Below, one piece after another: positions 1 to 64,000 of a stretch of 64,000 nt of DNA (position 1 is its first letter; every line of letters starts with the position of its first letter). The DNA lies in assembly GCA_003223515.1 (NCBI GenBank), contig QHVI01000018.1, forward strand, positions 1 to 64,000, given 5' to 3'. Below the pieces are notes generated by a model. The model searched no databases, had not been told where the DNA came from, and saw only the letters and a program-made list of their open reading frames with translations. The DNA comes from Candidatus Angelobacter sp. Gp1-AA117 (lineage in GTDB: Bacteria; Acidobacteriota; Terriglobia; Terriglobales; Acidobacteriaceae). Made by a program: the position numbers and the translations under genes.

Positions 1-1693
1 TTTGGTTTTCGGAATTGATGCGCGTCTCAGAGATGCCGCCATCTGCGGAACGCATGTGCAGAATCTTCACTCTGCCCTGGACCTGAACGTTGACATCAAT
101 CCAGTTGTGAATACATTTCTCACTAAAGAACTGATTGGTGCCGTTCAGGCTGATGATTGTGTCCACTCTATACCAATTATTTGTGTTCATCAGGTGGTAG
201 AAGAAACCGAGCGTTGGAGTTCCATTAGGCCAAGTCCACGTGGCGCTCTGTGTTTCAAGAATCTGATTGTTGTTGCTGAGATCAATGAGCTTGAATGTAA
301 TTGTGATGCTGGTGATTCCAAAGTTCATCGTGTGCAGGTAGTTGAGATACGCCAGCATTGACATGTTCAAAGCTGCCGAAGGCTGGAATTTCAGCGTGTA
401 GGAATCGCCTATTCCACCTGTGCCCTGATAGAACATCATTTTCTTCAGCATGGCTGAGTTCCAGGGTGGGCAGCAAGGATCTACGGGTGGCAGAGGATCA
501 CAGCGCGGAACCAGCATGAATGGAAGCCCGAAGCCACTCGTTGTTCCTTGAACAAGCGGGAGAGCAATATTAACAAACCCAGGGCTGGGCAGATTCGGTG
601 TGGTAAGGGCGCTCAGGTAAGGCTGATGGTTTCTGGCAATATAAATTTTGCCGTCAGGGCCCAATTGGAGTTGGCCTACCTGGAATGAGTTTGCCACTGC
701 AAAATCATTTATGAGCGTCTTGCTGCTCGTAAAGTTCAGATTAGTGGTAATAGTGGCATCGGTACTGTATCGGTAGAGTTTATTGCTGCCCGAAGTGATG
801 CCGATATACAGGTATTGATTATTTGGCGCAAACTCCACTCCGTAAAACATATTTGTTTTGGAAGTGTCCCGGAATTTTGCTGTGATCGCTCCGGTGGTTG
901 CGTTGAAAGAGAACAACTCAATAAAGCTCAACCCGCTGTAATCCAGTCCGGCCTCGGCAAGCATTGTGCCGTCCTGTGAAAACTTCATCTGCCCCTGGCC
1001 GAATCCAAATCCAAAACTTCCGCCTGAGTAAACCGTCCCCACTGCAGATGTCACCGGCTTAACCCGGGACAAATCACAGTTGATATCCGGCGTAACGTGC
1101 CAGGCATAGAACTGATTATTGCCAAAACCGTGGGCCACTACCCAGAAGCTTCCCGGGCCATTGATATATGCGGTAACTTTTTCCGCGGCTGGCTGCAGCA
1201 GGACGGTATTTTTTGACACAACATTTCCAGAACCGGAAGTCATATCAACCACGGAATATTGCAAACCTTTGGCATAGTGGTTCTCCGCAGCATCAGCAGT
1301 GAAAATAAAATACTTGTTGCAACTGCAGCGCACGATCACACCTGAATTTGTGGATGAGAAATGACCGTTTAGCCCGGTACCGCCCGGCATAATGTGGCCG
1401 TTCTTGCCCCATACCGTTATCCCATCGGTGTAGAAGAGCAGGTTTCCACTGGAATCAGAAATAGAGGAAGAACCTTCGCTTGTATTGATACTGCTGGTAA
1501 ACGGAGTTGGACTGCCTGAACTCGGAAAGTGGAGTCCTGCATTTTGTCCAAATATCCAATTGCTGGTCTCCGGTTGAGCAAAGCCGGGGATCGCTGCTAC
1601 AAGCAGAAGCAGCAGCGCCAGCGCAGAAAATCTGAGGAACTGCGACATCTCTTGTGAGCGGTTGGTAATCGTTACAAAATTTATAAATGTCAT
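1..1693 (-). CDS. Secreted beta-propeller-like protein, 3' end outside window
   Basis: The minus-strand frame is open from 1693 to the left edge without a stop, so at least 564 residues are coded and the C-terminus is missing. ATG at 1693 is chosen because a GAGGAGAAG ribosome site lies just upstream; an in-frame ATG at 1648 is the alternative. A hydrophobic signal segment (ALALLLLLVAA) ends in GFAQ. The mature start reads NWIFGQNAGLHF, then SDSSGNLLFYTDGITVWGKNG, followed by a repeated beta-rich region and a late CCPPWNSAMLKKMMFYQGTG segment. From memory, this pattern is typical of large secreted proteins of Bacteroidota (gliding/T9SS-associated), with a sugar- or protein-binding propeller fold; function is unknown. 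It lies 80 bp behind the gene at 1773-2327 on the same strand, so the two are probably co-transcribed. Confidence 0.75.
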   Translation of the reverse strand, partial: MTFINFVTITNRSQEMSQFLRFSALALLLLLVAAIPGFAQPETSNWIFGQNAGLHFPSSGSPTPFTSSINTSEGSSSISDSSGNLLFYTDGITVWGKNGHIMPGGTGLNGHFSSTNSGVIVRCSCNKYFIFTADAAENHYAKGLQYSVVDMTSGSGNVVSKNTVLLQPAAEKVTAYINGPGSFWVVAHGFGNNQFYAWHVTPDINCDLSRVKPVTSAVGTVYSGGSFGFGFGQGQMKFSQDGTMLAEAGLDYSGLSFIELFSFNATTGAITAKFRDTSKTNMFYGVEFAPNNQYLYIGITSGSNKLYRYSTDATITTNLNFTSSKTLINDFAVANSFQVGQLQLGPDGKIYIARNHQPYLSALTTPNLPSPGFVNIALPLVQGTTSGFGLPFMLVPRCDPLPPVDPCCPPWNSAMLKKMMFYQGTGGIGDSYTLKFQPSAALNMSMLAYLNYLHTMNFGITSITITFKLIDLSNNNQILETQSATWTWPNGTPTLGFFYHLMNTNNWYRVDTIISLNGTNQFFSEKCIHNWIDVNVQVQGRVKILHMRSADGGISETRINSENQ

Positions 1694-1772
1694 AACTCTT
1701 CTCCTCATGTGGTGGCGCTGTTGAGACAAAACAAGAGAAGCGGCGCCTTTCTAACTTCTCCGGCGGATGTGT

Positions 1773-2327
1773 TCACTTCGAGCAAAGGCAGCAGCCTTCC
1801 AGCGCCAGTTGCGCCGACACAACTGCGGTGTCGTTCTTCACGAAAAGGCTCACCTTGCCATGGGCAAGAGCACTGCCTGAAATTGCAAAGGTGCTGGTCT
1901 TAATTGCATTGGTAGGAATCGTCCCACCCCAGATGCTTTGGCTGGAGACGACCGCCACACCATTCACGTAAATAGCTGCAATGTCATTGGCGGACGAGGA
2001 TTGCAGGGCTTTGAAGGTCGCAGTGAGATAGCCGGTCGTCCAACTGCAGCACTCTTTGGGACAAACCGGAAAGCTGAAGGTGTAACCAAAAGATTTATTG
2101 TTCTGGGGCTGGTTGAATACCGACGTTGCAACCTCCATTGCAATCGCAGGAGGGAATTCCTTGGGCACAACCTTGACCGGGCTGTGTCCATTCAGGACCA
2201 GCTTGGCCGGATGAGGACAAGGCATAGACCGACCCAGTCCAGTCCAATGTTCCCCCTGGGCAGCTACTGAAACAACTAATAGAAGACTAACTATCAGGTA
2301 TCTCGCCGGTAAGTTCGCGCTCCTCAT
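1773..2327 (-). CDS. Secreted protein of unknown function, Cys-rich patches
   Basis: 184 residues with an N-terminal signal peptide (YLIVSLLLVVSVAAQG). The start at 2327 has a clean AGGAGG site 5-6 nt upstream. The mature part has CPKECC near residue 91 and ends with GCCLCSK, and carries a beta-sandwich-like region (TGYLTATFKAL, IAAIYVNGVAVV). No enzyme motif is visible. The downstream gene also has a double-Cys CCPPWN motif, so both may belong to one class of extracellular proteins and be exported together. Real gene, function unknown. Confidence 0.7.
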   Translation of the reverse strand: MRSANLPARYLIVSLLLVVSVAAQGEHWTGLGRSMPCPHPAKLVLNGHSPVKVVPKEFPPAIAMEVATSVFNQPQNNKSFGYTFSFPVCPKECCSWTTGYLTATFKALQSSSANDIAAIYVNGVAVVSSQSIWGGTIPTNAIKTSTFAISGSALAHGKVSLFVKNDTAVVSAQLALEGCCLCSK

Positions 2328-2618
2328 GATTTCCTCCTGGCCAACACCTCGGTGGTTTGCTTTTCGCCAGATAGTTGGTTCGTCAAGGAAGCCTTTAGCT
2401 CTGCTTCCAAGGCAGACTTTGGGTCAGGCGGCGGGATTTGTACATGGACAGCAGGTGGAATGTAGATAGATAGCTAAGTGGAAGACTTAGATAGGTTTAG
2501 CAGAACATCTGACTAATATAAATGGAACTGAATTATCGTTCGAACCAGCTCTACTTGTGCTAAAGTACGCAGCTAAGTATTCGTCTCCCTCTGGCAAAGA
2601 CAGGAAGGTCAGATATCT

Positions 2619-4337
2619 GTGGATCAGGTAACTGGTTCAGCTCGCTTGCTGCGCTTTGGTATCTACGAAATAGACCTGGAAGCGGGAGAGCTGCGCAAGG
2701 GCGGCCGAAAAGTAAGTTTGCAGGAACAGCCGTTTCAAGTCCTGGTACTGCTCCTCACGAATCACGGGCGGCTGGTGGCTCGCGAGGAACTACAGAGACG
2801 CCTCTGGCCGGCTGACACCTTCGTAGACTTTGACCTGGGCCTGAACACCGCAATCAAAAAGATCCGCACGGCGCTGGGAGACTCGGCTGAAAACCCAAGG
2901 TTCATTGAAACTCTGCCCCGCAGAGGTTATCGCTTCATCTGTCCGGTAGAAGAAATTTCTTCTGCTCTCAATCAAGCGCAACCTGCAATTCCCACACTCG
3001 GACAAACTGCTCCTGCAGCAAGTGCTGCCCGCGTGTCATACAAGAAGCTCTTGCTGGCCCTTGGCCTTGCCGGGGTACTGATGGCAGGGGGTATTGTGTC
3101 GCTGCATCGCACAGGAGCACCCCGCACCAGGGCCGAGTTGGAAAGATTGGGAGACCGGGGAACTGCGGACAATACTGCTTATGAGTTCTACAAGAAAGGC
3201 CGGATGGCACTGCCGGGCAACGCTGATGAAGCCATCCAGCAATTCCAGCAGGCCCTGAAAGCTGATCCTTTATATACAGTCGCCCGGGGCGGACTGGGTG
3301 AAGCGTATATGAAGAAGTACAAGACTACCCACCAGGACGAATGGAAAACCAAAGCACAGGACGCCTGCAAGCAGGCAGTGGATTTGGATTTCACCCGGCC
3401 TGCAGGACGCATCTGCCTGGGGATTTATGACCACGTACTCGGAAACTACAAACAGGCTGTTCAGGACTTTTCTGAGGCCATCAAGATTGATCCTGAAAAT
3501 AAAAGGGCATATCAGCTCCGGGCCTGGGCATACCAGCTTTCTGATCAGCCTGCAAAAGCGGAAAGTGATTTCCTCAAAGTCACGCACCTTCCTCCTGCTG
3601 ACTTCACTGCCTATGCCGACCTGGGGCAGTTTTATTTCAAGAACAGCCAGTTTGCCGAGTCGGCCAGAGCCTATGAAAGCGCTATCGGGAGAAAAGGTGA
3701 TGATGCCAGGCTGCATTCCAGCCTGGCAGCAGCCTATGAGCAGATGGGAAAGTATGACCAGGAGATAGCGGAGATCCAGGAAGCAAACCGGCTGCAACCT
3801 AATTTTGACGGCTTTGAGAATCTCGGGCTGCACTTGCTGAACAAACGGAATTTCGATGAGGCCATCCAGAATTTTCAGGCAGCAATTCAGCAATCTCCTG
3901 AGGATTATCGCGGCTACGGCACGCTGGCCCGCGCCTACTTCTGGGCTGGCAAACGCGATCTGGCCCGCGCCAACTACGAACATGCAATTGCGCTGGCGAA
4001 AAAGAAACTTGAAGTCAATCCCGATGATGCTGATGTAAATCTGATGCTGGCTGTTTACCAGGCGATGCTGGGACAGGAAAAACCCGCTCTTTACCATTTA
4101 GCCAGCGTCCAACAGTTGCAGCCGGATGTACCGGAAGTGGCTTTCTGGGCTGCCATTGTAGAACTGACACTCGGGAAACGAGACCGGGCCCTAGCCCTCG
4201 TCCGTCAGGCACACGATCTTGGGTACCCCGCTGTGGAGATGAATGCTGCTCCCGATCTGGACAGCTTGCGCAACGATCCGGAATTCCGGCAGATCATGTC
4301 CGCGGCCAACACAGTCCATTCGCATCACCAACTCTGA
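2619..4337 (+). CDS. Membrane-anchored winged-helix regulator with TPR repeats
   Basis: 572 residues. Residues 10-110 form an OmpR/PhoB-type winged helix (FGIYEIDLEAGELRKGG, recognition part LNTAIKKIRTALGD, closing wing RRGYRFICPVEE). A single membrane segment spans about 142-162. About ten TPR units follow from roughly residue 185 to the end (for example AIQQFQQALKADP, AVQDFSEAIKIDP). The layout resembles CadC/ToxR: DNA binding inside the cell, sensing or scaffolding outside. Start is GTG at 2619 with AGGAAGG upstream. The secreted protein at 4354 follows after 16 bp and is probably in the same transcript. Ligand and target genes cannot be read from sequence. Confidence 0.85.
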   Translation: MDQVTGSARLLRFGIYEIDLEAGELRKGGRKVSLQEQPFQVLVLLLTNHGRLVAREELQRRLWPADTFVDFDLGLNTAIKKIRTALGDSAENPRFIETLPRRGYRFICPVEEISSALNQAQPAIPTLGQTAPAASAARVSYKKLLLALGLAGVLMAGGIVSLHRTGAPRTRAELERLGDRGTADNTAYEFYKKGRMALPGNADEAIQQFQQALKADPLYTVARGGLGEAYMKKYKTTHQDEWKTKAQDACKQAVDLDFTRPAGRICLGIYDHVLGNYKQAVQDFSEAIKIDPENKRAYQLRAWAYQLSDQPAKAESDFLKVTHLPPADFTAYADLGQFYFKNSQFAESARAYESAIGRKGDDARLHSSLAAAYEQMGKYDQEIAEIQEANRLQPNFDGFENLGLHLLNKRNFDEAIQNFQAAIQQSPEDYRGYGTLARAYFWAGKRDLARANYEHAIALAKKKLEVNPDDADVNLMLAVYQAMLGQEKPALYHLASVQQLQPDVPEVAFWAAIVELTLGKRDRALALVRQAHDLGYPAVEMNAAPDLDSLRNDPEFRQIMSAANTVHSHHQL

Positions 4338-4353
4338 ACTACAGGAGAGTCAA

Positions 4354-5055
4354 ATGAAACTCCGCTCCAGTGCAGTTGTGGTTTGTGTGCTCCTAGGTTT
4401 GATTTATCCGCTCCATTCCCAGCAGGCCCGAAAAGCAAACACGCAAAACATCACAGTAGGAACCGGGAAAGACCATGTAGTCGATCTTTGTGCTCTGGCC
4501 GCAACTCTCACGGCGGATTCCGCCCCCAATAAGCGGGTAGCAGGGAGCGTTACAATCTCAGGACACAAAACAATCCAACTGGAGACCCTCCATACCCCCA
4601 GAAAGCAGTATCGGCTCATTGAGCATGACGAACCCAAGGTCTCCTACCCGAATCAGGAGCAAATCGTCTGGACTTGTCTCGACAAGAATTTTCAGATCAC
4701 TAGTATTCAGAAAATTGGCGAGCCGGATAAACCAGGCAGCAGCGGCAATTCAGATGCAATGGAATTTCCTTTTGATCCGAAAAAGAATCCGGGGCTCTAT
4801 GCACCCCAGAAAGCAGGAACAAAGTGGCCTTCCGGCCCTCCAGTATGCCAGGCTGTGGGGCAGTGGTATAAATACAGCTTCATCATTGGCGGCTCAATTA
4901 AGAAAAACCCTGATGGCACTCAATCCCTGATTGACGGAGATTCATTCGATCCACACTTCATCGTGACCGGTGGAACTGATCCAACGTACCGGCTCCTTCC
5001 CTGTCCTCGCCCCAATCCAACCCCAGCCAAAACACCAACTAAATCGAAGCACTAA
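4354..5055 (+). CDS. Secreted hypothetical protein
   Basis: 233 residues from ATG 4354, which has ACAGGAGAG 6 nt upstream; longer in-frame starts lie inside the preceding gene and lack a ribosome site. A signal peptide (AVVVCVLLGLIYPLHSQQ) is followed by a polar, Pro- and Lys-containing mature protein with two short Cys-containing segments (VDLCALAAT, IVWTCLD) and a C-terminal Pro/Thr/Lys-rich tail. No family is recognised. It probably forms an operon with the winged-helix/TPR regulator. Confidence 0.75.
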   Translation: MKLRSSAVVVCVLLGLIYPLHSQQARKANTQNITVGTGKDHVVDLCALAATLTADSAPNKRVAGSVTISGHKTIQLETLHTPRKQYRLIEHDEPKVSYPNQEQIVWTCLDKNFQITSIQKIGEPDKPGSSGNSDAMEFPFDPKKNPGLYAPQKAGTKWPSGPPVCQAVGQWYKYSFIIGGSIKKNPDGTQSLIDGDSFDPHFIVTGGTDPTYRLLPCPRPNPTPAKTPTKSKH

Positions 5056-5551
5056 ATAGCGTTGGTGCTGCTGGATGTGATATCAGGAGGAGAGATGGAA
5101 GTGCAACCCGGAGAGATATATCAACTGGAGAGGGGCCTTTGGGAATAAGCTACACAGCTTTTGGTTGTGATGATGGATCGGAAAGTATTTTCCTATTCGT
5201 GGAGTGAACCCAAGGTTGAGGCAAATGCCTGCAGAGTGTCGCAATAAAACTGTCTCAGTCGAGAAGTTCACCCCAGTACAGTGTAGGCAAAATTATAGCT
5301 GCAGAAGCCTCAAGGAACCGGAAGGTTCAATAATATTCAATAAGTAGCTGCAAGGGATTTACTTAAGAGCAACAGATTTTAACAGAGTTCAACAAGGCGT
5401 TGAATGTGGTTCGGGACCAGAGAGCCTACCTGCCCGACGTTCCTTGCGGGAAGTCGTTTAGATTTATTTCCGATTTATTCATTTGTTGACGGGATTCCGG
5501 AAGTGAGAGGGTTCGGGTTTTCGAATCTATGTTATCGGTGTTCATCAGCAG
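5056..5551. other. Intergenic stretch without convincing gene
   Basis: Nearly 500 bases between the secreted protein and the end of the ABC ATPase gene. The only item of note is a 17-codon ORF at 5095-5148 (+) with a strong AGGAGG site 4 nt before its ATG. It has no recognisable content and nothing in register follows, so it is not called as a gene. Confidence 0.4.
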
Positions 5552-6352
5552 CTATTGCAGTTTTGCTTCCGGCGTGGCCGCCAAGAGTGTCTTGGTGTAT
5601 TCGTGTTTCGGGTTCGAAGTGATTTCTTCTGATGTGCCCAGTTCTACGATTTCGCCCTGGCGCATCACGGCAATGCGGTCGCTCAGGTAGCGCACTACGG
5701 GCATGGAGTGCGAGATAAAGAGATAGGTCAGGCCGAACTCCCGCTGCAATTGTTTCAGCAGGTTCACGATCTGTGCGCCTACGCTTACGTCGAGCGCAGA
5801 AACCGGTTCGTCACAGACCACGAACTTGGGACGCAGCATCAGGGCGCGGGCGATGCCGATGCGCTGGCGCTGGCCTCCAGAGAACTCATGCGGGTAGCGG
5901 CGCAAGGCTTCTTCATCCAATCCCACGGCGTGAATCATCTTTACAGCCTCATCATGGAGCCGAGATTTGCCCGAGCGGCCATTCCGGCCGTGGATCACCA
6001 GAGGCTCGGTGATGATCTGTTCAATGCGCATGCGGGGGTTGAGCGAGGCAAATGGGTCCTGGAAGATGATCTGCATGTCACGGCGCAGCCGCCGCAGTGT
6101 GCCTGATGAAGCGTTGAGAACGTCCTGATTGTTGAAGCGTATCTGGCCGGATGTAGGTTCGATCAGGCGGAGGATCATACGTCCGAGCGTAGTCTTGCCG
6201 CAGCCCGACTCTCCTACCAGCCCCAGGGTCTCGCCCGCATTGACGTCCAGCGACACGCCGTTGACTGCCCGCACTTCGCGTTTGGCTTTGCCGAAGATGC
6301 CTTCATCGGATTGATAGATTTTGACCAGATCGCGGACTTCGACAAGGGCCAT
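5552..6352 (-). CDS. Oligopeptide/dipeptide ABC transporter ATP-binding protein (OppF/DppF type)
   Basis: 266 residues from ATG 6352 ([10 protein letters not shown]); an upstream start at 6385 would add 11 residues not typical of the family. Walker [10 protein letters not shown] at 47-55, Q-loop IIFQDP near 96-100, ABC signature FSGGQ at 157-161, Walker B FVVCDE at 177-182 and the switch His in FISHS at about 215 are all intact. The tail [10 protein letters not shown] matches peptide-transporter ATPases. It would energise import of peptides or a related solute. No permease or binding-protein gene is within the window, so it is an orphan here; partners may lie elsewhere. The ribosome site is weak. 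Confidence 0.85.
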
Positions 6353-6367
6353 GGAATGATTTAACCA

Positions 6368-6423
6368 CAGCGTGACGAGCCACAACCAAAACTTTTACCC
6401 CAGCGTGGCGAGCCACAACCAAA
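6368..6423. repeat. Two tandem copies of a 23-nt unit
   Basis: CAGCGTGACGAGCCACAACC at 6368 recurs with one mismatch at 6401 (33-nt period), each followed by AAA. It lies directly upstream of the ABC ATPase gene. Confidence 0.6.
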
Positions 6424-6483
6424 CGGCAAAACCTTTGCAACACAGAGGAACAGAGTAAGCAGAGGCAATAAGAATCAAAACCT

Positions 6484-6525
6484 TAGCCACAGAGACACGG
6501 AGGACACTGAGACACGGAGAAAAAC
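6484..6525. repeat. 8-9-nt periodic dispersed repeat (CACAGAGA-type)
   Basis: Units of the form CACNGAGA recur with 8-9 nt spacing; a related CACAGAGGAACAGAG stretch lies at 6440-6466. Similar in style to the three-unit 9-nt elements found elsewhere in the window. It sits immediately before the hypF remnant. Confidence 0.5.
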
Positions 6526-6537
6526 GATAAGATTTTT

Positions 6538-6978
6538 GTGGAGGTGATCCGATATTTACCTTCCCTCCAAAGACAAAGTCTCATCCGCAAATACCTGAGG
6601 AAAAGGGAGATAGGCCGCTCGAAATTCATCCGGCAGATCGTGGGCGATGTCCTCGATGGAGTCCTGCCGGGCGTGATCAGCCGCAGATTCCATGATGGAC
6701 TGGCTGACGTGCTGGCGCGCACAGCAGTGGCAGTGCGCGAACGTTATGAACTGGATCACGTCTGCCTTTCCGGGGAGACTTTTCAGAACATCTATCTTGC
6801 AGAACGCCTGGAGGAGCTGCTGCTCCAGCATCACTTCCAGGTATTTACTCATGCCGAAGTTCCGTGCGGCGATGGCGGACTGAGCTTGGGACAGGCCATG
6901 GTGGCTGCCGCGACACTTGCCTCCCGGCAGGAGCATTCAGAGAAATCGCAGACCGAACTTGCAGGAGCAGCGCTGTGA
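6538..6978 (+). pseudogene. hypF: 3' remnant of hypF (carbamoyltransferase, hydrogenase maturation)
   Basis: The 146-residue frame matches only the C-terminal end of HypF: ISRRFHDGLADVLA (FH..LA motif), then CLSGETFQNIYLAERL (usually LSGGVFQN) and CGDGGLSLGQAMVAAA (usually PNDGGIALGQA). Full HypF is about 750 residues with acylphosphatase, zinc-finger, YrdC and Kae1-like domains; all of these are absent. The frame opens with GTG right after a dispersed repeat and has no good ribosome site. No hydrogenase or other hyp gene is in the window. Most likely a leftover from a deletion, with the repeat marking the scar. Confidence 0.7.
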
Positions 6979-7005
6979 ATGCAACGCTCTCAGCATTCTC
7001 ATTTA

Positions 7006-7040
7006 TTTACCGCTAAGGACGCCAAGTGCGCAAAGGAACA
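7006..7040 (+). repeat. Three-unit 9-nt dispersed repeat
   Basis: TTTACC followed by CGCTAAGGA, CGCCAAGTG and CGCAAAGGA in strict 9-nt register. Intergenic, after the hypF remnant. Confidence 0.6.
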
Positions 7041-7139
7041 AAAGCTCTGGTGTTTGTCTTGCTTCTTTTTAGCGGTCGTTGCCCTTTTCGGTTAAGAAGA
7101 ACGGCAACGTGTACAGGCTGAATGCTGAGGGTAGAGTGC

Positions 7140-7145
7140 TATAAT
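7140..7145 (+). promoter_or_regulatory. Possible -10 box implying a leaderless transcript
   Basis: A perfect TATAAT ends 7 nt before the ATG at 7153. If used, transcription would start at about the start codon. No Shine-Dalgarno sequence is seen before this ATG, which agrees with leaderless initiation. The -35 region is weak. Confidence 0.35.
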
Positions 7146-7152
7146 TTCGCCC

Positions 7153-8613
7153 ATGAAATCCACGAAATCTTTATTCGCTCGACCCCTAGCGTTTTTCCTG
7201 GTTGTCCTCCTATTTGCTCAACAGAACTGGGCCACCTGCGGCGGAGGCGGCGGTGGCGGTGTAGGCGGCATGGGTGGCGGTGGCATGTCGATGGACCAGA
7301 CCTACCCCGTACCGTGGAAGCTGATCAAGCCCGAAGATCCGCCGTTGAAAGAGGGACTGGCGGTTTACTGGTTCCCATCTTCTTTTGAGGAAACACAGAA
7401 ATCCAGCCTGCGTTTTTCGCACACACTTTCAAATTATGCCAACCAGTGCGTGACCATGGCCGTGGCGGACGCGCGCAGTACCATCGGACAAAAATTGGCC
7501 AACGGTGAGAAACTACCGGTTGCGGTGCTGGCTACCCCTGACGGAAATCTTGTCGGCAAAGCCCAGAACAACAACGGCATGCTCAAGGTCGACCAGGTGG
7601 AAAAGCTGGTTGAGACCGAGATGAAGAAGCGCAAAGAGACGGTGGAGCAGCAACTCAAGGCCGCCAAGGAAAAGGCAAAATCCGGTGACAACCAGAATGC
7701 CATCTCCAGTTATCGCGAGGTTGTTACGCAAAAGTGCATGTTCCCGGATAAAGCCAAAGATGCCGTCAAGGAACTGAAGAAGCTCGGTGTCACCGATGTT
7801 GCCGACGTTCCGGACGGAATCAACATGGATCCCAAAGTGATGGCGCAGGTGGACAGCGCCATGAAAAAGGGCCTGCAAGCTGAGAACGATTCCCGCTACC
7901 TGGAAGCCGAACGCTTCTACGCGCAGGCGCACCGCATTGATCCGGTCGATCCAACGCCGCTGCGGTACCTTGGCGAGCTTTACCGCCACCACATCGGCGA
8001 CTGGGACAAGGCACGCACCACCTTCAATCAGATTCTCAGCATGAATGCCGACCCGATCTCCCGCGCAGTTGCTCTGCATGGGCTGGGCAAGATAACGATC
8101 CATGAGGGCGACTTCAAGAAGGGCTTGCACCTGATGGAGGATTCCGTGAAGGAATACCCGCTGGCGCTGGCTTATCGCAATCTTGCCGTCTACTGGAACT
8201 CTGAAGGCGACTTGGCCAAGGCTGATTTCTACACCAACAAGGCCCTGGAAATTGAGCCGCACGATTCCTTTAACCTGATCTTTGCCGCAGCCTTCAAGGC
8301 CGGCAACGGACACGGTGATGAGGCGCTTAAGATCGCCAAAGAGAATGAGTCGCTGCTGCCCGCCTCTTACAACCTGGCCGCCATTTACGCGCAGCTTGGA
8401 CAAAAGGAAAAAGCTGTAGCCCTGCTGAAACGCCATTTCTTTGAGTACGAACGCTACAAATCAGTTCGCGCCAAAGAGATGATGGAGGCGCGTGTGGACA
8501 TCGTGTTTGCCTCTCTGCGCAACGACAAGGCCTTTATGGCTCTGACTGATGGCGCCGACGGCAGGCTGCCGATTCCCATGAACCAGCATCCGGCCAATGG
8601 CGGCGGACGGTAA
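7153..8613 (+). CDS. Secreted TPR-repeat protein with Gly-rich N-terminus
   Basis: 486 residues. Signal peptide 1-28 (LAFFLVVLLFAQQNWA), then a Gly/Met-rich linker (residues 29-47). Residues about 50-165 look like a small alpha/beta domain (GLAVYWFPSSFEETQKS, KLPVAVLATPDGNLVGK), possibly thioredoxin-like, since the segment resembles a thioredoxin-fold strand-helix pattern; no CxxC is present. A charged helical stretch and several TPR units follow to the end (NDSRYLEAERFYAQAHRIDP, GDLAKADFYTNKALEIEP). Likely a periplasmic scaffold. There is no neighbour on the same strand to hint at a pathway. Confidence 0.75.
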   Translation: MKSTKSLFARPLAFFLVVLLFAQQNWATCGGGGGGGVGGMGGGGMSMDQTYPVPWKLIKPEDPPLKEGLAVYWFPSSFEETQKSSLRFSHTLSNYANQCVTMAVADARSTIGQKLANGEKLPVAVLATPDGNLVGKAQNNNGMLKVDQVEKLVETEMKKRKETVEQQLKAAKEKAKSGDNQNAISSYREVVTQKCMFPDKAKDAVKELKKLGVTDVADVPDGINMDPKVMAQVDSAMKKGLQAENDSRYLEAERFYAQAHRIDPVDPTPLRYLGELYRHHIGDWDKARTTFNQILSMNADPISRAVALHGLGKITIHEGDFKKGLHLMEDSVKEYPLALAYRNLAVYWNSEGDLAKADFYTNKALEIEPHDSFNLIFAAAFKAGNGHGDEALKIAKENESLLPASYNLAAIYAQLGQKEKAVALLKRHFFEYERYKSVRAKEMMEARVDIVFASLRNDKAFMALTDGADGRLPIPMNQHPANGGGR

Positions 8614-8618
8614 CAGCC

Positions 8619-8651
8619 TTTACCGCAGAGGCCGCAGAGAGCGCAGAGAAA
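8619..8651 (+). repeat. Three-unit 9-nt dispersed repeat
   Basis: TTTACC followed by CGCAGAGGC, CGCAGAGAG and CGCAGAGAA in 9-nt register, directly after the stop of the TPR gene. Confidence 0.6.
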
Positions 8652-8669
8652 TAAAAATAAACCTCCTGG

Positions 8670-8697
8670 TGGCGCTGATCATTTTCGATCAGCGCCA
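8670..8697. terminator. Hairpin between convergent genes
   Basis: Perfect 11-bp stem TGGCGCTGATC/GATCAGCGCCA with a 6-nt loop. On the minus strand it is followed by a T-rich stretch (GGTTTATTTTTA), so it probably ends the methionine operon and may serve the convergent TPR gene as well. Confidence 0.6.
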
Positions 8698-8729
8698 TCA
8701 GCGTTTATCAGCGGCAAAATAGTCCTGCT

Positions 8730-9932
8730 TCATTCGCGTTGATTCATAGCCAGCTTTTCTTCCTCCGTGCAGCTCCGTACCTCAGTGATTGCGTGGTGGG
8801 AGTTGAAGGCCTGCTCAAGATCAGCAATCAGGTCCTTTTCATCTTCAATCCCCACACTCAAGCGCACCAGATCATGCGGGAAGCACGATTTCTCCCGCAG
8901 TTCCGGGGGAATGCTGGAGTGCGACATGAAATAGGGCAGGCTGATGGAGGAATTCACGCTTCCGAAGCTGACGGTGATCGCGAAGATTTTCGTTTGCTCG
9001 GCAACATGGCGTGACAGCTCCACATCGCCGGTCTCAAAGGCCACCAGTGCGCCCCCGCCACGTGCCTGCTTTTCATGGATGCTCTGCTCCTGCGCTGATC
9101 CCCAGCCGGGGTAGAACACCCGTTTCACCTGCGGATGCCTTTGCAGAAAATCCAGGATGCGCAGGGCATTCTCCTGCTGCCGCTGCATGCGCAGGCCCAG
9201 GGTTTTGAGTCCACGCAGCAGCAGAAAGCAATCGAAGGGACCGAGCGCAGCGCCTTCGCCGTTCTGGATCAGGTACAAATCCTGAGCCAGCTTTGTGCTG
9301 TTCACCGCCACCACTCCGGCCGTGACATCGCTGTGCCCGCACAGGAATTTGGTGGCGGAGTGCACCACGATGTCTGCGCCGTGATCCAGGGGAGCTTGCA
9401 GATAGGGCGACATCATGCTGTTGTCCACCGAGAGCAGCGCCCCGTAGGAATGAGCGAGTTCCGCGACGGCAGCAATGTCAGTAATGCTGAGCAGCGGATT
9501 GCCTGGCGTTTCGATATGAAGGAGTCTGGTCTGCGGGGTGATGGTCTCGCGCAACTCGTCCAGCGATGTGCCGGCGGCATAGCGCACACCAATTCCCCGG
9601 GGCTGGAGAATCCTCGAGAACAAACGGTAGGCGCCGCCATAGAGGTCGGTGCCCGCCAGGATTTCTTCACCCGGCTTCACTAGCCTGCTGATGGCCGCCA
9701 TGGCCGCCATGCCGCTGGAAAAACAGAAAGCGCGCCCGGCATTCTCCAGCAATGCCAACTGCTTTTCGAGCACGGTGCGGGTGGGATTGCCGCTGCGCGA
9801 ATAATCGTAATCTCCGAACTCGGTGGCGAACTCCTGCTCAAAGGTGGCCGTCTGGTAGATGGGCGTGGCCACGGGGCGGTAAGGATCGTCAGGACACTGG
9901 TCGAAGCGCACAAGTTTTGTATCGAAGTTCAT
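8730..9932 (-). CDS. metC: Cystathionine beta-lyase/gamma-lyase family PLP enzyme (MetC-like)
   Basis: 400 residues of the Cys/Met-metabolism PLP family. Visible features: PIYQTATFEQE, YSRSGNPTR, the PLP phosphate-binding YGG near 98-100, and the Schiff-base Lys195 in SATKFLCGHSD. In this operon the likely reaction is cleavage of cystathionine to homocysteine, pyruvate and ammonia, the step after MetB. Gamma-lyase or direct sulfhydrylase activity cannot be excluded by eye. The ATG overlaps the stop of the upstream aspartokinase-homoserine dehydrogenase gene by 4 bp (ATGA), indicating translational coupling. It is the last gene of the operon and is followed by a hairpin. Confidence 0.85.
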   Translation of the reverse strand: MNFDTKLVRFDQCPDDPYRPVATPIYQTATFEQEFATEFGDYDYSRSGNPTRTVLEKQLALLENAGRAFCFSSGMAAMAAISRLVKPGEEILAGTDLYGGAYRLFSRILQPRGIGVRYAAGTSLDELRETITPQTRLLHIETPGNPLLSITDIAAVAELAHSYGALLSVDNSMMSPYLQAPLDHGADIVVHSATKFLCGHSDVTAGVVAVNSTKLAQDLYLIQNGEGAALGPFDCFLLLRGLKTLGLRMQRQQENALRILDFLQRHPQVKRVFYPGWGSAQEQSIHEKQARGGGALVAFETGDVELSRHVAEQTKIFAITVSFGSVNSSISLPYFMSHSSIPPELREKSCFPHDLVRLSVGIEDEKDLIADLEQAFNSHHAITEVRSCTEEEKLAMNQRE

Positions 9933-11734
9933 GCTGCGCCTCCTGCCAGCGGCTCTTCTTCATAGGTGTTCGAATGTTTGTGCGCCGGTACGGACTCATC
10001 AGCGCGGCCGAGGGCGGCCACGCTCCATAAGCGAGTTGATTGGTTATGTTGTCGCCAAAGATCAAGCGCGTCGGCAAAGACGGCCTCAGCAGTGGGCCAG
10101 CGTCCGGCTCCGCGCCCGCGCAATGTAACGCTCTGGCCATCGCTTGTGGTTAGAACCAGGCAGTTGTGCTCATTGTGCACCTGCGCGAAGACATGGTCTG
10201 CGCTGAGAATCTCAGGGGAGATGCGAGCGTCAATGCGGGAGCCATTCTTCCGGGCGCGAGCCACCAGACGGACGGACTGCCCGGATGCTGCCAAGGCGCG
10301 CACCTCGGTTTCAGGAATTGAAAGGATGCCTCTCACCTGAATCGTGCTGAAAACCGCCTGAGCGCCAAAGGCCGCACGCGTGAGCAGCAACAGCTTCTGC
10401 GCCGCATCGGTAGCCTGCAAGTCGTGGATAGGATCAGCCTCGGTGAAGCCGCAGCTCTGTGCCAGAGTGATGGATTCTTTCAGACTGCGGCCTTGCGCAA
10501 TCTGGTCGAGTATGAAGTTGCAGGTTCCGTTCAGCACGCCGGCAATCTCCACCACTTCATGTTTCCGGCTGATGTTCTTTACGGTTTCCAGCATGGGCAC
10601 TGCGCCGCCCACCGCCGCCGAATAGGAGAGCGTGAGATCGTGATGTGCTGCCTGCTGCAGGAGAGACTTGCCTGCTGCAGCGAGCAGAAGCTTGTTGGCC
10701 GTGACTACGTGCTTGCCTGAATCGAGCGCCGAGCGCACCAGTTCTTCCGCCGGAGTAAGTCCGCCGATCAGCTCAAAGACCACATCGCAATCGCTTTCCA
10801 CGATCTCACGCGGATCAGTTGTCAGCAACAGCCGCTCAGGAACTGGAAGATCACGTTTTTTGTCGCGATCCCGGACAGCCGCTCCGCACACCGTGAATCG
10901 CTCCGGCTCACTGAGCAGCCGGTGCAGAACACCCAGGCCGACAGTCCCAAGGCCAAGCAGTCCCACGCGCAGTTTCCGATTCGGATCATTGGCTGAGCCG
11001 AAGGTCGTACTGCTGTGTCCGACCTCAGTCGCCACATCCGACGCGACCGCGCCCACTTCAAAAGCGAACTGCTGCTGCCGGGCAAACTGAATGGCCTTGG
11101 GCTGGACGATACCTGCATCCAGCCGTGACGCATCGCCAAAGCTGATGCTTTGAAAGCGCCGCGGTGCAGACGCATGGAGCGCAGGGTCGTGCTCGTAGAG
11201 TCCATCTACATCTTTGATCAGGCGGCATTGCGCACCCAGCTTCTGCGCGATGAAGATCGCGGAGAGATCAGAGCCGCCGCGTCCAAGCAGAGAGTGGCTG
11301 CCGTCTGCATGGCGTCCGACGAAGCCCGGCACAATAGCCACCGGACGCTCCTGAAGATGGCGAAGCACTACCTCCGTATCGATACAGACCGGGTCAGCGT
11401 TGAGTCTGGGTCCGCAGGTTTCAAGACCGAGCGCGTGCGCTTCCAGCACCGCCGCTGGAATGCCTGCGCGATCGAGTTCCAGCGCCAGCACCGCCGCCGA
11501 GTAGGCCTCGCCAGTGGAGACCAGCGCCGCTGTGGCCCATGCATCGGGGCTGGCCGAGCGGGATTCAGCCCGCTGCAGCAGTTTGTCAGTGCTGCCTGCG
11601 AAGGCCGAGACGATGGCCACCACGCGAAATCCCTGCCTGTACCAGCGATAGATTTCATGCACGGCTCGCGGCGCGTCCTCTTCAGATCGCAGTACGGAGC
11701 TGCCGAATTTCAGAACAATTATCGGGAGGCGCAT
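9929..11734 (-). CDS. Bifunctional aspartokinase-homoserine dehydrogenase, no ACT domains
   Basis: 601 residues. Aspartokinase part 1-245: KFGSS at 9-13, GRGGSD 151-156, IKDVDGLYEHDP 173-184. Homoserine dehydrogenase part from about 255: dinucleotide loop VGLLGLGTVGLG at 257-268, VTANK, LNGTCNFIL. Classic ThrA/MetL fusions are about 810-820 residues because two ACT domains lie between the halves; here the link is only about ten residues, so feedback by amino-acid binding at ACT sites is not expected. The enzyme supplies homoserine for MetB, with which it overlaps by 16 bp. The last residues (LWSVAALGRADE) are coded by a copy of the dispersed MERGRPRPR repeat, followed by a short odd tail. Confidence 0.9.
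   Translation of the reverse strand: MRLPIIVLKFGSSVLRSEEDAPRAVHEIYRWYRQGFRVVAIVSAFAGSTDKLLQRAESRSASPDAWATAALVSTGEAYSAAVLALELDRAGIPAAVLEAHALGLETCGPRLNADPVCIDTEVVLRHLQERPVAIVPGFVGRHADGSHSLLGRGGSDLSAIFIAQKLGAQCRLIKDVDGLYEHDPALHASAPRRFQSISFGDASRLDAGIVQPKAIQFARQQQFAFEVGAVASDVATEVGHSSTTFGSANDPNRKLRVGLLGLGTVGLGVLHRLLSEPERFTVCGAAVRDRDKKRDLPVPERLLLTTDPREIVESDCDVVFELIGGLTPAEELVRSALDSGKHVVTANKLLLAAAGKSLLQQAAHHDLTLSYSAAVGGAVPMLETVKNISRKHEVVEIAGVLNGTCNFILDQIAQGRSLKESITLAQSCGFTEADPIHDLQATDAAQKLLLLTRAAFGAQAVFSTIQVRGILSIPETEVRALAASGQSVRLVARARKNGSRIDARISPEILSADHVFAQVHNEHNCLVLTTSDGQSVTLRGRGAGRWPTAEAVFADALDLWRQHNQSTRLWSVAALGRADESVPAHKHSNTYEEEPLAGGAA
9996..10033 (-). repeat. MERGRPRPR dispersed repeat, copy 1, inside a coding sequence
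   Basis: Matches the copies at 23922 and 51698 over about 33 nt. On the minus strand it holds ATGGAGCGTGGCCGCCC and a GGCCG/CGGCC hairpin. Here it is read in another frame as LWSVAALGRADE in the C-terminus of the aspartokinase-homoserine dehydrogenase fusion. Confidence 0.8.
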
Positions 11735-12924
11735 TTGGCCTCCTTCTCCTGTTCAGCAACAGGAAGCGCGGCAAAGGCCTGTTGGAGATCGGCAATCACA
11801 TCCTGCGGATCTTCCAGACCGACCGAGAGACGAATCAACCCATCGGTAATACCTGCGGCCGCCCGCTGTTCTACCGGGACATCACCATGAGTCATCGATG
11901 CGGGATGCGTAATCAGCGTCTCGGCAGCGCCGAGATTTTCGGCCAGATAGCAGAACTTCACGCGGTTCATCACGTCGATGCCCGCATCAACTCCGCCCTT
12001 TACTTCAAAGCTCACCAGGCCGCCATGAGCCTTATGCTGCCGCAATGCCAGTTCATGCTGCGGAAACGAAGGCAGGCCGGGATAGAGTACGCGCGAAACC
12101 ACAGGATGAGCTTCCAGCCATTTCGCGACCTGATGCGCATTTTCACAGTGCGCCTTCAGGCGCAGCGGCAGCGTCTTCAATCCGCGCACTGTGAGCCAGC
12201 TCTCCAACGGAGATTGAATGCAGCCCAATGTCTTGCGCACGAAACGCAGCTTCTCTGTCAACGTACTGTCGCGCAAGGCCAGAGAGCCGCCCACGGTGGA
12301 GTTATGGCCTTCAATGTACTTGGTAGTCGAGAGCACGGAGATATCCGTGCCCTGATCGAGCACCGGCTGAAGGATTGAGGTGAGGAAAGTATTGTCAACC
12401 GCCAGCAGCGCGCCTGCCTTGTGTGCGATCAGCGCGATTGCCGATACATCCGTGAGCTTTAGTGTTGGATTCGCGGGTGTCTCGATGAATACGAGCTTAG
12501 TCTTAGGCATTATCGCTGCTTCAGCCGCCTGAGGATCAGACGTATCCACAAAACTTGCAGCAATCCCATATTTATTAAGCACGCGCTGCAGCAGGCGCAC
12601 GGTGCCGCCATAGACCACGTCAGACACGATGACGTGATCACCGGATTCAAGCAGCGTGAGAAAAAGCGTGGTAATCGCGGCCATGCCGGTGCTGAAGCAC
12701 ACCGCCGGCAATGAGCCTTCAATTTCTCCTAAAGCGCGTTCCAGTTGGTCTACTGAAGGATTGGCTGCGCGTGAATACGTGAAACCTTTATGACGGCCTA
12801 CCGCTTCCTGCAGAAACGTGGTCGACTGGTAGATAGGCGTAAGCAGTGCGCCGGTAGCGGGGTCAGGTGAAGAACCGCCGCGTACCGCGCGCGTAGACAG
12901 GCGCGGATCGATTTCGAAAGACAT
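11719..12924 (-). CDS. metB: Cystathionine gamma-synthase (MetB-like)
   Basis: 401 residues of the Cys/Met-metabolism PLP family. It has TPIYQSTTFLQE, YSRAANPS, YGG at 105-107 and the Schiff-base Lys202 in STTKYIEGHN. It would join an activated homoserine and cysteine into cystathionine, first gene of the metB/aspartokinase-homoserine dehydrogenase/metC operon. No homoserine acyltransferase is in the window. The ATG at 12924 has GGGAGA about 7 nt upstream. The gene lies behind a 220-nt leader with attenuator-like structures, suggesting control by methionine supply. It shares a family with the 8730-9932 product; the split between gamma-synthase and lyase follows operon order and the closer MetB-like motif set. 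Confidence 0.85.
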   Translation of the reverse strand: MSFEIDPRLSTRAVRGGSSPDPATGALLTPIYQSTTFLQEAVGRHKGFTYSRAANPSVDQLERALGEIEGSLPAVCFSTGMAAITTLFLTLLESGDHVIVSDVVYGGTVRLLQRVLNKYGIAASFVDTSDPQAAEAAIMPKTKLVFIETPANPTLKLTDVSAIALIAHKAGALLAVDNTFLTSILQPVLDQGTDISVLSTTKYIEGHNSTVGGSLALRDSTLTEKLRFVRKTLGCIQSPLESWLTVRGLKTLPLRLKAHCENAHQVAKWLEAHPVVSRVLYPGLPSFPQHELALRQHKAHGGLVSFEVKGGVDAGIDVMNRVKFCYLAENLGAAETLITHPASMTHGDVPVEQRAAAGITDGLIRLSVGLEDPQDVIADLQQAFAALPVAEQEKEAKCASR

Positions 12925-12986
12925 ATGTATTCTCCCATTCGTGAAAAGGGGTGAGCGTTGTGACCGAAAAGGGGCGTAAAAGACTT

Positions 12987-13012
12987 CGGCCGCCTGTTAC
13001 CCCAGGCGGCCG
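12987..13012 (-). terminator. Attenuator hairpin in the met operon leader
   Basis: A perfect 10-bp GC-rich stem (CGGCCGCCTG/CAGGCGGCCG) with loop GGGTAA, followed on the minus strand by AAGTCTTTTACG. It lies 62 nt before the metB ATG. The U-run is short, so termination strength is uncertain; it could also act by structure alone. Confidence 0.6.
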
Positions 13013-13072
13013 CTCACGATGGGAAATTTGAAACCGTCAGACTCCCGTCACAAGCAAGACACCACCTGGGGT
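12999..13072 (-). promoter_or_regulatory. Alternative (antiterminator) pairing in the met leader
   Basis: Leader bases 13072-13062 (ACCCCAGGTGG) can pair with 12999-13009 (CCGCCTGGGGT) in 11 consecutive pairs, one of them G-U. The second segment is the 5' arm and loop of the hairpin at 12987-13012, so the two structures exclude each other. The first segment lies in the leader ORF right after its Met codons. Confidence 0.55.
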
Positions 13073-13117
13073 GCGCATGCTCATAAACATTCGGGTTGTC
13101 TGCGGGAAATAGCTCAT
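13037..13117 (-). CDS. Putative Met-rich leader peptide of the met operon
   Basis: A 26-codon ORF, ATG at 13117 and TGA at 13037-13039, reading MSYFPQTTRMFMSMRTPGG and then VLLVTGV. Three Met codons lie at positions 10, 12 and 14, immediately before the codons (R-T-P-G-G) that form the antiterminator segment. This is the arrangement expected of a control peptide whose ribosome stalls when charged Met-tRNA is scarce. There is no clear Shine-Dalgarno sequence; a 6-bp hairpin (CACAGT/ACTGTG) lies between the predicted transcription start and the ATG. Translation is inferred, not shown. Confidence 0.45.
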   Translation of the reverse strand: MSYFPQTTRMFMSMRTPGGVLLVTGV

Positions 13118-13149
13118 GACGATTGCCACAGTGTTACTGTGAAGACCTG

Positions 13150-13177
13150 ATTATAGACAACCCCATTGAATTGTCAA
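13150..13177 (-). promoter_or_regulatory. Sigma-70 promoter of the met operon
   Basis: Perfect TTGACA (13172-13177) and perfect TATAAT (13150-13155) separated by 16 nt. Transcription would begin near 13142, leaving a leader of about 218 nt before metB. Confidence 0.8.
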
Positions 13178-13331
13178 GAAACTGCACTACGACTTTTCAC
13201 TGGTAGATACATGATTATCGATCCAGACTATTGAAGTACCGAAACCGAGGAGATTAGGAATCGCGTGATCCGGAGTTCAGGTGATCTGAAGAATCGAACT
13301 TGAGATTGGATGGCCGGAGATACCCAACAAA

Positions 13332-13357
13332 GGCGCTGCTGGACTGCCAGCAGCGCC
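13332..13357 (-). terminator. Hairpin downstream of the secreted protein gene
   Basis: Perfect 11-bp stem GGCGCTGCTGG/CCAGCAGCGCC with a 4-nt loop, followed on the minus strand by TTTGTTG, 46 nt after the stop of the 13404-14927 gene. Confidence 0.6.
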
Positions 13358-13403
13358 GATTTTGGGCGTCGTTCGTTTGTATCAGGATGGGCAGTTGCCG
13401 CAC

Positions 13404-14927
13404 TTACCAGATCCACAGGTTGTACTTGTCGTAGTACACGCTGTTGGTCGGATTGGTGCTGCTGTCATTATCGATCTGCTGCTCGATATTCGTATTGGTC
13501 GCAGTATTATGCAGGTTCAGCGCCGAATAAGTTTTTCCAAGATTCTGGAAAACCGTGGTCCCGTCAAAAACAAACGTCTGATACGTGTAGCTCTGCGTGG
13601 ACGTATCGAACGTGACGTAAAGCTGGAAGTGATGCCAGTTTCCCGCCAATATGGTGGATGCGGTGCACGGGAAAGTCGTGGCGTCCCAAAAGTCTCCGGC
13701 CGAATTCCACAGGTACCAGAATCCAGAATTGGTACCCTTCAGCCGGCAAGCGACGGATGCGAAGTACTTGAAGCCGGCGTTGTACAGATCCGGGTCGAAC
13801 TCCAGTTGCTCGATGTTAGTTGTACTGGCGGGCTGGAAATACATGTCCTCCAGCATGTTCTTCACCGCCGCGCAATTATTGTTCGGGCAGCCAAGGTGGC
13901 GGTAGTACATGGTGTTGAAGCCTGTTCCCGTCGACGTCTGCTTCATCGAACCGCTGCTCGAGAGCGCGGGCTGCTGGCTGAACTGCAGGCTGCTGCTGCC
14001 TCCATTCTGGCCTCCGGCGCACGTCGTCCCGCTGCAGAGCGTCCAGGTTCCCGGATTGCCTCCACCCGCGACCTGCAGATCGGGGAAAGAGGCCGCGTTC
14101 GAGGGCGGCGTCGGCAGCGGCCCGCCACCGCCGCCGGATCCATCGGGTGTTCCGTTCGTGGTGAGGCTGACCTCGTCGGTATAAACCTCGTAAGGAGCGT
14201 TGGCCGAGTTCAGGTCCAGTTGCAGGATGTTCAGCAGATTGTTGGACTCGGCAGTTGATACTCCCGGAGAGAACAAATTGCTGCCGCTCACGTCCGTAAT
14301 GGGATAAGTGGTGCCGTTGATGATCATGTTCGTCCACTGCACGCATTGGCCACTGGGTGAAGACATCCCAGCCGGGCATGTCGTCCTCTGGAAATTGAAT
14401 GTGAGATGGTTCCAGCCCGGTGTGAAGGCCACGCAGTTGCGGTTGGAACTCGTCCAACTCGAAGTGCTTGGGTTATAAAAGCTCCACGCCCCGCCCACGA
14501 AATCGCATTGCACGTCCATCCTGTAGTTCACGCCCGACAATGCCTGCTCCACCCCGAACTCGATAGCCTGGGCCACGCTCGCAAAGTTCTGGTCGGTATT
14601 GATGGTCAAATCCAGTTGGAAAGTCGTCGCATTCGATTCCGGCGTGAAGGTCGCCCACCACAGGCCGGTCCCGAAGGCAGGCCCGTTGCTGCCCACGTGG
14701 AATTCTTGCGACGCGCCATCCAGTTGCTTCCCGGCGGTCGTCACATTCTGTGCCATCCACGAAAGATTGGCATTCCCGAAAAAGTTAGGTGTGCTCGTTC
14801 CTGGCTGAAGCCAGGCGCTGCTGTCGTCGATGTTGCTGATGGTAGTTTGAGCCATTGCTGGAATAGTTAGAAAAGTTGTGGCAATAAGAATGCTAAGCAG
14901 GTTAAATGGTGCCCGCAAAAGGCGCAT
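13404..14927 (-). CDS. Secreted protein with two related beta-sandwich halves
   Basis: 507 residues from ATG 14927, which has AGGAGA 9 nt upstream; in-frame codons further up lack a site. Signal peptide (LSILIATTFLTIPAMAQ). Two halves of about 200 residues are joined by a linker GSGGGGGPLPTPPS. They share a layout: a segment like IEFGVEQALSGVNYRMDVQC versus LEFDPDLYNAGFKYFASVAC, then W-rich W.FYNPSTSSW versus WYLWNSAGDFW, then Cys followed by GWNHLTFNF versus NWHHFQLYV. This points to an internal duplication of a lectin/concanavalin-like fold with a conserved Cys pair. Probably extracellular binding; ligand unknown. A hairpin terminator follows. Confidence 0.75.
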   Translation of the reverse strand: MRLLRAPFNLLSILIATTFLTIPAMAQTTISNIDDSSAWLQPGTSTPNFFGNANLSWMAQNVTTAGKQLDGASQEFHVGSNGPAFGTGLWWATFTPESNATTFQLDLTINTDQNFASVAQAIEFGVEQALSGVNYRMDVQCDFVGGAWSFYNPSTSSWTSSNRNCVAFTPGWNHLTFNFQRTTCPAGMSSPSGQCVQWTNMIINGTTYPITDVSGSNLFSPGVSTAESNNLLNILQLDLNSANAPYEVYTDEVSLTTNGTPDGSGGGGGPLPTPPSNAASFPDLQVAGGGNPGTWTLCSGTTCAGGQNGGSSSLQFSQQPALSSSGSMKQTSTGTGFNTMYYRHLGCPNNNCAAVKNMLEDMYFQPASTTNIEQLEFDPDLYNAGFKYFASVACRLKGTNSGFWYLWNSAGDFWDATTFPCTASTILAGNWHHFQLYVTFDTSTQSYTYQTFVFDGTTVFQNLGKTYSALNLHNTATNTNIEQQIDNDSSTNPTNSVYYDKYNLWIW

Positions 14928-15207
14928 GTGTACTTCTCCTGGATGGGAATTCGGATGGTGGACATCACCGTAGATTCCATGCGACCGCTGGATGTTGTCA
15001 GCTTCGTAACAACTTTTGCGGAATTCGGAAAAACTACTGTTTTTTTGATTTTTTCTTCGCGCAATCATGAATCATCTACGTTGAGGTGGTAGTTGAATTT
15101 ATTTAAGATGAGGAGAAGGCTGCGGATTGGGGTATTTCAAAGGAGAGCCGCCGGGTCTTTTCGGCCAAAAGCAGATAAGCATCTTCCTCACCCTGGAGCG
15201 AACAAAT

Positions 15208-15831
15208 ATGCGGGAACTTTTCGGAAAATCGACAGTCTCCACTGCTGTTCTTTTATCGTCTCTTCTGTGGTCCTATGGTGCTCAGGCCCAAACTGCTGAT
15301 ACCGGTGAAGGACACGTCTGGGATACCTACGTGAACGCCCGCTTTGCTTATTCTATTTGCTATCCAGGTGATGTCCTATTGCCTCAAGAAGAAGCTGCCA
15401 ATGGGGATGGGCGTGTGTTCATCACCAAAGACGGTAAGTCTGAAGCGCGTGTTTACGGATCGTATTTCGGAACGGATGAGGACCAGACCCTGAAAAAAGA
15501 ATATCTTCGTGAGATCCAATTTTATCAAAGCGAAGGTTTCACTATCACTTACAAATTCCTTAAAAATGACCGATTTGTCATTAGTGGATCGCGATCAGAG
15601 AAAATCCTCCATCAGAAAACAGTCGTGGTCAAAGGTGTCTTCAAAACTCTTCGCTTTGAATACACCGACGACGTCAAGCAGAAATTCGATACAATTATTT
15701 CAAGGATGTCTTCTTGCTTCCGAACAAAACTCACCACAACGAAGGGAAGGATGTGGCGGCAACCCCATGAGTCAAAGGGTATTCTTCTGGCGGAGATTCG
15801 CGAACGACTTTCGAACTTTTACACTTCTTAA
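15208..15831 (+). CDS. Secreted hypothetical protein
   Basis: 207 residues from ATG 15208 (GGAG about 8 nt upstream); a longer frame from 15127 adds a non-signal-like N-terminus. Signal peptide VSTAVLLSSLLWSYGAQAQ. The mature part starts WDTYVNARFAYSICYPGDVLLPQ and contains GRVFITKDGKSEARVYG, a pattern I have seen in small periplasmic proteins of Proteobacteria and Acidobacteriota without known function. The last 20 residues are Arg-rich and atypical, so the end may have been altered by a frameshift. Function unknown. Confidence 0.65.
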   Translation: MRELFGKSTVSTAVLLSSLLWSYGAQAQTADTGEGHVWDTYVNARFAYSICYPGDVLLPQEEAANGDGRVFITKDGKSEARVYGSYFGTDEDQTLKKEYLREIQFYQSEGFTITYKFLKNDRFVISGSRSEKILHQKTVVVKGVFKTLRFEYTDDVKQKFDTIISRMSSCFRTKLTTTKGRMWRQPHESKGILLAEIRERLSNFYTS

Positions 15832-16782
15832 CCTAGCTGCTGCCATGTTAGAGATTGCCACATATAAATTTTCCTGACTTCGCACCAATGCTAGCCGAAG
15901 CTGCCGGACGACCATAATAGTCCGTGTAATTGTTTAACGCCAGATTCAGACCCCTACCACATCAGGACAATCGCCTTTGAAACAGAGTTGACGGGGAGAA
16001 CCGCTCTTCGACCTAAATGCAATTGATTTTGATTGCCAATCCTCCCAAACGCCGTCAGGATGAACCAATCGAGTAGTCTCGATCGTGCCAAGTGTCTTTG
16101 TCGCGCTGCTGATCCATGGCCGTTCCATGCCTATGGCGCAGGGCGGATGACTCCACTGGCTGTGAAGATTCCAAATGCGATTGCCCTGCCCTACCACATC
16201 AGCGAAAAGGATACAGATTCCAAATTTGGTTCTGGCGGAGAGGGAGGGATTCGAACCCCAGCATTTTTGCAAGTCACTGATTTCAAAGCAGCATAGGCCC
16301 AAATACGCATGAATAAAGGAGTTTCTTTTGATTTCTGCCCTTTCCGCTGTTTCCGCCCTTTCCGCCTAGTAGAACCAATTTCCGCGTTTTATGAACAGGA
16401 TAGACAGGAAGAATCGGACGCGAACTGTGGGGCTTTTTCAATGCAACCGCTTATCTTCGAGGAAGGACTAAAGCTGTGTGCAGCATGAGCCGAACATGAA
16501 AAGCGGAATGGACTGGGGCCACCGCTTTGCAGGACAATTCTATAGCCTAATCAAGAATCCGGCTCATAGGTTTGCAGGTTGCTATTAATCCACAATGCAA
16601 TTTCAAACTTCGTAACCGTTCAGCAGTTCCTGGCTGCGTTCGGATCCATTGCCGTCCAAATTAGCACGGGTTGGTTGGGACAGAGATTGAAAACGTTGGG
16701 GGAAGGAGGCCCATTGAGGCCTCGGAAAAATCAGGTTGGCCGCCGAAAAACTGGATTAATTGCGCTGGGGGACGAGCGATGC
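15832..16782. other. Gene-poor stretch with tRNA-Ser remnant
   Basis: About 950 bases with no supported gene. It contains the 27-bp tRNA-Ser 3' fragment at 16233-16259, followed by a segment (ATTTCAAAG) that may be a decayed anticodon arm. A 14-bp direct repeat CCCTACCACATCAG lies at 15952 and 16189. Frames crossing the tRNA fragment exist on both strands but show no family resemblance. Confidence 0.5.
16233..16259 (-). repeat. Duplicate of the tRNA-Ser 3' end (attachment-site-like)
   Basis: 27 bases identical to 23040-23066 and in the same orientation: the CCA end, discriminator, acceptor 3' strand and most of the T arm of tRNA-Ser. The copy lies 6.8 kb from the intact tRNA on the side of its 3' end, as expected after integration of an element into a tRNA gene. 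No integrase is visible in between. Confidence 0.65.
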
Positions 16783-18146
16783 TGTCTAAATTAGTTGTAG
16801 GTAAAGGTTGATTCTTCCAGAGAGCAAGCTACAAATAGCGTTCTGCTGTCCGAATTATGAGAGTGCCAGCGGTAATTGCTGGCCGCAGGCGGAGACGGAG
16901 GCTGAAAGGGTTGGTCGATCCAAGTCCAGAGGTCCCGATGAACAAAGAGTTGTTGCCGCAGCAGGGCCACTAGATTGGAGAGCGCCCAGTTGAACTTGGC
17001 CTTGAGTTGTAAGAAGCGCAGCAGGAGCATGGCAATCAAAGCAGTCCAGACCTGAGTCTTAACGGCATTGGGGCTGGTACCCACAAAAGTCTTGATCTTA
17101 CAAAGCTGTCTGAGCGATTTAAAGAATAATTCTATTTGCCAGCGGTCTTTGTAGATGGCGGCCATGGTGGAGGTGGCAAAACTTGAGGTGGTTGGTGAGG
17201 AAGACCAGTTCCTGATGGTTCTGCTCATCCCAGACCACGATGCGGCGGAAGAACAGATTTTTTTCTTTCCGAGCATGCTGGAAGAGTGAGATGACTTGAT
17301 TGAAGAGAATGTTTTTCCCCGCAGGCACCGAGCGATCTCCCACCACCCACAAAGTCAGCATGGTCCTTAATCATGCGCGTCACAAACCAGACGCCCTGAT
17401 GGGCGAGAGATTCAAACCAGTGGTAGTCGTTATAACCGCGATCAAAAACGACGATGGTGCCGGGGCGAATCGTAGTTCGCGGGCCACTCGGATCTCGTGG
17501 GTTTTGCCGTCGCTGAGGACCGCGAAGCTGGGCAGGTATCCGTCGTGATCCAGCAGCAGATGCAGCTTCACCGCGCCTTGGTGTGGCGGAAATGCGCCCA
17601 ATCGTAGAGTTCCAGGCACAGATCAATGACACTGGCATCCAGACTGACCAGTTTGTTCTTGAAGCGGAATTTCGATTGCCGCGCACCGGCTTGCGCTTGG
17701 CAGCGTTCCAGCAACTGGAAGAAGACCGTCTGATAAAATTCCCAGGGGCGGTGCTGGTTTGGCATAGGCCAGAGTCGATTTCGCTGGAGCCTCGCTCAAC
17801 CCCAGATGTTTCAGTTTACCTTCGGAGGCCGCCAATCCCTGGGTGATCTCAGTCAGACTGTGGGCCCGCCCCAGTTGGCAGAACAACATGGCAATAAACT
17901 GCCCCCCAGCAGGTGAAACCTCGGGCGTGCCGCTCGGCTTTGTGTTTATGCACCGCCGCTGGAACTCGGCGCGGGAAAACAACTGGAGAATCTGGCTGAA
18001 AATGCTGCATACTGCACTCATGGTGGATTCCTTTCTAGTAAGGAATGGTCTTCGCAGAATCCACTTCAATTTACCAGAGGCTCCACCTGTTTCATGCTCG
18101 GCCCGCCGCTATCGGCGGCAGGTTTTTCAAAAACCTAATTTGGACG
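16783..18146 (-). mobile_element. Degenerate IS4-family (DUF4372-type) insertion sequence
   Basis: About 1.36 kb holding a broken transposase. Tentative imperfect terminal inverted repeats are TGTCTAAATTAGTTGT at 16783-16798 and CGTCCAAATTAGGTTT (minus strand) at 18131-18146, 12 of 16 matching. No clear target duplication was found. Length fits the family. Confidence 0.6.
16791..18021 (-). pseudogene. IS4-family transposase, multiple frameshifts
   Basis: Reading begins at ATG 18021 (MSAVCSIFSQILQLFSRAEF) with AGAAAGGA upstream. The N-terminal DUF4372-like part (QLGRAHSLTEITQGL, HLGLSEAPAKSTLAYA) is in one frame. Then SLDASVIDLCLELYDWA, GAVKLHLLLDHDGYLPSF, TIVVFDRGYNDYHWF and YKDRWQIELFFKSLRQ each sit in different frames. 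These are the catalytic D, D and E regions in the correct order, so the full protein is present as fragments separated by at least four frame changes. It cannot make an active enzyme as read. Confidence 0.75.
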
Positions 18147-18257
18147 GAAGTGCGTTCGGATATATAATAGCGAACAAATTATTGGGGACGTTCAACTGAA
18201 TTGACGTCCTGAATACATGCTCCTGCGCCCCAGCTAAGCAACCTGACATGTGTTGAT

Positions 18258-20555
18258 ATGCAACACAGACCGATTTTTAAGTTCGGACCATTCCTGTTAT
18301 ATCCCCACGAACATCTCCTATTGAAAGCTGGCAAAGCTGTAAATTTGAGTCCACAACTCTTCAGCTTGTTGGTTATCTTCGTTGAAAATGCGAATCATCT
18401 TCTTACCAAGCAAGAGCTGCGCAGCAAACTCTGGGGGGCGGAGCATTATGTTTCCGACGATGCACTCAAGGTAATTATCGGGAATCTTCGCAAAATACTT
18501 GATGACGGCAAGCAAGAAAATCGTTATATCGAAAATATCTTTGGCAAAGGATATCGCTTCATTTGTTCAGTGACTGTTTCTGGAGCAACGGACGAGAATA
18601 TATCCCAGCCTGTTCATTCGTCTGCCGGGGCATTTTTTTCGTTCCAACAGCGTGCGGAACCAGAATCGAATTCAGCCGGGCAACCTGCTGAACCAGTCGT
18701 TGTGGGCCAATCCACTCAAAGCTATGAAATCTGCCACGCTACCATACTGAGCGAGCCCCGAGAAGCCACAGTGGCTTTGGCAACTCCTCGAAGGCTGATC
18801 CCTTCGACAGTTTTCAAATCTCATACTTTCCGAGTATTGCTGGCGGCCTCTGTGCTGATTGCTGCCATTCCTGCCCTGACCTCCCGGTTCTTCAGTCCTA
18901 GGCCCTCTCCCCTAATTACCCGCTATACGCAGCTTACGCACGAGGGACATGGATTAGGGAGAATATTGCTGAGCGATGATGTACACGTCTATTTTGATAA
19001 GAGGGTTGGTCAGAATCAACTTATAGGGGTGGTATCGCTAGCCAGCAAAGAAGAACCGGTATACCTTTCTATTCCGCTTCACGAACCAGTTCTCGCTGGT
19101 ATATTTCCGGCCGGAGAGGGTCTGTTGGTAGGACAAGGATGGCCTCCAACCGCCTTCTGGAAAATTCCATTGCCTGCTGGATCACCGCAGCCGCTGGAGA
19201 AAATCAGTGGAGAAGGAGTCCTGCTGGCTCCGAATGGACGTTATTATCTTCGCATTGAAGGCGACCGCACACTGACTGTTTCAGATCTCGATGGCCTCTC
19301 AGTACACCACATTTATTCAGCTACGAACGCCCTTATTGTTTCATCGAATTGGTCTCCCAGCAGCAGAATGATTTGCTTCATCCGGATCGATCCGGAAGCC
19401 GAAAAAGGACAAGACTTATTTTCTATTTGGGCTGTGAATGCTGACGGTTCCAACCTGCGAAAAGTTGTGTCTCCTGATATGGGAGCCGCCAAACCAAGCT
19501 ATTGCAGTTGGACATCGGATGAGAAACACCTTCTCTTTTCTAATACCACCAACAACAAAGGGGATCTTTGGGCTATCCCGGACGGAATGCGCGTGCCCTT
19601 CGCAGACCGGAAACCTGTGCAACTGACCAATACTCCAGTGGACTTTTTTGCCCCCGTTGCTAGCCATCACGACAAGATGATTTTCGCTCAGGGTAGCATG
19701 TTGCGGGGTGAGTTGGTGCGCTATGACAAACATGCACGGGCCTGGCTTCCTTTTCTGGATGGAATCTCTGCAGGATCCTTGGACTTTTCCCGCAACGGTA
19801 AATGGGTAGCATACGTGCGGCATCCTGAAGGGACTCTCTGGCGAAGCCGTGTGGACGGAACAGAGCCGCAGCAATTGACATTTCCTCCCTACACGGTCGA
19901 TAGTCCTCACTGGTCACCGGATGGACAGCGCATAGCATATCGAGCATCCATTCCTGGTCAGACTAGAAAAATTTATCTGATATCAGCCGAGGGAGGTGTG
20001 CCGGAAAAGCTTCTATCAGATCCCAACGATGGCAAAGACGAAGGCGTTCCCACCTGGTCGGCGGATGGACGAACAATCGTGTTTGGCAGCTTGCATTACT
20101 CGCCTGACAAGATCTCCATCCATAAGGTGGATGTATCCACCCGGCAATATTCCCAAATCCCTGGCTCGCAGGGATTGTGGACGCCACGCTGGTCGCCTGA
20201 TGGCCGATTTCTCCTAGCGCTAACCGCTGACAGCACCTCCCCAATCTCCAAAAGCCTGATGTTATTCGATTTTTCCACTTGTAAATGGAAGACTCTTCTT
20301 CATGATGCGATCAATGATCCTGCGTGGTCGCATGATGGACGCTTCATCTACTTCAATACAGGTGCTCCTGACCCTGCTGTAAAACGAGTCCGCCGCGACG
20401 GTTCGGGAATACAGACTGTGGTGGACTTAAAAAATTTCACACCTGAATACGGCAGTTCATTCGGCTTGTATTTTGGGGTAGCTCCCGATGGCTCACCTCT
20501 AATGCTACGCAAGGTCCTCGAAACCGAAATTTATAAAATGGATGTGAGATGGTGA
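18258..20555 (+). CDS. Membrane-anchored winged-helix regulator with WD40-like (PD40/TolB) repeats
   Basis: 765 residues. Residues 6-105 form an OmpR-type winged helix (FKFGPFLLYPHEHLLLKAG, ALKVIIGNLRKILDD, FGKGYRFICSV). A linker follows, then a membrane segment at about 192-208 (VLLAASVLIAAIPALTS). The rest is a beta-propeller with repeated SPDG/SADG and W-S-P motifs (PHWSPDGQRIAY, PTWSADGRTIVFG, PRWSPDGRFLLAL, PAWSHDGRFIYF). DNA binding would be cytoplasmic and the propeller outside. ATG at 18258 has no strong ribosome site. It is the largest intact gene in the tRNA-bracketed interval; its target is unknown, and the downstream collagen-like gene is a candidate. Confidence 0.85.
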   Translation: MQHRPIFKFGPFLLYPHEHLLLKAGKAVNLSPQLFSLLVIFVENANHLLTKQELRSKLWGAEHYVSDDALKVIIGNLRKILDDGKQENRYIENIFGKGYRFICSVTVSGATDENISQPVHSSAGAFFSFQQRAEPESNSAGQPAEPVVVGQSTQSYEICHATILSEPREATVALATPRRLIPSTVFKSHTFRVLLAASVLIAAIPALTSRFFSPRPSPLITRYTQLTHEGHGLGRILLSDDVHVYFDKRVGQNQLIGVVSLASKEEPVYLSIPLHEPVLAGIFPAGEGLLVGQGWPPTAFWKIPLPAGSPQPLEKISGEGVLLAPNGRYYLRIEGDRTLTVSDLDGLSVHHIYSATNALIVSSNWSPSSRMICFIRIDPEAEKGQDLFSIWAVNADGSNLRKVVSPDMGAAKPSYCSWTSDEKHLLFSNTTNNKGDLWAIPDGMRVPFADRKPVQLTNTPVDFFAPVASHHDKMIFAQGSMLRGELVRYDKHARAWLPFLDGISAGSLDFSRNGKWVAYVRHPEGTLWRSRVDGTEPQQLTFPPYTVDSPHWSPDGQRIAYRASIPGQTRKIYLISAEGGVPEKLLSDPNDGKDEGVPTWSADGRTIVFGSLHYSPDKISIHKVDVSTRQYSQIPGSQGLWTPRWSPDGRFLLALTADSTSPISKSLMLFDFSTCKWKTLLHDAINDPAWSHDGRFIYFNTGAPDPAVKRVRRDGSGIQTVVDLKNFTPEYGSSFGLYFGVAPDGSPLMLRKVLETEIYKMDVRW

Positions 20556-20830
20556 TTTTGCTGGGCTGAAGATTTTGGATTTATCGCGGTAATTTCAACC
20601 CGAGCAGATGATGCTAAGACATCATCAAGAGGATTGTCTCGCCGCTAACAACTTTCTTCTTATCAACTTCCGGGCTTTTACCAGTTTTTTACCAGATGTT
20701 GTCTTGTGAGTTGCAGCCGTCTTTCTTATTGTTCGCGCTGAGCAGAGCGCCTGACAGACAGAAGGACGGACCTGAGAAATCAGTCAGCATCGGCAGGTGC
20801 TCGCTCGAAAACCTATAACGAGGAGCAGAC

Positions 20831-22207
20831 ATGAACCTATTTCTGATCAGACCATTGATATTAATATTCGTGCTAGAAATAGCTGCCGCAGCGTCTACAC
20901 CCACATCCAACTACATTGATAGTTTTGAGGGCCCTGCCATTAACAATTTTTGGGCCCTTAACCAGACTCTGGGCACCATCTCACTTACTTCGGAGCAAGT
21001 TCATGGAGGAGCACAGTCTGTTAAGTTCAGTTCTATAGGCGGCGGCCAGCGTGAAATTCACCTTACCCACACGTTTCCGACAGCGACAAAAGGGGAATTC
21101 TCCGTATTCTTCTACGATGCAGCCCCGGGACAGGAAACTCTTTATCAGCAGATCAGACTTTTCAACTCTGTGACCCAGGATTCAGCGGTAATTGGCACAC
21201 AGGATTTTGATGCTTTTTGCTACAGCGCCTATCTGTTCAACTACAACACAAATGTAGGGCAGGGACCGAATGCAAACTGCGGGTCATTTCCACAGACGAG
21301 CACCACCAACATTGCCAGAACCACAGGATGGCACCAGTTTGTAATTGATATCTGCGCCACCAGTATTTCTCTTTCGATAGATGGAAGCCAGGTGTTCACC
21401 GCAAACGGTGATTACCAGTATGACTCTGTTGATTTAGGGATGTCCGGCCCTGCCTTTCGCCCACCCAACGTTATTGCCTACTGGGATGATTTCTCAATTA
21501 GTCCGATTACCTCTTGTACTTGTGGTGCCGGAACCCCGGGACCATCGGGACCTCAAGGGCCAGCAGGGCCGATGGGGCCAACCGGCCCGCAAGGTCCGAT
21601 TGGGCCGGCTGGCCCTGCTGGAATGCAGGGATCCTCTGGTCTGCAAGGCATTCAAGGCCCTCCCGTCATGTTCAAGGGGCTTTGGTCGAGTACAATCACG
21701 TACAGCATAGGTGATGCTGTTTCATTCAACGGATCCAGCTTTATTGCTATTGCAGAAAATACTGCTCAGCAGCCAGACATCAGCCCAAACCAGTGGTCGC
21801 TGCTGGCTCAGCAAGGAGCACAAGGACAAACAGGGCCACAAGGCCCTTCAGGCGTTCCTGGTCAGCCGGGACCGCAAGGAGCGCAGGGACCCATTGGGCC
21901 GGCTGGGCCGCAGGGTCCAACAGGGCCACAAGGCCCTCCAGGTCCTTCTCAGATATTGAACCTGATTACCGTTGCTCAGAACTACAATGCTCCTATCGAT
22001 GTAAGCTGTCCATCCGGTTATCTGGTCATCACTGCTTCCTGCAGGGCAGGTTTTGATAATGTAATCAATGCGCAGAATTCCCCGATTTTCGCGGCAACCT
22101 GGATCAATTGGCTTATACCCAATGCTAGCTCAGCAACGGGTGTTCACTGCACCATCGGTGGAGGAAACAGCAGCACCGTCTTGCTGCGTTGTGCCAGGCT
22201 TCAATAG
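20831..22207 (+). CDS. Secreted collagen-like protein
   Basis: 458 residues with CGAGGAGC ahead of the ATG. A signal peptide ([14 protein letters not shown]) is followed by a lectin/LamG-like region of about 190 residues ([43 protein letters not shown]). Two collagen-type Gly-X-Y blocks come next, each about 15 triplets ([35 protein letters not shown]). Between them sits a segment [19 protein letters not shown] resembling chitin-binding CBM5/12 modules. The C-terminal part has three Cys. Bacterial collagen-like proteins trimerise and often sit on the cell surface. Adhesion or matrix binding is the likely role, unproven here. Confidence 0.8.
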
Positions 22208-22329
22208 AGACCGGCAGACAACAAGGAGGAGCAACTGTACGTTGTTCCTCGTTCCTCCTCTAAGAAGGAACAGGCGCTCGGCGCTTTTGGCGCGGTTTGC
22301 GAAACGTGGGCATTGTTTGCAGATCGTGA

Positions 22330-22812
22330 ACTGACCAGCAGCCCAGGAAAGTAATCCCGGATCCGGTTTGTGGGCCAGACCAACAGCGCGCGTCCGCACT
22401 GCATCAATTTTGACACGTGACTTCAGGCCTCGGAGAATACGTTCATTGAAATCGTGATCGATCAAAAGCGAGGCACGCGCGGTATCTATAGCTCGATACT
22501 GTGTACCCACGCGAGACTTGATCCGGGTATGCAATTCACTGAATCGGGCTTTATATGCGGGATCGGACTCGATGCCTTCGCGAGCCGTGTGCGTCTCTTC
22601 TGCTGATCGTGCGGGTACTCGTCCACTTGGTCGCGGTGATTCAGGTAACAACTGATGACAGCATGAATGTCGGGGAGCTTTACTGAAGGAAAGCTTTCGA
22701 GAATCGCCTCAGCGGTATTCCCTTGTTGATATTGATATACCACCGATTCGAGGGCGACCTGAGATCCGGTGACACGAATTGTTCCATCTTCCGTCAGCGT
22801 TAAAGGGAACAT
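22330..22812 (-). pseudogene. Broken DUF433 antitoxin / PIN-like (DUF5615) toxin pair
   Basis: From ATG 22812 the frame gives a DUF433-like antitoxin (RVTGSQVALESVVYQYQQGN, then AEAILESFPSVKLPDIHAVI and YLNHRDQVDEYP). Near 22610 the sense continues in another frame (AREGIESDPAYKARFSEL). That frame runs without a stop into LLIDHDFNERILRGL and GLAHKPDPGLLSWAA, the start and middle of a DUF5615 Mut7-C/PIN-like toxin; the expected RILLTHD end is missing. So a two-gene toxin-antitoxin locus has lost its reading frame, the boundary between genes, and the toxin C-terminus. It lies at the tRNA end of the bracketed interval. A 61-codon frame at 22834-23019 next to it has no support. Confidence 0.55.
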
Positions 22813-23039
22813 TCTGAGTTGTCTCAAGGAGAATCATCTCATCTTAATTCTACACTCTGGTGGATAGAGGAAAAATTGCCCTCCCTCTGTTAATACAAGA
22901 ATGCATGATTGGTGTCGAATGTGCCATTCTCCGTCATAGCAATCGAGCAAAGCCTCCATTTGCAGTGACTTGCCATGCGCCCAATGATGAAAAGGACGAA
23001 TAAGCAAGCTGGGGTTCAAGCTTTAAATAAACAGTTAAG

Positions 23040-23129
23040 TGGCGGAGAGGGAGGGATTCGAACCCCCGGTACCCTTTCGGGTACAGCGGTTTTCAAGACC
23101 GCCTGTTTCAACCGCTCACACACCTCTCC
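23040..23129 (-). tRNA. tRNA-Ser(UGA)
   Basis: A 90-nt cloverleaf with acceptor stem GGAGAGG/CCTCTCC, encoded CCA, T loop GTTCGAATC, anticodon loop CTTGAAA (anticodon TGA) and the long variable arm typical of serine tRNAs (GTACCC/GGGTAC). The 3' end points to the left, toward the duplicate at 16233. Confidence 0.95.
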
Positions 23130-23175
23130 GCAACGGCTGGTATCAATAAGTTTATCAGAGTTGACGAGGGCTGCT

Positions 23176-23865
23176 TCAGGCTGCCTTCTGCAGCAGGTGC
23201 TTGAGAGGTGATTCGTCAAAGCGCGCGAGGAGCTCTGCCGGGCCACGGAATATCGCCACGCATCCGGCCTCTCGCAGCTCTTCTTCGCTGAACCCTCCGC
23301 TCAGAACGCCCACGCAGCGTATGTCCAGCGCAGAGGCCGCTTGTGCGTCATAGGGTGAATCGCCAATCACGATCACTTCTTCCACCGGTGGATTCCCCAG
23401 TCTCTGCAGTGCGGCTTCAAAGATATCGGGACAAGGTTTGGTCTGTCCGGCGTCATCGGCGGAAGTGGCTTCGTCCACCAGGTTGGCTATCTCCAGCAGC
23501 TTCTTATATTCCGCGACTTCATCCTCTTTGGCAGACGAAGCCAGAGTGATCTTCATTCCATCCTGGCGAATGCGCTCGAACAGCTCACGCACCAGCGAGA
23601 ATGGACGAATTTGCTTCATGTATTTGCGCTTGAAAAGATCGCCGCGATACTTGTCCAGCTTCTCGCCGTGACCCTTCAGGTCTTCTTCGGAGAGCAGCGT
23701 CTTCAGAAGCTGGTCGCCGCCTTTGCCGATCTGCTGCCGGATCTTCAGATAGGGGATTTCATGCCCGAAGTGACGCAACGCTTCCTGCCAGGCAAGCGCA
23801 TGGATATCGACGGAGTCGGTGAGTGTGCCGTCAATATCGAAAATCACGGCATGAAGTTCTGACAC
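23176..23865 (-). CDS. HAD-superfamily phosphatase (beta-phosphoglucomutase-like)
   Basis: 229 residues from GTG 23865, which has GGGGAG 5 nt upstream. A longer in-frame ATG at 23955 is rejected because its first codons come from the dispersed MERGRPRPR repeat. HAD motif I is FDIDGTLTDS with nucleophile and acid Asp at about 10 and 12, motif II is TLASSAK, the Lys is in QTKPCPDIF, and motif IV is VIVIGDSPYDAQAA. A helical cap lies between I and II (WQEALRHFGHE). It would dephosphorylate a small phosphorylated sugar or nucleotide; substrate is not predictable. The gene ends 47 nt before tRNA-Ser on the same strand. Confidence 0.85.
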   Translation of the reverse strand: MSELHAVIFDIDGTLTDSVDIHALAWQEALRHFGHEIPYLKIRQQIGKGGDQLLKTLLSEEDLKGHGEKLDKYRGDLFKRKYMKQIRPFSLVRELFERIRQDGMKITLASSAKEDEVAEYKKLLEIANLVDEATSADDAGQTKPCPDIFEAALQRLGNPPVEEVIVIGDSPYDAQAASALDIRCVGVLSGGFSEEELREAGCVAIFRGPAELLARFDESPLKHLLQKAA

Positions 23866-23921
23866 GATTGCTCCCCTTGAATATGGCAGTGGCGCGCAGA
23901 TATCCCGGCGCCTACCTGCAT

Positions 23922-23961
23922 TCATCCCGCGCGGCCGAGGGCGGCCACGCTCCATAAAATT
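23922..23961 (-). repeat. MERGRPRPR dispersed repeat, copy 2
   Basis: Core AGGGCGGCCACGCTCCATAA (plus strand) identical to copies at 9996 and 51698. It lies between the HAD gene and the small basic protein gene. Confidence 0.8.
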
Positions 23962-23973
23962 TATCGTTTTGCT

Positions 23974-24195
23974 CTAGCTCTTCCGGCCAGAAGATTTCTT
24001 TTTCGGAACCTTTGCGCCTTTCTTGCGGGCCTTCGATAGCCCGATGGCAATGGCTTGCTTGCGGTTCTTCACCTTGTGCTTGCCGGAGCGCATGTGGTGC
24101 ATCTCTGTGCGAACTTCCTCGCCGGCCTTCTTGCTGTACTTGCGTCCGCCGGATTTCTTCTTCGAACCGCCGCTCGATTTCTTCTTGCTTGCCAT
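23974..24195 (-). CDS. Small Lys-rich protein (DUF6496-like)
   Basis: 73 residues, from ATG 24195 with GGAGGA 6 nt upstream. Extremely basic: MASKKKSSGGSKKKSGGRK at the N-terminus and KVPKKKSSGRKS at the end. The middle part EMHHMRSGKHKVKNRKQAIA IGLSEA-like (here IGLSKARKKG) resembles a small conserved domain often annotated DUF6496. Probably a nucleic-acid- or chromatin-associated protein by charge; role not established. It lies downstream of clpB but is separated from it by a strong terminator. Confidence 0.7.
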   Translation of the reverse strand: MASKKKSSGGSKKKSGGRKYSKKAGEEVRTEMHHMRSGKHKVKNRKQAIAIGLSKARKKGAKVPKKKSSGRKS

Positions 24196-24253
24196 TCTTG
24201 TCCTCCCTGAAAGGTGAGACGTAGTGGAGATGGACAGGGTTGGCAAAAACCCG

Positions 24254-24295
24254 TACCGCTGATGACGCTGATGAATGGATTTGCGCAGATAAACC
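24254..24295. repeat. Short dispersed repeat of the ACCGCTGATGACGCTGAT type
   Basis: TACCGCTGATGACGCTGATG followed by a GATTTGCGCAGAT segment. Related wording occurs at 8698-8722 and 59861-59945. Degenerate. Confidence 0.35.
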
Positions 24296-24301
24296 AAAAA
24301 A

Positions 24302-24326
24302 AAGGCGCAGCTTGCGGCTGCGCCTT
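24302..24326 (-). terminator. Rho-independent terminator of clpB
   Basis: Stem AAGGCGCAG/CTGCGCCTT with a 7-nt loop, followed on the minus strand by a run of eight T. It lies 21 nt after the clpB stop. Confidence 0.9.
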
Positions 24327-24346
24327 CAATGAAGATTGGATTGTAA

Positions 24347-26980
<2,634 letters not shown>

Positions 26981-27060
26981 GTTGTTTTTAACTCCTAAAT
27001 CTTCTTGATTGCCCAACCATACATAATGTTGGCCCAGACAATTTGCGAATCAAAGAAAAA

Positions 27061-27083
27061 CGGGAGACTAAAAACATCTCCCG
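27061..27083 (-). terminator. Rho-independent terminator after hsp20
   Basis: Stem CGGGAGA/TCTCCCG with a 9-nt loop, followed by TTTTTC on the minus strand. It separates hsp20 from clpB. Confidence 0.8.
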
Positions 27084-27104
27084 TTCCTCATTCCCTTCCA
27101 TTTC

Positions 27105-27234
27105 GGATTCATCGCTGACGCGATGAATCCTTCGGCTACGCAAGCTTGCCTCAGGACAGGCTTAAAGGCCCGCGATTCGCAAGCGAATCGCTGACGCTGA
27201 TACTGCTAATGATCAGTTTAGCGATCATTAGCAG
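27105..27234. repeat. Cluster of perfect hairpins between hsp20 and clpB
   Basis: Three perfect inverted repeats: GGATTCATCGC/GCGATGAATCC (27105-27130, 4-nt loop), GCGATTCGC/GCGAATCGC (27172-27191, 2-nt loop) and CTGCTAATGATC/GATCATTAGCAG (27203-27234, 8-nt loop), the last ending 2 nt from the hsp20 stop. A weaker AAGCTTGCC/GGACAGGCTT pairing lies between. ATCGCTGACG occurs at two of them. Confidence 0.75.
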
Positions 27235-27236
27235 CC

Positions 27237-27692
27237 CTAGCCCTGCAGGGTCTTCTGACCGTTGCCAGCGCCAACCTTGATCTGCTTGGGCTTGGCTTCC
27301 GGACGCTTCACCAGCGTTACACTCAGGATGCCCTTGTCATAGTTGGCCTCCGCGCTGTCGCCGTTAATGGTGTTGGGCAGACGGAAGCTGCGCTCAAAGG
27401 AGCCATAGCGGCGCTCAATCCGATGGAAGTTCTCTTCCTTCTCTTCTTTTTCGAATTTGCGCTCGCCTTTTACCACCAGGAGATTGTTCTCGATGCGGAT
27501 GTCGAGGTCTTCGTCGTTCACGCCGGGGATTTCGAGCTTGAGCACCAGCTTGTGCTCGTCCTCGTAAACGTCCACCGGCGGAACAAAGGTGCCTGCCATG
27601 AGCTGGGCCTTGCCGGTCGGGGTGCCTTCGGCGAAATTCTCGAACAGGTTAGCCAGTTCGCGGAAAGGGTCAATTCGGGTAATCATCGTCAT
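27237..27692 (-). CDS. Small heat-shock protein, Hsp20/alpha-crystallin family
   Basis: 151 residues. Family hallmarks: an N-terminal DPFRELANLFENF, the alpha-crystallin core (VPPVDVYEDEHKLVLKLEIP, LDIRIENNLLVVKGERK, YGSFERSFRLP, AEANYDKGILSVTLVK) and the C-terminal tail. It holds unfolding proteins for ClpB/DnaK refolding in the cytoplasm. ATG 27692 is preceded by GGAGGAA. A good promoter lies 69 bases upstream, and the short leader can fold so that the ribosome site is in a hairpin loop. A terminator and clpB follow. Confidence 0.9.
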   Translation of the reverse strand: MTMITRIDPFRELANLFENFAEGTPTGKAQLMAGTFVPPVDVYEDEHKLVLKLEIPGVNDEDLDIRIENNLLVVKGERKFEKEEKEENFHRIERRYGSFERSFRLPNTINGDSAEANYDKGILSVTLVKRPEAKPKQIKVGAGNGQKTLQG

Positions 27693-27760
27693 TGTTCAGT
27701 TCCTCCAATGAACCTCAGTTTTGATCTCACTGCATTGGATGCAGTCATTAGTACAGGAGA

Positions 27761-27789
27761 AGCATAAAATATGAGTGTATCATTGTCAA
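27761..27789 (-). promoter_or_regulatory. Promoter of hsp20
   Basis: TTGACA (27784-27789) and TATGCT (27761-27766) with a 17-nt spacer on the minus strand, giving a leader of about 60 nt. No CIRCE inverted repeat or sigma-32 box was found. Confidence 0.65.
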
Positions 27790-27835
27790 GAAGAAGTTTT
27801 TAATTTTATTCCATTTAGATTCAGTCAGTTGGCCG

Positions 27836-28249
27836 TTACTTGTGCTTGTCATCTGTTGTTGGGTTTAGGTTACCGTAAGCAGACCTGCTCTTTGCTATTC
27901 GGTCAGAATGCCGGGACGCCTGAGACCATGGCCAAGAGCTTCCGGGTATTCCACAGGCAGCCAGCAGATCGCGCAGCCCGGACAAGAAGGCAAGAATGCC
28001 CATAACCAACAAGCTCTGCCGCAGCCATGCCGAAGCAGGCAGATGCTGGGGGCTGAACCCACTGGGGGAGAGCCGCCATTCGAGGAGCATAGGAATCAGT
28101 GCTGCGAGAAAGAGGCCATAAAGTACGCCCAGCAGCCCATGCATGACCCGCTCGTCCGAGTACACTCCACCCAGCGGTTTGCGGGTGGTGTCCTCCACAA
28201 CGAAGTCCCACATCGTCAGGACGATCTCAAGGACCAGGAGAAGCGCCAA
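27836..28249 (-). CDS. Small multi-pass membrane protein, start uncertain
   Basis: 137 residues from TTG 28249. The same frame stays open upstream to 28335 and codes a convincing membrane helix (AVLLLTLPWLQWQGWWAWIL) but offers no ATG, GTG or TTG. So the protein may use a rare start just behind the TonB-receptor stop, or the true start has been lost. Visible membrane segments: ALLLVLEIVLTMW, GLLGVLYGLFLAALIPMLL and LLVMGILAFLSGL, with a conserved-looking loop DFVVEDTTRKPLGG. It follows the TonB-dependent receptor directly and may be co-transcribed. Family not recognised. Confidence 0.55.
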   Translation of the reverse strand: MALLLVLEIVLTMWDFVVEDTTRKPLGGVYSDERVMHGLLGVLYGLFLAALIPMLLEWRLSPSGFSPQHLPASAWLRQSLLVMGILAFLSGLRDLLAACGIPGSSWPWSQASRHSDRIAKSRSAYGNLNPTTDDKHK

Positions 28250-28335
28250 AATCCAAGCCCACCATCCCTGCCACTGGAGCCAGGGAAGGGTGAGAAGCAG
28301 GACTGCATAGACCTGATCACGCGCTGAATATTCTT

Positions 28336-30603
28336 CTATTCAAAATGCAGCCGTATGCCTGCCCGGACGAAGATGGGCGGGCCCAAGTTCACCAGCGGTG
28401 TGCGGGCAATCACCACGCGCGAGTTGGCCAGGTTTTCGATAGCGGCAAATATTTCAGCTCCATTGTGCAGACGGTGGGAAACATAGCTATCAAGCTGGAA
28501 GAAAGCATCCAGCGGAAACTGGTTCAGGTCATCATCGAACTGGCGGCTGGAGGCACGGCCCTGCACCGAAAAGGTCCAGCCTTGGGGCATGATGTAGCTG
28601 GTGTGAAACGTAAACTGGTGAGCGGCGACCTGCGGCAGTTCCAGTGCCTCCAGAAGCCGGTTGGCAGGAAAGCTGGCCACTGTAGCATCGACAAACTGGT
28701 AACCTGCTCCAATCTCTATGCGATTGAAGTGCCATTCCGATCCTGCTTCCAGGCCTTGTGAGCGGGTCTGACCCAGGTTTTGCCGTTGGCGGGTAATCAG
28801 TTGCGGCGTGCTGCTCAGCGTGACGTTAGAAACCGGGTTTGAGACTTCCATGTGGAAGACGGTGGCATAGAGGCGCGTCCGTTTCAGGAAAACATTCACA
28901 CCTGAATCAACGCCTTGCAACCGCTCGGACTGAAGCTGAGAGTTTGCCAGGGTGAGCACATTGCCCAGGCGGAAAGCGCGATACAACTCATTGAGTGTGG
29001 GCGCACGGAAATTCCTGTAAGCCGAAACATTTAAACTGACGTGATCTGTGGCTTTGAAGAGCAGGGCAGCGCGTGGGCTGAAAGCGTGCTCGCTCTGATC
29101 GGGAAAGACGGTGAAATCAGGCTTGACGGTGCGCACCAGAGGTTTGGTCTGGCTCTGCGCCTCGTAGTTGTTCCAGTTATCGTAACGCGTGCCCACCGTG
29201 AGCAGCAGCCGGCGGTGTATCTGGATGTCATCCTGAAGAAAAATCCCAGAGGATAACTGATGGCCGCCCGCGCTGACCTGAGAATTAGGCAGTGACGACA
29301 CCAGCACCAGTTCATTGCTGAAGCCGCTCACATTGCGGACATCGGCGCCGCCTACGAGGAGATTACGGCTGCCTGCGTGGAGTGAAAGCGTGAAGCTGCT
29401 GCCGATCTGCTGCGCGGGCACATGCTGGGCGCGTACCAGCGACTCACTGTTGCGGTCAGCGGCAACCGAGGAGAATGTCTGGTTGTAGCTCTGGCCGGAG
29501 CCGTAGCCGCGGAATTGAAGAAAGGCGGCGGGGCTGTACCAGTCAAAGCCACCGTTCACCTGCCATAGCTGCGTGTCATTGATCTGAAGCCGGGTGCCAT
29601 TGTTGCGTGACTCGTCATACATAGAGCCGGCCACGAACATCTGTCCTGGTCCAAGCCGGCGTTGCACCGTAGCCTGGGCGGTGCTGTGATAAGAGTTGGC
29701 CGGGGTATCCACGCTGCCGCGCAGATTTTCAGGCAGCAGAATATACCCTCCGGTGCGAAAAACCTCTCCATCGGTACCGACGCCCCACTGGCCTTTATTC
29801 CAGAAGGTTGCGGCAGAAAGGTCCGGAGTGCTCATGCTGCCTCCCGAAATCTCGGCCAGCAAAAGAGGGCGCTCCGGAAGGATTGGAAGTAAGTTGATCG
29901 TTCCACCAAGAGCGCCGCTGCCGTAGAGACTTGATGCGCCCCCGTTCAGCACCTCAATAGAGCTGATCGCCCCGCGCGGAACCCGTCCCCAGTACACCCA
30001 GCCACCGAATGGGTCATTCAAGGGAATGCCTTCGTACAGAACCAGGGCACGGCTGGCCCCGCTGGCTCCCACGCCGCGCAGCGATGCGCCCTGTGCGGTA
30101 GGGTTCGCATTGCGGCTGCCGGAGCGGCGAAACAGGGTAAAGCCGGGCACCTGGCGCAGAGCATCATCCACGGCTTCGGCAGCGGTAGTTTGAAGTTGCT
30201 GGCGCGAGAGCACATCGATGCTTTGGGCGGTTTCGTCGAGGCTGGTCTCAAGCCGGTTGGCGGTCACTACTACCTGCTCGGATACAGGCGCGGGTGATAA
30301 CTCGATATCAAGGCGGTCTTGTCCAGCGGGGAGCGGCTTGACCAGTTTGGCGAAACCCGGTGCAGCTATAGTCACAGTTACGCTTTCGCCGGGAACTTCT
30401 TCAATGCGAAACGATCCATCATTGCGGCTGATAACGGTCTGGCTGTAGCCGGCAGCCTGCGCTGTGATGCGCGCGCCCGGGATAACTGCGCCCAGCGAGT
30501 CGCGGACTGTACCGGAAAGAATGCGCGGAGGTGTCTGTGCGTATGTGAGGATCGGCAGGCAGATCAGCAGCCAGATCAGCAGACGGAGCAGGGGGAAACG
30601 CAC
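28336..30603 (-). CDS. TonB-dependent outer-membrane receptor
   Basis: 755 residues from GTG 30603, which is preceded by GGAGG 4 nt away and opens directly into a signal peptide (LLRLLIWLLICLPILTYAQ); a frame start at 30777 has none of this. Mature order: a carboxypeptidase-regulatory-like domain (SGTVRDSLGAVIPGARITAQ), a plug (QVVVTANRLETSLDETAQSI, GASLRGVGASGASRALVLYE, GGASSLYGSGALGGTINLLP), and a 22-strand barrel ending in GIRLHFE with a C-terminal aromatic-rich strand. It imports a large substrate using TonB energy; barrel wording resembles vitamin B12/siderophore receptors, but the substrate cannot be fixed. No TonB/ExbBD is in the window. Confidence 0.9.
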   Translation of the reverse strand: MRFPLLRLLIWLLICLPILTYAQTPPRILSGTVRDSLGAVIPGARITAQAAGYSQTVISRNDGSFRIEEVPGESVTVTIAAPGFAKLVKPLPAGQDRLDIELSPAPVSEQVVVTANRLETSLDETAQSIDVLSRQQLQTTAAEAVDDALRQVPGFTLFRRSGSRNANPTAQGASLRGVGASGASRALVLYEGIPLNDPFGGWVYWGRVPRGAISSIEVLNGGASSLYGSGALGGTINLLPILPERPLLLAEISGGSMSTPDLSAATFWNKGQWGVGTDGEVFRTGGYILLPENLRGSVDTPANSYHSTAQATVQRRLGPGQMFVAGSMYDESRNNGTRLQINDTQLWQVNGGFDWYSPAAFLQFRGYGSGQSYNQTFSSVAADRNSESLVRAQHVPAQQIGSSFTLSLHAGSRNLLVGGADVRNVSGFSNELVLVSSLPNSQVSAGGHQLSSGIFLQDDIQIHRRLLLTVGTRYDNWNNYEAQSQTKPLVRTVKPDFTVFPDQSEHAFSPRAALLFKATDHVSLNVSAYRNFRAPTLNELYRAFRLGNVLTLANSQLQSERLQGVDSGVNVFLKRTRLYATVFHMEVSNPVSNVTLSSTPQLITRQRQNLGQTRSQGLEAGSEWHFNRIEIGAGYQFVDATVASFPANRLLEALELPQVAAHQFTFHTSYIMPQGWTFSVQGRASSRQFDDDLNQFPLDAFFQLDSYVSHRLHNGAEIFAAIENLANSRVVIARTPLVNLGPPIFVRAGIRLHFE

Positions 30604-30801
30604 GAGACCTCCGGAAAAAGAGACTCCATTGTAAAGGGGTTCCGAGCTTCCGCTGCAAGCTGACTTGCCCTTTTCAAGAAGGACAAAAAATTGCCTTGGC
30701 CACCCTTTATGTGGACGAAGTGGACTCTGTGGACGGTGAATTGAATTGAGCCGAGGCGGTCGCGATTTTGAATTCAAAATATGAAGAGTATTGCGGCGTA
30801 A

Positions 30802-32244
30802 TCACCTCAGATTCAGAACCAGCAGCCTGGGTTCGGTCATTTCCTCGATGGCGTAGCGCAGGCCTTCGCGGCCCATGCCGGAATCTTTCACGCCACCATA
30901 GGGCATCTGGTCGGTGCGGAAGGTAGGCACATCATTGGCCATGAGGCCGCCGACTTCGATTTCTTCGAAGGCGCGAAACACCAGTTGCATGTCACGGCTG
31001 AACACACCAGCTTGCAGTCCAAACGGAGAGTCGTTCACGCGCTGCATGGCTTCAGCAAAGGTACGGTAAGGCTCCACGGTTTTCACCGGGGCAAACACCT
31101 CCATGCAGTTCACCTTCATGTCCGGGCGGGTATTGGTGAGAATGGTGGGCTCGATGATGAAGCCGTGTCTCTTTCCGCCGCACCGCAGCTTGGCTCCGGC
31201 GGCCAGCGCTTCTTTGATCCAGTTTTCGGCGCGAATGGCATCGGCCTCACGAATAAGCGGCCCGATGTCTGTACTCTCTTCCAGCGGATCGCCGGTTTTC
31301 AGGCGTTGCACGCGGGGCAGCAGCAATTCGAGAAAACGGTCAAAGACAGCTTCGTGTACCAGAATGCGTTGCGCGGAAATGCAGCTTTGTCCGGAGTAGC
31401 TGAACCCGGCGGTCACGCAACGTTCGGCGGCATATTCGAGATCGGCATCGCTATGGACTACCACGGCCGCGTTCCCGCCCAGCTCCAGCGTGACCCGTTT
31501 CTTGCCAGCTTTCTTTTTGAGTTCCCAACCCACCGCGCTGCTTCCGGTGAAGGTGAGCATTTTCATGCGGACGTTTTCGATTAAAGGTGCGGCATCGTCA
31601 TTGGAAAGGGGCAGCACATTCAGGGCTCCCGCCGGCCACCCGGCTTCATGGATGAGCCGCGCCAGCATGAGGGCTGAGACCGGGGTCTGTGCGGCGGGTT
31701 TCAGCACCATGGTGCATCCGGCGGCGATGGCAGGCGCCACTTTGTGGGCCACAAGATTCAGAGGGAAATTAAACGGCGTAATAGCCGAGATCGGCCCCAG
31801 CGGGAAGCGCCGGACGATTCCCCAGCGCCCTTTCGCAGTATCGGAAGCATCGAGCGGGAGATATTCTCCATTGATCCGGGTGCTCTCTTCGGCCGCCACC
31901 TGGAAGGTGAAGACAGCGCGTGCTACCTCGGCCCGTGCCGTCTTGAGCGGCTTGCCTGCTTCCAGCGCCATCATGCGGGCAAAGTCTTCGGTATGCGCTG
32001 CAATCTGTTGCGAAACCTGCTGCAGCACCCGTTGCCGTTCATATCCGGGAAGCTTGCGAGTAACTTCAAAAGCCTTGACCGCGCCGGTAATGGCTTCTTC
32101 GGCCTGGGCGCGGGTGGCGGTGACCACATAGGCTGTCGGCTCACCGGAATAAGGGGAGCGCACCGGTCCGCTCGGCCCTTGATCAACAGGGCGGCCATTG
32201 AGGATGAATCCATAAGTGGAAAGCGCTGCCGTAAGAGTAGACAT
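30802..32244 (-). CDS. NAD(P)-dependent aldehyde dehydrogenase
   Basis: 480 residues from ATG 32244; the longer frame from 32370 crosses a dispersed repeat and is rejected. Family features: ITPFNFPLNLVAHKVAPA, cofactor-binding FTGSSAVG, catalytic Glu254 in LELGGN, nucleophile Cys288 in SGQSCIS, and EVFAPV. It oxidises an aldehyde to the acid; closest by wording to lactaldehyde/succinate-semialdehyde or non-phosphorylating glyceraldehyde-3-phosphate dehydrogenase types, which I cannot separate by eye. Diverges from the GH57 gene with a 219-bp gap. Confidence 0.9.
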   Translation of the reverse strand: MSTLTAALSTYGFILNGRPVDQGPSGPVRSPYSGEPTAYVVTATRAQAEEAITGAVKAFEVTRKLPGYERQRVLQQVSQQIAAHTEDFARMMALEAGKPLKTARAEVARAVFTFQVAAEESTRINGEYLPLDASDTAKGRWGIVRRFPLGPISAITPFNFPLNLVAHKVAPAIAAGCTMVLKPAAQTPVSALMLARLIHEAGWPAGALNVLPLSNDDAAPLIENVRMKMLTFTGSSAVGWELKKKAGKKRVTLELGGNAAVVVHSDADLEYAAERCVTAGFSYSGQSCISAQRILVHEAVFDRFLELLLPRVQRLKTGDPLEESTDIGPLIREADAIRAENWIKEALAAGAKLRCGGKRHGFIIEPTILTNTRPDMKVNCMEVFAPVKTVEPYRTFAEAMQRVNDSPFGLQAGVFSRDMQLVFRAFEEIEVGGLMANDVPTFRTDQMPYGGVKDSGMGREGLRYAIEEMTEPRLLVLNLR

Positions 32245-32280
32245 AGATGTATTTTCAACCCATGGAAGCAGGGATTTCAA

Positions 32281-32317
32281 TTCACCGCAAAGAACACCAG
32301 GGACGCGAAGATAGCAA
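32281..32317 (-). repeat. Three-unit 9-nt dispersed repeat
   Basis: CACC followed by CGCAAAGAA, CACCAGGGA and CGCGAAGAT (plus-strand wording), 9-nt register, upstream of the aldehyde dehydrogenase gene. Confidence 0.55.
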
Positions 32318-32463
32318 ATGAGAGATTTGAATAGAGCGGTTCGCGTGGCACCATTGCTTTCGGCATTCATTAAGGGTGTTTAATTTGCTTCCTGAGGCAC
32401 CACCACGGCTGTCATTCTCATCCAAACTTGCGAACCGGTTTGCTCGTTTGCCCTTCGTCTCCC

Positions 32464-34914
32464 ATGGAACGCTATATCTGCATTCATGCCCATTTTTACC
32501 AGCCGCCACGGGAAAATCCCTGGCTGGAAGCTGTGGAACGGCAGGACTCGGCTTACCCTTATCACGATTGGAATGCGCGCATCACTGCCGAATGCTACGC
32601 GCCCAACTGCGCTTCGCGCATCCTGAATCCCAAAGGGCTGATCGACGAGATCGTGAACAACTACTCCCGCATCAGCTTCAACTTCGGGCCTACACTCCTT
32701 TCATGGATGGAAGAGAACGAGTTCGAGACCTATCAATGCATCGTCAGCTCTGACAAGGAAAGCCAGAAACGTTTTTCCGGACACGGCTCCGCCATCGCGC
32801 AGGCATATAACCACATGATCCTGCCGCTGGCCAACAGCCGCGACAAATTCACGCAGATCTACTGGGGCATCCAGGATTTTCAGAAGCGTTTTGACCGCTA
32901 CCCGGAAGGGATGTGGCTACCGGAGACGGCGGTTGATCTTCAAACCCTCGACATGCTGGCTGAGTTGGGCATCAAGTACACCATTCTCGCGCCCCACCAG
33001 GCAGGCAAGATTCGCAAAGCAGTGGGTGGAAGAGCATGGAAAGATGTGAGCGGTGGCCGGATTGATCCTACTCGCGCTTATCTGCAGAAGCTGCCTTCAG
33101 GACGCCGCATTAACCTCTTCTTCTATGACGGCCCTATCTCCCAGGCGGTGGCTTTCGAGAAGTTGTTGAACAGTGGTGAGCAGTTCGCCGCCCGCCTGAA
33201 AAGCGGGTTCTCTGATGCCCGGCACTGGCCGCAGCTCATGCACATTGCCACTGACGGCGAAACTTACGGACATCACCACCGCTACGGCGATATGGCGCTG
33301 GTCTTCGCATTGCATTCCATCGAGTCGCAGGTGGACACGCGGCTCACAAATTATGGTGAGTTCCTGGAAAAGTTTCCACCGACCCATGAGGTGCAGATCG
33401 TTGAGAACACCGCCTGGAGCTGTTCGCATGGCGTGGAGCGCTGGCGAAGCGATTGCGGCTGCAATTCCGGGCGCGAAGGATGGAACCAGCAGTGGCGGGG
33501 GCCGCTGCGCGCAGCCCTCGATACTCTGCGTGACCGCGCGGCTGAGCTGTTTGAGCGCCATGTGGCTGGCCTGCTGCACGATCCATGGAAGGCACGCAAT
33601 GACTACATTGACGTGATCCTCGACCGCTCGCCCGAGAGCCTGTGGATGTTCTTCGAAAAACACTCAAAGCGGCAGCTTAAGAACGATGAAACGGTCGCCG
33701 TGCTGAAGCTCCTGGAAATGCAGCGCCACGCCATGCTCATGTATACGAGCTGCGGCTGGTTTTTTGATGAGGTCAGCGGCATTGAGACGGCACAGGTTGT
33801 CCAGTATGCAGCGCGCGTGATTCAGTTGGTTTTGGAGATCACAGGAGAAGACCTGGAGCCGGAATTCCTGAAGCTTCTTGCTGAAGCCAGGAGCAACATT
33901 CCGGAATACTCAGATGCTGCGCAGATTTATCGCCTGTGGGTGAAGCCGGCCATCATCGACCTGTGCAAAGTGGGAGCCCATTTCGCTATCAGTTCGCTGT
34001 TTGAAGAGCTTGACGAGCAGTCACCCAAGTTCTGCTATGACATCAAGATTCAGGATTACCGCAAGCTGGCCGTGACCCCGGCCAGGCTGGGACTCGGAAG
34101 CATTCGCGTGACCTCGCAGATCACACGCGAATGCCGCGACCTGGTTTTTGGTGTAGTCCATTCGGGGGAGCAGGTCTTGCACGCCGGGGTGCGTGACGCC
34201 AATGGAGAAGAGGAGTACCAGCAAGTCGTGGCGGAAACAGTTCCAGCGTTTTCCAGCGGCGATCTTCCCGAAACATTGCGGCTGCTTGACGAGTATTTCG
34301 ATGGACTCCAGTACTCACTCAAATCGCTGTTCAAAGACGAGCAGAAGCGTATTCTCGACATCATTCTGGGCCGCACCTTGCAGGACGTCGAATCTCACTA
34401 CCGGGAAATCTATCAGCGCAATGGCCCGATTCTGCACTTCTTGAAAGACATGAACCAGCCGGTGCCGGAGGTGTTGCGGATCACCGCTGAATTTGTTTTG
34501 AACAGCGATCTGCGCCGGTCCCTGGAGGCCGATCCGCCGGATACCATGCGCCTGGCCATGCTGATGGAACTGGTGAAGCGTGAAGGCGTGCGCCTGGATG
34601 ATACAGGCCTGGCGTATGCGGCGCGCAATAGCCTCAACCGGCTGATGCGCCGTCTGCGAAGAGATCCGCAAAATGCCGAACTGCTGGAACGGATTGTTGT
34701 GTTCGTAACTGTAATGCAGATGTTTTCATTTGCCGTGGATTACTGGGAGGCGCAGAACGCCTACTACGTCATACTCCGCAATAGCTATCCGGAGATCGCG
34801 GCCAGCACCGATGGCCGGCGGGCGTGGAGAGAGAAATTCATCGTGCTGGGAGAAAAGCTGCAGGTGAGCACACCGGCGACCGAAGTCAGGACTGAACTGC
34901 AGTTGGCGAGCTAG
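32464..34914 (+). CDS. Glycoside hydrolase family 57 protein with DUF3536
   Basis: 816 residues from ATG 32464, opening with MERYICIHAHFYQPPRENPW, the HxHxYQP start of GH57. The catalytic barrel continues with RYPEGMWLPETAVDLQ (the E near WLPE fits the GH57 catalytic region) and ATDGETYGHHHRYGDMAL, which includes the D region. The second half matches DUF3536, which usually follows this GH57 type (CGWFFDEVSGIETAQVVQYA; LGLGSIRVTSQITRE). Family members act on alpha-glucans (amylase or 4-alpha-glucanotransferase). A role in glycogen or storage-glucan metabolism is likely. The gene is cytoplasmic (no signal peptide). Confidence 0.85.
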   Translation: MERYICIHAHFYQPPRENPWLEAVERQDSAYPYHDWNARITAECYAPNCASRILNPKGLIDEIVNNYSRISFNFGPTLLSWMEENEFETYQCIVSSDKESQKRFSGHGSAIAQAYNHMILPLANSRDKFTQIYWGIQDFQKRFDRYPEGMWLPETAVDLQTLDMLAELGIKYTILAPHQAGKIRKAVGGRAWKDVSGGRIDPTRAYLQKLPSGRRINLFFYDGPISQAVAFEKLLNSGEQFAARLKSGFSDARHWPQLMHIATDGETYGHHHRYGDMALVFALHSIESQVDTRLTNYGEFLEKFPPTHEVQIVENTAWSCSHGVERWRSDCGCNSGREGWNQQWRGPLRAALDTLRDRAAELFERHVAGLLHDPWKARNDYIDVILDRSPESLWMFFEKHSKRQLKNDETVAVLKLLEMQRHAMLMYTSCGWFFDEVSGIETAQVVQYAARVIQLVLEITGEDLEPEFLKLLAEARSNIPEYSDAAQIYRLWVKPAIIDLCKVGAHFAISSLFEELDEQSPKFCYDIKIQDYRKLAVTPARLGLGSIRVTSQITRECRDLVFGVVHSGEQVLHAGVRDANGEEEYQQVVAETVPAFSSGDLPETLRLLDEYFDGLQYSLKSLFKDEQKRILDIILGRTLQDVESHYREIYQRNGPILHFLKDMNQPVPEVLRITAEFVLNSDLRRSLEADPPDTMRLAMLMELVKREGVRLDDTGLAYAARNSLNRLMRRLRRDPQNAELLERIVVFVTVMQMFSFAVDYWEAQNAYYVILRNSYPEIAASTDGRRAWREKFIVLGEKLQVSTPATEVRTELQLAS

Positions 34915-34916
34915 GA

Positions 34917-34975
34917 GATCGGGTGATCGGGAGATCTGAAAATCGACTCATCGGGAAATCGGGTCATCGGAACAG
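34917..34975. repeat. Imperfect 8-9-nt tandem repeat (GATCGGGT type)
   Basis: Repeats of ATCGGGTG/ATCGGGAG/ATCGGAA follow the GH57 stop. A weaker relative (CGTGATCCGGAG, GGTGATCTGAAG) lies at 13260-13300. Confidence 0.5.
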
Positions 34976-35050
34976 CAATGCAAAAATGGCTAGGGTGGAG
35001 GCTGCTGCCGGCCACTGTGAAAAATCCAGCAATAAGAAGAGGTGGATGTA

Positions 35051-36115
35051 ATGAGAACCGCAAGCAAAGTTGCCCTGGGTGGAGCGGCAGCAGCAACTGT
35101 CGTGGGATTGGCTACTGGTGTAGGTCTGTTCCTGGCGGGCCGAAGCGCTTACAGATATGTCCGCAGCTTTCGTCCGCAGGATCTTTATGGCAAGACTGTA
35201 TTGATTACCGGGGGTTCGCGCGGACTGGGGTTGGCGCTGGCGGAAGAGTTTGCACGGCAGGGCTGCAATATCGCTATCTGCGCCCGCAATGAAAATGAAC
35301 TTGTGCGCGCCCGGCAGCAAGTGGAGCGGCTGGGGGTGGAAGTGGTGGCCGTGCCCTGTGATGTTGCCAGTCAGGAACAAGTCGAACATCTGGTCAACGT
35401 GACCCGCGGGCACTTCGGCAATATTGACGTGCTGGTGAACAATGCCGGAATCATCGCGGCAGGCCCGCTGCTCTCACAGACAGTTGAGGATTTCAAGGAA
35501 GCCATGGACGTGATGTTCTGGGGAGTCGTCTATCCCACGCTGGCAGTGCTTCCGCAGATGATTCAGAACGGCCAGGGCCGCATCGTGAACATCACCTCGG
35601 TCGGAGGGAAGGTCAGCGTCCCCCATCTTGTTCCCTACGGATGCGCCAAGTTCGCGGCTGTAGGCTTCTCTGAAGGTATTCATGCTGAACTGAAGAGGTT
35701 TGGGATCAATGTGACCACGGTGGTACCGGGTCTAATGCGTACCGGGTCGCACCTGAATGCGTTTTTCAAAGGCAAGCAGAAGGCTGAGTACACCTGGTTC
35801 GCCCTGAGCGGGACCAATCCCATGTTCTCCATCGCAGTGGAACGCGCGGCGCGGCAGATCGTGGATGCTACAAGGCGCAACCAAGCAGAGAAGGTCATCA
35901 GTTGGCAGGCGAACCTGCTGGCCCGCGTCCACGGAGCTGCGCCGGGACTGGTCTCTGAAGCGCTGGCCATGGTCAATCAGATGCTGCCCAATGCTGATGG
36001 TTCAACCGACAAGAAGCCGGGTCACCAGAGCCAGACAGTAGTTACGCGCTCTCCGTTGACCGCGTTGGGCAAGCGCGCCGCCAAACGCTACAACCAGTTG
36101 GGCGAAATCGCATGA
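35051..36115 (+). CDS. Membrane-anchored short-chain dehydrogenase/reductase
   Basis: 354 residues from ATG 35051 (GAGGTGG 6 nt upstream). An N-terminal membrane helix (VALGGAAAATVVGLATGVGLFLAG) is followed by a classical SDR core: VLITGGSRGLGLAL (TGxxxGxG), NNAG in VLVNNAGI, Ser in NITSVGG, catalytic Tyr-x3-Lys in PYGCAKF. It would oxidise or reduce an alcohol/ketone using NAD(P), held at the inner membrane. Substrate unknown. A second SDR gene follows on the same strand with repeats in between. Confidence 0.85.
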   Translation: MRTASKVALGGAAAATVVGLATGVGLFLAGRSAYRYVRSFRPQDLYGKTVLITGGSRGLGLALAEEFARQGCNIAICARNENELVRARQQVERLGVEVVAVPCDVASQEQVEHLVNVTRGHFGNIDVLVNNAGIIAAGPLLSQTVEDFKEAMDVMFWGVVYPTLAVLPQMIQNGQGRIVNITSVGGKVSVPHLVPYGCAKFAAVGFSEGIHAELKRFGINVTTVVPGLMRTGSHLNAFFKGKQKAEYTWFALSGTNPMFSIAVERAARQIVDATRRNQAEKVISWQANLLARVHGAAPGLVSEALAMVNQMLPNADGSTDKKPGHQSQTVVTRSPLTALGKRAAKRYNQLGEIA

Positions 36116-36156
36116 ATACAGCTACTCGCTGTTAGCTTCTAGCTGCTGGCAAAAAC

Positions 36157-36190
36157 GTTTAACCGCAGAGAACGCAGAGGCGGAACAAAC
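36157..36190 (+). repeat. Three-unit 9-nt dispersed repeat, partial
   Basis: TTTAACC followed by CGCAGAGAA and CGCAGAGGC, third unit decayed. Between the two SDR genes. Confidence 0.55.
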
Positions 36191-36196
36191 TAAAGA

Positions 36197-36233
36197 TTTT
36201 ATGGAACACAACCGCCCTCGGCTGCGCGGGAGA
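36197..36233 (+). repeat. MERGRPRPR dispersed repeat, copy 3, degenerate
   Basis: TTTTATGGAACACAACCGCC then CTCGGCTGCGCGGGAGA, the same element with several changes, reading MEHNRPRLRG. It lies just upstream of the second SDR gene and creates a false upstream start for it. Confidence 0.65.
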
Positions 36234-36251
36234 ATGTTAACAGGAGGAACA

Positions 36252-37211
36252 ATGGCTGCAAAGCGTACGGCTACCCAGAAGAAAGGCGCTGCCAAACAGG
36301 AGAAGAAAGGCAAACTCGTGGCGTTCTCGAAAGAGCCCAAGTCGCCGCAGCGAGAACCCAAACCGCCATTTCCGAAGCAGCACCAGGAGCATCCGGGATT
36401 GGAAGCCGAAGTCGAGCCGCGTCCCAGGTACGAAGCTTCCCGTTATAAAGGCGCAGACAAGCTCAAAGACAGAGTTGCTTTGATTACCGGCGGAGATTCC
36501 GGCATCGGCCGGGCCGTAGCCGTTCTCTATGCGCGTGAGGGTGCTGATGTGGCCGTCGTCTACTTGAAAGAAGAGCAGCGCGATGCGGAAGAGACCCGCG
36601 ACGCCGTCGAAGCTGAAGGACGCCAATGCCTGCTGATTCCTGGTGACGTGAGCGATCCGGATTTCTGCCGTGATGCGGTGGAGCAAGCGGTCGATGAATT
36701 GGGAAGGCTCGACATTCTGGTAAACAATGCTGCTTTCCAGCAGCACCAGGAATCGATTGAAGAGCTGACCGAAGAACAATTCGAGAAGACCTTCCGCACC
36801 AACATCTTTGGGTATTTCTACATGGCGAAGGCCGCCATTCCGCATCTCAAACCGGGCAGCGCCATCATCAACACAGGATCAATTACCGGACTTGAAGGCA
36901 GCAAGCAGCTTCTGGATTACTCGGCCACCAAGGGCGCAATTCATGCGTTCACCAAATCGCTGGCGCAGAACCTGGTGGAGAGGCACATTCGCGTGAACTG
37001 CGTCGCGCCCGGCCCGGTGTGGACGCCGCTGAACATAGCCGATAAACCTGCGGAGAAAGCAGGCGAGCACGGCAAAGATACTCCCATGGAACGTCCAGCC
37101 CAACCGGAGGAAGTAGCCCCGGCGTATGTATTCTTCGCTTCCGAAGCAGATTCGAGCTACATCACGGGCGAGGTGCTGACGTTGTTGGGTGGCGAGACGC
37201 GGGCGGCGTAA
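36252..37211 (+). CDS. Short-chain dehydrogenase, glucose/YghA-like type
   Basis: 319 residues from ATG 36252, which has AGGAGG 6 nt upstream; the in-frame ATG at 36201 lies in the dispersed repeat. A basic, disordered N-terminus (KRTATQKKGAAKQEKKGK) and a Pro/Lys region precede the SDR core: VALITGGDSGIGRAVAV, LVNNAAFQQHQESIEEL, NTGSITG, catalytic YSATKGA, then CVAPGPVWTPL. The last half matches the general-stress SDR group (YghA, YdaD). Likely an NAD(P)-dependent oxidoreductase induced by stress; substrate unknown. Confidence 0.88.
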   Translation: MAAKRTATQKKGAAKQEKKGKLVAFSKEPKSPQREPKPPFPKQHQEHPGLEAEVEPRPRYEASRYKGADKLKDRVALITGGDSGIGRAVAVLYAREGADVAVVYLKEEQRDAEETRDAVEAEGRQCLLIPGDVSDPDFCRDAVEQAVDELGRLDILVNNAAFQQHQESIEELTEEQFEKTFRTNIFGYFYMAKAAIPHLKPGSAIINTGSITGLEGSKQLLDYSATKGAIHAFTKSLAQNLVERHIRVNCVAPGPVWTPLNIADKPAEKAGEHGKDTPMERPAQPEEVAPAYVFFASEADSSYITGEVLTLLGGETRAA

Positions 37212-37259
37212 ACTCGAATTGGAGTGACTCTTAAATAAATCTGCTTTTGCAGCGGAAAA

Positions 37260-38465
37260 TTAGTGCGTTGTGAATGCACAGATAACTTCTTCCTTGATAA
37301 GTCCTTTGTGCCCACAACGTTTCGGCGCAAGCATCCGATTTTCAATTCGATCTGAATACCAGTCGAAGAGGTGGAACCCTCTCGCTTCGAGCATTTCTTT
37401 GAGTAACCGCCATGTTCTGATACGAATACCACCAATCAAATTATCTCCGCAAACTAATACAAAAATACCATTTGGATATAAATATTTTGTGACCTTGGCG
37501 AAAGCATATTCCATATCAACAATATATCGATGTACGATGGCACCTAAACGTGGTGCTCTCTGCGTGAGTCTCTTCAGTTCCGGTAATACTCGGAGACTGT
37601 CTGCTTGCTTAGAGGCCGAAATATCAGCAAGAAGATCTCCGCGCTCTGTTCCTATGAAGCGATCTCTAATAGATTCAACTGTGAATGGAAGTATGCCCTG
37701 AAGAATATAGAGTTCGAGCTTGAAATTTCGAAAATAGTCTTGCGCATTGATATAAGGAGGAGATGTAATTATATGAGAATGCTGGCCAATAGGATAAACA
37801 AATTGTTCTGAAGAAAAGTTACCCATAACGATATGTGAAGATGCTAGTGGCTTTATATCTCCATAGTATTCACTTAGCTCTTCAAGTATTTTGCTTAATA
37901 CACTATAAGGATCAAAGTGCCGTCCTTTTCGAGTATTGCGGGCATGCTGTGAAATGAACGGCTTGGGACTACGTTGGTCAGCCTTTGAACATAGGCGAAC
38001 GGACAATGCCAAGCTAAGAAGAAGGGCTTCCCCCTCACGACTAGAGCCAAGGTCAAGTTTCACGGCTGCTGCTCTAAGACGCTCAAATTTGTCTAGTGTT
38101 GCTGGAGTAAACCAATAATTCTTGAGTGGCCATGAAATCTGCATCGGCCGAACCATCTTTGCAGTTTCTACTAACTTATTAGCTAAGAGATGTGCCCACG
38201 CCGTACCAAACCCCTTTAGCTTGACTCTAGTTAAAAGGTGAGCAACCGGATTAATATCTATGCCAGTAGTAGGAATACCACGCTTTTGAGCTGCGAGTAA
38301 AATCGCTCCTGAACCACAAAACGGATCCAATACAGAAGTTCCACTAGATGCATACCTCATAACCAGCTCATCCGCCAATTTGGAAACCATCTTCGCTGGA
38401 TATCGATCTAAATGAACAGGCAAACGCATATCAATCTTGGAGAATCCATGAGTTTCCGATTCCAT
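37260..38465 (-). CDS. DNA methyltransferase, SPPY type (N4-cytosine/N6-adenine)
   Basis: 401 residues from ATG 38465; 38504 (74-nt overlap with the upstream gene) and 38429 (just after its stop) are alternatives, none with a clear ribosome site. HLDRYPAKM near the start is typical of this group. AdoMet motif I is VLDPFCGSG at 45-53, followed by GIDINPVAHLLTRVK. Catalytic motif IV is TSPPY at 234-238. The order (AdoMet site first, SPPY about 185 residues later) leaves room for a target-recognition part between. A late domain (GIFVLVCGDN) fits the methyltransferase fold. No restriction endonuclease is adjacent. Third gene of an AT-rich three-gene cassette; probably marks self DNA or modifies a target for the TIR-ATPase. 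Confidence 0.8.
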   Translation of the reverse strand: MESETHGFSKIDMRLPVHLDRYPAKMVSKLADELVMRYASSGTSVLDPFCGSGAILLAAQKRGIPTTGIDINPVAHLLTRVKLKGFGTAWAHLLANKLVETAKMVRPMQISWPLKNYWFTPATLDKFERLRAAAVKLDLGSSREGEALLLSLALSVRLCSKADQRSPKPFISQHARNTRKGRHFDPYSVLSKILEELSEYYGDIKPLASSHIVMGNFSSEQFVYPIGQHSHIITSPPYINAQDYFRNFKLELYILQGILPFTVESIRDRFIGTERGDLLADISASKQADSLRVLPELKRLTQRAPRLGAIVHRYIVDMEYAFAKVTKYLYPNGIFVLVCGDNLIGGIRIRTWRLLKEMLEARGFHLFDWYSDRIENRMLAPKRCGHKGLIKEEVICAFTTH

Positions 38466-39372
38466 GAGAGAAGAACTCGTGATTGTGCCTAAGTGGACTT
38501 GCATATACTATTGCAGGTGGATCAATACACTTTCGGATATAGCTGTATATCCCCAGTGTTTGCGGCTTAGTACCTAAGGGACTTATCACTCGAGAGAACT
38601 GACTGCGTTCGCTTTCTGGCCCTAATATCTTTGCGAGAGAGTTACGAACAGCAGCTGGATCTATTGGCTCAACTCTCTCAGCTAGGTGCTTGCCCACAAT
38701 GGCGAGTAGATCTGCATTTAGTACTTCCGTCCTACCTATCCAAGATGGCTTGTACGGCGGAGAAGGAAGTGCGAGAGTCGTTTGCATGGGTTGAACGTGT
38801 TCATAGACTGCAAGAGCGCGATCACCCTCATATCCAAGAAACAGTACGAGGTGCAATGGGCGGCTTAAATCTGCACACGCAGGAAGTCCTGGAATCTGCT
38901 GGACAGTCGATAGTCCGAAAGATAGTGGTATATACCTAGAGACATCATAATCTTCCGGCTCAGTATAGACAAATATGATGCGCGACCAAAGTTCTTGATC
39001 ATCAAGCCAACGGAACATCATCAAAAGGTGTCGCTTTGTTAGGACGGAGATATCGAAGACGATTGTCGCGTTCGAATGCAGATTTAGAACCTGAACTAAT
39101 TTTGTAATATTATCACGGAGACTTTTAGCAGCACTGCCTTCAGTGACTCTAAGACTAAGTGACTGAATCCCGACCGCACACAAGTCGGCCTCCATAGCTT
39201 GATGGTTGGATTCTCGACGGGGGTTCGGATCATCGTAGTGGAAAATCACCACAGCATCAGGACGCCACTCTCCGATTCGAGAAGTGATCCCCCGACACCT
39301 GCCTTCATGACTTGAGCAGGTCAGAAAAACACAGTTCTTCGGTAAAAGACCGGGCAAAAACGGAGTTTTCAT
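38431..39372 (-). CDS. Unknown protein between TIR-ATPase and methyltransferase
   Basis: 313 residues. ATG 39372 lies 2 nt after the stop of the TIR gene, so translation is coupled. No family assigned. Visible: an N-terminal Rossmann-like part with VFLTCSSHEGR (15-25), VVIFHYDDPNPRRESN (41-56) and IVFDISVLTKRHLLMMF (104-120, strand-Asp-Ser-helix), then IIFVYTEPEDY (132-142) and LVLFLGYEGDRALAVYEHV (175-193). The regular strand-helix pattern with polar residues at strand ends suggests a nucleotide- or ligand-binding sensor or a small enzyme. The wording is reminiscent of CARF-like or SIR2/TIR-associated sensors, but this is a guess. It ends 74 or 35 nt inside the methyltransferase frame depending on the start used. 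Confidence 0.7.
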   Translation of the reverse strand: MKTPFLPGLLPKNCVFLTCSSHEGRCRGITSRIGEWRPDAVVIFHYDDPNPRRESNHQAMEADLCAVGIQSLSLRVTEGSAAKSLRDNITKLVQVLNLHSNATIVFDISVLTKRHLLMMFRWLDDQELWSRIIFVYTEPEDYDVSRYIPLSFGLSTVQQIPGLPACADLSRPLHLVLFLGYEGDRALAVYEHVQPMQTTLALPSPPYKPSWIGRTEVLNADLLAIVGKHLAERVEPIDPAAVRNSLAKILGPESERSQFSRVISPLGTKPQTLGIYSYIRKCIDPPAIVYASPLRHNHEFFSHGIGNSWILQD

Positions 39373-39374
39373 AT

Positions 39375-41636
39375 TCAGAACAATTCGCGTTGCCCCTCCT
39401 TGCTTCCATCGTACATCATAATCTCCGATTTCAATTGTTGAAGGGCTTCCGACCGTCGCTCAGGAATTACAAGTCCGAGAAGCAACTTGCATTTGACACG
39501 AGTTCGCCAGCGCAGACGAGGGCTGATTTGTAGCACGGGAGCATAAATCCGACAAATATTCAATTCGGCTGGTTGTGGGTCTGAACGGTGTTTCGGTTTG
39601 AATGCAGGTCGCCCTTCTTTTGTCTGAAACGCACCTTCTCGTACACCAACATTGAGAATTTTCCGCAACGGTTCCAGTTCAGGTTGGTCTAGCAACTCGG
39701 GATCTTCAATAGTGACCCTTGCGGCTTCAGGCTCACTGTTATGCTGCAAAAGCTTATATCGCAAACAGTCTCCAATATCCAACAGAAAATATTTCAGGGC
39801 TTCTCCTTGCTTTTCCACATTGCGACTAAGTGTAGTCAAGTTATGTTCAGAAACAAAATGAACAGCCTTTGACTGCTTATCAGGCGGCAGTGAAATAATC
39901 CGACTAGAGGACGAATTAGTGTTATAAGACAAATGGTATGCGACACTAAGTATTTCCTGAAAATAACGGATAACACCGGAACTGACGAAAGCTAAATCTG
40001 AAAATCCAGCAAAGCGCTTTTCTACACGCCTACCTTTCTTCCCATAAAGCAGCCGGTATATAGCAGCTTCGCCATAGTATGTAATCTTTTCTTTCATCTT
40101 CTCATCTGACCAGTTCCTCATATTGGATGGACTTGTCTTACACAATTTTGCAACTTCCTCTAAAACTTGTTCGAAGGGCATCTCGGGATGCGCCGCTTGT
40201 GGAAGTAATTCCGCTGGTTCGATCTCCTTAAGGTCTTCACTGCGCATAATATTCTTGATCATGTGCGTAAGAAGATCTTTATAGGCTGCCAATTGGCTTG
40301 CATCCTCGACATCATAAACTAATGTCAAACGTGTGTAATCATGAGTTTCTTGTAGTTCTTGGCCGGTGCTTGTGCCAGACACGTCGGTACTACCCAGCTT
40401 CTTTGCAACTTTAACCGAAAATTCGGGTGCTGCTAACTTGATAAATCCATTTACTACACGCTGCTGATAAGGAAAAAGATTTTCATACTCATCCAGCAAC
40501 ACAACAAACATTGTATCTTTCAGTATAGGAATGCTAAATCTGACCAGCTTAATGATTCTTTTAAATGTTTCCAAGTCGAAAGTGGTAACTGGAACAAGTG
40601 AATTTTCCCCATAGATAAACTTCCTACGAATAAATGCAGAGATATCACGATGTGCATCTGCTAATTTATCCAGCAAGTCTTCAATTACAGTGGTCCTTTC
40701 ATTAGTATTACCAAATAACGCAGAATGAAGATTCTCAACAAGGAGTTTTTCACTCATATGGTCACAGACGAGCAGCTTTTGGCGTAAACAACATGTGATC
40801 TCGGAAATCAAACTCTCGGCAAGGCAGATGATTAACTCCTGTGCGCCAATATCTGTGATCTGAACAGCATCTCTTTCAACGAGGGCTTTTGGATCAGAAT
40901 TTGGATCAGTTACAATTCCGGCATTGCAAACTGCACCGCGGCTGAGCTTCAGATAAAATCCAAAAAGCCGATAGTGATGGGAAGAATTCTTCGTTCGGGA
41001 CAAAAAATTGCGTGCTCGCAATGACAATAAAAGCATTGATTTACCTGTACCACGGGAACCTTCAAGAAAGCAGGGCCTTACATCCTCCAATGCACCCATT
41101 TTAAGAGCATCATGTGGAGCAAAAGTGCGGGCAAGCAAGTCAGGTTGGTCTTCAAAGTACTCGGCACGTACTCGCCGAAAGGGATTTTTACTTTCAGCTC
41201 GAAAGGCTTCGGAAATTATCGAGGACACTGTGGCTTCTGGAAGTATCGCCTTGCAGAGCGTTTCTAAGATCTGCTGATATTCTTGAGGATCACTAGGATC
41301 GAGTTTACCGTAAACCTTCAGCCCTAAGAGCGGTGGAATAGGAGTATCATCGAGGCGAATGATAATGCATTTCCCGCCTTTTTGAGCTATTTCGTTCCAA
41401 AGTGCTGCATCAGCTTCATTTCTCTGCCAAATTGTTTTTTGCGTATGTTGCGAATGCAAGATGAGAATGACGTCTGCTTGCGCAATTCCTTGATTCATAA
41501 ACTCGATAGTGTTGTCACCTAACCGAAGTTGCTGCGTATCGATTTTTGTTTCGTGACCCGCATTTTTAAGATCGCGAGCCAGTCTCTCCGCAACAGCAGC
41601 ATCAGCACGTGCATGTGAGATAAAGATATTGATCAT
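39375..41636 (-). CDS. TIR-domain P-loop ATPase (candidate defence protein)
   Basis: 753 residues. Residues 1-135 form a TIR domain: INIFISHARAD opening, ADVILILHSQHTQKTIW (54-70) and the likely catalytic Glu74 in RNEADAALW, consistent with NAD-cleaving TIRs. A P-loop ATPase follows: Walker A GSRGTGKS at 193-200 and Walker B VVLLDEYE at 378-385, then FPYQQRVVNGFIKL. The helical remainder (to 753) is probably the sensing or oligomerising part. The layout (TIR effector, ATPase, sensor) is that of abortive-infection proteins. Codon and base use are AT-rich against the neighbours. First gene of the cassette; the ribosome site is weak. Confidence 0.8.
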   Translation of the reverse strand: MINIFISHARADAAVAERLARDLKNAGHETKIDTQQLRLGDNTIEFMNQGIAQADVILILHSQHTQKTIWQRNEADAALWNEIAQKGGKCIIIRLDDTPIPPLLGLKVYGKLDPSDPQEYQQILETLCKAILPEATVSSIISEAFRAESKNPFRRVRAEYFEDQPDLLARTFAPHDALKMGALEDVRPCFLEGSRGTGKSMLLLSLRARNFLSRTKNSSHHYRLFGFYLKLSRGAVCNAGIVTDPNSDPKALVERDAVQITDIGAQELIICLAESLISEITCCLRQKLLVCDHMSEKLLVENLHSALFGNTNERTTVIEDLLDKLADAHRDISAFIRRKFIYGENSLVPVTTFDLETFKRIIKLVRFSIPILKDTMFVVLLDEYENLFPYQQRVVNGFIKLAAPEFSVKVAKKLGSTDVSGTSTGQELQETHDYTRLTLVYDVEDASQLAAYKDLLTHMIKNIMRSEDLKEIEPAELLPQAAHPEMPFEQVLEEVAKLCKTSPSNMRNWSDEKMKEKITYYGEAAIYRLLYGKKGRRVEKRFAGFSDLAFVSSGVIRYFQEILSVAYHLSYNTNSSSSRIISLPPDKQSKAVHFVSEHNLTTLSRNVEKQGEALKYFLLDIGDCLRYKLLQHNSEPEAARVTIEDPELLDQPELEPLRKILNVGVREGAFQTKEGRPAFKPKHRSDPQPAELNICRIYAPVLQISPRLRWRTRVKCKLLLGLVIPERRSEALQQLKSEIMMYDGSKEGQRELF

Positions 41637-41899
41637 TTACATAGTCCAAGTTGTTGTTCATAGCAGGAGGATAAGACCACATTCAGTCCATATAAAAGAT
41701 TGAGCAAAGCGGCACTGATCCTATATGCATCCATAATGTCAAACAAATAACGTGAAGTATCGTAATACAACCACGGGCTGGAAAAAAAATAAAATCAGCC
41801 ACGGGCACAAATATATAATCTCTTTAATGGACGCAGCCAGAACAGGCGTGAGATGTTATGGGAGGGACCTAAGGGTATTCTCGGCTATATCTACGCTGC
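41637..41899. other. AT-rich intergenic region upstream of the TIR cassette
   Basis: About 260 bases with no gene. It presumably carries the cassette promoter on the minus strand (TTGACA at 41738-41743 and TATA-like stretches, spacing not ideal). Confidence 0.35.
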
Positions 41900-44800
41900 T
41901 TAGCTGACACGATCAGGATGCAATGCTGTTGCGGCTGGTCTCCTGAATCCGTTGGCTGAGGCGTTATCTGTTCTTAAGATAGAGTACAGTGCTATCCCGG
42001 CGAGTGCGGCGCCTGTACCTACCAGTGCTGCGGTTGGAATGTTTGTCCTGCTTTCTTCGTCATCTTCACTGTAGCGTCTGCCCTGGTCTTCACGGATCGC
42101 CATCTGCAAAACTTCGGCGATGTGCAGGGCTTTGCGTCCTACCAGATCATCAATCTGTTCGAAGCAACTGAAGCCATCGGCAATGATCAACGTCTCGGGA
42201 CCGGCCTTGCGTACGGCGGGCAACAAGACCCGCTCGCCGACCTGCACGGAGACATCGTATTTCTCGGCTTCAAATCCGAATGATCCGGCCATGCCGCAGC
42301 AGCCGGAATCGAGCACCTGGAAGTCGAGGCCAGTGCGCTTGAGAAGCTCCTGCTCGGAGTCGAACTTGAGAATGGATTTGTGATGGCAATGCCCATGCAC
42401 CACGGCTTTGCGCTTGAGCTGCGGCGGATGATAGTTCGCCTTCTTCACCAGGAATTCGCTCAGGAGAAACGTCTGCTCCTTCAGCCGGATTGCATCCAGA
42501 TTCTTCGGCAGCAGGTTGGTCATCTCGTCGCGAAAGACTGAGACACAACTGGGTTCCAGGCCGATGACTGGAGTTCCAGCGGCAATGTGTGGCCGCAGTG
42601 TTCGCAATAATTCATTCAATAACTGTTTGGCGGTATCCAGCATGCCGAAGTCATAGAGAGGGCGTCCGCAGCACAGCGAGGCTTCAGGAATGATGACCTG
42701 ATATCCGGCATGCTCCAGCACTTCCACGGCGGCTTTGGCAATGCGCGGATGGAAGTGGTTGTTGAAGGTGTCCGGCCAGAGCATGACTTGTGGTTGCCCT
42801 TCATTGCATACACCGCGCTTGCGGAACCATTCTTTAAATGTCTGGCTGGCAAACCTGGGCATGCGGCGCTCCTGGGCCACACCAGCCAGTGCCTTCACGA
42901 TGTTCGAAAGTCCGGGGGTCTGGGTGAAGAAGTTCACCAGTCCCGGCGCAAGTGATGCCAGCCGCGCCCACCAGTAGATCAGGCCCATGGCATAGGCTGG
43001 ACGCGGGCGCACCCGCCCTTCGTAGTAATGCGCGAGAAACTCCGCCTTGTAGGTGGCCATATCCACATTGAGCGGGCACTCGCCTTTACATGCTTTGCAG
43101 GCCAGGCAGAGGTCGAGCGCCTCGCGCACCGAGTCGCTGCGCCAGCCGCCTTTCATGGGATCGCCCTGAAGCATTTCGAAGAGCAGGTGCGTGCGTCCGC
43201 GGGTGGAGTGCATCTCTTCTTTGGTGACCATATAGCTCGGACACATCGTCCCTTTTTCATCTTTTCTGCACTTGCCCACCCCCACGCAACGCGTCGTGAC
43301 GTGAGCAAAATCGCCGTGATCTTCCGGATACGAAAAATACGTGAGCACCTGCGGCGGATCGTAATCGGCGCCGAGGCGCAGATTTTCATCCAGCCGGTAA
43401 GGATCGATCTTCTTGCCGGGGTTCATCTTCCATTCCGGGTCCCAGATGCGCTTGAACTCGCGGAAGGCCTCAATCAGTTCCGGCCCGAACATCTTCACCA
43501 GCAGTTCACCGCGGGACTGGCCGTCACCGTGTTCACCGGAGAGAGAGCCGCCGAGCCTGACTACAAGATCGGCGGCTTCTTCGACGAAGGAGCGGTAGTT
43601 TTTTATTCCCGCAGCAGTGATCAGATCGAAATCGATACGCGTGTGAACGCAAGCCTGGCCGAAGTGGCCGTAAAGCGCGGGGCTGGTGTAGCCATGCTTG
43701 TTGAAGAGCTTGCGCAGCTCACGCAGGTATTCGCCCAGCTTTTCCGGAGGGACGGCGGAATCCTCCCAGCCTTCCCATGTGTCTTTCTGCCCCGGCACGC
43801 GAGCGGTCGCGCCCAGCCCGGATTCGCGCGCCTGCCATACCATCTGCTCTTCCCTGGGATCGTCGAAGAGCTTCATGCTGGGTGCGTTGGATTTGCCTTT
43901 GAGAGCGGCCATGAGCGCCTGGGCTTTGGCGTTGGCGTCTTGTTTGGTTTCCCCGCCGAACTCCACCAGCAGCCAGCCTTTGCCTTCAGGAAGAATCTGG
44001 ATGTCTTCCGGGTGCAGGTTTTTGCGCTTCATGTTGTTGATGAGAACGTCATCCATCCCTTCGAGACCGATGGGTTGGGACTTGCGAACTTCAGGAATGT
44101 GGTCGCCTGCTTCGTAGATGCTCTTGTATCCCAGGACAAGCAGGTTGCGCTTCTTAGGCCAGTCGATCAGACGCAGCTTTGCCGCGAGCGTGAGCGCACA
44201 AGTGGATTCAGATCCAACCAGAGAGCGGGCAACATGAAAGTCATTTTCCGGGAGTAGTTCGTCGAGGCTGTAACCTGAAACACGACGTGGAATTTTGGGG
44301 TAACGCCGGCGTATGAGTTCGGCATAGTTGTCACGCAACATTTTCAGGCGGGCATAAATCTCTCCACGACGGCCGCCCTGCTGGATGATGTGCTTGATCT
44401 CGGTATCTGAGGTCTGGCCAACGCGCAGCCGCAAACCGTCATAGGTGAGGATGTCGAGTTCCAGCACATTATCTACCGTGCGTCCGGCCATCATGGAATG
44501 CACACCACAGGAGTTGTTGCCGATCATCCCGCCTAGATTGCAGTATTCATGCGTAGAGGGATCGGGGCCAAAGGTGAGGTTGTACTGGTTGGCGCGGTTG
44601 CGCAGATGGTCGAGCGGCACTCCCGGCTGCACCCAGGCATATTTCTCCTGCGGATTGATTTCAAGAATCTGGCTCAGGTACTTGGAAAAATCAATGACTA
44701 CAGCCACGTTGCAACACTGCCCGGCAAGGCTGGTGCCTCCGCCACGCGCAAGGATCGGCGCGCTGTACTTGCGGGCGAGAGCAACTGTCTGGATAACGTC

Positions 44801-45010
44801 TTCAATCGTTTTGGGTATGACCACGCCGATGGGCGCCTGGCGGTAGTTGGAGCCATCGGTAGCATAGAGGGCACGGCTGCCGTCGTCGAAACGCACCTCA
44901 CCGCTTATGCTGTTGCGCAGCTCGGTGGCCAGGGCCTCGGCGCGGTCACGGGGGAAAGTCTTATCTGCCGGAACACGGAAACGCGGATGAAACTCGATGG
45001 TCTGCGTCAC
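41900..45010 (-). CDS. FAD-linked oxidase fused to Fe-S/CCG domains (YdiJ-like, D-2-hydroxyacid dehydrogenase)
   Basis: 1036 residues. The FAD-binding (PCMH/VAO) half has VVIPKTIEDVIQTVALAR, APILARGGGTSLAGQ, NLGGMIGNNSCGVHSMMAG and the C-terminal FAD-oxidase domain with SGEHGDGQSRGELL. The C-terminal third has an iron-sulfur motif CLACKACKGECPLNVD and two Cys-rich CCG-type repeats (SLCCGRPLYD, SGCCGMAGSFGFE). The length and order match E. coli YdiJ, which oxidises D-2-hydroxyglutarate-type acids and passes electrons to the respiratory chain. A hydrophobic tail (ALVGTGAALAGIALYSIL) may add a membrane anchor. It overlaps the enolase-superfamily gene by 4 bp, so both belong to one operon. Confidence 0.85.
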   Translation of the reverse strand: MTQTIEFHPRFRVPADKTFPRDRAEALATELRNSISGEVRFDDGSRALYATDGSNYRQAPIGVVIPKTIEDVIQTVALARKYSAPILARGGGTSLAGQCCNVAVVIDFSKYLSQILEINPQEKYAWVQPGVPLDHLRNRANQYNLTFGPDPSTHEYCNLGGMIGNNSCGVHSMMAGRTVDNVLELDILTYDGLRLRVGQTSDTEIKHIIQQGGRRGEIYARLKMLRDNYAELIRRRYPKIPRRVSGYSLDELLPENDFHVARSLVGSESTCALTLAAKLRLIDWPKKRNLLVLGYKSIYEAGDHIPEVRKSQPIGLEGMDDVLINNMKRKNLHPEDIQILPEGKGWLLVEFGGETKQDANAKAQALMAALKGKSNAPSMKLFDDPREEQMVWQARESGLGATARVPGQKDTWEGWEDSAVPPEKLGEYLRELRKLFNKHGYTSPALYGHFGQACVHTRIDFDLITAAGIKNYRSFVEEAADLVVRLGGSLSGEHGDGQSRGELLVKMFGPELIEAFREFKRIWDPEWKMNPGKKIDPYRLDENLRLGADYDPPQVLTYFSYPEDHGDFAHVTTRCVGVGKCRKDEKGTMCPSYMVTKEEMHSTRGRTHLLFEMLQGDPMKGGWRSDSVREALDLCLACKACKGECPLNVDMATYKAEFLAHYYEGRVRPRPAYAMGLIYWWARLASLAPGLVNFFTQTPGLSNIVKALAGVAQERRMPRFASQTFKEWFRKRGVCNEGQPQVMLWPDTFNNHFHPRIAKAAVEVLEHAGYQVIIPEASLCCGRPLYDFGMLDTAKQLLNELLRTLRPHIAAGTPVIGLEPSCVSVFRDEMTNLLPKNLDAIRLKEQTFLLSEFLVKKANYHPPQLKRKAVVHGHCHHKSILKFDSEQELLKRTGLDFQVLDSGCCGMAGSFGFEAEKYDVSVQVGERVLLPAVRKAGPETLIIADGFSCFEQIDDLVGRKALHIAEVLQMAIREDQGRRYSEDDEESRTNIPTAALVGTGAALAGIALYSILRTDNASANGFRRPAATALHPDRVS

Positions 45011-46164
45011 AGCTTCACCTCGTAACGTCTCAAGGCTTGTTCATCAAATTCGATGCCGTGGCCGGGAACGTCGGGCGCGATGGCGTTGCCATCCTCGATT
45101 TTGATCTTGCGCTTGAGCACCGGCTCCATCTGTGGAATGTATTCAATAAAGATGCTGGTGGGTATGGCGGCGGCAACGGTCAGACTCAGCTCTGGCGAGA
45201 CATGCGGCGCCACCATCAGGTTGGCGGCATTGGCCATGCCGCAGACAGCCATCGCAGCGGTGATGCCGCCTACGCGAGCGATATCGGGCTGAAGAATGTC
45301 GAGCGCGCCCTGGCGGATGTTGTCATAGAAGATGGTTGGATCGTAGATACTCTCGCCACCCGCCCGCGGGATGCTGATGTGCTTCGCCAGTTCGCAATAG
45401 CCCTGAATGTCGGTCGCAGGCAGTGGCTCTTCTATCCAGAACAGGTTGAACTTCTGCAACGGCTGGAGCCGCCGGATGGCCTCGGCCACAGTCCACGACT
45501 GGTTGGCGTCGATCATGATGGTGATCTGATCGCCCACCGCTTTGCGAACTTTGCCGACGCGTTCTACATCTTCCTGAAGATCGGGTTTACCCACTTTCAG
45601 CTTCAAGGCGCGAAAGCCTTCACGCCGCACCGCCTGTTTGCTCAGGTCGATCATCTCGTCTAACTCACGGCTGAGCCAGCCAACGTCAGTGTTGTAGACC
45701 GGAACCTTATCTTTGGCGCCGCCCAGCATGTAATGCAGCGGCACGTTGTTGCGTCTGGCATTCAGGTCCCACAGGGCGACATCGATCGCGGCCAGCGCAT
45801 TTGACAGCACCACGCCCGGCCCCAGTGCATGAACGCTCTTCAGCAGCGTGTCATAGATGGATCCGATACGGCGCGAGTCGCGGCCTTCCAGCTTGGGCAG
45901 CAGTTCCTTCCGGATCAGTTCCAGAATCGTGCTGCCGCCCTGGCCAATGGTGTAACCAAAACCAACACCGGAATTCCCCGCGGCATCGGTGATGCGCACG
46001 ATGGGCAATTCCAGGGCGGAAAATTTCTGAATGGCATCGCCCTTGGGCGGTTGTACGGGAATTCTCACCAGCAGCGCATGTGCCTCGGCAATGGCCCACG
46101 GTTGCATGCGGGAAACAATGCTTTGAACTTTGTGGCGAGCGTGCGAAAGGGCAGGCATAAGCAT
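45007..46164 (-). CDS. Enolase-superfamily enzyme (mandelate racemase/muconate lactonising type)
   Basis: 385 residues from ATG 46164; the frame is open to 46269 but without a good start. Barrel motifs: KxK in FRALKLKVGKP, metal ligand Asp in IMIDANQSW, Glu in FWIEEPLP and Glu in AGGESIYD, then DILQPDIARVGGI. The capping domain precedes them. It would racemise or dehydrate a carboxylate substrate, probably a sugar acid or hydroxyacid that the coupled YdiJ-like dehydrogenase then oxidises. Exact substrate not predictable. Start of a two-gene operon. Confidence 0.8.
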   Translation of the reverse strand: MLMPALSHARHKVQSIVSRMQPWAIAEAHALLVRIPVQPPKGDAIQKFSALELPIVRITDAAGNSGVGFGYTIGQGGSTILELIRKELLPKLEGRDSRRIGSIYDTLLKSVHALGPGVVLSNALAAIDVALWDLNARRNNVPLHYMLGGAKDKVPVYNTDVGWLSRELDEMIDLSKQAVRREGFRALKLKVGKPDLQEDVERVGKVRKAVGDQITIMIDANQSWTVAEAIRRLQPLQKFNLFWIEEPLPATDIQGYCELAKHISIPRAGGESIYDPTIFYDNIRQGALDILQPDIARVGGITAAMAVCGMANAANLMVAPHVSPELSLTVAAAIPTSIFIEYIPQMEPVLKRKIKIEDGNAIAPDVPGHGIEFDEQALRRYEVKL

Positions 46165-46319
46165 CGTATTACGATCTATTAGATTCAGCGCCTCCCGCCA
46201 GGGATGGCAGCAGCGCCCACAAGTTGGGATTCCGGCAGACCGCAGGGAGATGCCGCCTTTTCGCAGCAATATAATACAAAGTGAAGTTGAGATGAGATGC
46301 CGAGTCTTAAGAGGTTGAA

Positions 46320-47341
46320 GTGAAACGAGACGACGAGTTCTTGGTGGACGAAGAAGTAGCGGATGTCACAATGGGAAGGCCCCATTTAATCCTATTGGGA
46401 GCAGGAGCAAGCCGGGCAACCTGTCCAAATGGAGACAAAAATGGAAGAGTGTTGCCACTCATGCTCGATTTTACAGAAGTACTCGATATTAAGTCGTTAT
46501 TGAGAAGTTGGGGATTGGATCCAGACAGGAATTTTGAAGATATTTTTAGCGAGCTTTATGAAAACAGTGACATCTCTAAAATAGATGAAATTCAAAGCAG
46601 GATTGAGAGCTATTTTTCTGAACTGGAGCTCCCCAATTATCCAACCGTTTACGATCATCTTGTTCTGTCACTCCGCGATAATGATGTCATTGCAACATTC
46701 AATTGGATCCACTGTTACTGCAAGCATGGCTCAGGAATGTGAATGCTGGTTTAAGTTTGCCACAGCTCATATTCCTGCATGGCAATGTAAAAATTGGATT
46801 TTGTGAGCAAGACAAAAGAAAAGGACTCACAGGTGCCAGATGCAGCAAATGTGGCGAGACATTCAAAAGAGTTCCATTGCTGTATCCCATTCGACAGAAA
46901 AATTATTCAGAAAACACATTCATAACGACTGAATGGAAAGCCCTGAATTGGGCACTGCAAAACGCCTTCATGGTAACTGTTTTTGGATATAGCGCGCCTG
47001 CTACCGATACAGAGGCAAAAGAGATGATGCTAAAAGGTTGGGGAAGCGGCGGAAAAAGAAATCTTGAACAAACAGCATTCATCTCGTTTCAGGAGGAGGG
47101 CGAGATTTATAGAGCTTGGAAATCATTCATCCATAGTCATCACTACGAGGTACATCGTGATTTCTATGATTCATGGATTGCTAAGCATCCTCGAAGAACA
47201 GGTGAGGCTTACTGGGCTCAGTATTTAGAAGCGAAATTCATTGATAGCAATCCAATTCCTAGCGTGGACTTTCCGGAGCTTTGGAACTGGTACAGTCGCT
47301 TTAAACAGGCAGAAGATCAAGCTCAAAGCGAGACGGAGTAA
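46320..47341 (+). pseudogene. SIR2-like protein gene with a single-base frameshift
   Basis: Frame one (46320-46742) starts at GTG and gives RPHLILLGAGASRATCPNGD, the GAGAS nucleotide-binding motif of the SIR2 family, and ends inside DVIATFNW. The sense continues in the next frame from about 46707 as DPLLLQAWLRN, LIFLHGNV (the SIR2 LHG motif), a CSKCGETF zinc ribbon, and to the stop at 47341. One missing G in TTGGGATCC at 46705-46706 explains the break; restoring it gives about 340 residues. SIR2-like proteins deplete NAD in several antiphage systems. AT-rich against its neighbours. Either recently inactivated, phase-variable, or a sequencing error. Confidence 0.7.
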
Positions 47342-47372
47342 GCTCAGCCGAAGATCAAATCTGGGCAATATA

Positions 47373-49283
47373 ATGAGTGAGTTCATGTCTACGCAAACAT
47401 TGTCAGGTCCTGCCCCAGGTTATGAGATCCGTGATGTTGCCGGAAAACGCAAGTTTTTTCTCGCTGCGATCCTCCTGATATGGGCCGCGATCTACATTGG
47501 CAGCATCTTTCAGCCGCCGCTGCTGGATGACGCCGATACAGTTCACTCCGAAGCGGCGCGCGAGATGCTCACCCGCAATGACTGGGTCACGCTGCACATC
47601 GATCAGGGCATCCGTTATCTGGAAAAAGCCCCGCTGATGTACTGGACTATCGCCGCCAGCTTCGAGATTTTTGGCGTGCATGACTGGAGTGCCCGTTTGC
47701 CGATCGCGCTGGGCATGCTGGCGCTGGTGCTGGTGGTTTACCGATTGGGGCGGCGCATCTACGGAGAAGAGGGCGGCTTCTACTCGGCGCTGGTGCTGGT
47801 CACCGGAGTCGGTCCGTTTTTCTTCACGCGCTTCCTCATTCCAGACATGATGGTAGGCCTGTGGCTGGCCCTGGGATTCGACTTGTTTCTCAGCACGCTT
47901 GACCAGGAGAAACCTTCGCGCTGGCTATGCTGGGGCATCGCCGCCACCATGGCGCTGAATGTGCTTACCAAGGGTCTGATCGGACTGGTTTTTCCCATCG
48001 GCACGATCATTGTCTTTCTTCTGCTCACCGGCAATCTGCGCCATCTGCTCAGGCTGCGGCTGGTTTCCAGCTTCCTGGTCTTTCTGCTGATTGCTGCGCC
48101 GTGGCATATTCTTGCCGGGCTGCGCAATCCTGCCCAGGGGCAATTCACGGCCCCCACCAGTCAGGTCATCCATCTTGGTTTCTTCTGGTTTTATTTCGTC
48201 AACGAGCACTTCCTGCGCTTTCTGAAAAAGCGTTACCCACAGGACTATGACACCGTCGCGCTGTGGCTCTTCTGGGGGCTGCTGCTGGTATGGCTTATGC
48301 CGTGGACGGCTTTCATCGCGCAGGCGATACGGCAGGCGCCATACCGGCTCCGGGAGATGAGGGCGCGACTCACACCACAACAACGCGGAACTTTGCTGTT
48401 TGTCCTATGGGTGCTGATCATTCTGGTGTTCTTCAGCTTTTCCAGCCGCCAGGAATACTACGTGATGCCGGGTGTGCCCGGAGTGGCGCTGCTGCTGGGC
48501 GGATGGCTGGCTCGCGAAACTGCATCACCGCTGGATTCGCGTGAACGCCGCAGCGGAAGAATCTCGTCAGTGGTGTTGATGGTGATAGGGGTGGTTATCG
48601 GTTTTATCGCGATTGCTTTTGCGCTGCGATCGCAGACCCCACCGCCGAATTACGATATTGCCGAACTGCTCACCAAGAATCCTGATGCCTATCGGCTTTC
48701 ATTTGGACACTTTCTTGATTTAACCGGTAAAGCCCTGGGTGCGTTCAAGGTTCCGTTGCTGATCACCGGAATCGCCTTTGCAGCCGGCACAGTTCTCAAC
48801 TGGCTTCTGCGCCGCGCCAACCGCACCTTTGCAGCAAACATAGTGCTGGCCCTGATGATGGTGACCCTGCTGCATGAGGCGCATGCCGGTCTGGTGGTGT
48901 TTTCTCCGGTTCTTACTTCGAAGGTGCTGGCCGATTCCATCCAGCAGCAGCTTCAGCCTGGCGACCTGGTGGAGAGCAATGGAGATTATGAAGCGGCATC
49001 CACACTGCCCTATTACCTGCATGTGCAGATGCGCATGCTGAATGGCCGCGATTCCAACATCTGGTATGGCTCTTATTTCCCCGATGCTCCGGCGATTTTT
49101 GATGACGATGATTCTTTTGCCAAGCTGTGGCGCGGAGACAAACGGATTTTCCTGTGGACGGAAGAAGACAGCATTCCGGCTTCGGTGAAAAGCGCAGGCT
49201 ACTGTGAGCTTTCCAAATGGGGCGGCAAGCTGATTGTTACGAATGAACTGAAACTTTGTCCTGCTCCGGCTCCGCAGCGCTGA
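47373..49283 (+). CDS. Membrane glycosyltransferase, GT39/ArnT type
   Basis: 636 residues from ATG 47373; the longer frame starts within the broken gene upstream. About ten to eleven membrane helices. The first outer loop has PPLLDDADTVHSEAAREML, matching the acidic-pair catalytic region of ArnT/PMT enzymes, and GIRYLEKAPLMYWTIA follows as in the family. It moves a sugar from a polyprenyl-phosphate donor onto a lipid or protein outside the inner membrane. The 3' end overlaps the convergent glucosyltransferase gene by 47 bp. Confidence 0.85.
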   Translation: MSEFMSTQTLSGPAPGYEIRDVAGKRKFFLAAILLIWAAIYIGSIFQPPLLDDADTVHSEAAREMLTRNDWVTLHIDQGIRYLEKAPLMYWTIAASFEIFGVHDWSARLPIALGMLALVLVVYRLGRRIYGEEGGFYSALVLVTGVGPFFFTRFLIPDMMVGLWLALGFDLFLSTLDQEKPSRWLCWGIAATMALNVLTKGLIGLVFPIGTIIVFLLLTGNLRHLLRLRLVSSFLVFLLIAAPWHILAGLRNPAQGQFTAPTSQVIHLGFFWFYFVNEHFLRFLKKRYPQDYDTVALWLFWGLLLVWLMPWTAFIAQAIRQAPYRLREMRARLTPQQRGTLLFVLWVLIILVFFSFSSRQEYYVMPGVPGVALLLGGWLARETASPLDSRERRSGRISSVVLMVIGVVIGFIAIAFALRSQTPPPNYDIAELLTKNPDAYRLSFGHFLDLTGKALGAFKVPLLITGIAFAAGTVLNWLLRRANRTFAANIVLALMMVTLLHEAHAGLVVFSPVLTSKVLADSIQQQLQPGDLVESNGDYEAASTLPYYLHVQMRMLNGRDSNIWYGSYFPDAPAIFDDDDSFAKLWRGDKRIFLWTEEDSIPASVKSAGYCELSKWGGKLIVTNELKLCPAPAPQR

Positions 49284-50448
49284 CCATCACAGGCGCATGG
49301 TGGTGCGCCGGACGAATCTTGCCGTCCTTGAGAATAAAGACGTCGCCGCGCCAGTGGACCTCGTGTCCGGCAAAGCTGGCGAACCATACCCAGAAGGCGA
49401 TCAAATCACGCAGAGGAACCAGCGCAAGGCGGCGCACAGTGGCCGAATCGTGCAGCACCTTCACTCCTACCTGCACACACACAGCGGCCCGCAGGATAAC
49501 GGCAGCAGCCAGCACCAGCCATGACCACCATGCTGCGGCGGCGAGCGCCACGGCGATCATTGCCCAGGGTAAACCGAAAGTGAGCAGGATGCCGATATAT
49601 CCGGCGCGGCGCGAGTCGCGGGTGCTGCGCGCCCAGCGCATCTGGTGATCGAAAAATTCGCGGAAGCTGTAAGCGGGAAGATGGGTTTCCACCACGACAT
49701 CGGCAAGCACAACTTCATAGCCGGCTTTAGAGATGCGGCTGCCAAGTTCGAAGTCATCGGCGAGGTAGTCCACAAGGGGCTCCAGTCCGCCAATGGCTTC
49801 AAGCGCTGCACGCTTCATGGCCAGAGTTGATCCCAGAGCGAAATGCAGGCCGTTTTCCACCTGGCGCGCGGCCAGCACACCGGCAAAGAAATCAGTGCTG
49901 ATGCCAATGGATTCCAGCTTCGAGCCCAGAGTTTTGGCGGCGATCCCACGGTAAGGGCAGGTCACCATTCCGACTTGGTTACCGGCAAACGGAGACATCA
50001 CCCGGCGCAGGTAATCAGGGGTCACAAAGATATCGCTGTCATTGATCAGGATGTGCTCGTACCGTGCATAGGGCAGCATCTGCACCACGTTGCTGGTCTT
50101 GCGATTATTGCCCAGCACCTGAGGGCAGAACACCAGGCGGATCCTGCAGGCCGGGAACTCGCGCATGAGCTGGTGAACGGCCTCTACTGCGGGATCATCC
50201 GCCTCATGGACGCCAAAGATAATTTCGTACTCGCGATAATCCTGAACGCAATGGCTGCGGAAGCTCTCATACATCTGCGGGTCAACGCCGCGCAAAGGCT
50301 TGAGAATGGAGACCGGAGGAGTGAATTCAGGATGCGGCTTGCGATTGTCCTTGATAAAAGTGCGGACACTCCGTAGACAGAGCAGATAAAAACCCATGCC
50401 GCACAGGGCCAGCACCGCTGCCACGAGACTGCTTATAAAACTCACCAT
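49237..50448 (-). CDS. hpnI: Ceramide-glucosyltransferase-like protein (GT21, HpnI type)
   Basis: 403 residues: an N-terminal membrane helix, then the GT2/GT21 core (PVSILKPLRGVDP, ILINDSDIFVTPDYL with the DSD/DxD metal site, ADDFELGSRI), the acceptor QMRWARSTR motif (Q-x-x-R-W), and three more membrane helices at the C-terminus. Family members glucosylate ceramide or hopanoids; in hopanoid producers the HpnI protein adds N-acetylglucosamine to bacteriohopanetetrol. I infer the hopanoid case from the phylum, so the symbol is tentative. No other hopanoid gene is in the window. A promoter region without clear boxes lies upstream (50449-50731). Confidence 0.75.
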   Translation of the reverse strand: MVSFISSLVAAVLALCGMGFYLLCLRSVRTFIKDNRKPHPEFTPPVSILKPLRGVDPQMYESFRSHCVQDYREYEIIFGVHEADDPAVEAVHQLMREFPACRIRLVFCPQVLGNNRKTSNVVQMLPYARYEHILINDSDIFVTPDYLRRVMSPFAGNQVGMVTCPYRGIAAKTLGSKLESIGISTDFFAGVLAARQVENGLHFALGSTLAMKRAALEAIGGLEPLVDYLADDFELGSRISKAGYEVVLADVVVETHLPAYSFREFFDHQMRWARSTRDSRRAGYIGILLTFGLPWAMIAVALAAAAWWSWLVLAAAVILRAAVCVQVGVKVLHDSATVRRLALVPLRDLIAFWVWFASFAGHEVHWRGDVFILKDGKIRPAHHHAPVMVSAAEPEQDKVSVHS

Positions 50449-50731
50449 GAATGAAAAAAACGAACCTTCTTATTGTATGCTACGCTCCGGATGCAACCTT
50501 AACGGGAAGCAATAAGAGCTTTATTTTCAGACAAGTTCATGGCATCTTAACACTTCTTTGCAGAATTGTGGCAGGACTTTTGAGTCCCGGCTGTTTGGAG
50601 TTGCCGCCCGTTTAAGATTCCAACTCTGGTGACCCTCGTCACATTCTGTAGTTCCATTGGACGGGATAATTCACTAAACTGACGTCATTCCAAAAGCAGC
50701 AATAAATCGAAGAAGGATTGGAGGGGGATAT

Positions 50732-51694
50732 ATGCGCTGGGTTCGTTTAACGTGCGTTGTTTTCATGCTGGTGCTGACCTGTGCGGCGCAGAAGAAACGT
50801 GTTGCCGTATTCGATTTCGAGTACGGAACCGTGCAATCGAGCGTAGCTGCCGTGTTCGGTAATAATCAGGACGTGGGCAAAGGCATCTCTGACATGCTGG
50901 TGCAAAAGCTGGTGCAGAGCGGTAAATACTCGGTGATCGAGCGCAAGGCTCTCGACAAGCTTCTGGCCGAGCAGAATTTTTCCAACAGTGAGCGCACCGA
51001 TCCAGCCTCAGCGGCCAAGATCGGAAAAATGCTGGGGGTAGACGCGATCATTGTGGGTTCCATCACTAAGTTCGGGCGTGACGACAAAAGCACGTCGCTT
51101 GGCGGAGTGGGCTTCGGCAGAGGGCCGTTCGGACTGGGCGGCGCCAAGGTGAAGTCATCGAAAGCTGTGTGCGGCATCAGCGCCCGGCTGGTTGATACCA
51201 GCACCGGCGAGATTCTGGCGGCAGTTACGGGAAATGGAGAGTCCAAGCGGTCCGGCACTTCTCTGCTGGGCGCAGGCGGCGGGAGCGGTGGTGGAGGCGG
51301 CGGTTTTGTCGATATGAGCAGCAGCAACTTTGCCGAGACGATTCTCGGTGAAGCTGTACTCCAGGCGGTAGATTTGACTGCAACCCAACTGAGTGGTCAA
51401 GCCAGCAGCCTGCCTACCCGCAAAGTCGAGGTAACCGGCCTGGTGGCGGACGTGAGCGGAAAGACCATCATCCTCAACGTGGGAAGCAAGACCGGGCTGA
51501 AAGTCGGCGACAAGCTGGAGATCAGCCATGCCGGGCGCACCATCAAAGATCCGGCCACCGGCAAAGTGCTGAAAACCATCACCAGCAAGATCGGCGATGC
51601 CACCATTACTGAGATCGATGCGGATTCGGCGACGGCTGCATTTGCGGGCGATACGCTGCCGAAAGTTGGGGATGTCGCGAAGACGCCCCAGTAA
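50732..51694 (+). CDS. CsgG-like secreted protein
   Basis: 320 residues with GGAGGGGG 5 nt before the ATG. A signal peptide (VFMLVLTCAAQ) is followed by a CsgG/LpoB-like domain: KRVAVFDFEYGTVQ, VGKGISDMLVQKLVQSGKYS, VIERKALDKLLAEQ, GKMLGVDAIIVGSITKFG. A Gly-rich insert (GAGGGSGGGGGGF) and a C-terminal region of beta type (LNVGSKTGLKVGDKLEISHAG), possibly a FlgT-C-like fold, follow. CsgG proteins form outer-membrane secretion pores or periplasmic assemblies; here a role in surface-polymer export or envelope assembly is plausible. Followed by a repeat and a terminator. Confidence 0.8.
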   Translation: MRWVRLTCVVFMLVLTCAAQKKRVAVFDFEYGTVQSSVAAVFGNNQDVGKGISDMLVQKLVQSGKYSVIERKALDKLLAEQNFSNSERTDPASAAKIGKMLGVDAIIVGSITKFGRDDKSTSLGGVGFGRGPFGLGGAKVKSSKAVCGISARLVDTSTGEILAAVTGNGESKRSGTSLLGAGGGSGGGGGGFVDMSSSNFAETILGEAVLQAVDLTATQLSGQASSLPTRKVEVTGLVADVSGKTIILNVGSKTGLKVGDKLEISHAGRTIKDPATGKVLKTITSKIGDATITEIDADSATAAFAGDTLPKVGDVAKTPQ

Positions 51695-51697
51695 ACA

Positions 51698-51737
51698 TTC
51701 ATCAGCGCGGCCGAGGGCGGCCACGCTCCATAAAATC
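51698..51737 (-). repeat. MERGRPRPR dispersed repeat, copy 4
   Basis: CATCAGCGCGGCCGAGGGCG and CCACGCTCCATAAAATCC, identical in its core to copies 1 and 2. It lies just after the CsgG-like gene stop. Confidence 0.8.
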
Positions 51738-51741
51738 CTTT

Positions 51742-51778
51742 TTGTGGCGGCTTTTACGAGCCGCCACAATCATTTTTG
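51742..51778 (+). terminator. Rho-independent terminator after the CsgG-like gene
   Basis: Stem TTGTGGCGGCT/AGCCGCCACAA, 6-nt loop, followed by TCATTTTTGTTT. Confidence 0.85.
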
Positions 51779-51820
51779 TTTCCACCCGGGAATTGAGTCC
51801 TTCACAATCCGTGAAACATC

Positions 51821-51826
51821 TATAAT
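51821..51826 (+). promoter_or_regulatory. -10 box of rnpB
   Basis: Perfect TATAAT about 9 nt before the start of the RNase P RNA. The -35 element is weak. Confidence 0.6.
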
Positions 51827-51834
51827 AGATGGTG

Positions 51835-52314
51835 TTGATACTGGACCGGACGATTGCTGTCTTCGCGAGAAGAGAGAGGAAAGTCCGAACTCCGTAGAGC
51901 AGTGTGCCGGATAACGTCCGGGATGGCGGGTTCAAGCCCGTCAGACGGAAAGTGCAACAGAGAAAATACCGCCCGGGCCGCAAGGCGCGGGTAAGGGTGA
52001 AAAGGTGCGGTAAGAGCGCACCGCCTGGGCAGTAATGCACAGGGCATGGCAAACCCCACACGGAGCAAGACCAAATAGGAAGGGAATAAGCAGTATTGGG
52101 CCAAGGCGAAAGCCGGGAGCCCGTTGAGAGTCCCAGTGACTCTTTTAGGCCGGCAGCGAAAGCTGTTCTGTGCCTCTTGACTGCATGCGTGCCTGCTCGG
52201 CGCGCTTAACCTTCGGGTAGGTCGCTTGAGCCGTTCAGTAATGGACGGCCTAGAGGAATGATCGTCAGCGGCGGCAACGCCGTTACAAAATTCGGCTTAC
52301 AGGTCCAGTATCAA
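51835..52314 (+). ncRNA. rnpB: RNase P RNA, bacterial type A
   Basis: The conserved core is clear: GAGGAAAGTCCGAACT near the 5' end, AGGGTGAAAAGGTGCGGTAA and GAGCGCACCGC in the middle, ACAGAAAATACCGCC before it, and ACAAAATTCGGCTTACAGGT near the 3' end. P1 is formed by TTGATACTGGACC at 51835 and GGTCCAGTATCAA ending 52314. The RNA of about 480 nt cleaves the 5' leader of tRNA precursors with the RnpA protein. It is longer than the usual 350-400 nt, so P12 or P19-type arms may be extended. No protein frame here is real. Confidence 0.95.
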
Positions 52315-52443
52315 TTATTTTCTTAACATCCCGAGCGCCAGCGAGGGATCTCTATCGTCACGACACAGTTCTCAGCTCTCCCCAACAAAATTGGTAAATG
52401 GGTAATTTGGTAATTGTGTAAATGAACCCCTGCCACTGCTGCT

Positions 52444-52477
52444 TCCTTTGCGTCCGTGGCGCCCTTTGCGGTTGAAA
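52444..52477 (-). repeat. Three-unit 9-nt dispersed repeat
   Basis: On the minus strand CAACC followed by CGCAAAGGG, CGCCACGGA and CGCAAAGGA. It lies just after the gatA stop. The rest of 52315-52488 holds a TAATTTGG-type microrepeat and no gene. Confidence 0.6.
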
Positions 52478-52488
52478 GCAACGATGCT

Positions 52489-53928
52489 CTACACTGCGCG
52501 GCCATGTTCTACGGTGTGGGCGAGGCGGAAGAGGATACTTTCGTCGAAGTGTTTGCCCAGAATCTGCAGACCGATAGGAAGACCGGATTTTGTCTTACCA
52601 CAGGGAACACTGATGCCGGGAATGCCAACCAGATCGGCGACCACGGTATAGATATCAGCTAAATACATCGAGAGAGGATCGTCTGCCTTTTCTCCCAGCT
52701 TGAATGCGGGAGTGGGTGTTGTAGGTGTGACGATGGCATCCACCTGGCGAAACGCTTCTTCAAAATCGCGCGCCAGCAGCGTGCGGACTTTCTGAGCTTT
52801 CAGATAATAGGCGTCATAGTAGCCTGCACTGAGCGCGTAGGTTCCCAGCATGATGCGGCGTTTTACCTCAGGGCCGAATCCTTCATCGCGCGTCTTGCGG
52901 TACATCTCAGAAAGTGTGTGCGCCTGTTTCGAGCGATAGCCATAGCGCACTCCGTCATAGCGCGCCAGGTTCGATGAAGCTTCGGCAGTGGCGATCAGAT
53001 AGTAAGTGGGAATGGCATAACGGGTGTGCGGCAGGGAGATGGGAATAATCTCGCATCCATCGGTAGCAAGCTGCTGAATCGCGGCTTCCACCGAAGATCG
53101 CACTTCTGTATCAAGGCCTTCGCCGAAATATTCTCCAGGCACGCCCAGGCGCAGACCCTTTACCGGTTTGCCAATTTCCTGCTCGTAATCAGGCACTGGC
53201 ACACCGGCGGAGGTAGAGTCGAGCGGATCGCGTCCAGCAATATGGCGAAGAAGAATGGCTGCATCCTGCACCGTCTTGGTGAGCGGGCCAATGTGATCGA
53301 GCGACGAGGCAAAGGCGATCAGGCCATAGCGCGAGACGCGGCCATAAGTCGGCATCATTCCTACTACACCGCAGAAGGCGGCCGGCTGGCGGATGGAGCC
53401 TCCGGTATCAGAACCCAGCGCAGCCACGGCGGTGCCGGCAGCCACGACGGCCGCAGAGCCTCCGCTGGAGCCTCCGGGCACCCGTGATTTATCACGCGGA
53501 TTGCGCACCGGGCCATAAGCTGAGTTTTCGTTCGATGAGCCCATGGCGAACTCATCACAGTTCAGCTTGCCAAGAACAATGGCTCCTGCAGACTGCAGGC
53601 GCGCCACGGCGGTGCAATCATAGGGAGGAATGAAGCTTTCCAGGATTTTCGATCCCGCAGTGCTGCGGATACCTTTTGTGACCATCACGTCTTTAATGGC
53701 AACCGGCACACCAGCCAGCGGAGGAAGCGGATCACCTTTTCCGGCAGCCTCATCGATACCGGCGGCCTGCCGCAAGGCGCGGTCTTCACATAAAGTGAGA
53801 TAGGCGTTGATCTCTTTGTCCTCGGCCTTGATCTTGCGGTAGAAATCCTCGACCACGCGCGTAGCCGTGATCTGCTTCTGCGCAATGGCGGTGCGCGTTG
53901 ATTCGACGGTGAGCAGGCCAATATTCAT
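52489..53928 (-). CDS. gatA: Aspartyl/glutamyl-tRNA amidotransferase subunit A
   Basis: 479 residues, the usual GatA length. The amidase triad is present: Lys79 in PVAIKDV, Ser154 in [10 protein letters not shown] and Ser178 in DTGGSIR. It releases ammonia from glutamine for converting mischarged Glu-tRNA(Gln) or Asp-tRNA(Asn), working as the GatCAB complex in the cytoplasm. gatC lies directly upstream (2 bp apart) and a dciA-like gene before that. gatB is not in the window. Its presence implies indirect aminoacylation in this organism. Confidence 0.95.
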
Positions 53929-53930
53929 TC

Positions 53931-54242
53931 TTACTTTTCAATCACACGAGGTACCTTGAAGAAATCGCCGTCAGTATCGGGGGCGTTCTGCATGGCGGTT
54001 TCATGCGGCAAGCAGGGACGCAACTCATCAGCCCTGAAGGCGTGCTCAAATTTCGCGCTGCCCGCTTTGTCCGATAAAACCTGCACCATGGGAGGCACAT
54101 TGCTGGTGTCGAGTTCGTTCAGAAGATCGATGTAGTCAAGGATGGAATTCAAATCTTTTTCCATGCGCGTGCGCTCTTCGGGCGTGAGCTCCAGGTTGGC
54201 GAGGTCGGCGACGTAAGAGACGTCCTGGTCGGTGATTTTCAT
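53931..54242 (-). CDS. gatC: Aspartyl/glutamyl-tRNA amidotransferase subunit C
   Basis: 103 residues from ATG 54242 ([20 protein letters not shown]); a TTG 15 nt upstream is less likely. Typical GatC wording: [36 protein letters not shown], and the C-terminal [11 protein letters not shown]. It stabilises the GatA-GatB contact. Two base pairs separate it from gatA, so the two are translated from one message. Confidence 0.93.
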
Positions 54243-54264
54243 GTCAGCAAATAGCAATTAACAA

Positions 54265-54570
54265 TTAGCCTGGGCTTTTAATCCTGGGCACCTGGCCCTG
54301 AAGCTGAAACCTGATTTCCTTCACCACCGGGCCCACCAGATCATTCAACCCCGAGAGGTAACGTGGTATGAAAGCGCTCAACTGGTTTCTCCAGTTGGCG
54401 TCTGGGACTTCGATAGTCAGTTGGCCTTCGTTAAAGCTCAAAGCTTTCGTCCGGGCCGCCACGTCTGCCCCGCAGACCACCGGCCAAGCCAGCACCGCAG
54501 CCTCCTCAGGCGGCTGCGTTTTGAGAAAATCGCTCATGATGCGCCGCAGCCCGGTGCGAATCGGCTCCAT
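54265..54570 (-). CDS. DciA-like protein (DUF721)
   Basis: 101 residues. The DUF721 pattern is present: VLAWPVVCGADVAARTKALS, LTIEVPDANWRNQLSAF, and LNDLVGPVVKEIRFQLQ. DciA loads the replicative helicase DnaB in bacteria lacking DnaC. It is the first gene of a dciA-gatC-gatA run on the minus strand. Confidence 0.8.
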   Translation of the reverse strand: MEPIRTGLRRIMSDFLKTQPPEEAAVLAWPVVCGADVAARTKALSFNEGQLTIEVPDANWRNQLSAFIPRYLSGLNDLVGPVVKEIRFQLQGQVPRIKSPG

Positions 54571-54653
54571 GGAATGATTCTAAATCAGCCTGCGCGCTCC
54601 GGCATTGTCGAGACAGGCGAATTTTCTTACAGACCGCCACCTGCATTTTTTGG

Positions 54654-54706
54654 TTGACACAGGCTTTGCCGAGGCGCAGTATTTAGATAAATATCTAATT
54701 AGATAT
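54654..54706 (+). promoter_or_regulatory. Promoter with overlapping palindromic operator for the SdpR-like repressor
   Basis: TTGACA at 54654 with a CAGTAT at 17 nt. Downstream three half-sites alternate: TTAGAT (54683), ATCTAA (54693) and TTAGAT (54699). They form a perfect 16-bp palindrome ATATCTAATTAGATAT (54691-54706) that ends 11 nt before the ArsR-type start. This is a typical autorepression site. Confidence 0.65.
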
Positions 54707-54716
54707 TGTTCGAAGT

Positions 54717-55016
54717 ATGGCCACCCATCAGATTTTCAAAGCGCTCGCTGATCCTACCCGCCGGGAGATCCTGAAGCTGCTGCGCAGCGGCGAAATGACC
54801 GCGGGCGAGCTGGCTGAGCGCTTTGACATGACCAAGCCCACCATGTCACACCATTTCTCCCTGCTCAAGGACGCTGACCTGATCAGCAGCCGCCGCGAAG
54901 GGCAGACCATCTGGTATGGGCTGAACACCACCGTGCTTCAGGACGTGGTGGCCTGGGCGCTGGATCTGGCCGAGCCGAACCATAAGGACAGAAAGAAGAA
55001 AGGAGGGAAACGGTGA
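54717..55016 (+). CDS. ArsR-family repressor, SdpR-like
   Basis: 99 residues: ATHQIFKALADPTRREILKLL, GEMTAGELAERFDMTKPTMS and HHFSLLKDADLISSRREGQ, the winged-helix layout of ArsR proteins; the Lys-rich end (HKDRKKKGGKR) overlaps the next gene. No metal-binding CxxC is seen, which fits the SdpR group that responds to a membrane partner rather than to metal. Overlaps the SdpI-like gene by 4 bp. Controls its own operon through the palindromes ahead of it. Confidence 0.85.
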   Translation: MATHQIFKALADPTRREILKLLRSGEMTAGELAERFDMTKPTMSHHFSLLKDADLISSRREGQTIWYGLNTTVLQDVVAWALDLAEPNHKDRKKKGGKR

Positions 55017-55657
55017 AACGTTACTTCCTCATAGGCCTGCTGATTACCCTAAGCACACTGATAGCAGGTTGGCTGGTCTATTCCCACCTGCCGGAACACG
55101 TTCCCACTCATTGGGACATGCATGGCAGGGTAAATGGATACTCGTCACGCGCCGCCGCGGTCCTGTTGATGCCGGCCATCATGACCGGCATGATGCTGCT
55201 GTTTGCCGCGCTGCCGGCACTTTCTCCCAGGCATTTTGAGATTGGTCCATTTCTCTTGACCTACCTGTACATCATGATCGTGATCATCGCGTCGATGGCT
55301 TACTTCCAGGCGGTGGTTCTCTGGGCCGCTTTTTCGTCAACTCTGCAGATCAGCCGCGCGATCTCAGGTGGTATCTGCGTGCTCTGGATACTTATGGCCA
55401 ATGTCATGGGCAAGGTGAAACGCAACTTCTTTGTCGGCGTCCGCACGCCCTGGACGCTGGCCAACGAACGCGTATGGAATGCGACGCACCGTTTTGCCGC
55501 GCACCTGTGGGTGTGGTGCGGCTTTATCGGTTTGCTGCTGGCGTTCTTCTCTCCGCAGCCATGGGCGGTGTTTGCCTGGATCATCATTGCCGCGTTGGTT
55601 CCGGCGGTCTATTCGTTCATGTATTACAAAAGACTGGAACGGCAGGGAGAAGTTTAG
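55013..55657 (+). CDS. SdpI-like membrane protein
   Basis: 214 residues with about six membrane helices. It opens with an SdpI/DUF1648 pattern: GWLVYSHLPEHVPTHWDMHG and RVNGYSSRAAAVLLMPAIM, then KVKRNFFVGVRTPWTLANER, the conserved SdpI signature. In Bacillus SdpI gives immunity to the SdpC toxin and sequesters SdpR at the membrane. Here the ATG overlaps the SdpR-like stop (4 bp), so the same pair logic is likely, but no SdpC-like toxin is visible. Confidence 0.85.
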   Translation: MKRYFLIGLLITLSTLIAGWLVYSHLPEHVPTHWDMHGRVNGYSSRAAAVLLMPAIMTGMMLLFAALPALSPRHFEIGPFLLTYLYIMIVIIASMAYFQAVVLWAAFSSTLQISRAISGGICVLWILMANVMGKVKRNFFVGVRTPWTLANERVWNATHRFAAHLWVWCGFIGLLLAFFSPQPWAVFAWIIIAALVPAVYSFMYYKRLERQGEV

Positions 55658-55694
55658 AGGGCCTATTTATTCGGGTTTGTTCATGGAGGACAGT

Positions 55695-57413
55695 ATGTAT
55701 TCAACTAAAAGCGTGTGGAGCTTGGTTGCGGTGGTGGCGGTCGCACTGTTTGCCGTCAGCCTGCAGGCGGAAGATTTTCAGCTCCACGCCCAGGCGATTG
55801 TGGCTGATCTGGCCGCCCGCAATTTTGACAAGATAGCAGCGCAATTCGATGCCACCATGGCTGCGAGTGTGCCCCCTGCCAAGTTGGCAACCGCATGGGA
55901 CTCGGTGGTGGCTTCAGCCGGTCCCTACAAGTCCATTGCAGGGATGCGGCAACAAGAGCAGCAGACCTATCAAGTGGTGGTCGCAACCTGCCAGTTTGAG
56001 CGCGCCAGGTGGGACGTAAGAGTGGTAATGGACAGCAAAGGCAAGGTTGCAGGTCTGTTCATGGCTCCCACTCCGGTGGCAAGAGGCAATGCTAATCCCT
56101 CTGAGATTGATGGTGACTGGTTGGGCACAGTGGATCTGGGACCAATGAAGCTGCGCATGGTGCTGCATCTTCTCACTAGCGAAAGCGGTTTGCAGGCCAC
56201 CATGGACAGCCCTGACCAGAATGCGAACGGGATACCTGTAGATCAGATCATCCGCAGCGGCGACAACCTGAAGTTGGTAATGAAAAACCTGAAAGCGGAA
56301 CTCGAAGGGAAGTTCAGCGCCGACCGCACTACCTTCACCGGCACGTTGAACCAGGGGGCAAATTTCCCGGTGGTGCTCAAACGCATCAACGACAAAACGG
56401 AACTCGCGCCCAGACGCCGCCCGCAAGATCCAGTCAAGCCCTACCCTTACCGCGAAGAGGAAGTCCGGTACAAGAATCCATCGGCGGGCAACGACTTGGC
56501 AGCCACGTTCACCATTCCTATGGGCCAGGGGCCGTTCCCGGCCGTAATCCTGCTTACCGGTTCGGGCCCGCAAGACCGCGATGAAAGCCTGCTGGGCCAC
56601 AAGCCCTTTCTCGTGCTTTCCGATTACCTCACGCGCAGAGGCATTGCTGTGTTGCGCGCCGATGACCGCGGCGTGGGCAAATCCACCGGCGACTTCAACA
56701 CCGCCACTAGCGCCGACTTTGCCACCGATGCCGAGGCTGGAATCGCTTTTCTCAAGACACGGCCTGAAGTGGACCGGAAAAAAATTGGGCTGGTGGGTCA
56801 CAGCGAGGGTGGAATCATTGCGCCTATGGTGGCGGCGCGCAACCGTGATGTGGCTTTCATCGTACTGATGGCCGGTTCCGGCGTTCGCGGTGACCAGATT
56901 ATGGTTGCCCAGTCACAACTGATTTCTGAATCCAGTGGATTGGGGCACGAGCAGGCGGAGAAGAACGCGGCGAAAGAGGGCGAGATACTGGCGCTCGTCG
57001 TGCAGGAAAAGGACAATGCTGTGCTGGAGAAAAAAGTGCGCGAAAAGCTGGCGGGTGCTATGCCTGAGGCCGCTCTTGGAGCGGAAATACAGAAACTTAA
57101 CTCGCCATGGCTGCGGTATTTCATCAGCTACGACCCGGCCATGTCGCTCAGAAAAGTGCGCTGCCCGGTGCTGGCCCTGAATGGCAGCAAAGATATGCAA
57201 GTGCCTTCCCGGCAGAACCTGCCGACCATTCGCAAGGCGCTGGAAGAGGGCGGCAACAAAAACATTGAAGTTATCGAGTTTCCCGGACTGAACCATCTCT
57301 TCCAGACAGCCAATACCGGAGCGCCCAGCGAGTACGCGCAAATTGACGAAACTATCGCGCCCGTCGTTTTGGACAAAATAGCCGCATGGATAAGAAAAGT
57401 GACGAGCCGCTAA
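55695..57413 (+). CDS. Secreted alpha/beta hydrolase with DUF3887-like N-terminal domain
   Basis: 572 residues from ATG 55695, which has GGAGG 5 nt upstream; longer frames run back into the SdpI-like gene. A signal peptide (VWSLVAVVAVALFAVSLQAE) precedes a DUF3887-type domain (IVADLAARNFDKIAAQFDAT), a middle beta domain (GDWLGTVDLGPMKLRMVLHL) and an alpha/beta hydrolase: PAVILLTGSGPQDRDES, the nucleophile GHSEGG, and VLALNGSKDMQVP with the acid plus a late GLNHLF His. It probably cleaves an ester or peptide in the periplasm. 37 bp after the SdpI-like gene, so perhaps in the same operon. Confidence 0.85.
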   Translation: MYSTKSVWSLVAVVAVALFAVSLQAEDFQLHAQAIVADLAARNFDKIAAQFDATMAASVPPAKLATAWDSVVASAGPYKSIAGMRQQEQQTYQVVVATCQFERARWDVRVVMDSKGKVAGLFMAPTPVARGNANPSEIDGDWLGTVDLGPMKLRMVLHLLTSESGLQATMDSPDQNANGIPVDQIIRSGDNLKLVMKNLKAELEGKFSADRTTFTGTLNQGANFPVVLKRINDKTELAPRRRPQDPVKPYPYREEEVRYKNPSAGNDLAATFTIPMGQGPFPAVILLTGSGPQDRDESLLGHKPFLVLSDYLTRRGIAVLRADDRGVGKSTGDFNTATSADFATDAEAGIAFLKTRPEVDRKKIGLVGHSEGGIIAPMVAARNRDVAFIVLMAGSGVRGDQIMVAQSQLISESSGLGHEQAEKNAAKEGEILALVVQEKDNAVLEKKVREKLAGAMPEAALGAEIQKLNSPWLRYFISYDPAMSLRKVRCPVLALNGSKDMQVPSRQNLPTIRKALEEGGNKNIEVIEFPGLNHLFQTANTGAPSEYAQIDETIAPVVLDKIAAWIRKVTSR

Positions 57414-57689
57414 ACTAGGATCTCGCGGGCCGGAATCAACATCAGCAACAATTCCTTTTAATCCAATAACTTAGGTCAATCTGAGGCCATCCGTTTAATG
57501 CTGGTGTGCGCCGCTAAACCCATGTTTCCTGCCATTTAGAGAATCCTGCTTAGTCCTTGAGGGGCCGGGGCATAAGATACCCTTGAATTACTATCCCGTT
57601 AAAAATCTTTGTGATAGCTATATTGAACAGCGAGTTCAACCACCAAGATGACCGCCATTGCGGCGCTCAACAAGGAGAAACGCACATAC

Positions 57690-59801
57690 ATGCATAAGCC
57701 CGTAAAGTATGCTGAAAAAGTTTTGACGACTGCCGCCAGCGGCGCCTGGGCTGTTTTTGACCGCCTGAACCGGATTAAACCCAACCCTTCATTTACGCCG
57801 AAATGGTCTGAAAAGCCTCTTTTGAAATCCTGGGAAAAGACCAAGCCTCCACTCGGCTGGCCGCGCAGTACCGACTCTCTTTGTCCTAAGTGCGTCCCTG
57901 AAATCCGGCAACAGATCGTCGACGGCAAGCTTCCGCATCAAGTTCTGCTGAACGAAAAAGTGGGCGAGATCAAGGCCCAGATCATCGAGCGCGACGGCCA
58001 AATCCTGATGGTGAAAGACTGTCCCATCCATGGCCACTTTGAAGACGTAATGGCCGTAGACGTGGAATTCTTCAAGCATCTCGAAGAGGTCTTCCCCGGA
58101 CGCGACATCCGCGCCCATAACGATGAAAAGCTGCACAACCATGGCACCAGCACGGTAAAGCACGGACGCGGCACAGTCCTGACCATCGACCTGACCAACC
58201 GCTGCAACATGATGTGCGACCCGTGTTTCATGGATGCCAACCAGGTTGGTTTCGTTCATGAGCTTCAGTGGGAAGAGATCAAGACGCTGCTCGACAACGC
58301 CATCTCCATCAAGCCGCGCCGCCAGATGTCAGTACAGTTCTCCGGTGGAGAGCCCACGCTCTCGCCGTACTTCCTTGATGCAGTGCGTTACGCCCGCCAG
58401 GTTGGTTACAACTCGGTGCAGGCGGCCACCAACGGAATCGAGTTCGCCAAGTCTCCGGAGTTCTGCCGCCAGGCCGCTGAAGCCGGTCTGCGCTTTGCTT
58501 ATCTGCAGTTTGACGGCATCGGCAACGCCGCCAACGCGCACCGGCAGGTCGGCAACCTGTTTGACGTGAAGCTCAAGGCCATCAACAACCTGCACAATGC
58601 CGGCGTGGACATCGTCCCGGTCACCACCATCGTGAACGGCATCAACAACGAGCAGGTAGGCCGCATCATCCAGTTTGCTCTCGACAATCCCAGGATCATC
58701 AGCTTCCTCAGCTTCCAGCCAGTTTCGTTTACCGGACGCGACGAGGAAATCACCGACGAGCGCCGCAAGGCCCAGCGTTACACCCTGAGCCATCTGGCGC
58801 ATGATGTAAAGAACCAGACCGGCCTGGGCGAGCCCGCGCGTGACTGGTTCCCGATCTCGTTTATGTCCACCTTCTCTGACTGGGCCGACCTGGTGCATGG
58901 CCCGGGCGCCGAATGGGGACAGGCAAGCTGCGGATGCCACCCGAACTGCGGCGTAGGCATGGCCGTGATGATTGACAAGGAAACCAAGGAAGCCGTTCCC
59001 GTAACCGCCTTCCTGAATGGTGACCGCCTGGCCAAAGACATCGCCAAAGTGAACGATGCCGCCCGCGGACGCTTCCTTTCCATCGTCGGCATGGCGCTGG
59101 CGGTGATGCGCAACTACAATCCGTTCACTGCGCCCAAACATTTCAAATTGATTGACCTGCTCAAGAAGTTCGACAAGACCTTTGGCGCGACCCCCAATGC
59201 CGACAAGAAGTATGGGTCAGTTTCCGGCGAGCGCAGCCTGGAAGACATTGAGCGCCGCCGCAAAGACCGCTGGAACTTCCTGTTCATCGCCGGAATGTGG
59301 TTCCAGGATTTGTACAACTACGACTTCCGCCGCACCGAGCAGTGCATCATTCCTTACGCCACGCAGGAAGGCGAGATCAGCTTCTGCGCCTATAACACCG
59401 GCGTGGGCTGGCGCAACATCATCGAGAAGATGCATATGACCGCCACCCTCACCAAATGGTACGAGGAGCATGGCCGTCACGAGATCTTTGCCGGTGGCAA
59501 GAAAGTGGGAATGGCGGACAGCAACCACAAACTGCTCGTGAATGAAGACCATGCTCATGCCGGACGCAACACTACTCTCGACGAGCTGGGCATCGCCAAG
59601 ACCGCGCGTGAAGAGAAGCTGCGCGCCCGCGATGAAAAGCTGAAGAAGACCGCCGAGGATGCGCGCATGGAGAAACTCTACCGCGAGCACATCCTGAAAG
59701 AGCCCCAGCCGGAAGGTGGCTTCGTTCCGCTGACCGCCATTGCTCCTTCTGCTCCGAAAGCCGAGGCTGAAAAGGCGAAAGAAGAAGTATTCGGCGACTA
59801 G
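57690..59801 (+). CDS. Radical SAM enzyme resembling tetraether/membrane-spanning-lipid synthases (Tes-like)
   Basis: 703 residues from ATG 57690 (AAGGAG upstream, 12 nt away); ATG 57648 is the alternative. The N-terminal zinc-type Cys set is LCPKC (65, 68) and KDCPIHG (111). The radical SAM cluster is RCNMMCDPC at 171-179 (CX3CX2C), followed by GGEP at 219-222. More Cys lie at SCGCHPNC (414-420) and in CIIPYATQEGEISFC, the likely site of extra clusters. Wording around CPIHGHFED and QPVSFTGR matches, from memory, archaeal Tes, which joins two lipid tails to make membrane-spanning tetraethers. A strong terminator follows; single-gene unit. Confidence 0.7.
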   Translation: MHKPVKYAEKVLTTAASGAWAVFDRLNRIKPNPSFTPKWSEKPLLKSWEKTKPPLGWPRSTDSLCPKCVPEIRQQIVDGKLPHQVLLNEKVGEIKAQIIERDGQILMVKDCPIHGHFEDVMAVDVEFFKHLEEVFPGRDIRAHNDEKLHNHGTSTVKHGRGTVLTIDLTNRCNMMCDPCFMDANQVGFVHELQWEEIKTLLDNAISIKPRRQMSVQFSGGEPTLSPYFLDAVRYARQVGYNSVQAATNGIEFAKSPEFCRQAAEAGLRFAYLQFDGIGNAANAHRQVGNLFDVKLKAINNLHNAGVDIVPVTTIVNGINNEQVGRIIQFALDNPRIISFLSFQPVSFTGRDEEITDERRKAQRYTLSHLAHDVKNQTGLGEPARDWFPISFMSTFSDWADLVHGPGAEWGQASCGCHPNCGVGMAVMIDKETKEAVPVTAFLNGDRLAKDIAKVNDAARGRFLSIVGMALAVMRNYNPFTAPKHFKLIDLLKKFDKTFGATPNADKKYGSVSGERSLEDIERRRKDRWNFLFIAGMWFQDLYNYDFRRTEQCIIPYATQEGEISFCAYNTGVGWRNIIEKMHMTATLTKWYEEHGRHEIFAGGKKVGMADSNHKLLVNEDHAHAGRNTTLDELGIAKTAREEKLRARDEKLKKTAEDARMEKLYREHILKEPQPEGGFVPLTAIAPSAPKAEAEKAKEEVFGD

Positions 59802-59822
59802 CTTGAATGCCTGTATAAGCTC

Positions 59823-59855
59823 AAAAGGACGCAACATTGCAGGTTGCGTCCTTTT
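59823..59855 (+). terminator. Rho-independent terminator of the radical SAM gene
   Basis: A 13-bp perfect stem AAAAGGACGCAAC/GTTGCGTCCTTTT with a 7-nt loop, followed by GACTTTTT. Confidence 0.95.
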
Positions 59856-59860
59856 GACTT

Positions 59861-59945
59861 TTTAGCCGCTGATAAACGCAGATTACGCTGAAAAATCAAA
59901 ACCTCAACACAGATGACACTGATTTCACAGATGGCCACAGATAGA
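59861..59945 (+). repeat. Dispersed ACGC/CACAGA-type repeat
   Basis: TTTAGCCGCTGATAAACGCA, then GATTACGCTG, then CACAGATGACACTGATTTCA and CAGATGGCCACAGAT: short units with 8-10 nt spacing. Its right end overlaps the start of the lipoprotein gene. Confidence 0.5.
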
Positions 59946-60419
59946 TTTCGGAGGAGTCACTGGAAGAGATTCGTATTTCGTGGAATTCTTCTGCTGGTAC
60001 TTGCGTGCTTCAGCATGGCTTCAACCGGCTGCACTCTGTGGAAAGACCCCGGCAAGCCCAATTGGAATAACTCTCCCGCCGCCGAGCATCATGAGCGCTC
60101 GATATGGCAGGCCATTCGCGAAAAAAACTGGAAAGACGTGGAGCATCATCTGGCTTCCATGTTTGTCGGCGTCGACACGGAAGGAAAGAAGTTTGATCGT
60201 GAGGCATGGGTGGCGCACTGGAAGAATGTGCAGATTCGCGACCTCTCCATAGGAGAGATTTCCGTGCAGCCCAATGGCGCGGATATGGTCATCACCTATG
60301 AATTGCGCCTGGATGCCGATTCACTCACCGGGAAGACGTTTCGCGTGGTTTCAGTCTGGCAGGAAGTGAAAAAAGGCTGGATACTGACCGCGCAATCCCT
60401 CACGCCGGTCGCCCAGTGA
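59931..60419 (+). CDS. Lipoprotein with SnoaL/DUF4440-like fold
   Basis: 162 residues from ATG 59931; an ATG at 59913 lies in the repeat. A basic N-region and hydrophobic helix lead to a lipobox STGC, so it is anchored to the membrane by a lipidated Cys. The mature part has SIWQAIREKNWKDVEHHLAS and MVITYELRLDADSLTG, the pattern of the NTF2/SnoaL-like fold used for small-ligand binding. The ribosome site is not clear because the start is embedded in repeat sequence, so the true start may differ. Function unknown. Confidence 0.65.
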   Translation: MATDRFRRSHWKRFVFRGILLLVLACFSMASTGCTLWKDPGKPNWNNSPAAEHHERSIWQAIREKNWKDVEHHLASMFVGVDTEGKKFDREAWVAHWKNVQIRDLSIGEISVQPNGADMVITYELRLDADSLTGKTFRVVSVWQEVKKGWILTAQSLTPVAQ

Positions 60420-60428
60420 CCAATCCGT

Positions 60429-60468
60429 CTTAACCGCAAAGGACGCTAAGTGCGCAACGGTAGCAAGA
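60429..60468 (+). repeat. Three-unit 9-nt dispersed repeat
   Basis: CTTAACC followed by CGCAAAGGA, CGCTAAGTG and CGCAACGGT, between the lipoprotein and acyl-CoA dehydrogenase genes. Confidence 0.65.
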
Positions 60469-60476
60469 CAACAGGA

Positions 60477-62126
60477 TTAGATTTCAGATGCAAGAATTGA
60501 CTTCACATCGATCGAAGCTGGTAGCGTTCCAAACGTGTATCCATGATCTCCATTGAAGCGCGACTCCAGGAACGCTTCGGCGACTGCCGGGCTGCTGTGG
60601 CGGATCACTAGAGACGCCTGCAGAGCCAATGCCAGCTTCTCCGCTAAACGTCTGGCCTGGGCTTCAGAATCCTGGGCACTGGCAAGCTGTTCTTCTATAT
60701 CTATTAAAAACGCGTCCAGCCTCTTATCCAGGTGGCTTGCAGCTTTGATTTCATGGCGCAACGCTTCCGCCGAGTCCGGCTCTTTGGCAAGCGCCCGCAG
60801 AATATCAAGGCAGATCACGTTGCCGGAGCCTTCCCAGATGGAATAAAGCGGAGCCTCACGATACAGACGCGGCATGGGTGATTCTTCCACATAGCCGTTG
60901 CCGCCGTGGCATTCGAGTGCTTCACCCACATGCATGGGAGCACGTTTGCACAGCCAGTACTTGGCAATGGCGGTAGCAATGCGGCCAAAGGCGCGCTCAT
61001 GGGAATGTGATTCACGCGCATCAAAAGAACTGGCCAGGCGCATGATAAGCAAGGTTGCCGCCTCGGATTCAATCAGAAGATCGGCCAGCACGTTGCGCAT
61101 CAGCGGCTGTTCCATCAGCAGCTTGCCGAAGGCTTTGCGGTGCCGGGCGTGATGCAGCGCCTGCACTGTGCCCTGCCTCATTATGGCGGTAGCGGCAATG
61201 GCGCAATCCAGGCGCGTGTGGTGGACCATCTCGATGATGGTGCTGACCCCCCGTCCCTCTTCGCCCACAAGGTGCGCCCACGCGCCTGCAAATTCCACCT
61301 CGCTCGACGCGTTGGAGCGGTTGCCCATCTTGTCTTTCAGGCGCTGGATGTAAAAGCTGTTCCGTTCGCCTGTGGGAGTCCAGCGCGGCAGCAAAAAGCA
61401 AGATAAGCCTTTGGACGCCTGCGCGAGTATCAGGAAGGCATCGCACATAGGCGCGGAGCAAAACCATTTGTGTCCGGTGACCAGGTATTCGTGGGAATTG
61501 CCGATGCGCTCTGCCCGCGTAGTATTGGCCCGCACGTCAGAGCCGCCCTGCTTCTCCGTCATGCCCATGCCCAGCAGCGCGCCGGATTTTCCTGAAGCTG
61601 GCCGGAACTGTGGGTCATAAATTGAAGATAGGATTTTCGGCTCCCATTCACGGGCCAGGTCAGGCTCTTTGCGCAGGGCCGCGAAGCCGGAGAAGGTCAT
61701 GGAGATGGGGCAGGTATGGCCAAGTTCGTTCTGGGCGGTAAGCATCATGAGCGCTGCCCGGGCTGCATGTGCGCCTGATCGTTTTTCACTCCATGGCAGA
61801 CTGTGAACTTGATGCGCCACCGAAGTTTGCATCAGGCGATGCCAGGCGGGATGGAAGAGGACCTCATCACGGCGGTTGCCGTAGGGATCATGCGTGTGCA
61901 GGACGGGCTTGTTTTCGTTGGCTTCAAAGCCCCAGCGCTGGGCTTCTTCTGTGCCCAGTAACTGGCCGAGTTCGGTGATCTGAGCATGAGCCCATCCGGC
62001 CCCGGCGCGTTCTACTGCCTGGACCAGCGTGCGGTCGGTAGAGAACAGGTTATAGCCCGTGAGCGGCGGCGCCTGGTTGAAGACCTCATGGGTCTGGTCG
62101 TTCGCGCCTCTCGCTGGAGAGTTCAT
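60477..62126 (-). CDS. aidB: Acyl-CoA dehydrogenase, AidB type
   Basis: 549 residues, the usual AidB length. It has PPLTGYNLFSTDRTLVQAV at the start, MGMTEKQGGSDVRANTT (flavin-binding), GHKWFCSAPMCDAFLIL, the acyl-CoA dehydrogenase IKDKMG-like segment, and ECHGGNGYVEESPMPRLYRE with the FAD-contact region. In E. coli AidB is part of the adaptive response to alkylation and binds DNA as well as flavin. Function here is inferred from family. Downstream in reading direction lies only a repeat; the M28 peptidase gene is upstream of it (46 bp), and could be co-transcribed. Confidence 0.85.
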   Translation of the reverse strand: MNSPARGANDQTHEVFNQAPPLTGYNLFSTDRTLVQAVERAGAGWAHAQITELGQLLGTEEAQRWGFEANENKPVLHTHDPYGNRRDEVLFHPAWHRLMQTSVAHQVHSLPWSEKRSGAHAARAALMMLTAQNELGHTCPISMTFSGFAALRKEPDLAREWEPKILSSIYDPQFRPASGKSGALLGMGMTEKQGGSDVRANTTRAERIGNSHEYLVTGHKWFCSAPMCDAFLILAQASKGLSCFLLPRWTPTGERNSFYIQRLKDKMGNRSNASSEVEFAGAWAHLVGEEGRGVSTIIEMVHHTRLDCAIAATAIMRQGTVQALHHARHRKAFGKLLMEQPLMRNVLADLLIESEAATLLIMRLASSFDARESHSHERAFGRIATAIAKYWLCKRAPMHVGEALECHGGNGYVEESPMPRLYREAPLYSIWEGSGNVICLDILRALAKEPDSAEALRHEIKAASHLDKRLDAFLIDIEEQLASAQDSEAQARRLAEKLALALQASLVIRHSSPAVAEAFLESRFNGDHGYTFGTLPASIDVKSILASEI

Positions 62127-62139
62127 GATGAATGCCTAC

Positions 62140-62170
62140 CTTTGCGCCCTTAGCGTCCTTTGCGGTGAAC
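62140..62170 (-). repeat. Three-unit 9-nt dispersed repeat
   Basis: On the minus strand TTCACC followed by CGCAAAGGA, CGCTAAGGG and CGCAAAGGT; the best-conserved copy. Between the M28 peptidase and aidB genes. Confidence 0.7.
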
Positions 62171-62172
62171 AA

Positions 62173-63837
62173 CTAGTGCGCTGAATGTTTTCTGGCTTTT
62201 TCGAACTCATCTCCAGCCTGCCAGCCTGCCAGTTTGGGGCTGTTGGCCACTTCCCAGCCCAGCGCAAAGCCGAATTTGGCCAGCTTGGCGTCAGCAGTAA
62301 AGTCCATGTCTTCCTTGTATTCGTCTGAAGGCTGATGGTAACGATGGGCTACATAGTCCTCTTCTTTTTGCTGGCCCCAGGCGAGATCGTGTCCTTTGAA
62401 GAGATTGCCTTCATTCACGCTAAAGGCCGGCACTCCTACACGGGCCATGCTGAAATGATCGGAGCGGTAATAATGGCCTGCTCCGGGATTCGAGTCAGGC
62501 TGGATGCTCATCTCGAACTCTTTCGCTTCTTTCTCTACCAGCGAATAGATTGAGGTCCGTTCCGCGCCGGTCACCACGAGCTGCTGCGGCTCACCATAAG
62601 GCTGAATGTCGTCATAGTTCAGGTCAAGAGAGATCTTGCGGGCCGGAACAGGAGGATGCTCGCCCAGGTAGCGCGAGCCAAGCAGGCCTTGCTCCTCCGC
62701 AGTCACGGCGGCAAAGAAAATGCTGCGTTTCGGTTTCTTTTTGTTGTCCACAAATGCGCGCGCGAGCTCCAGCAGGATGCCGCATCCGGTAGCGTTGTCT
62801 GCTGCGCCATTGTAGATGTGGTCGCCCGGTTCATCGGGATGAATTCCCAGATGATCATAGTGCGCGGTGTAGAACACAGCCTGGCTCTTCAGGCTGGAAT
62901 CGGAGCCGGTTACTTTGCCCACCACGTTGCGTGACGAGAATGGGCGCACGTGGCTCACTACGGTTTCTTTTACGGTGATCGGAAGCTCTACAGGTTTGAA
63001 GTCGCGTGAGGTGGCGTCTTTCATCATGGAATCAAGGTCTTTGCCCGCTGCCTGGGCAAGCTTCTGGGCCACGGCCAACTGGATCCAGCCTTCAGACTTC
63101 AGCTTTGGATCTTTTTCTTCCTGGAGAAACGAGCTTTCACCGCCCCAGGAGTTGCGCACCACATCCCAGCCGTAGCTGGCCATCTCGGTTTTATGAATGA
63201 GGATTGCTCCGATTGCGCCCCGGCGGGCCGCTTCTTCATATTTATAAGTCCAGCGTCCATAATAGGTGAGCGCTTTGCCTTTGAAGAAGTTAGGATCATC
63301 GGATGGCGGTTCGTTCACCAGTATGAGCAGCACTTTGCCTTTCAGGTCGGCGCCCTTGTAGTCATCCCACTTATATTCTGGAGCGCTGATGCCATAACCG
63401 ACAAACACCAGCGGCGCATCAATCATGGAGTTCTGCGAGTGGGTTGCGTCTGTGACGACATAGTCATCGCCAAATTTCAACGCGATCGGCGCGCCCGACT
63501 TGGGGACGAATGAGAGTTGCGTATTCTTCTGATCAGTGGTGATGCCGTAGAACTTCAGGTTCTGGAAGAAGGTGCCGTTGTCCCCGGCAGGCTGCAGTCC
63601 ATAAGACTTGAACTGCTGGGCGATCCAGTCAGCAGCCTTGTCGCCGCCCTTCTGGCCGGTGCCCCGCCCTTCAAGAGCATCATCAGCCAGGTACTTGACC
63701 GTGGCGCGAATCTTTTCGGAATCAATGGAATTCAACGCCTGCTGGGCAGACGCAGGCAGATCCGTATGTGAAGTGGTTTGCGTCTGCGCAAACAGCGAAC
63801 CGACAACAAGGCCCATTACGGCAAGATATGTCCTCAT
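62173..63837 (-). CDS. Secreted M28-family metallopeptidase with PA domain
   Basis: 554 residues from ATG 63837 (GGAG 4 nt upstream); GTG 63846 is a less likely start. A signal peptide (YLAVMGLVVGSLFAQ) is followed by KYLADDALEGRGTGQKGG, a PA-type insert (VFVGYGISAPEYKWDDYKG, AIGAILIHKTEMASYG), and the M28 catalytic part: TAHYDHLGI (zinc His), YNGAADNATG (zinc Asp), FAAVTAEEQGLLGSRYL (the Glu pair), and YRSDHFSMARVGVPAFS with the last zinc His. It is an aminopeptidase-type enzyme of the periplasm or outside. No catalytic residue seems lost. Confidence 0.92.
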   Translation of the reverse strand: MRTYLAVMGLVVGSLFAQTQTTSHTDLPASAQQALNSIDSEKIRATVKYLADDALEGRGTGQKGGDKAADWIAQQFKSYGLQPAGDNGTFFQNLKFYGITTDQKNTQLSFVPKSGAPIALKFGDDYVVTDATHSQNSMIDAPLVFVGYGISAPEYKWDDYKGADLKGKVLLILVNEPPSDDPNFFKGKALTYYGRWTYKYEEAARRGAIGAILIHKTEMASYGWDVVRNSWGGESSFLQEEKDPKLKSEGWIQLAVAQKLAQAAGKDLDSMMKDATSRDFKPVELPITVKETVVSHVRPFSSRNVVGKVTGSDSSLKSQAVFYTAHYDHLGIHPDEPGDHIYNGAADNATGCGILLELARAFVDNKKKPKRSIFFAAVTAEEQGLLGSRYLGEHPPVPARKISLDLNYDDIQPYGEPQQLVVTGAERTSIYSLVEKEAKEFEMSIQPDSNPGAGHYYRSDHFSMARVGVPAFSVNEGNLFKGHDLAWGQQKEEDYVAHRYHQPSDEYKEDMDFTADAKLAKFGFALGWEVANSPKLAGWQAGDEFEKARKHSAH

Positions 63838-63910
63838 AAGCTCCACCGAAGTTCAGAATTTTTGATCTATTGCGTTCCATCCGCTGACCGCGGACTTAAT
63901 TCTTTGACTC

Positions 63911-64000
63911 TCAACCAGGTTTGAAATCGGCAACCTTGTCACCTGGCGTGAATATCTGCGCGGGCGCTTTGCCGCTCGCCTTCGCCAATCGGCGGTTCAA
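63911..64000 (-). CDS. 3' end of a gene continuing beyond the window
   Basis: The minus-strand frame runs from the right edge to TGA at 63911-63913 and gives only 29 residues ending FTPGDKVADFKPG. Too short to identify. It is upstream of the M28 peptidase on the same strand, with a 73-bp gap. Confidence 0.5.
   Translation of the reverse strand: MNRRLAKASGKAPAQIFTPGDKVADFKPG

Follow-up and report, generated by a model that had tools for sequence, protein, structure and literature searches.

Organization of the metB operon and its leader region

The window, by which we mean the whole stretch of 64,000 nucleotides that was analysed, carries on its minus strand an operon of three genes with overlapping ends, in the order metB-like gene, aspartokinase-homoserine dehydrogenase fusion and cystathionine beta-lyase-like gene (Table 1). 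The best NCBIfam match of the metB product is a cystathionine gamma-synthase family (NF005871, 434.5 bits, under its cut-off of 513), and methionine synthesis is the role of the genes under control. The operon is preceded by a sigma-70-type promoter, a short ORF and a series of segments that can pair with each other in alternative ways. A preliminary description of the locus had claimed a consensus promoter, and this holds at every position; a search of the region returned 1 site, against a mean of 0.4 in shuffles. The 26-codon ORF and the perfect 10-bp hairpin 62 nt ahead of the metB ATG, both part of that description, were likewise recovered.

Table 1. Features of the metB operon and its leader, and structural RNAs elsewhere in the window
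Feature	Position	Strand	Basis
Sigma-70-type promoter TTGACA-N16-TATAAT	13150..13177	-	12/12 consensus positions
Small 5' hairpin CACAG-taaca-CUGUG, right after the promoter	13127..13141	-	Sequence; lead only
Putative leader ORF MSYFPQTTRMFMSMRTPGGVLLVTGV, 26 codons + UGA	13037..13117	-	Sequence
Three proposed regulatory Met codons (ATG TTT ATG AGC ATG)	13076..13090	-	Kept in relatives
Apical part of 1:2 hairpin (GCACC-CCAGGU-GGUGU)	13059..13074	-	Covariation
Segment 2, 5' arm of predicted antiterminator/anti-sequestor	13062..13072	-	2:3 helix, ACCCCAGGUGG
Anti-Shine-Dalgarno segment UUUCCCAUCGUG	13015..13026	-	Pairs with metB Shine-Dalgarno region
3:4 hairpin, perfect 10 bp, terminator-like, weak U tract AAGUCUUUU	12987..13012	-	Sequence
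Segment 3, common to 2:3 and 3:4 helices	12999..13009	-	CCGCCUGGGGU
metB Shine-Dalgarno region CACGAAUGGGAGA, sequestered in the proposed OFF fold	12931..12943	-	Predicted pairing
metB-like cystathionine gamma-synthase (Cys/Met PLP enzyme)	11719..12924	-	PF01053, 456.6 bits
Aspartokinase / homoserine dehydrogenase fusion	9929..11734	-	PF00696, PF03447, PF00742; NF004976 homoserine dehydrogenase above cut-off
Cystathionine beta-lyase-like PLP enzyme	8730..9932	-	TIGR01329, 486.9 bits, just below cut-off 487.5
tRNA gene	23043-23129	-	Rfam gathering
RNase P RNA class A	51838-52315	+	Rfam gathering

The two structural RNAs in Table 1 are the only Rfam families that reach their gathering scores in the whole window. 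Matches to FinP, mir-373 and ncS01 near 13274-13372 were rejected, being centred on the terminator hairpin of the neighbouring gene. This strong terminator-like hairpin (13332-13357, minus strand) lies 3' of the gene at 15068..13404 and explains the weak FinP match. Small hairpins of changing sequence, similar to the one right after the promoter, were seen in the promoter-to-start-codon interval of relatives (L042-L046, L079); a conserved 5' hairpin was nevertheless discarded as a candidate, with 5.7 pairs versus 5.3 in mononucleotide shuffles hardly above chance.

Conservation of the leader ORF and its Met codons

The three Met codons in the RMFMSMR stretch of the ORF (13090-13088, 13084-13082 and 13078-13076), to which the preliminary description had drawn attention, are kept in relatives. 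In a set of 35 leaders, 34 from the family and one from a planctomycete (L014), a Met codon is present at the first, second and third position in 33, 31 and 32 cases, respectively. The peptide core R-M-x-M-x-M-x-x-P/L-G-G is nearly invariant, the stop codon lies 51 nt past the first Met codon (Met1) in 31/35 leaders, and the nearest in-frame ATG is found 6-10 codons ahead of Met1 in 32/35, the exceptions being L058 (52 codons upstream), L061 (none) and L014 (1 codon before Met1). Three Met codons within six occur in 25 of 42 metB upstream regions, compared to 0.6% of dinucleotide shuffles and none of the 42 opposite strands. This enrichment, together with the conserved start and stop positions, rules out an ORF that arose purely by chance, and the ORF is putatively translated. 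By eye, an evident Shine-Dalgarno (SD) sequence is absent ahead of the leader ATGs, both in the window and in relatives. Two leaders, L060 and L061, still match the covariance model, but neither the second and third Met codon nor a complete 2:3 helix remains in them; judged from their sequence, these leaders are apparently in the course of decay.

In a search of 250 genomes from the family, 43 metB orthologues were found; the element precedes 30 of them, and it is absent ahead of the other 13 by both ORF scan and covariance model. Homologues with an E value above 1e-122 (identity mostly 44-51%) counted as paralogues here; of their upstream regions, only that of a truncated 73% copy in G198 was included. 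Five more leaders came from a search of the class. The covariance model gave 28 matches in 399 genomes of the class; all 16 matches at E <= 1.1e-5 lie ahead of metB in the same family, although 11 of the 16 are from genomes used to build the model, and none of the 12 weaker ones lies ahead of metB, one of them (L100) having led to the metY leaders described below. Two leaders left out of alignment A2, L079 and the modified-motif L078 (the latter also outside the set of 35), match the model with E values of 6e-30 and 7e-13.

A search with the whole leader as DNA in 60 other genomes found only one true relative, G029 (74% over 133 nt), and two further hits, L011 and L012, were judged to be chance matches. 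A protein search added the leader of a MAG that carries the name Acidobacteriaceae bacterium bog_257 in its deposit. The same leader is found again, as L038, in a genome from the family of the window, and on this ground the window was placed in Acidobacteriota. Both the G029 and the bog_257 leader precede metB and share RMxMxM with the window, with different residues at the start. Within the genus, nine genomes were searched and the metB orthologue was found in the window's genome only; the operon was therefore either gained or widely lost. Among metB relatives with deposits from outside the Acidobacteria, the five closest are L014-L018; two of these, L014 from a planctomycete MAG and L018 from the unclassified bacterium Gpa_5, have Met-rich leader ORFs ahead of metB, each as an isolated case. 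In L018, the region 4326-4458 upstream of metB contains a leader ORF with MMAMTEAMAMP, a terminator that has seven U residues and, as judged by eye, a long pairing of antiterminator type; from its sequence, this looks like an independent Met attenuator.

Mutually exclusive helices in the leader RNA

The window leader folds at -77 kcal/mol, compared to -63.3 (sd 4.3) for shuffled sequences, none of 200 being as good. Segment 3 can pair either with segment 2, immediately downstream of the Met codons, or within the 3:4 hairpin, and segment 2 can alternatively take part in a 1:2 hairpin; mutually exclusive 2:3 and 3:4 helices plus a 1:2 helix are the arrangement of a ribosome-mediated attenuator. 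The 11-nt pairing of 2 with 3 noticed in the preliminary description was confirmed as 10 Watson-Crick pairs and one G-U pair (91% complementary). The segment starting 19 nt past Met1 forms a 2:3 helix with 9 or more pairs in 29/35 leaders, this distance from the first Met codon to the antiterminator arm being nearly fixed. The codons are placed such that a stalled ribosome would leave segment 2 free, as in known attenuators.

The 2:3 helix was found unprompted by RNAalifold in 29 aligned leaders, with 92.9% of its cells paired; in five rows, C-G is replaced by U-A. The covariation score of this helix lies above those of all 500 shuffles, albeit that such scores can be inflated by related rows, and its share of paired cells was reached by 10 of 500. 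The number of its pairs changed on both sides is only one, which shows no excess (reached by 429/500 shuffles). In the apical 1:2 hairpin, 12 cells are changed on both sides, a value not attained in any of 500 shuffles; these cells fall in 3 pairs, a count reached by 138/500. For the 3:4 helix, 68% of cells are paired across species and covariation is not above that of shuffles. The compensating changes that the preliminary description had proposed to look for in both stems are thus seen in 2:3, and also in 1:2, but for 3:4 not beyond the level of shuffles.

Predicted sequestration of the metB Shine-Dalgarno region

A pairing absent from the preliminary description connects the stretch behind the leader ORF with the SD region of metB. 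It was found in the window, G029 and bog_257 leaders, each folded alone, and is formed by different sequences in each (UUUCCCAUCGUG/CACGAAUGGGAGA, UCUCCCUUC/GAAGGGAGA and AAAACUCCAA/UUGGAGUUUU, respectively). Over the 35 leaders, the duplex of each SD region with its own anti-SD stretch has a mean energy of -22.2 kcal/mol versus -17.5 kcal/mol for swapped partners, a difference reached in 0/20,000 permutations and, for 20 dereplicated leaders, in 0/100,000. The own duplex was no stronger than the swapped mean in three leaders (L066, L079, L095). The 52 nt after the stop codon that were used for this comparison reach segment 3 in some leaders, and because of this a few of the best duplexes (L042, L055, L079, L089) are not with the SD itself. 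At the level of sequence, the SD:anti-SD pairing co-evolves, as in a translational attenuator. The end of the ORF (GGGAG) was considered as a possible ON-state partner for the anti-SD and found no support, since own-over-swapped pairing was equalled in 328/20,000 permutations for 35 leaders and in 8,055/20,000 after dereplication.

The leader could in principle act by classical transcription attenuation only, as in trp and his operons, with the 3:4 hairpin as an intrinsic terminator and an incidental SD pairing. The window's own hairpin does score as terminator-like and passes a strict terminator rule, in several relatives the T run behind the hairpin is longer, and the metY leaders have strong terminators (20/30 loci in the same family and 19/28 in another class, versus 9% and 8% of shuffles). 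However, the strict rule is passed by only 7/35 metB leaders, compared to 8.7% of shuffles, and the SD pairing co-evolves far above swapped controls, so that we regard a transcription-only mechanism as unlikely. With few strict terminators, metB control is therefore probably largely translational, and the OFF state is best read as sequestration of the SD around the 3:4 hairpin, to which some genomes would add termination. The likeness to his, trp and thr attenuation drawn in the preliminary description stands as far as the exclusive folds and the Met codons are concerned; since the OFF fold also locks the SD and strict terminators are few, the leader is not simply a transcription attenuator of the his/trp kind.

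Proposed mechanism

The anatomy of the leader (ORF, Met codons, fixed geometry, covariation of the 2:3 and 1:2 helices, co-evolving SD and anti-SD, gene content of the operon) and its conservation make a Met-codon attenuator very likely, and we consider it probable that the element is a ribosome-mediated device that senses charged elongator tRNA-Met. Stalling at the Met codons, the order of folding, the ON-state partner of the anti-SD and the division between transcription and translation are what we infer from these features. With ample methionine, the ribosome would pass RMFMSMR and reach the stop codon, upon which the RNA would adopt the 1:2, 3:4 and anti-SD:SD pairings and the metB SD would be hidden; where the U tract allows, this OFF fold would also end transcription early. 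Under a shortage of Met-tRNA, the ribosome would stall with Met codon 1 or 2 in the A site and its leading edge just ahead of segment 2, leaving this segment free to pair with segment 3. The anti-SD:SD stem is closed by the 3:4 hairpin, which the 2:3 helix would break, and we propose that the SD would therefore be free more often and the operon be made. Given usual ribosome footprints, a stall at Met1 or Met2 just frees segment 2, and a stall at the third Met codon covers part of it. An argument against a Met attenuator is that methionine starvation should also lower initiator Met-tRNA, and thereby initiation on the leader.

Folding with the ribosome footprint masked is consistent with this switch in the window. 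In a model up to the hairpin, a stall at Met1 gave values of 0.97 for 2:3 and 0.02 for 3:4; with the ribosome at the stop codon these were 0.09 and 0.66, and without a ribosome 0.00 and 0.73. In these masked folds, which are equilibrium folds, 2:3 beats 3:4 in 29/35 leaders when stalled, in 20/35 with the ribosome at the stop codon and in 12/35 without a ribosome, the fold of L097 being unreliable as its Met positions are shifted. The masking model thus does not always separate stop from stall. Modelled accessibility of the SD rises modestly, from a mean of 0.13 without a ribosome and 0.14 at the stop to 0.26 when stalled (0.02, 0.01 and 0.17 in the window), and the SD is more open in the stalled than in the stop state in 26/35 leaders.

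A different way of sensing would be an arrest peptide, in which the nascent chain RMxMxM(C/R)xPGG responds to methionine or SAM in the exit tunnel and stalling does not depend on codons. Plant CGS1 is a precedent for methionine/SAM sensing of this type, and in the metB leaders the residues flanking the Met codons (R, PGG and often PAS) are indeed conserved. However, PGG is encoded by the antiterminator arm, where the compensated change from C-G to U-A also changes the residue (P to L), and the metY leaders have few residues in common apart from Met and Cys, which makes an arrest peptide very improbable. That metY leaders of other sequence contain Met and Cys codons argues that the codons are read, as in the attenuator that we favour.

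Methionine genes elsewhere are controlled by SAM riboswitches, T-boxes or MetJ/MetR. Although riboswitches or T-boxes are usual for such genes, and a metB relative in a planctomycete MAG (L017) has a sub-threshold SAM-I/IV match, we give hardly any credence to a metabolite-binding riboswitch or T-box with an incidental ORF, as the ORF, its length and its Met codons are conserved, none of the four sub-threshold Rfam matches at E values up to 5 around the leader is a riboswitch or T-box, and no Rfam riboswitch reaches its gathering score in 18 related loci. In favour of the preliminary description, against which a match to a known riboswitch model would have told, a scan with all Rfam families gave no match of SAM-family or T-box covariance models at the leader; a SAM-I riboswitch (RF00162) was not found in the window's genome, nor a riboswitch at gathering score in any of 34 loci scanned. 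The match in L017 (4283-4434, ahead of the metB relative) scores 29.6 bits with an E value of 0.005, against a gathering score of 41.1, and the upstream region of L015 resembles that of L017 by eye. These may possibly belong to a divergent group of SAM riboswitches.

Relation to known regulatory systems

Attenuation by leader peptides is known for Trp, His, Thr, Leu, Ile, Val and Phe. The metB leader resembles the trp, his, thr and leu attenuators of Proteobacteria in its short ORF, in which codons for the end product recur, and in its 1:2, 2:3 and 3:4 pairings, and its first regulatory codon lies about 20 nt ahead of segment 2, as in the trp attenuator. In contrast to these systems, it has Met codons, its OFF state would hide the SD, its terminator is often weak, and it occurs in Acidobacteriota. 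In translational attenuators of the ermC type, drug-induced arrest in a leader ORF frees a sequestered SD. A stall that frees a sequestered SD is also what we propose here, but the ermC trigger is a drug and not amino-acid limitation.

A description of a methionine leader-peptide attenuator was not found among the open-access papers listed for Met, Cys or Acidobacteria attenuators. The trp, his, thr and leu attenuators are mentioned in the relevant passages of PMC2965389 and PMC1262725; in the former, almost none of the predicted attenuators of Acidobacteria has an assigned function, and in the latter no conserved RNA structure is given upstream of the Met operons of Actinobacteria. Leader genes near start codons are counted in PMC4833913, in which a search for the word methionine gave no hit. 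The met operon of Xanthomonas (metA-metB-hom) is described as being under the translational control of a SAM-I riboswitch, which responds to uncharged initiator tRNA-Met as well (PMC6230763, PMC7270179). As far as these accounts go, it is similar to the metB leader in its 5' UTR location, in its mainly translational control and in an SD that is freed from an anti-SD when methionine is short; it differs by an aptamer with tRNA binding and by no leader peptide being described, whereas the metB leader has no SAM-I match.

If the leader-peptide reading for the Acidobacteriota is true, elongator Met-tRNA could be measured by stalling although every ORF, also that of the leader itself, starts with Met-tRNA, which raises the question of how a device that needs initiator Met-tRNA can report a lack of Met-tRNA. 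The switch would join leader-peptide stalling and SD sequestration in a soil acidobacterium, and would provide a likely function for leaders in a phylum whose predicted attenuators, according to the part of PMC2965389 on them, have almost none assigned.

Similar leaders ahead of metY, cysD and other genes

Similar leaders, which were not part of the preliminary description, extend beyond the metB operon. The metY gene encodes O-acetylhomoserine sulfhydrylase (TIGR01326, above cut-off), and its upstream regions in the same family (L100, L110-L139) contain ORFs such as MPKTGNRRVEAMAMCMCMACGPIRAALERQMR with alternating Met and Cys codons (MAMCMCM). The loci compared were the 30 best of each search. 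At least four Met/Cys within 10 codons are present in 28 of 31 metY loci of the same family; of the 30 loci with enough upstream sequence, 28 have such a run, compared to 5% of shuffles and 5/30 opposite strands, and at least six are found in 23/30, versus 0.1% of shuffles and 0/30 opposite strands. In another class of the phylum, 24/28 metY loci have at least four, versus 0.7% of shuffles and 2/28 opposite strands; these leaders (L178-L207) contain stretches such as MNMRMRMR, MAMIMRMSMR and ICMCMCSM and often long terminators. A metX-like gene (TIGR01392, under its cut-off) directly follows metY in eight of these genomes. By eye, L100, L110, L111 and L114 have a tiny hairpin, UGCG...CGCA, whose loop contains the stop codon of the leader ORF.

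Ahead of cysD (L174, L238-L267, of which L245 is in the window's genome), Cys/Met-rich and mostly Cys-rich ORFs such as VYCCCQCFSCCCC occur in 22/30 loci, versus 6% of shuffles and 4/30 opposite strands; for Cys alone this is 21/30 versus 2% of shuffles. From their sequence, these leaders are likely to be Cys attenuators. Attenuation by Cys leader peptides has been proposed in PMC1262725 and PMC8632094, in passages on Mycobacterium and Rhodobacterales, respectively. The Mycobacterium cys leader ORFs, with their sulfur-amino-acid codons, and the Cys codons of the Rhodobacterales uORFC-8-2 cysS motif are analogous to the cysD ORFs found here; as presented there, both cases concern only Cys and other lineages, unlike the metB leader, and the Mycobacterium leaders have no conserved terminator hairpin (PMC1262725).

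As a further target, metE was examined and rejected: of 13 loci, among them one with almost no upstream sequence, only 2 have weak ORFs, which are unlike the others, and a Met-run leader was not seen in these loci. On balance, we lean towards the view that supply of sulfur amino acids in Acidobacteriota is largely run by separately evolved leader peptides (Met for metB, Met and Cys for metYX, Cys for cysD), some acting on transcription and others on the SD, rather than by SAM riboswitches.

A search of the window's own genome for ATGNNNATGNNNATG gave 179 matches, and the scan took in 30 loci and 13 stretches around the matches listed. Besides that of metB, one convincing leader was found among the matches listed, at 1012-1113 of L269 (contig 87), where MQQSVHSPVLACCCMAMCMCLCTGGRSVLQNLS is followed by a terminator ahead of genes for an ATP-grasp protein and a luciferase-like monooxygenase. 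From its gene content, this operon may perhaps serve in sulfur scavenging.
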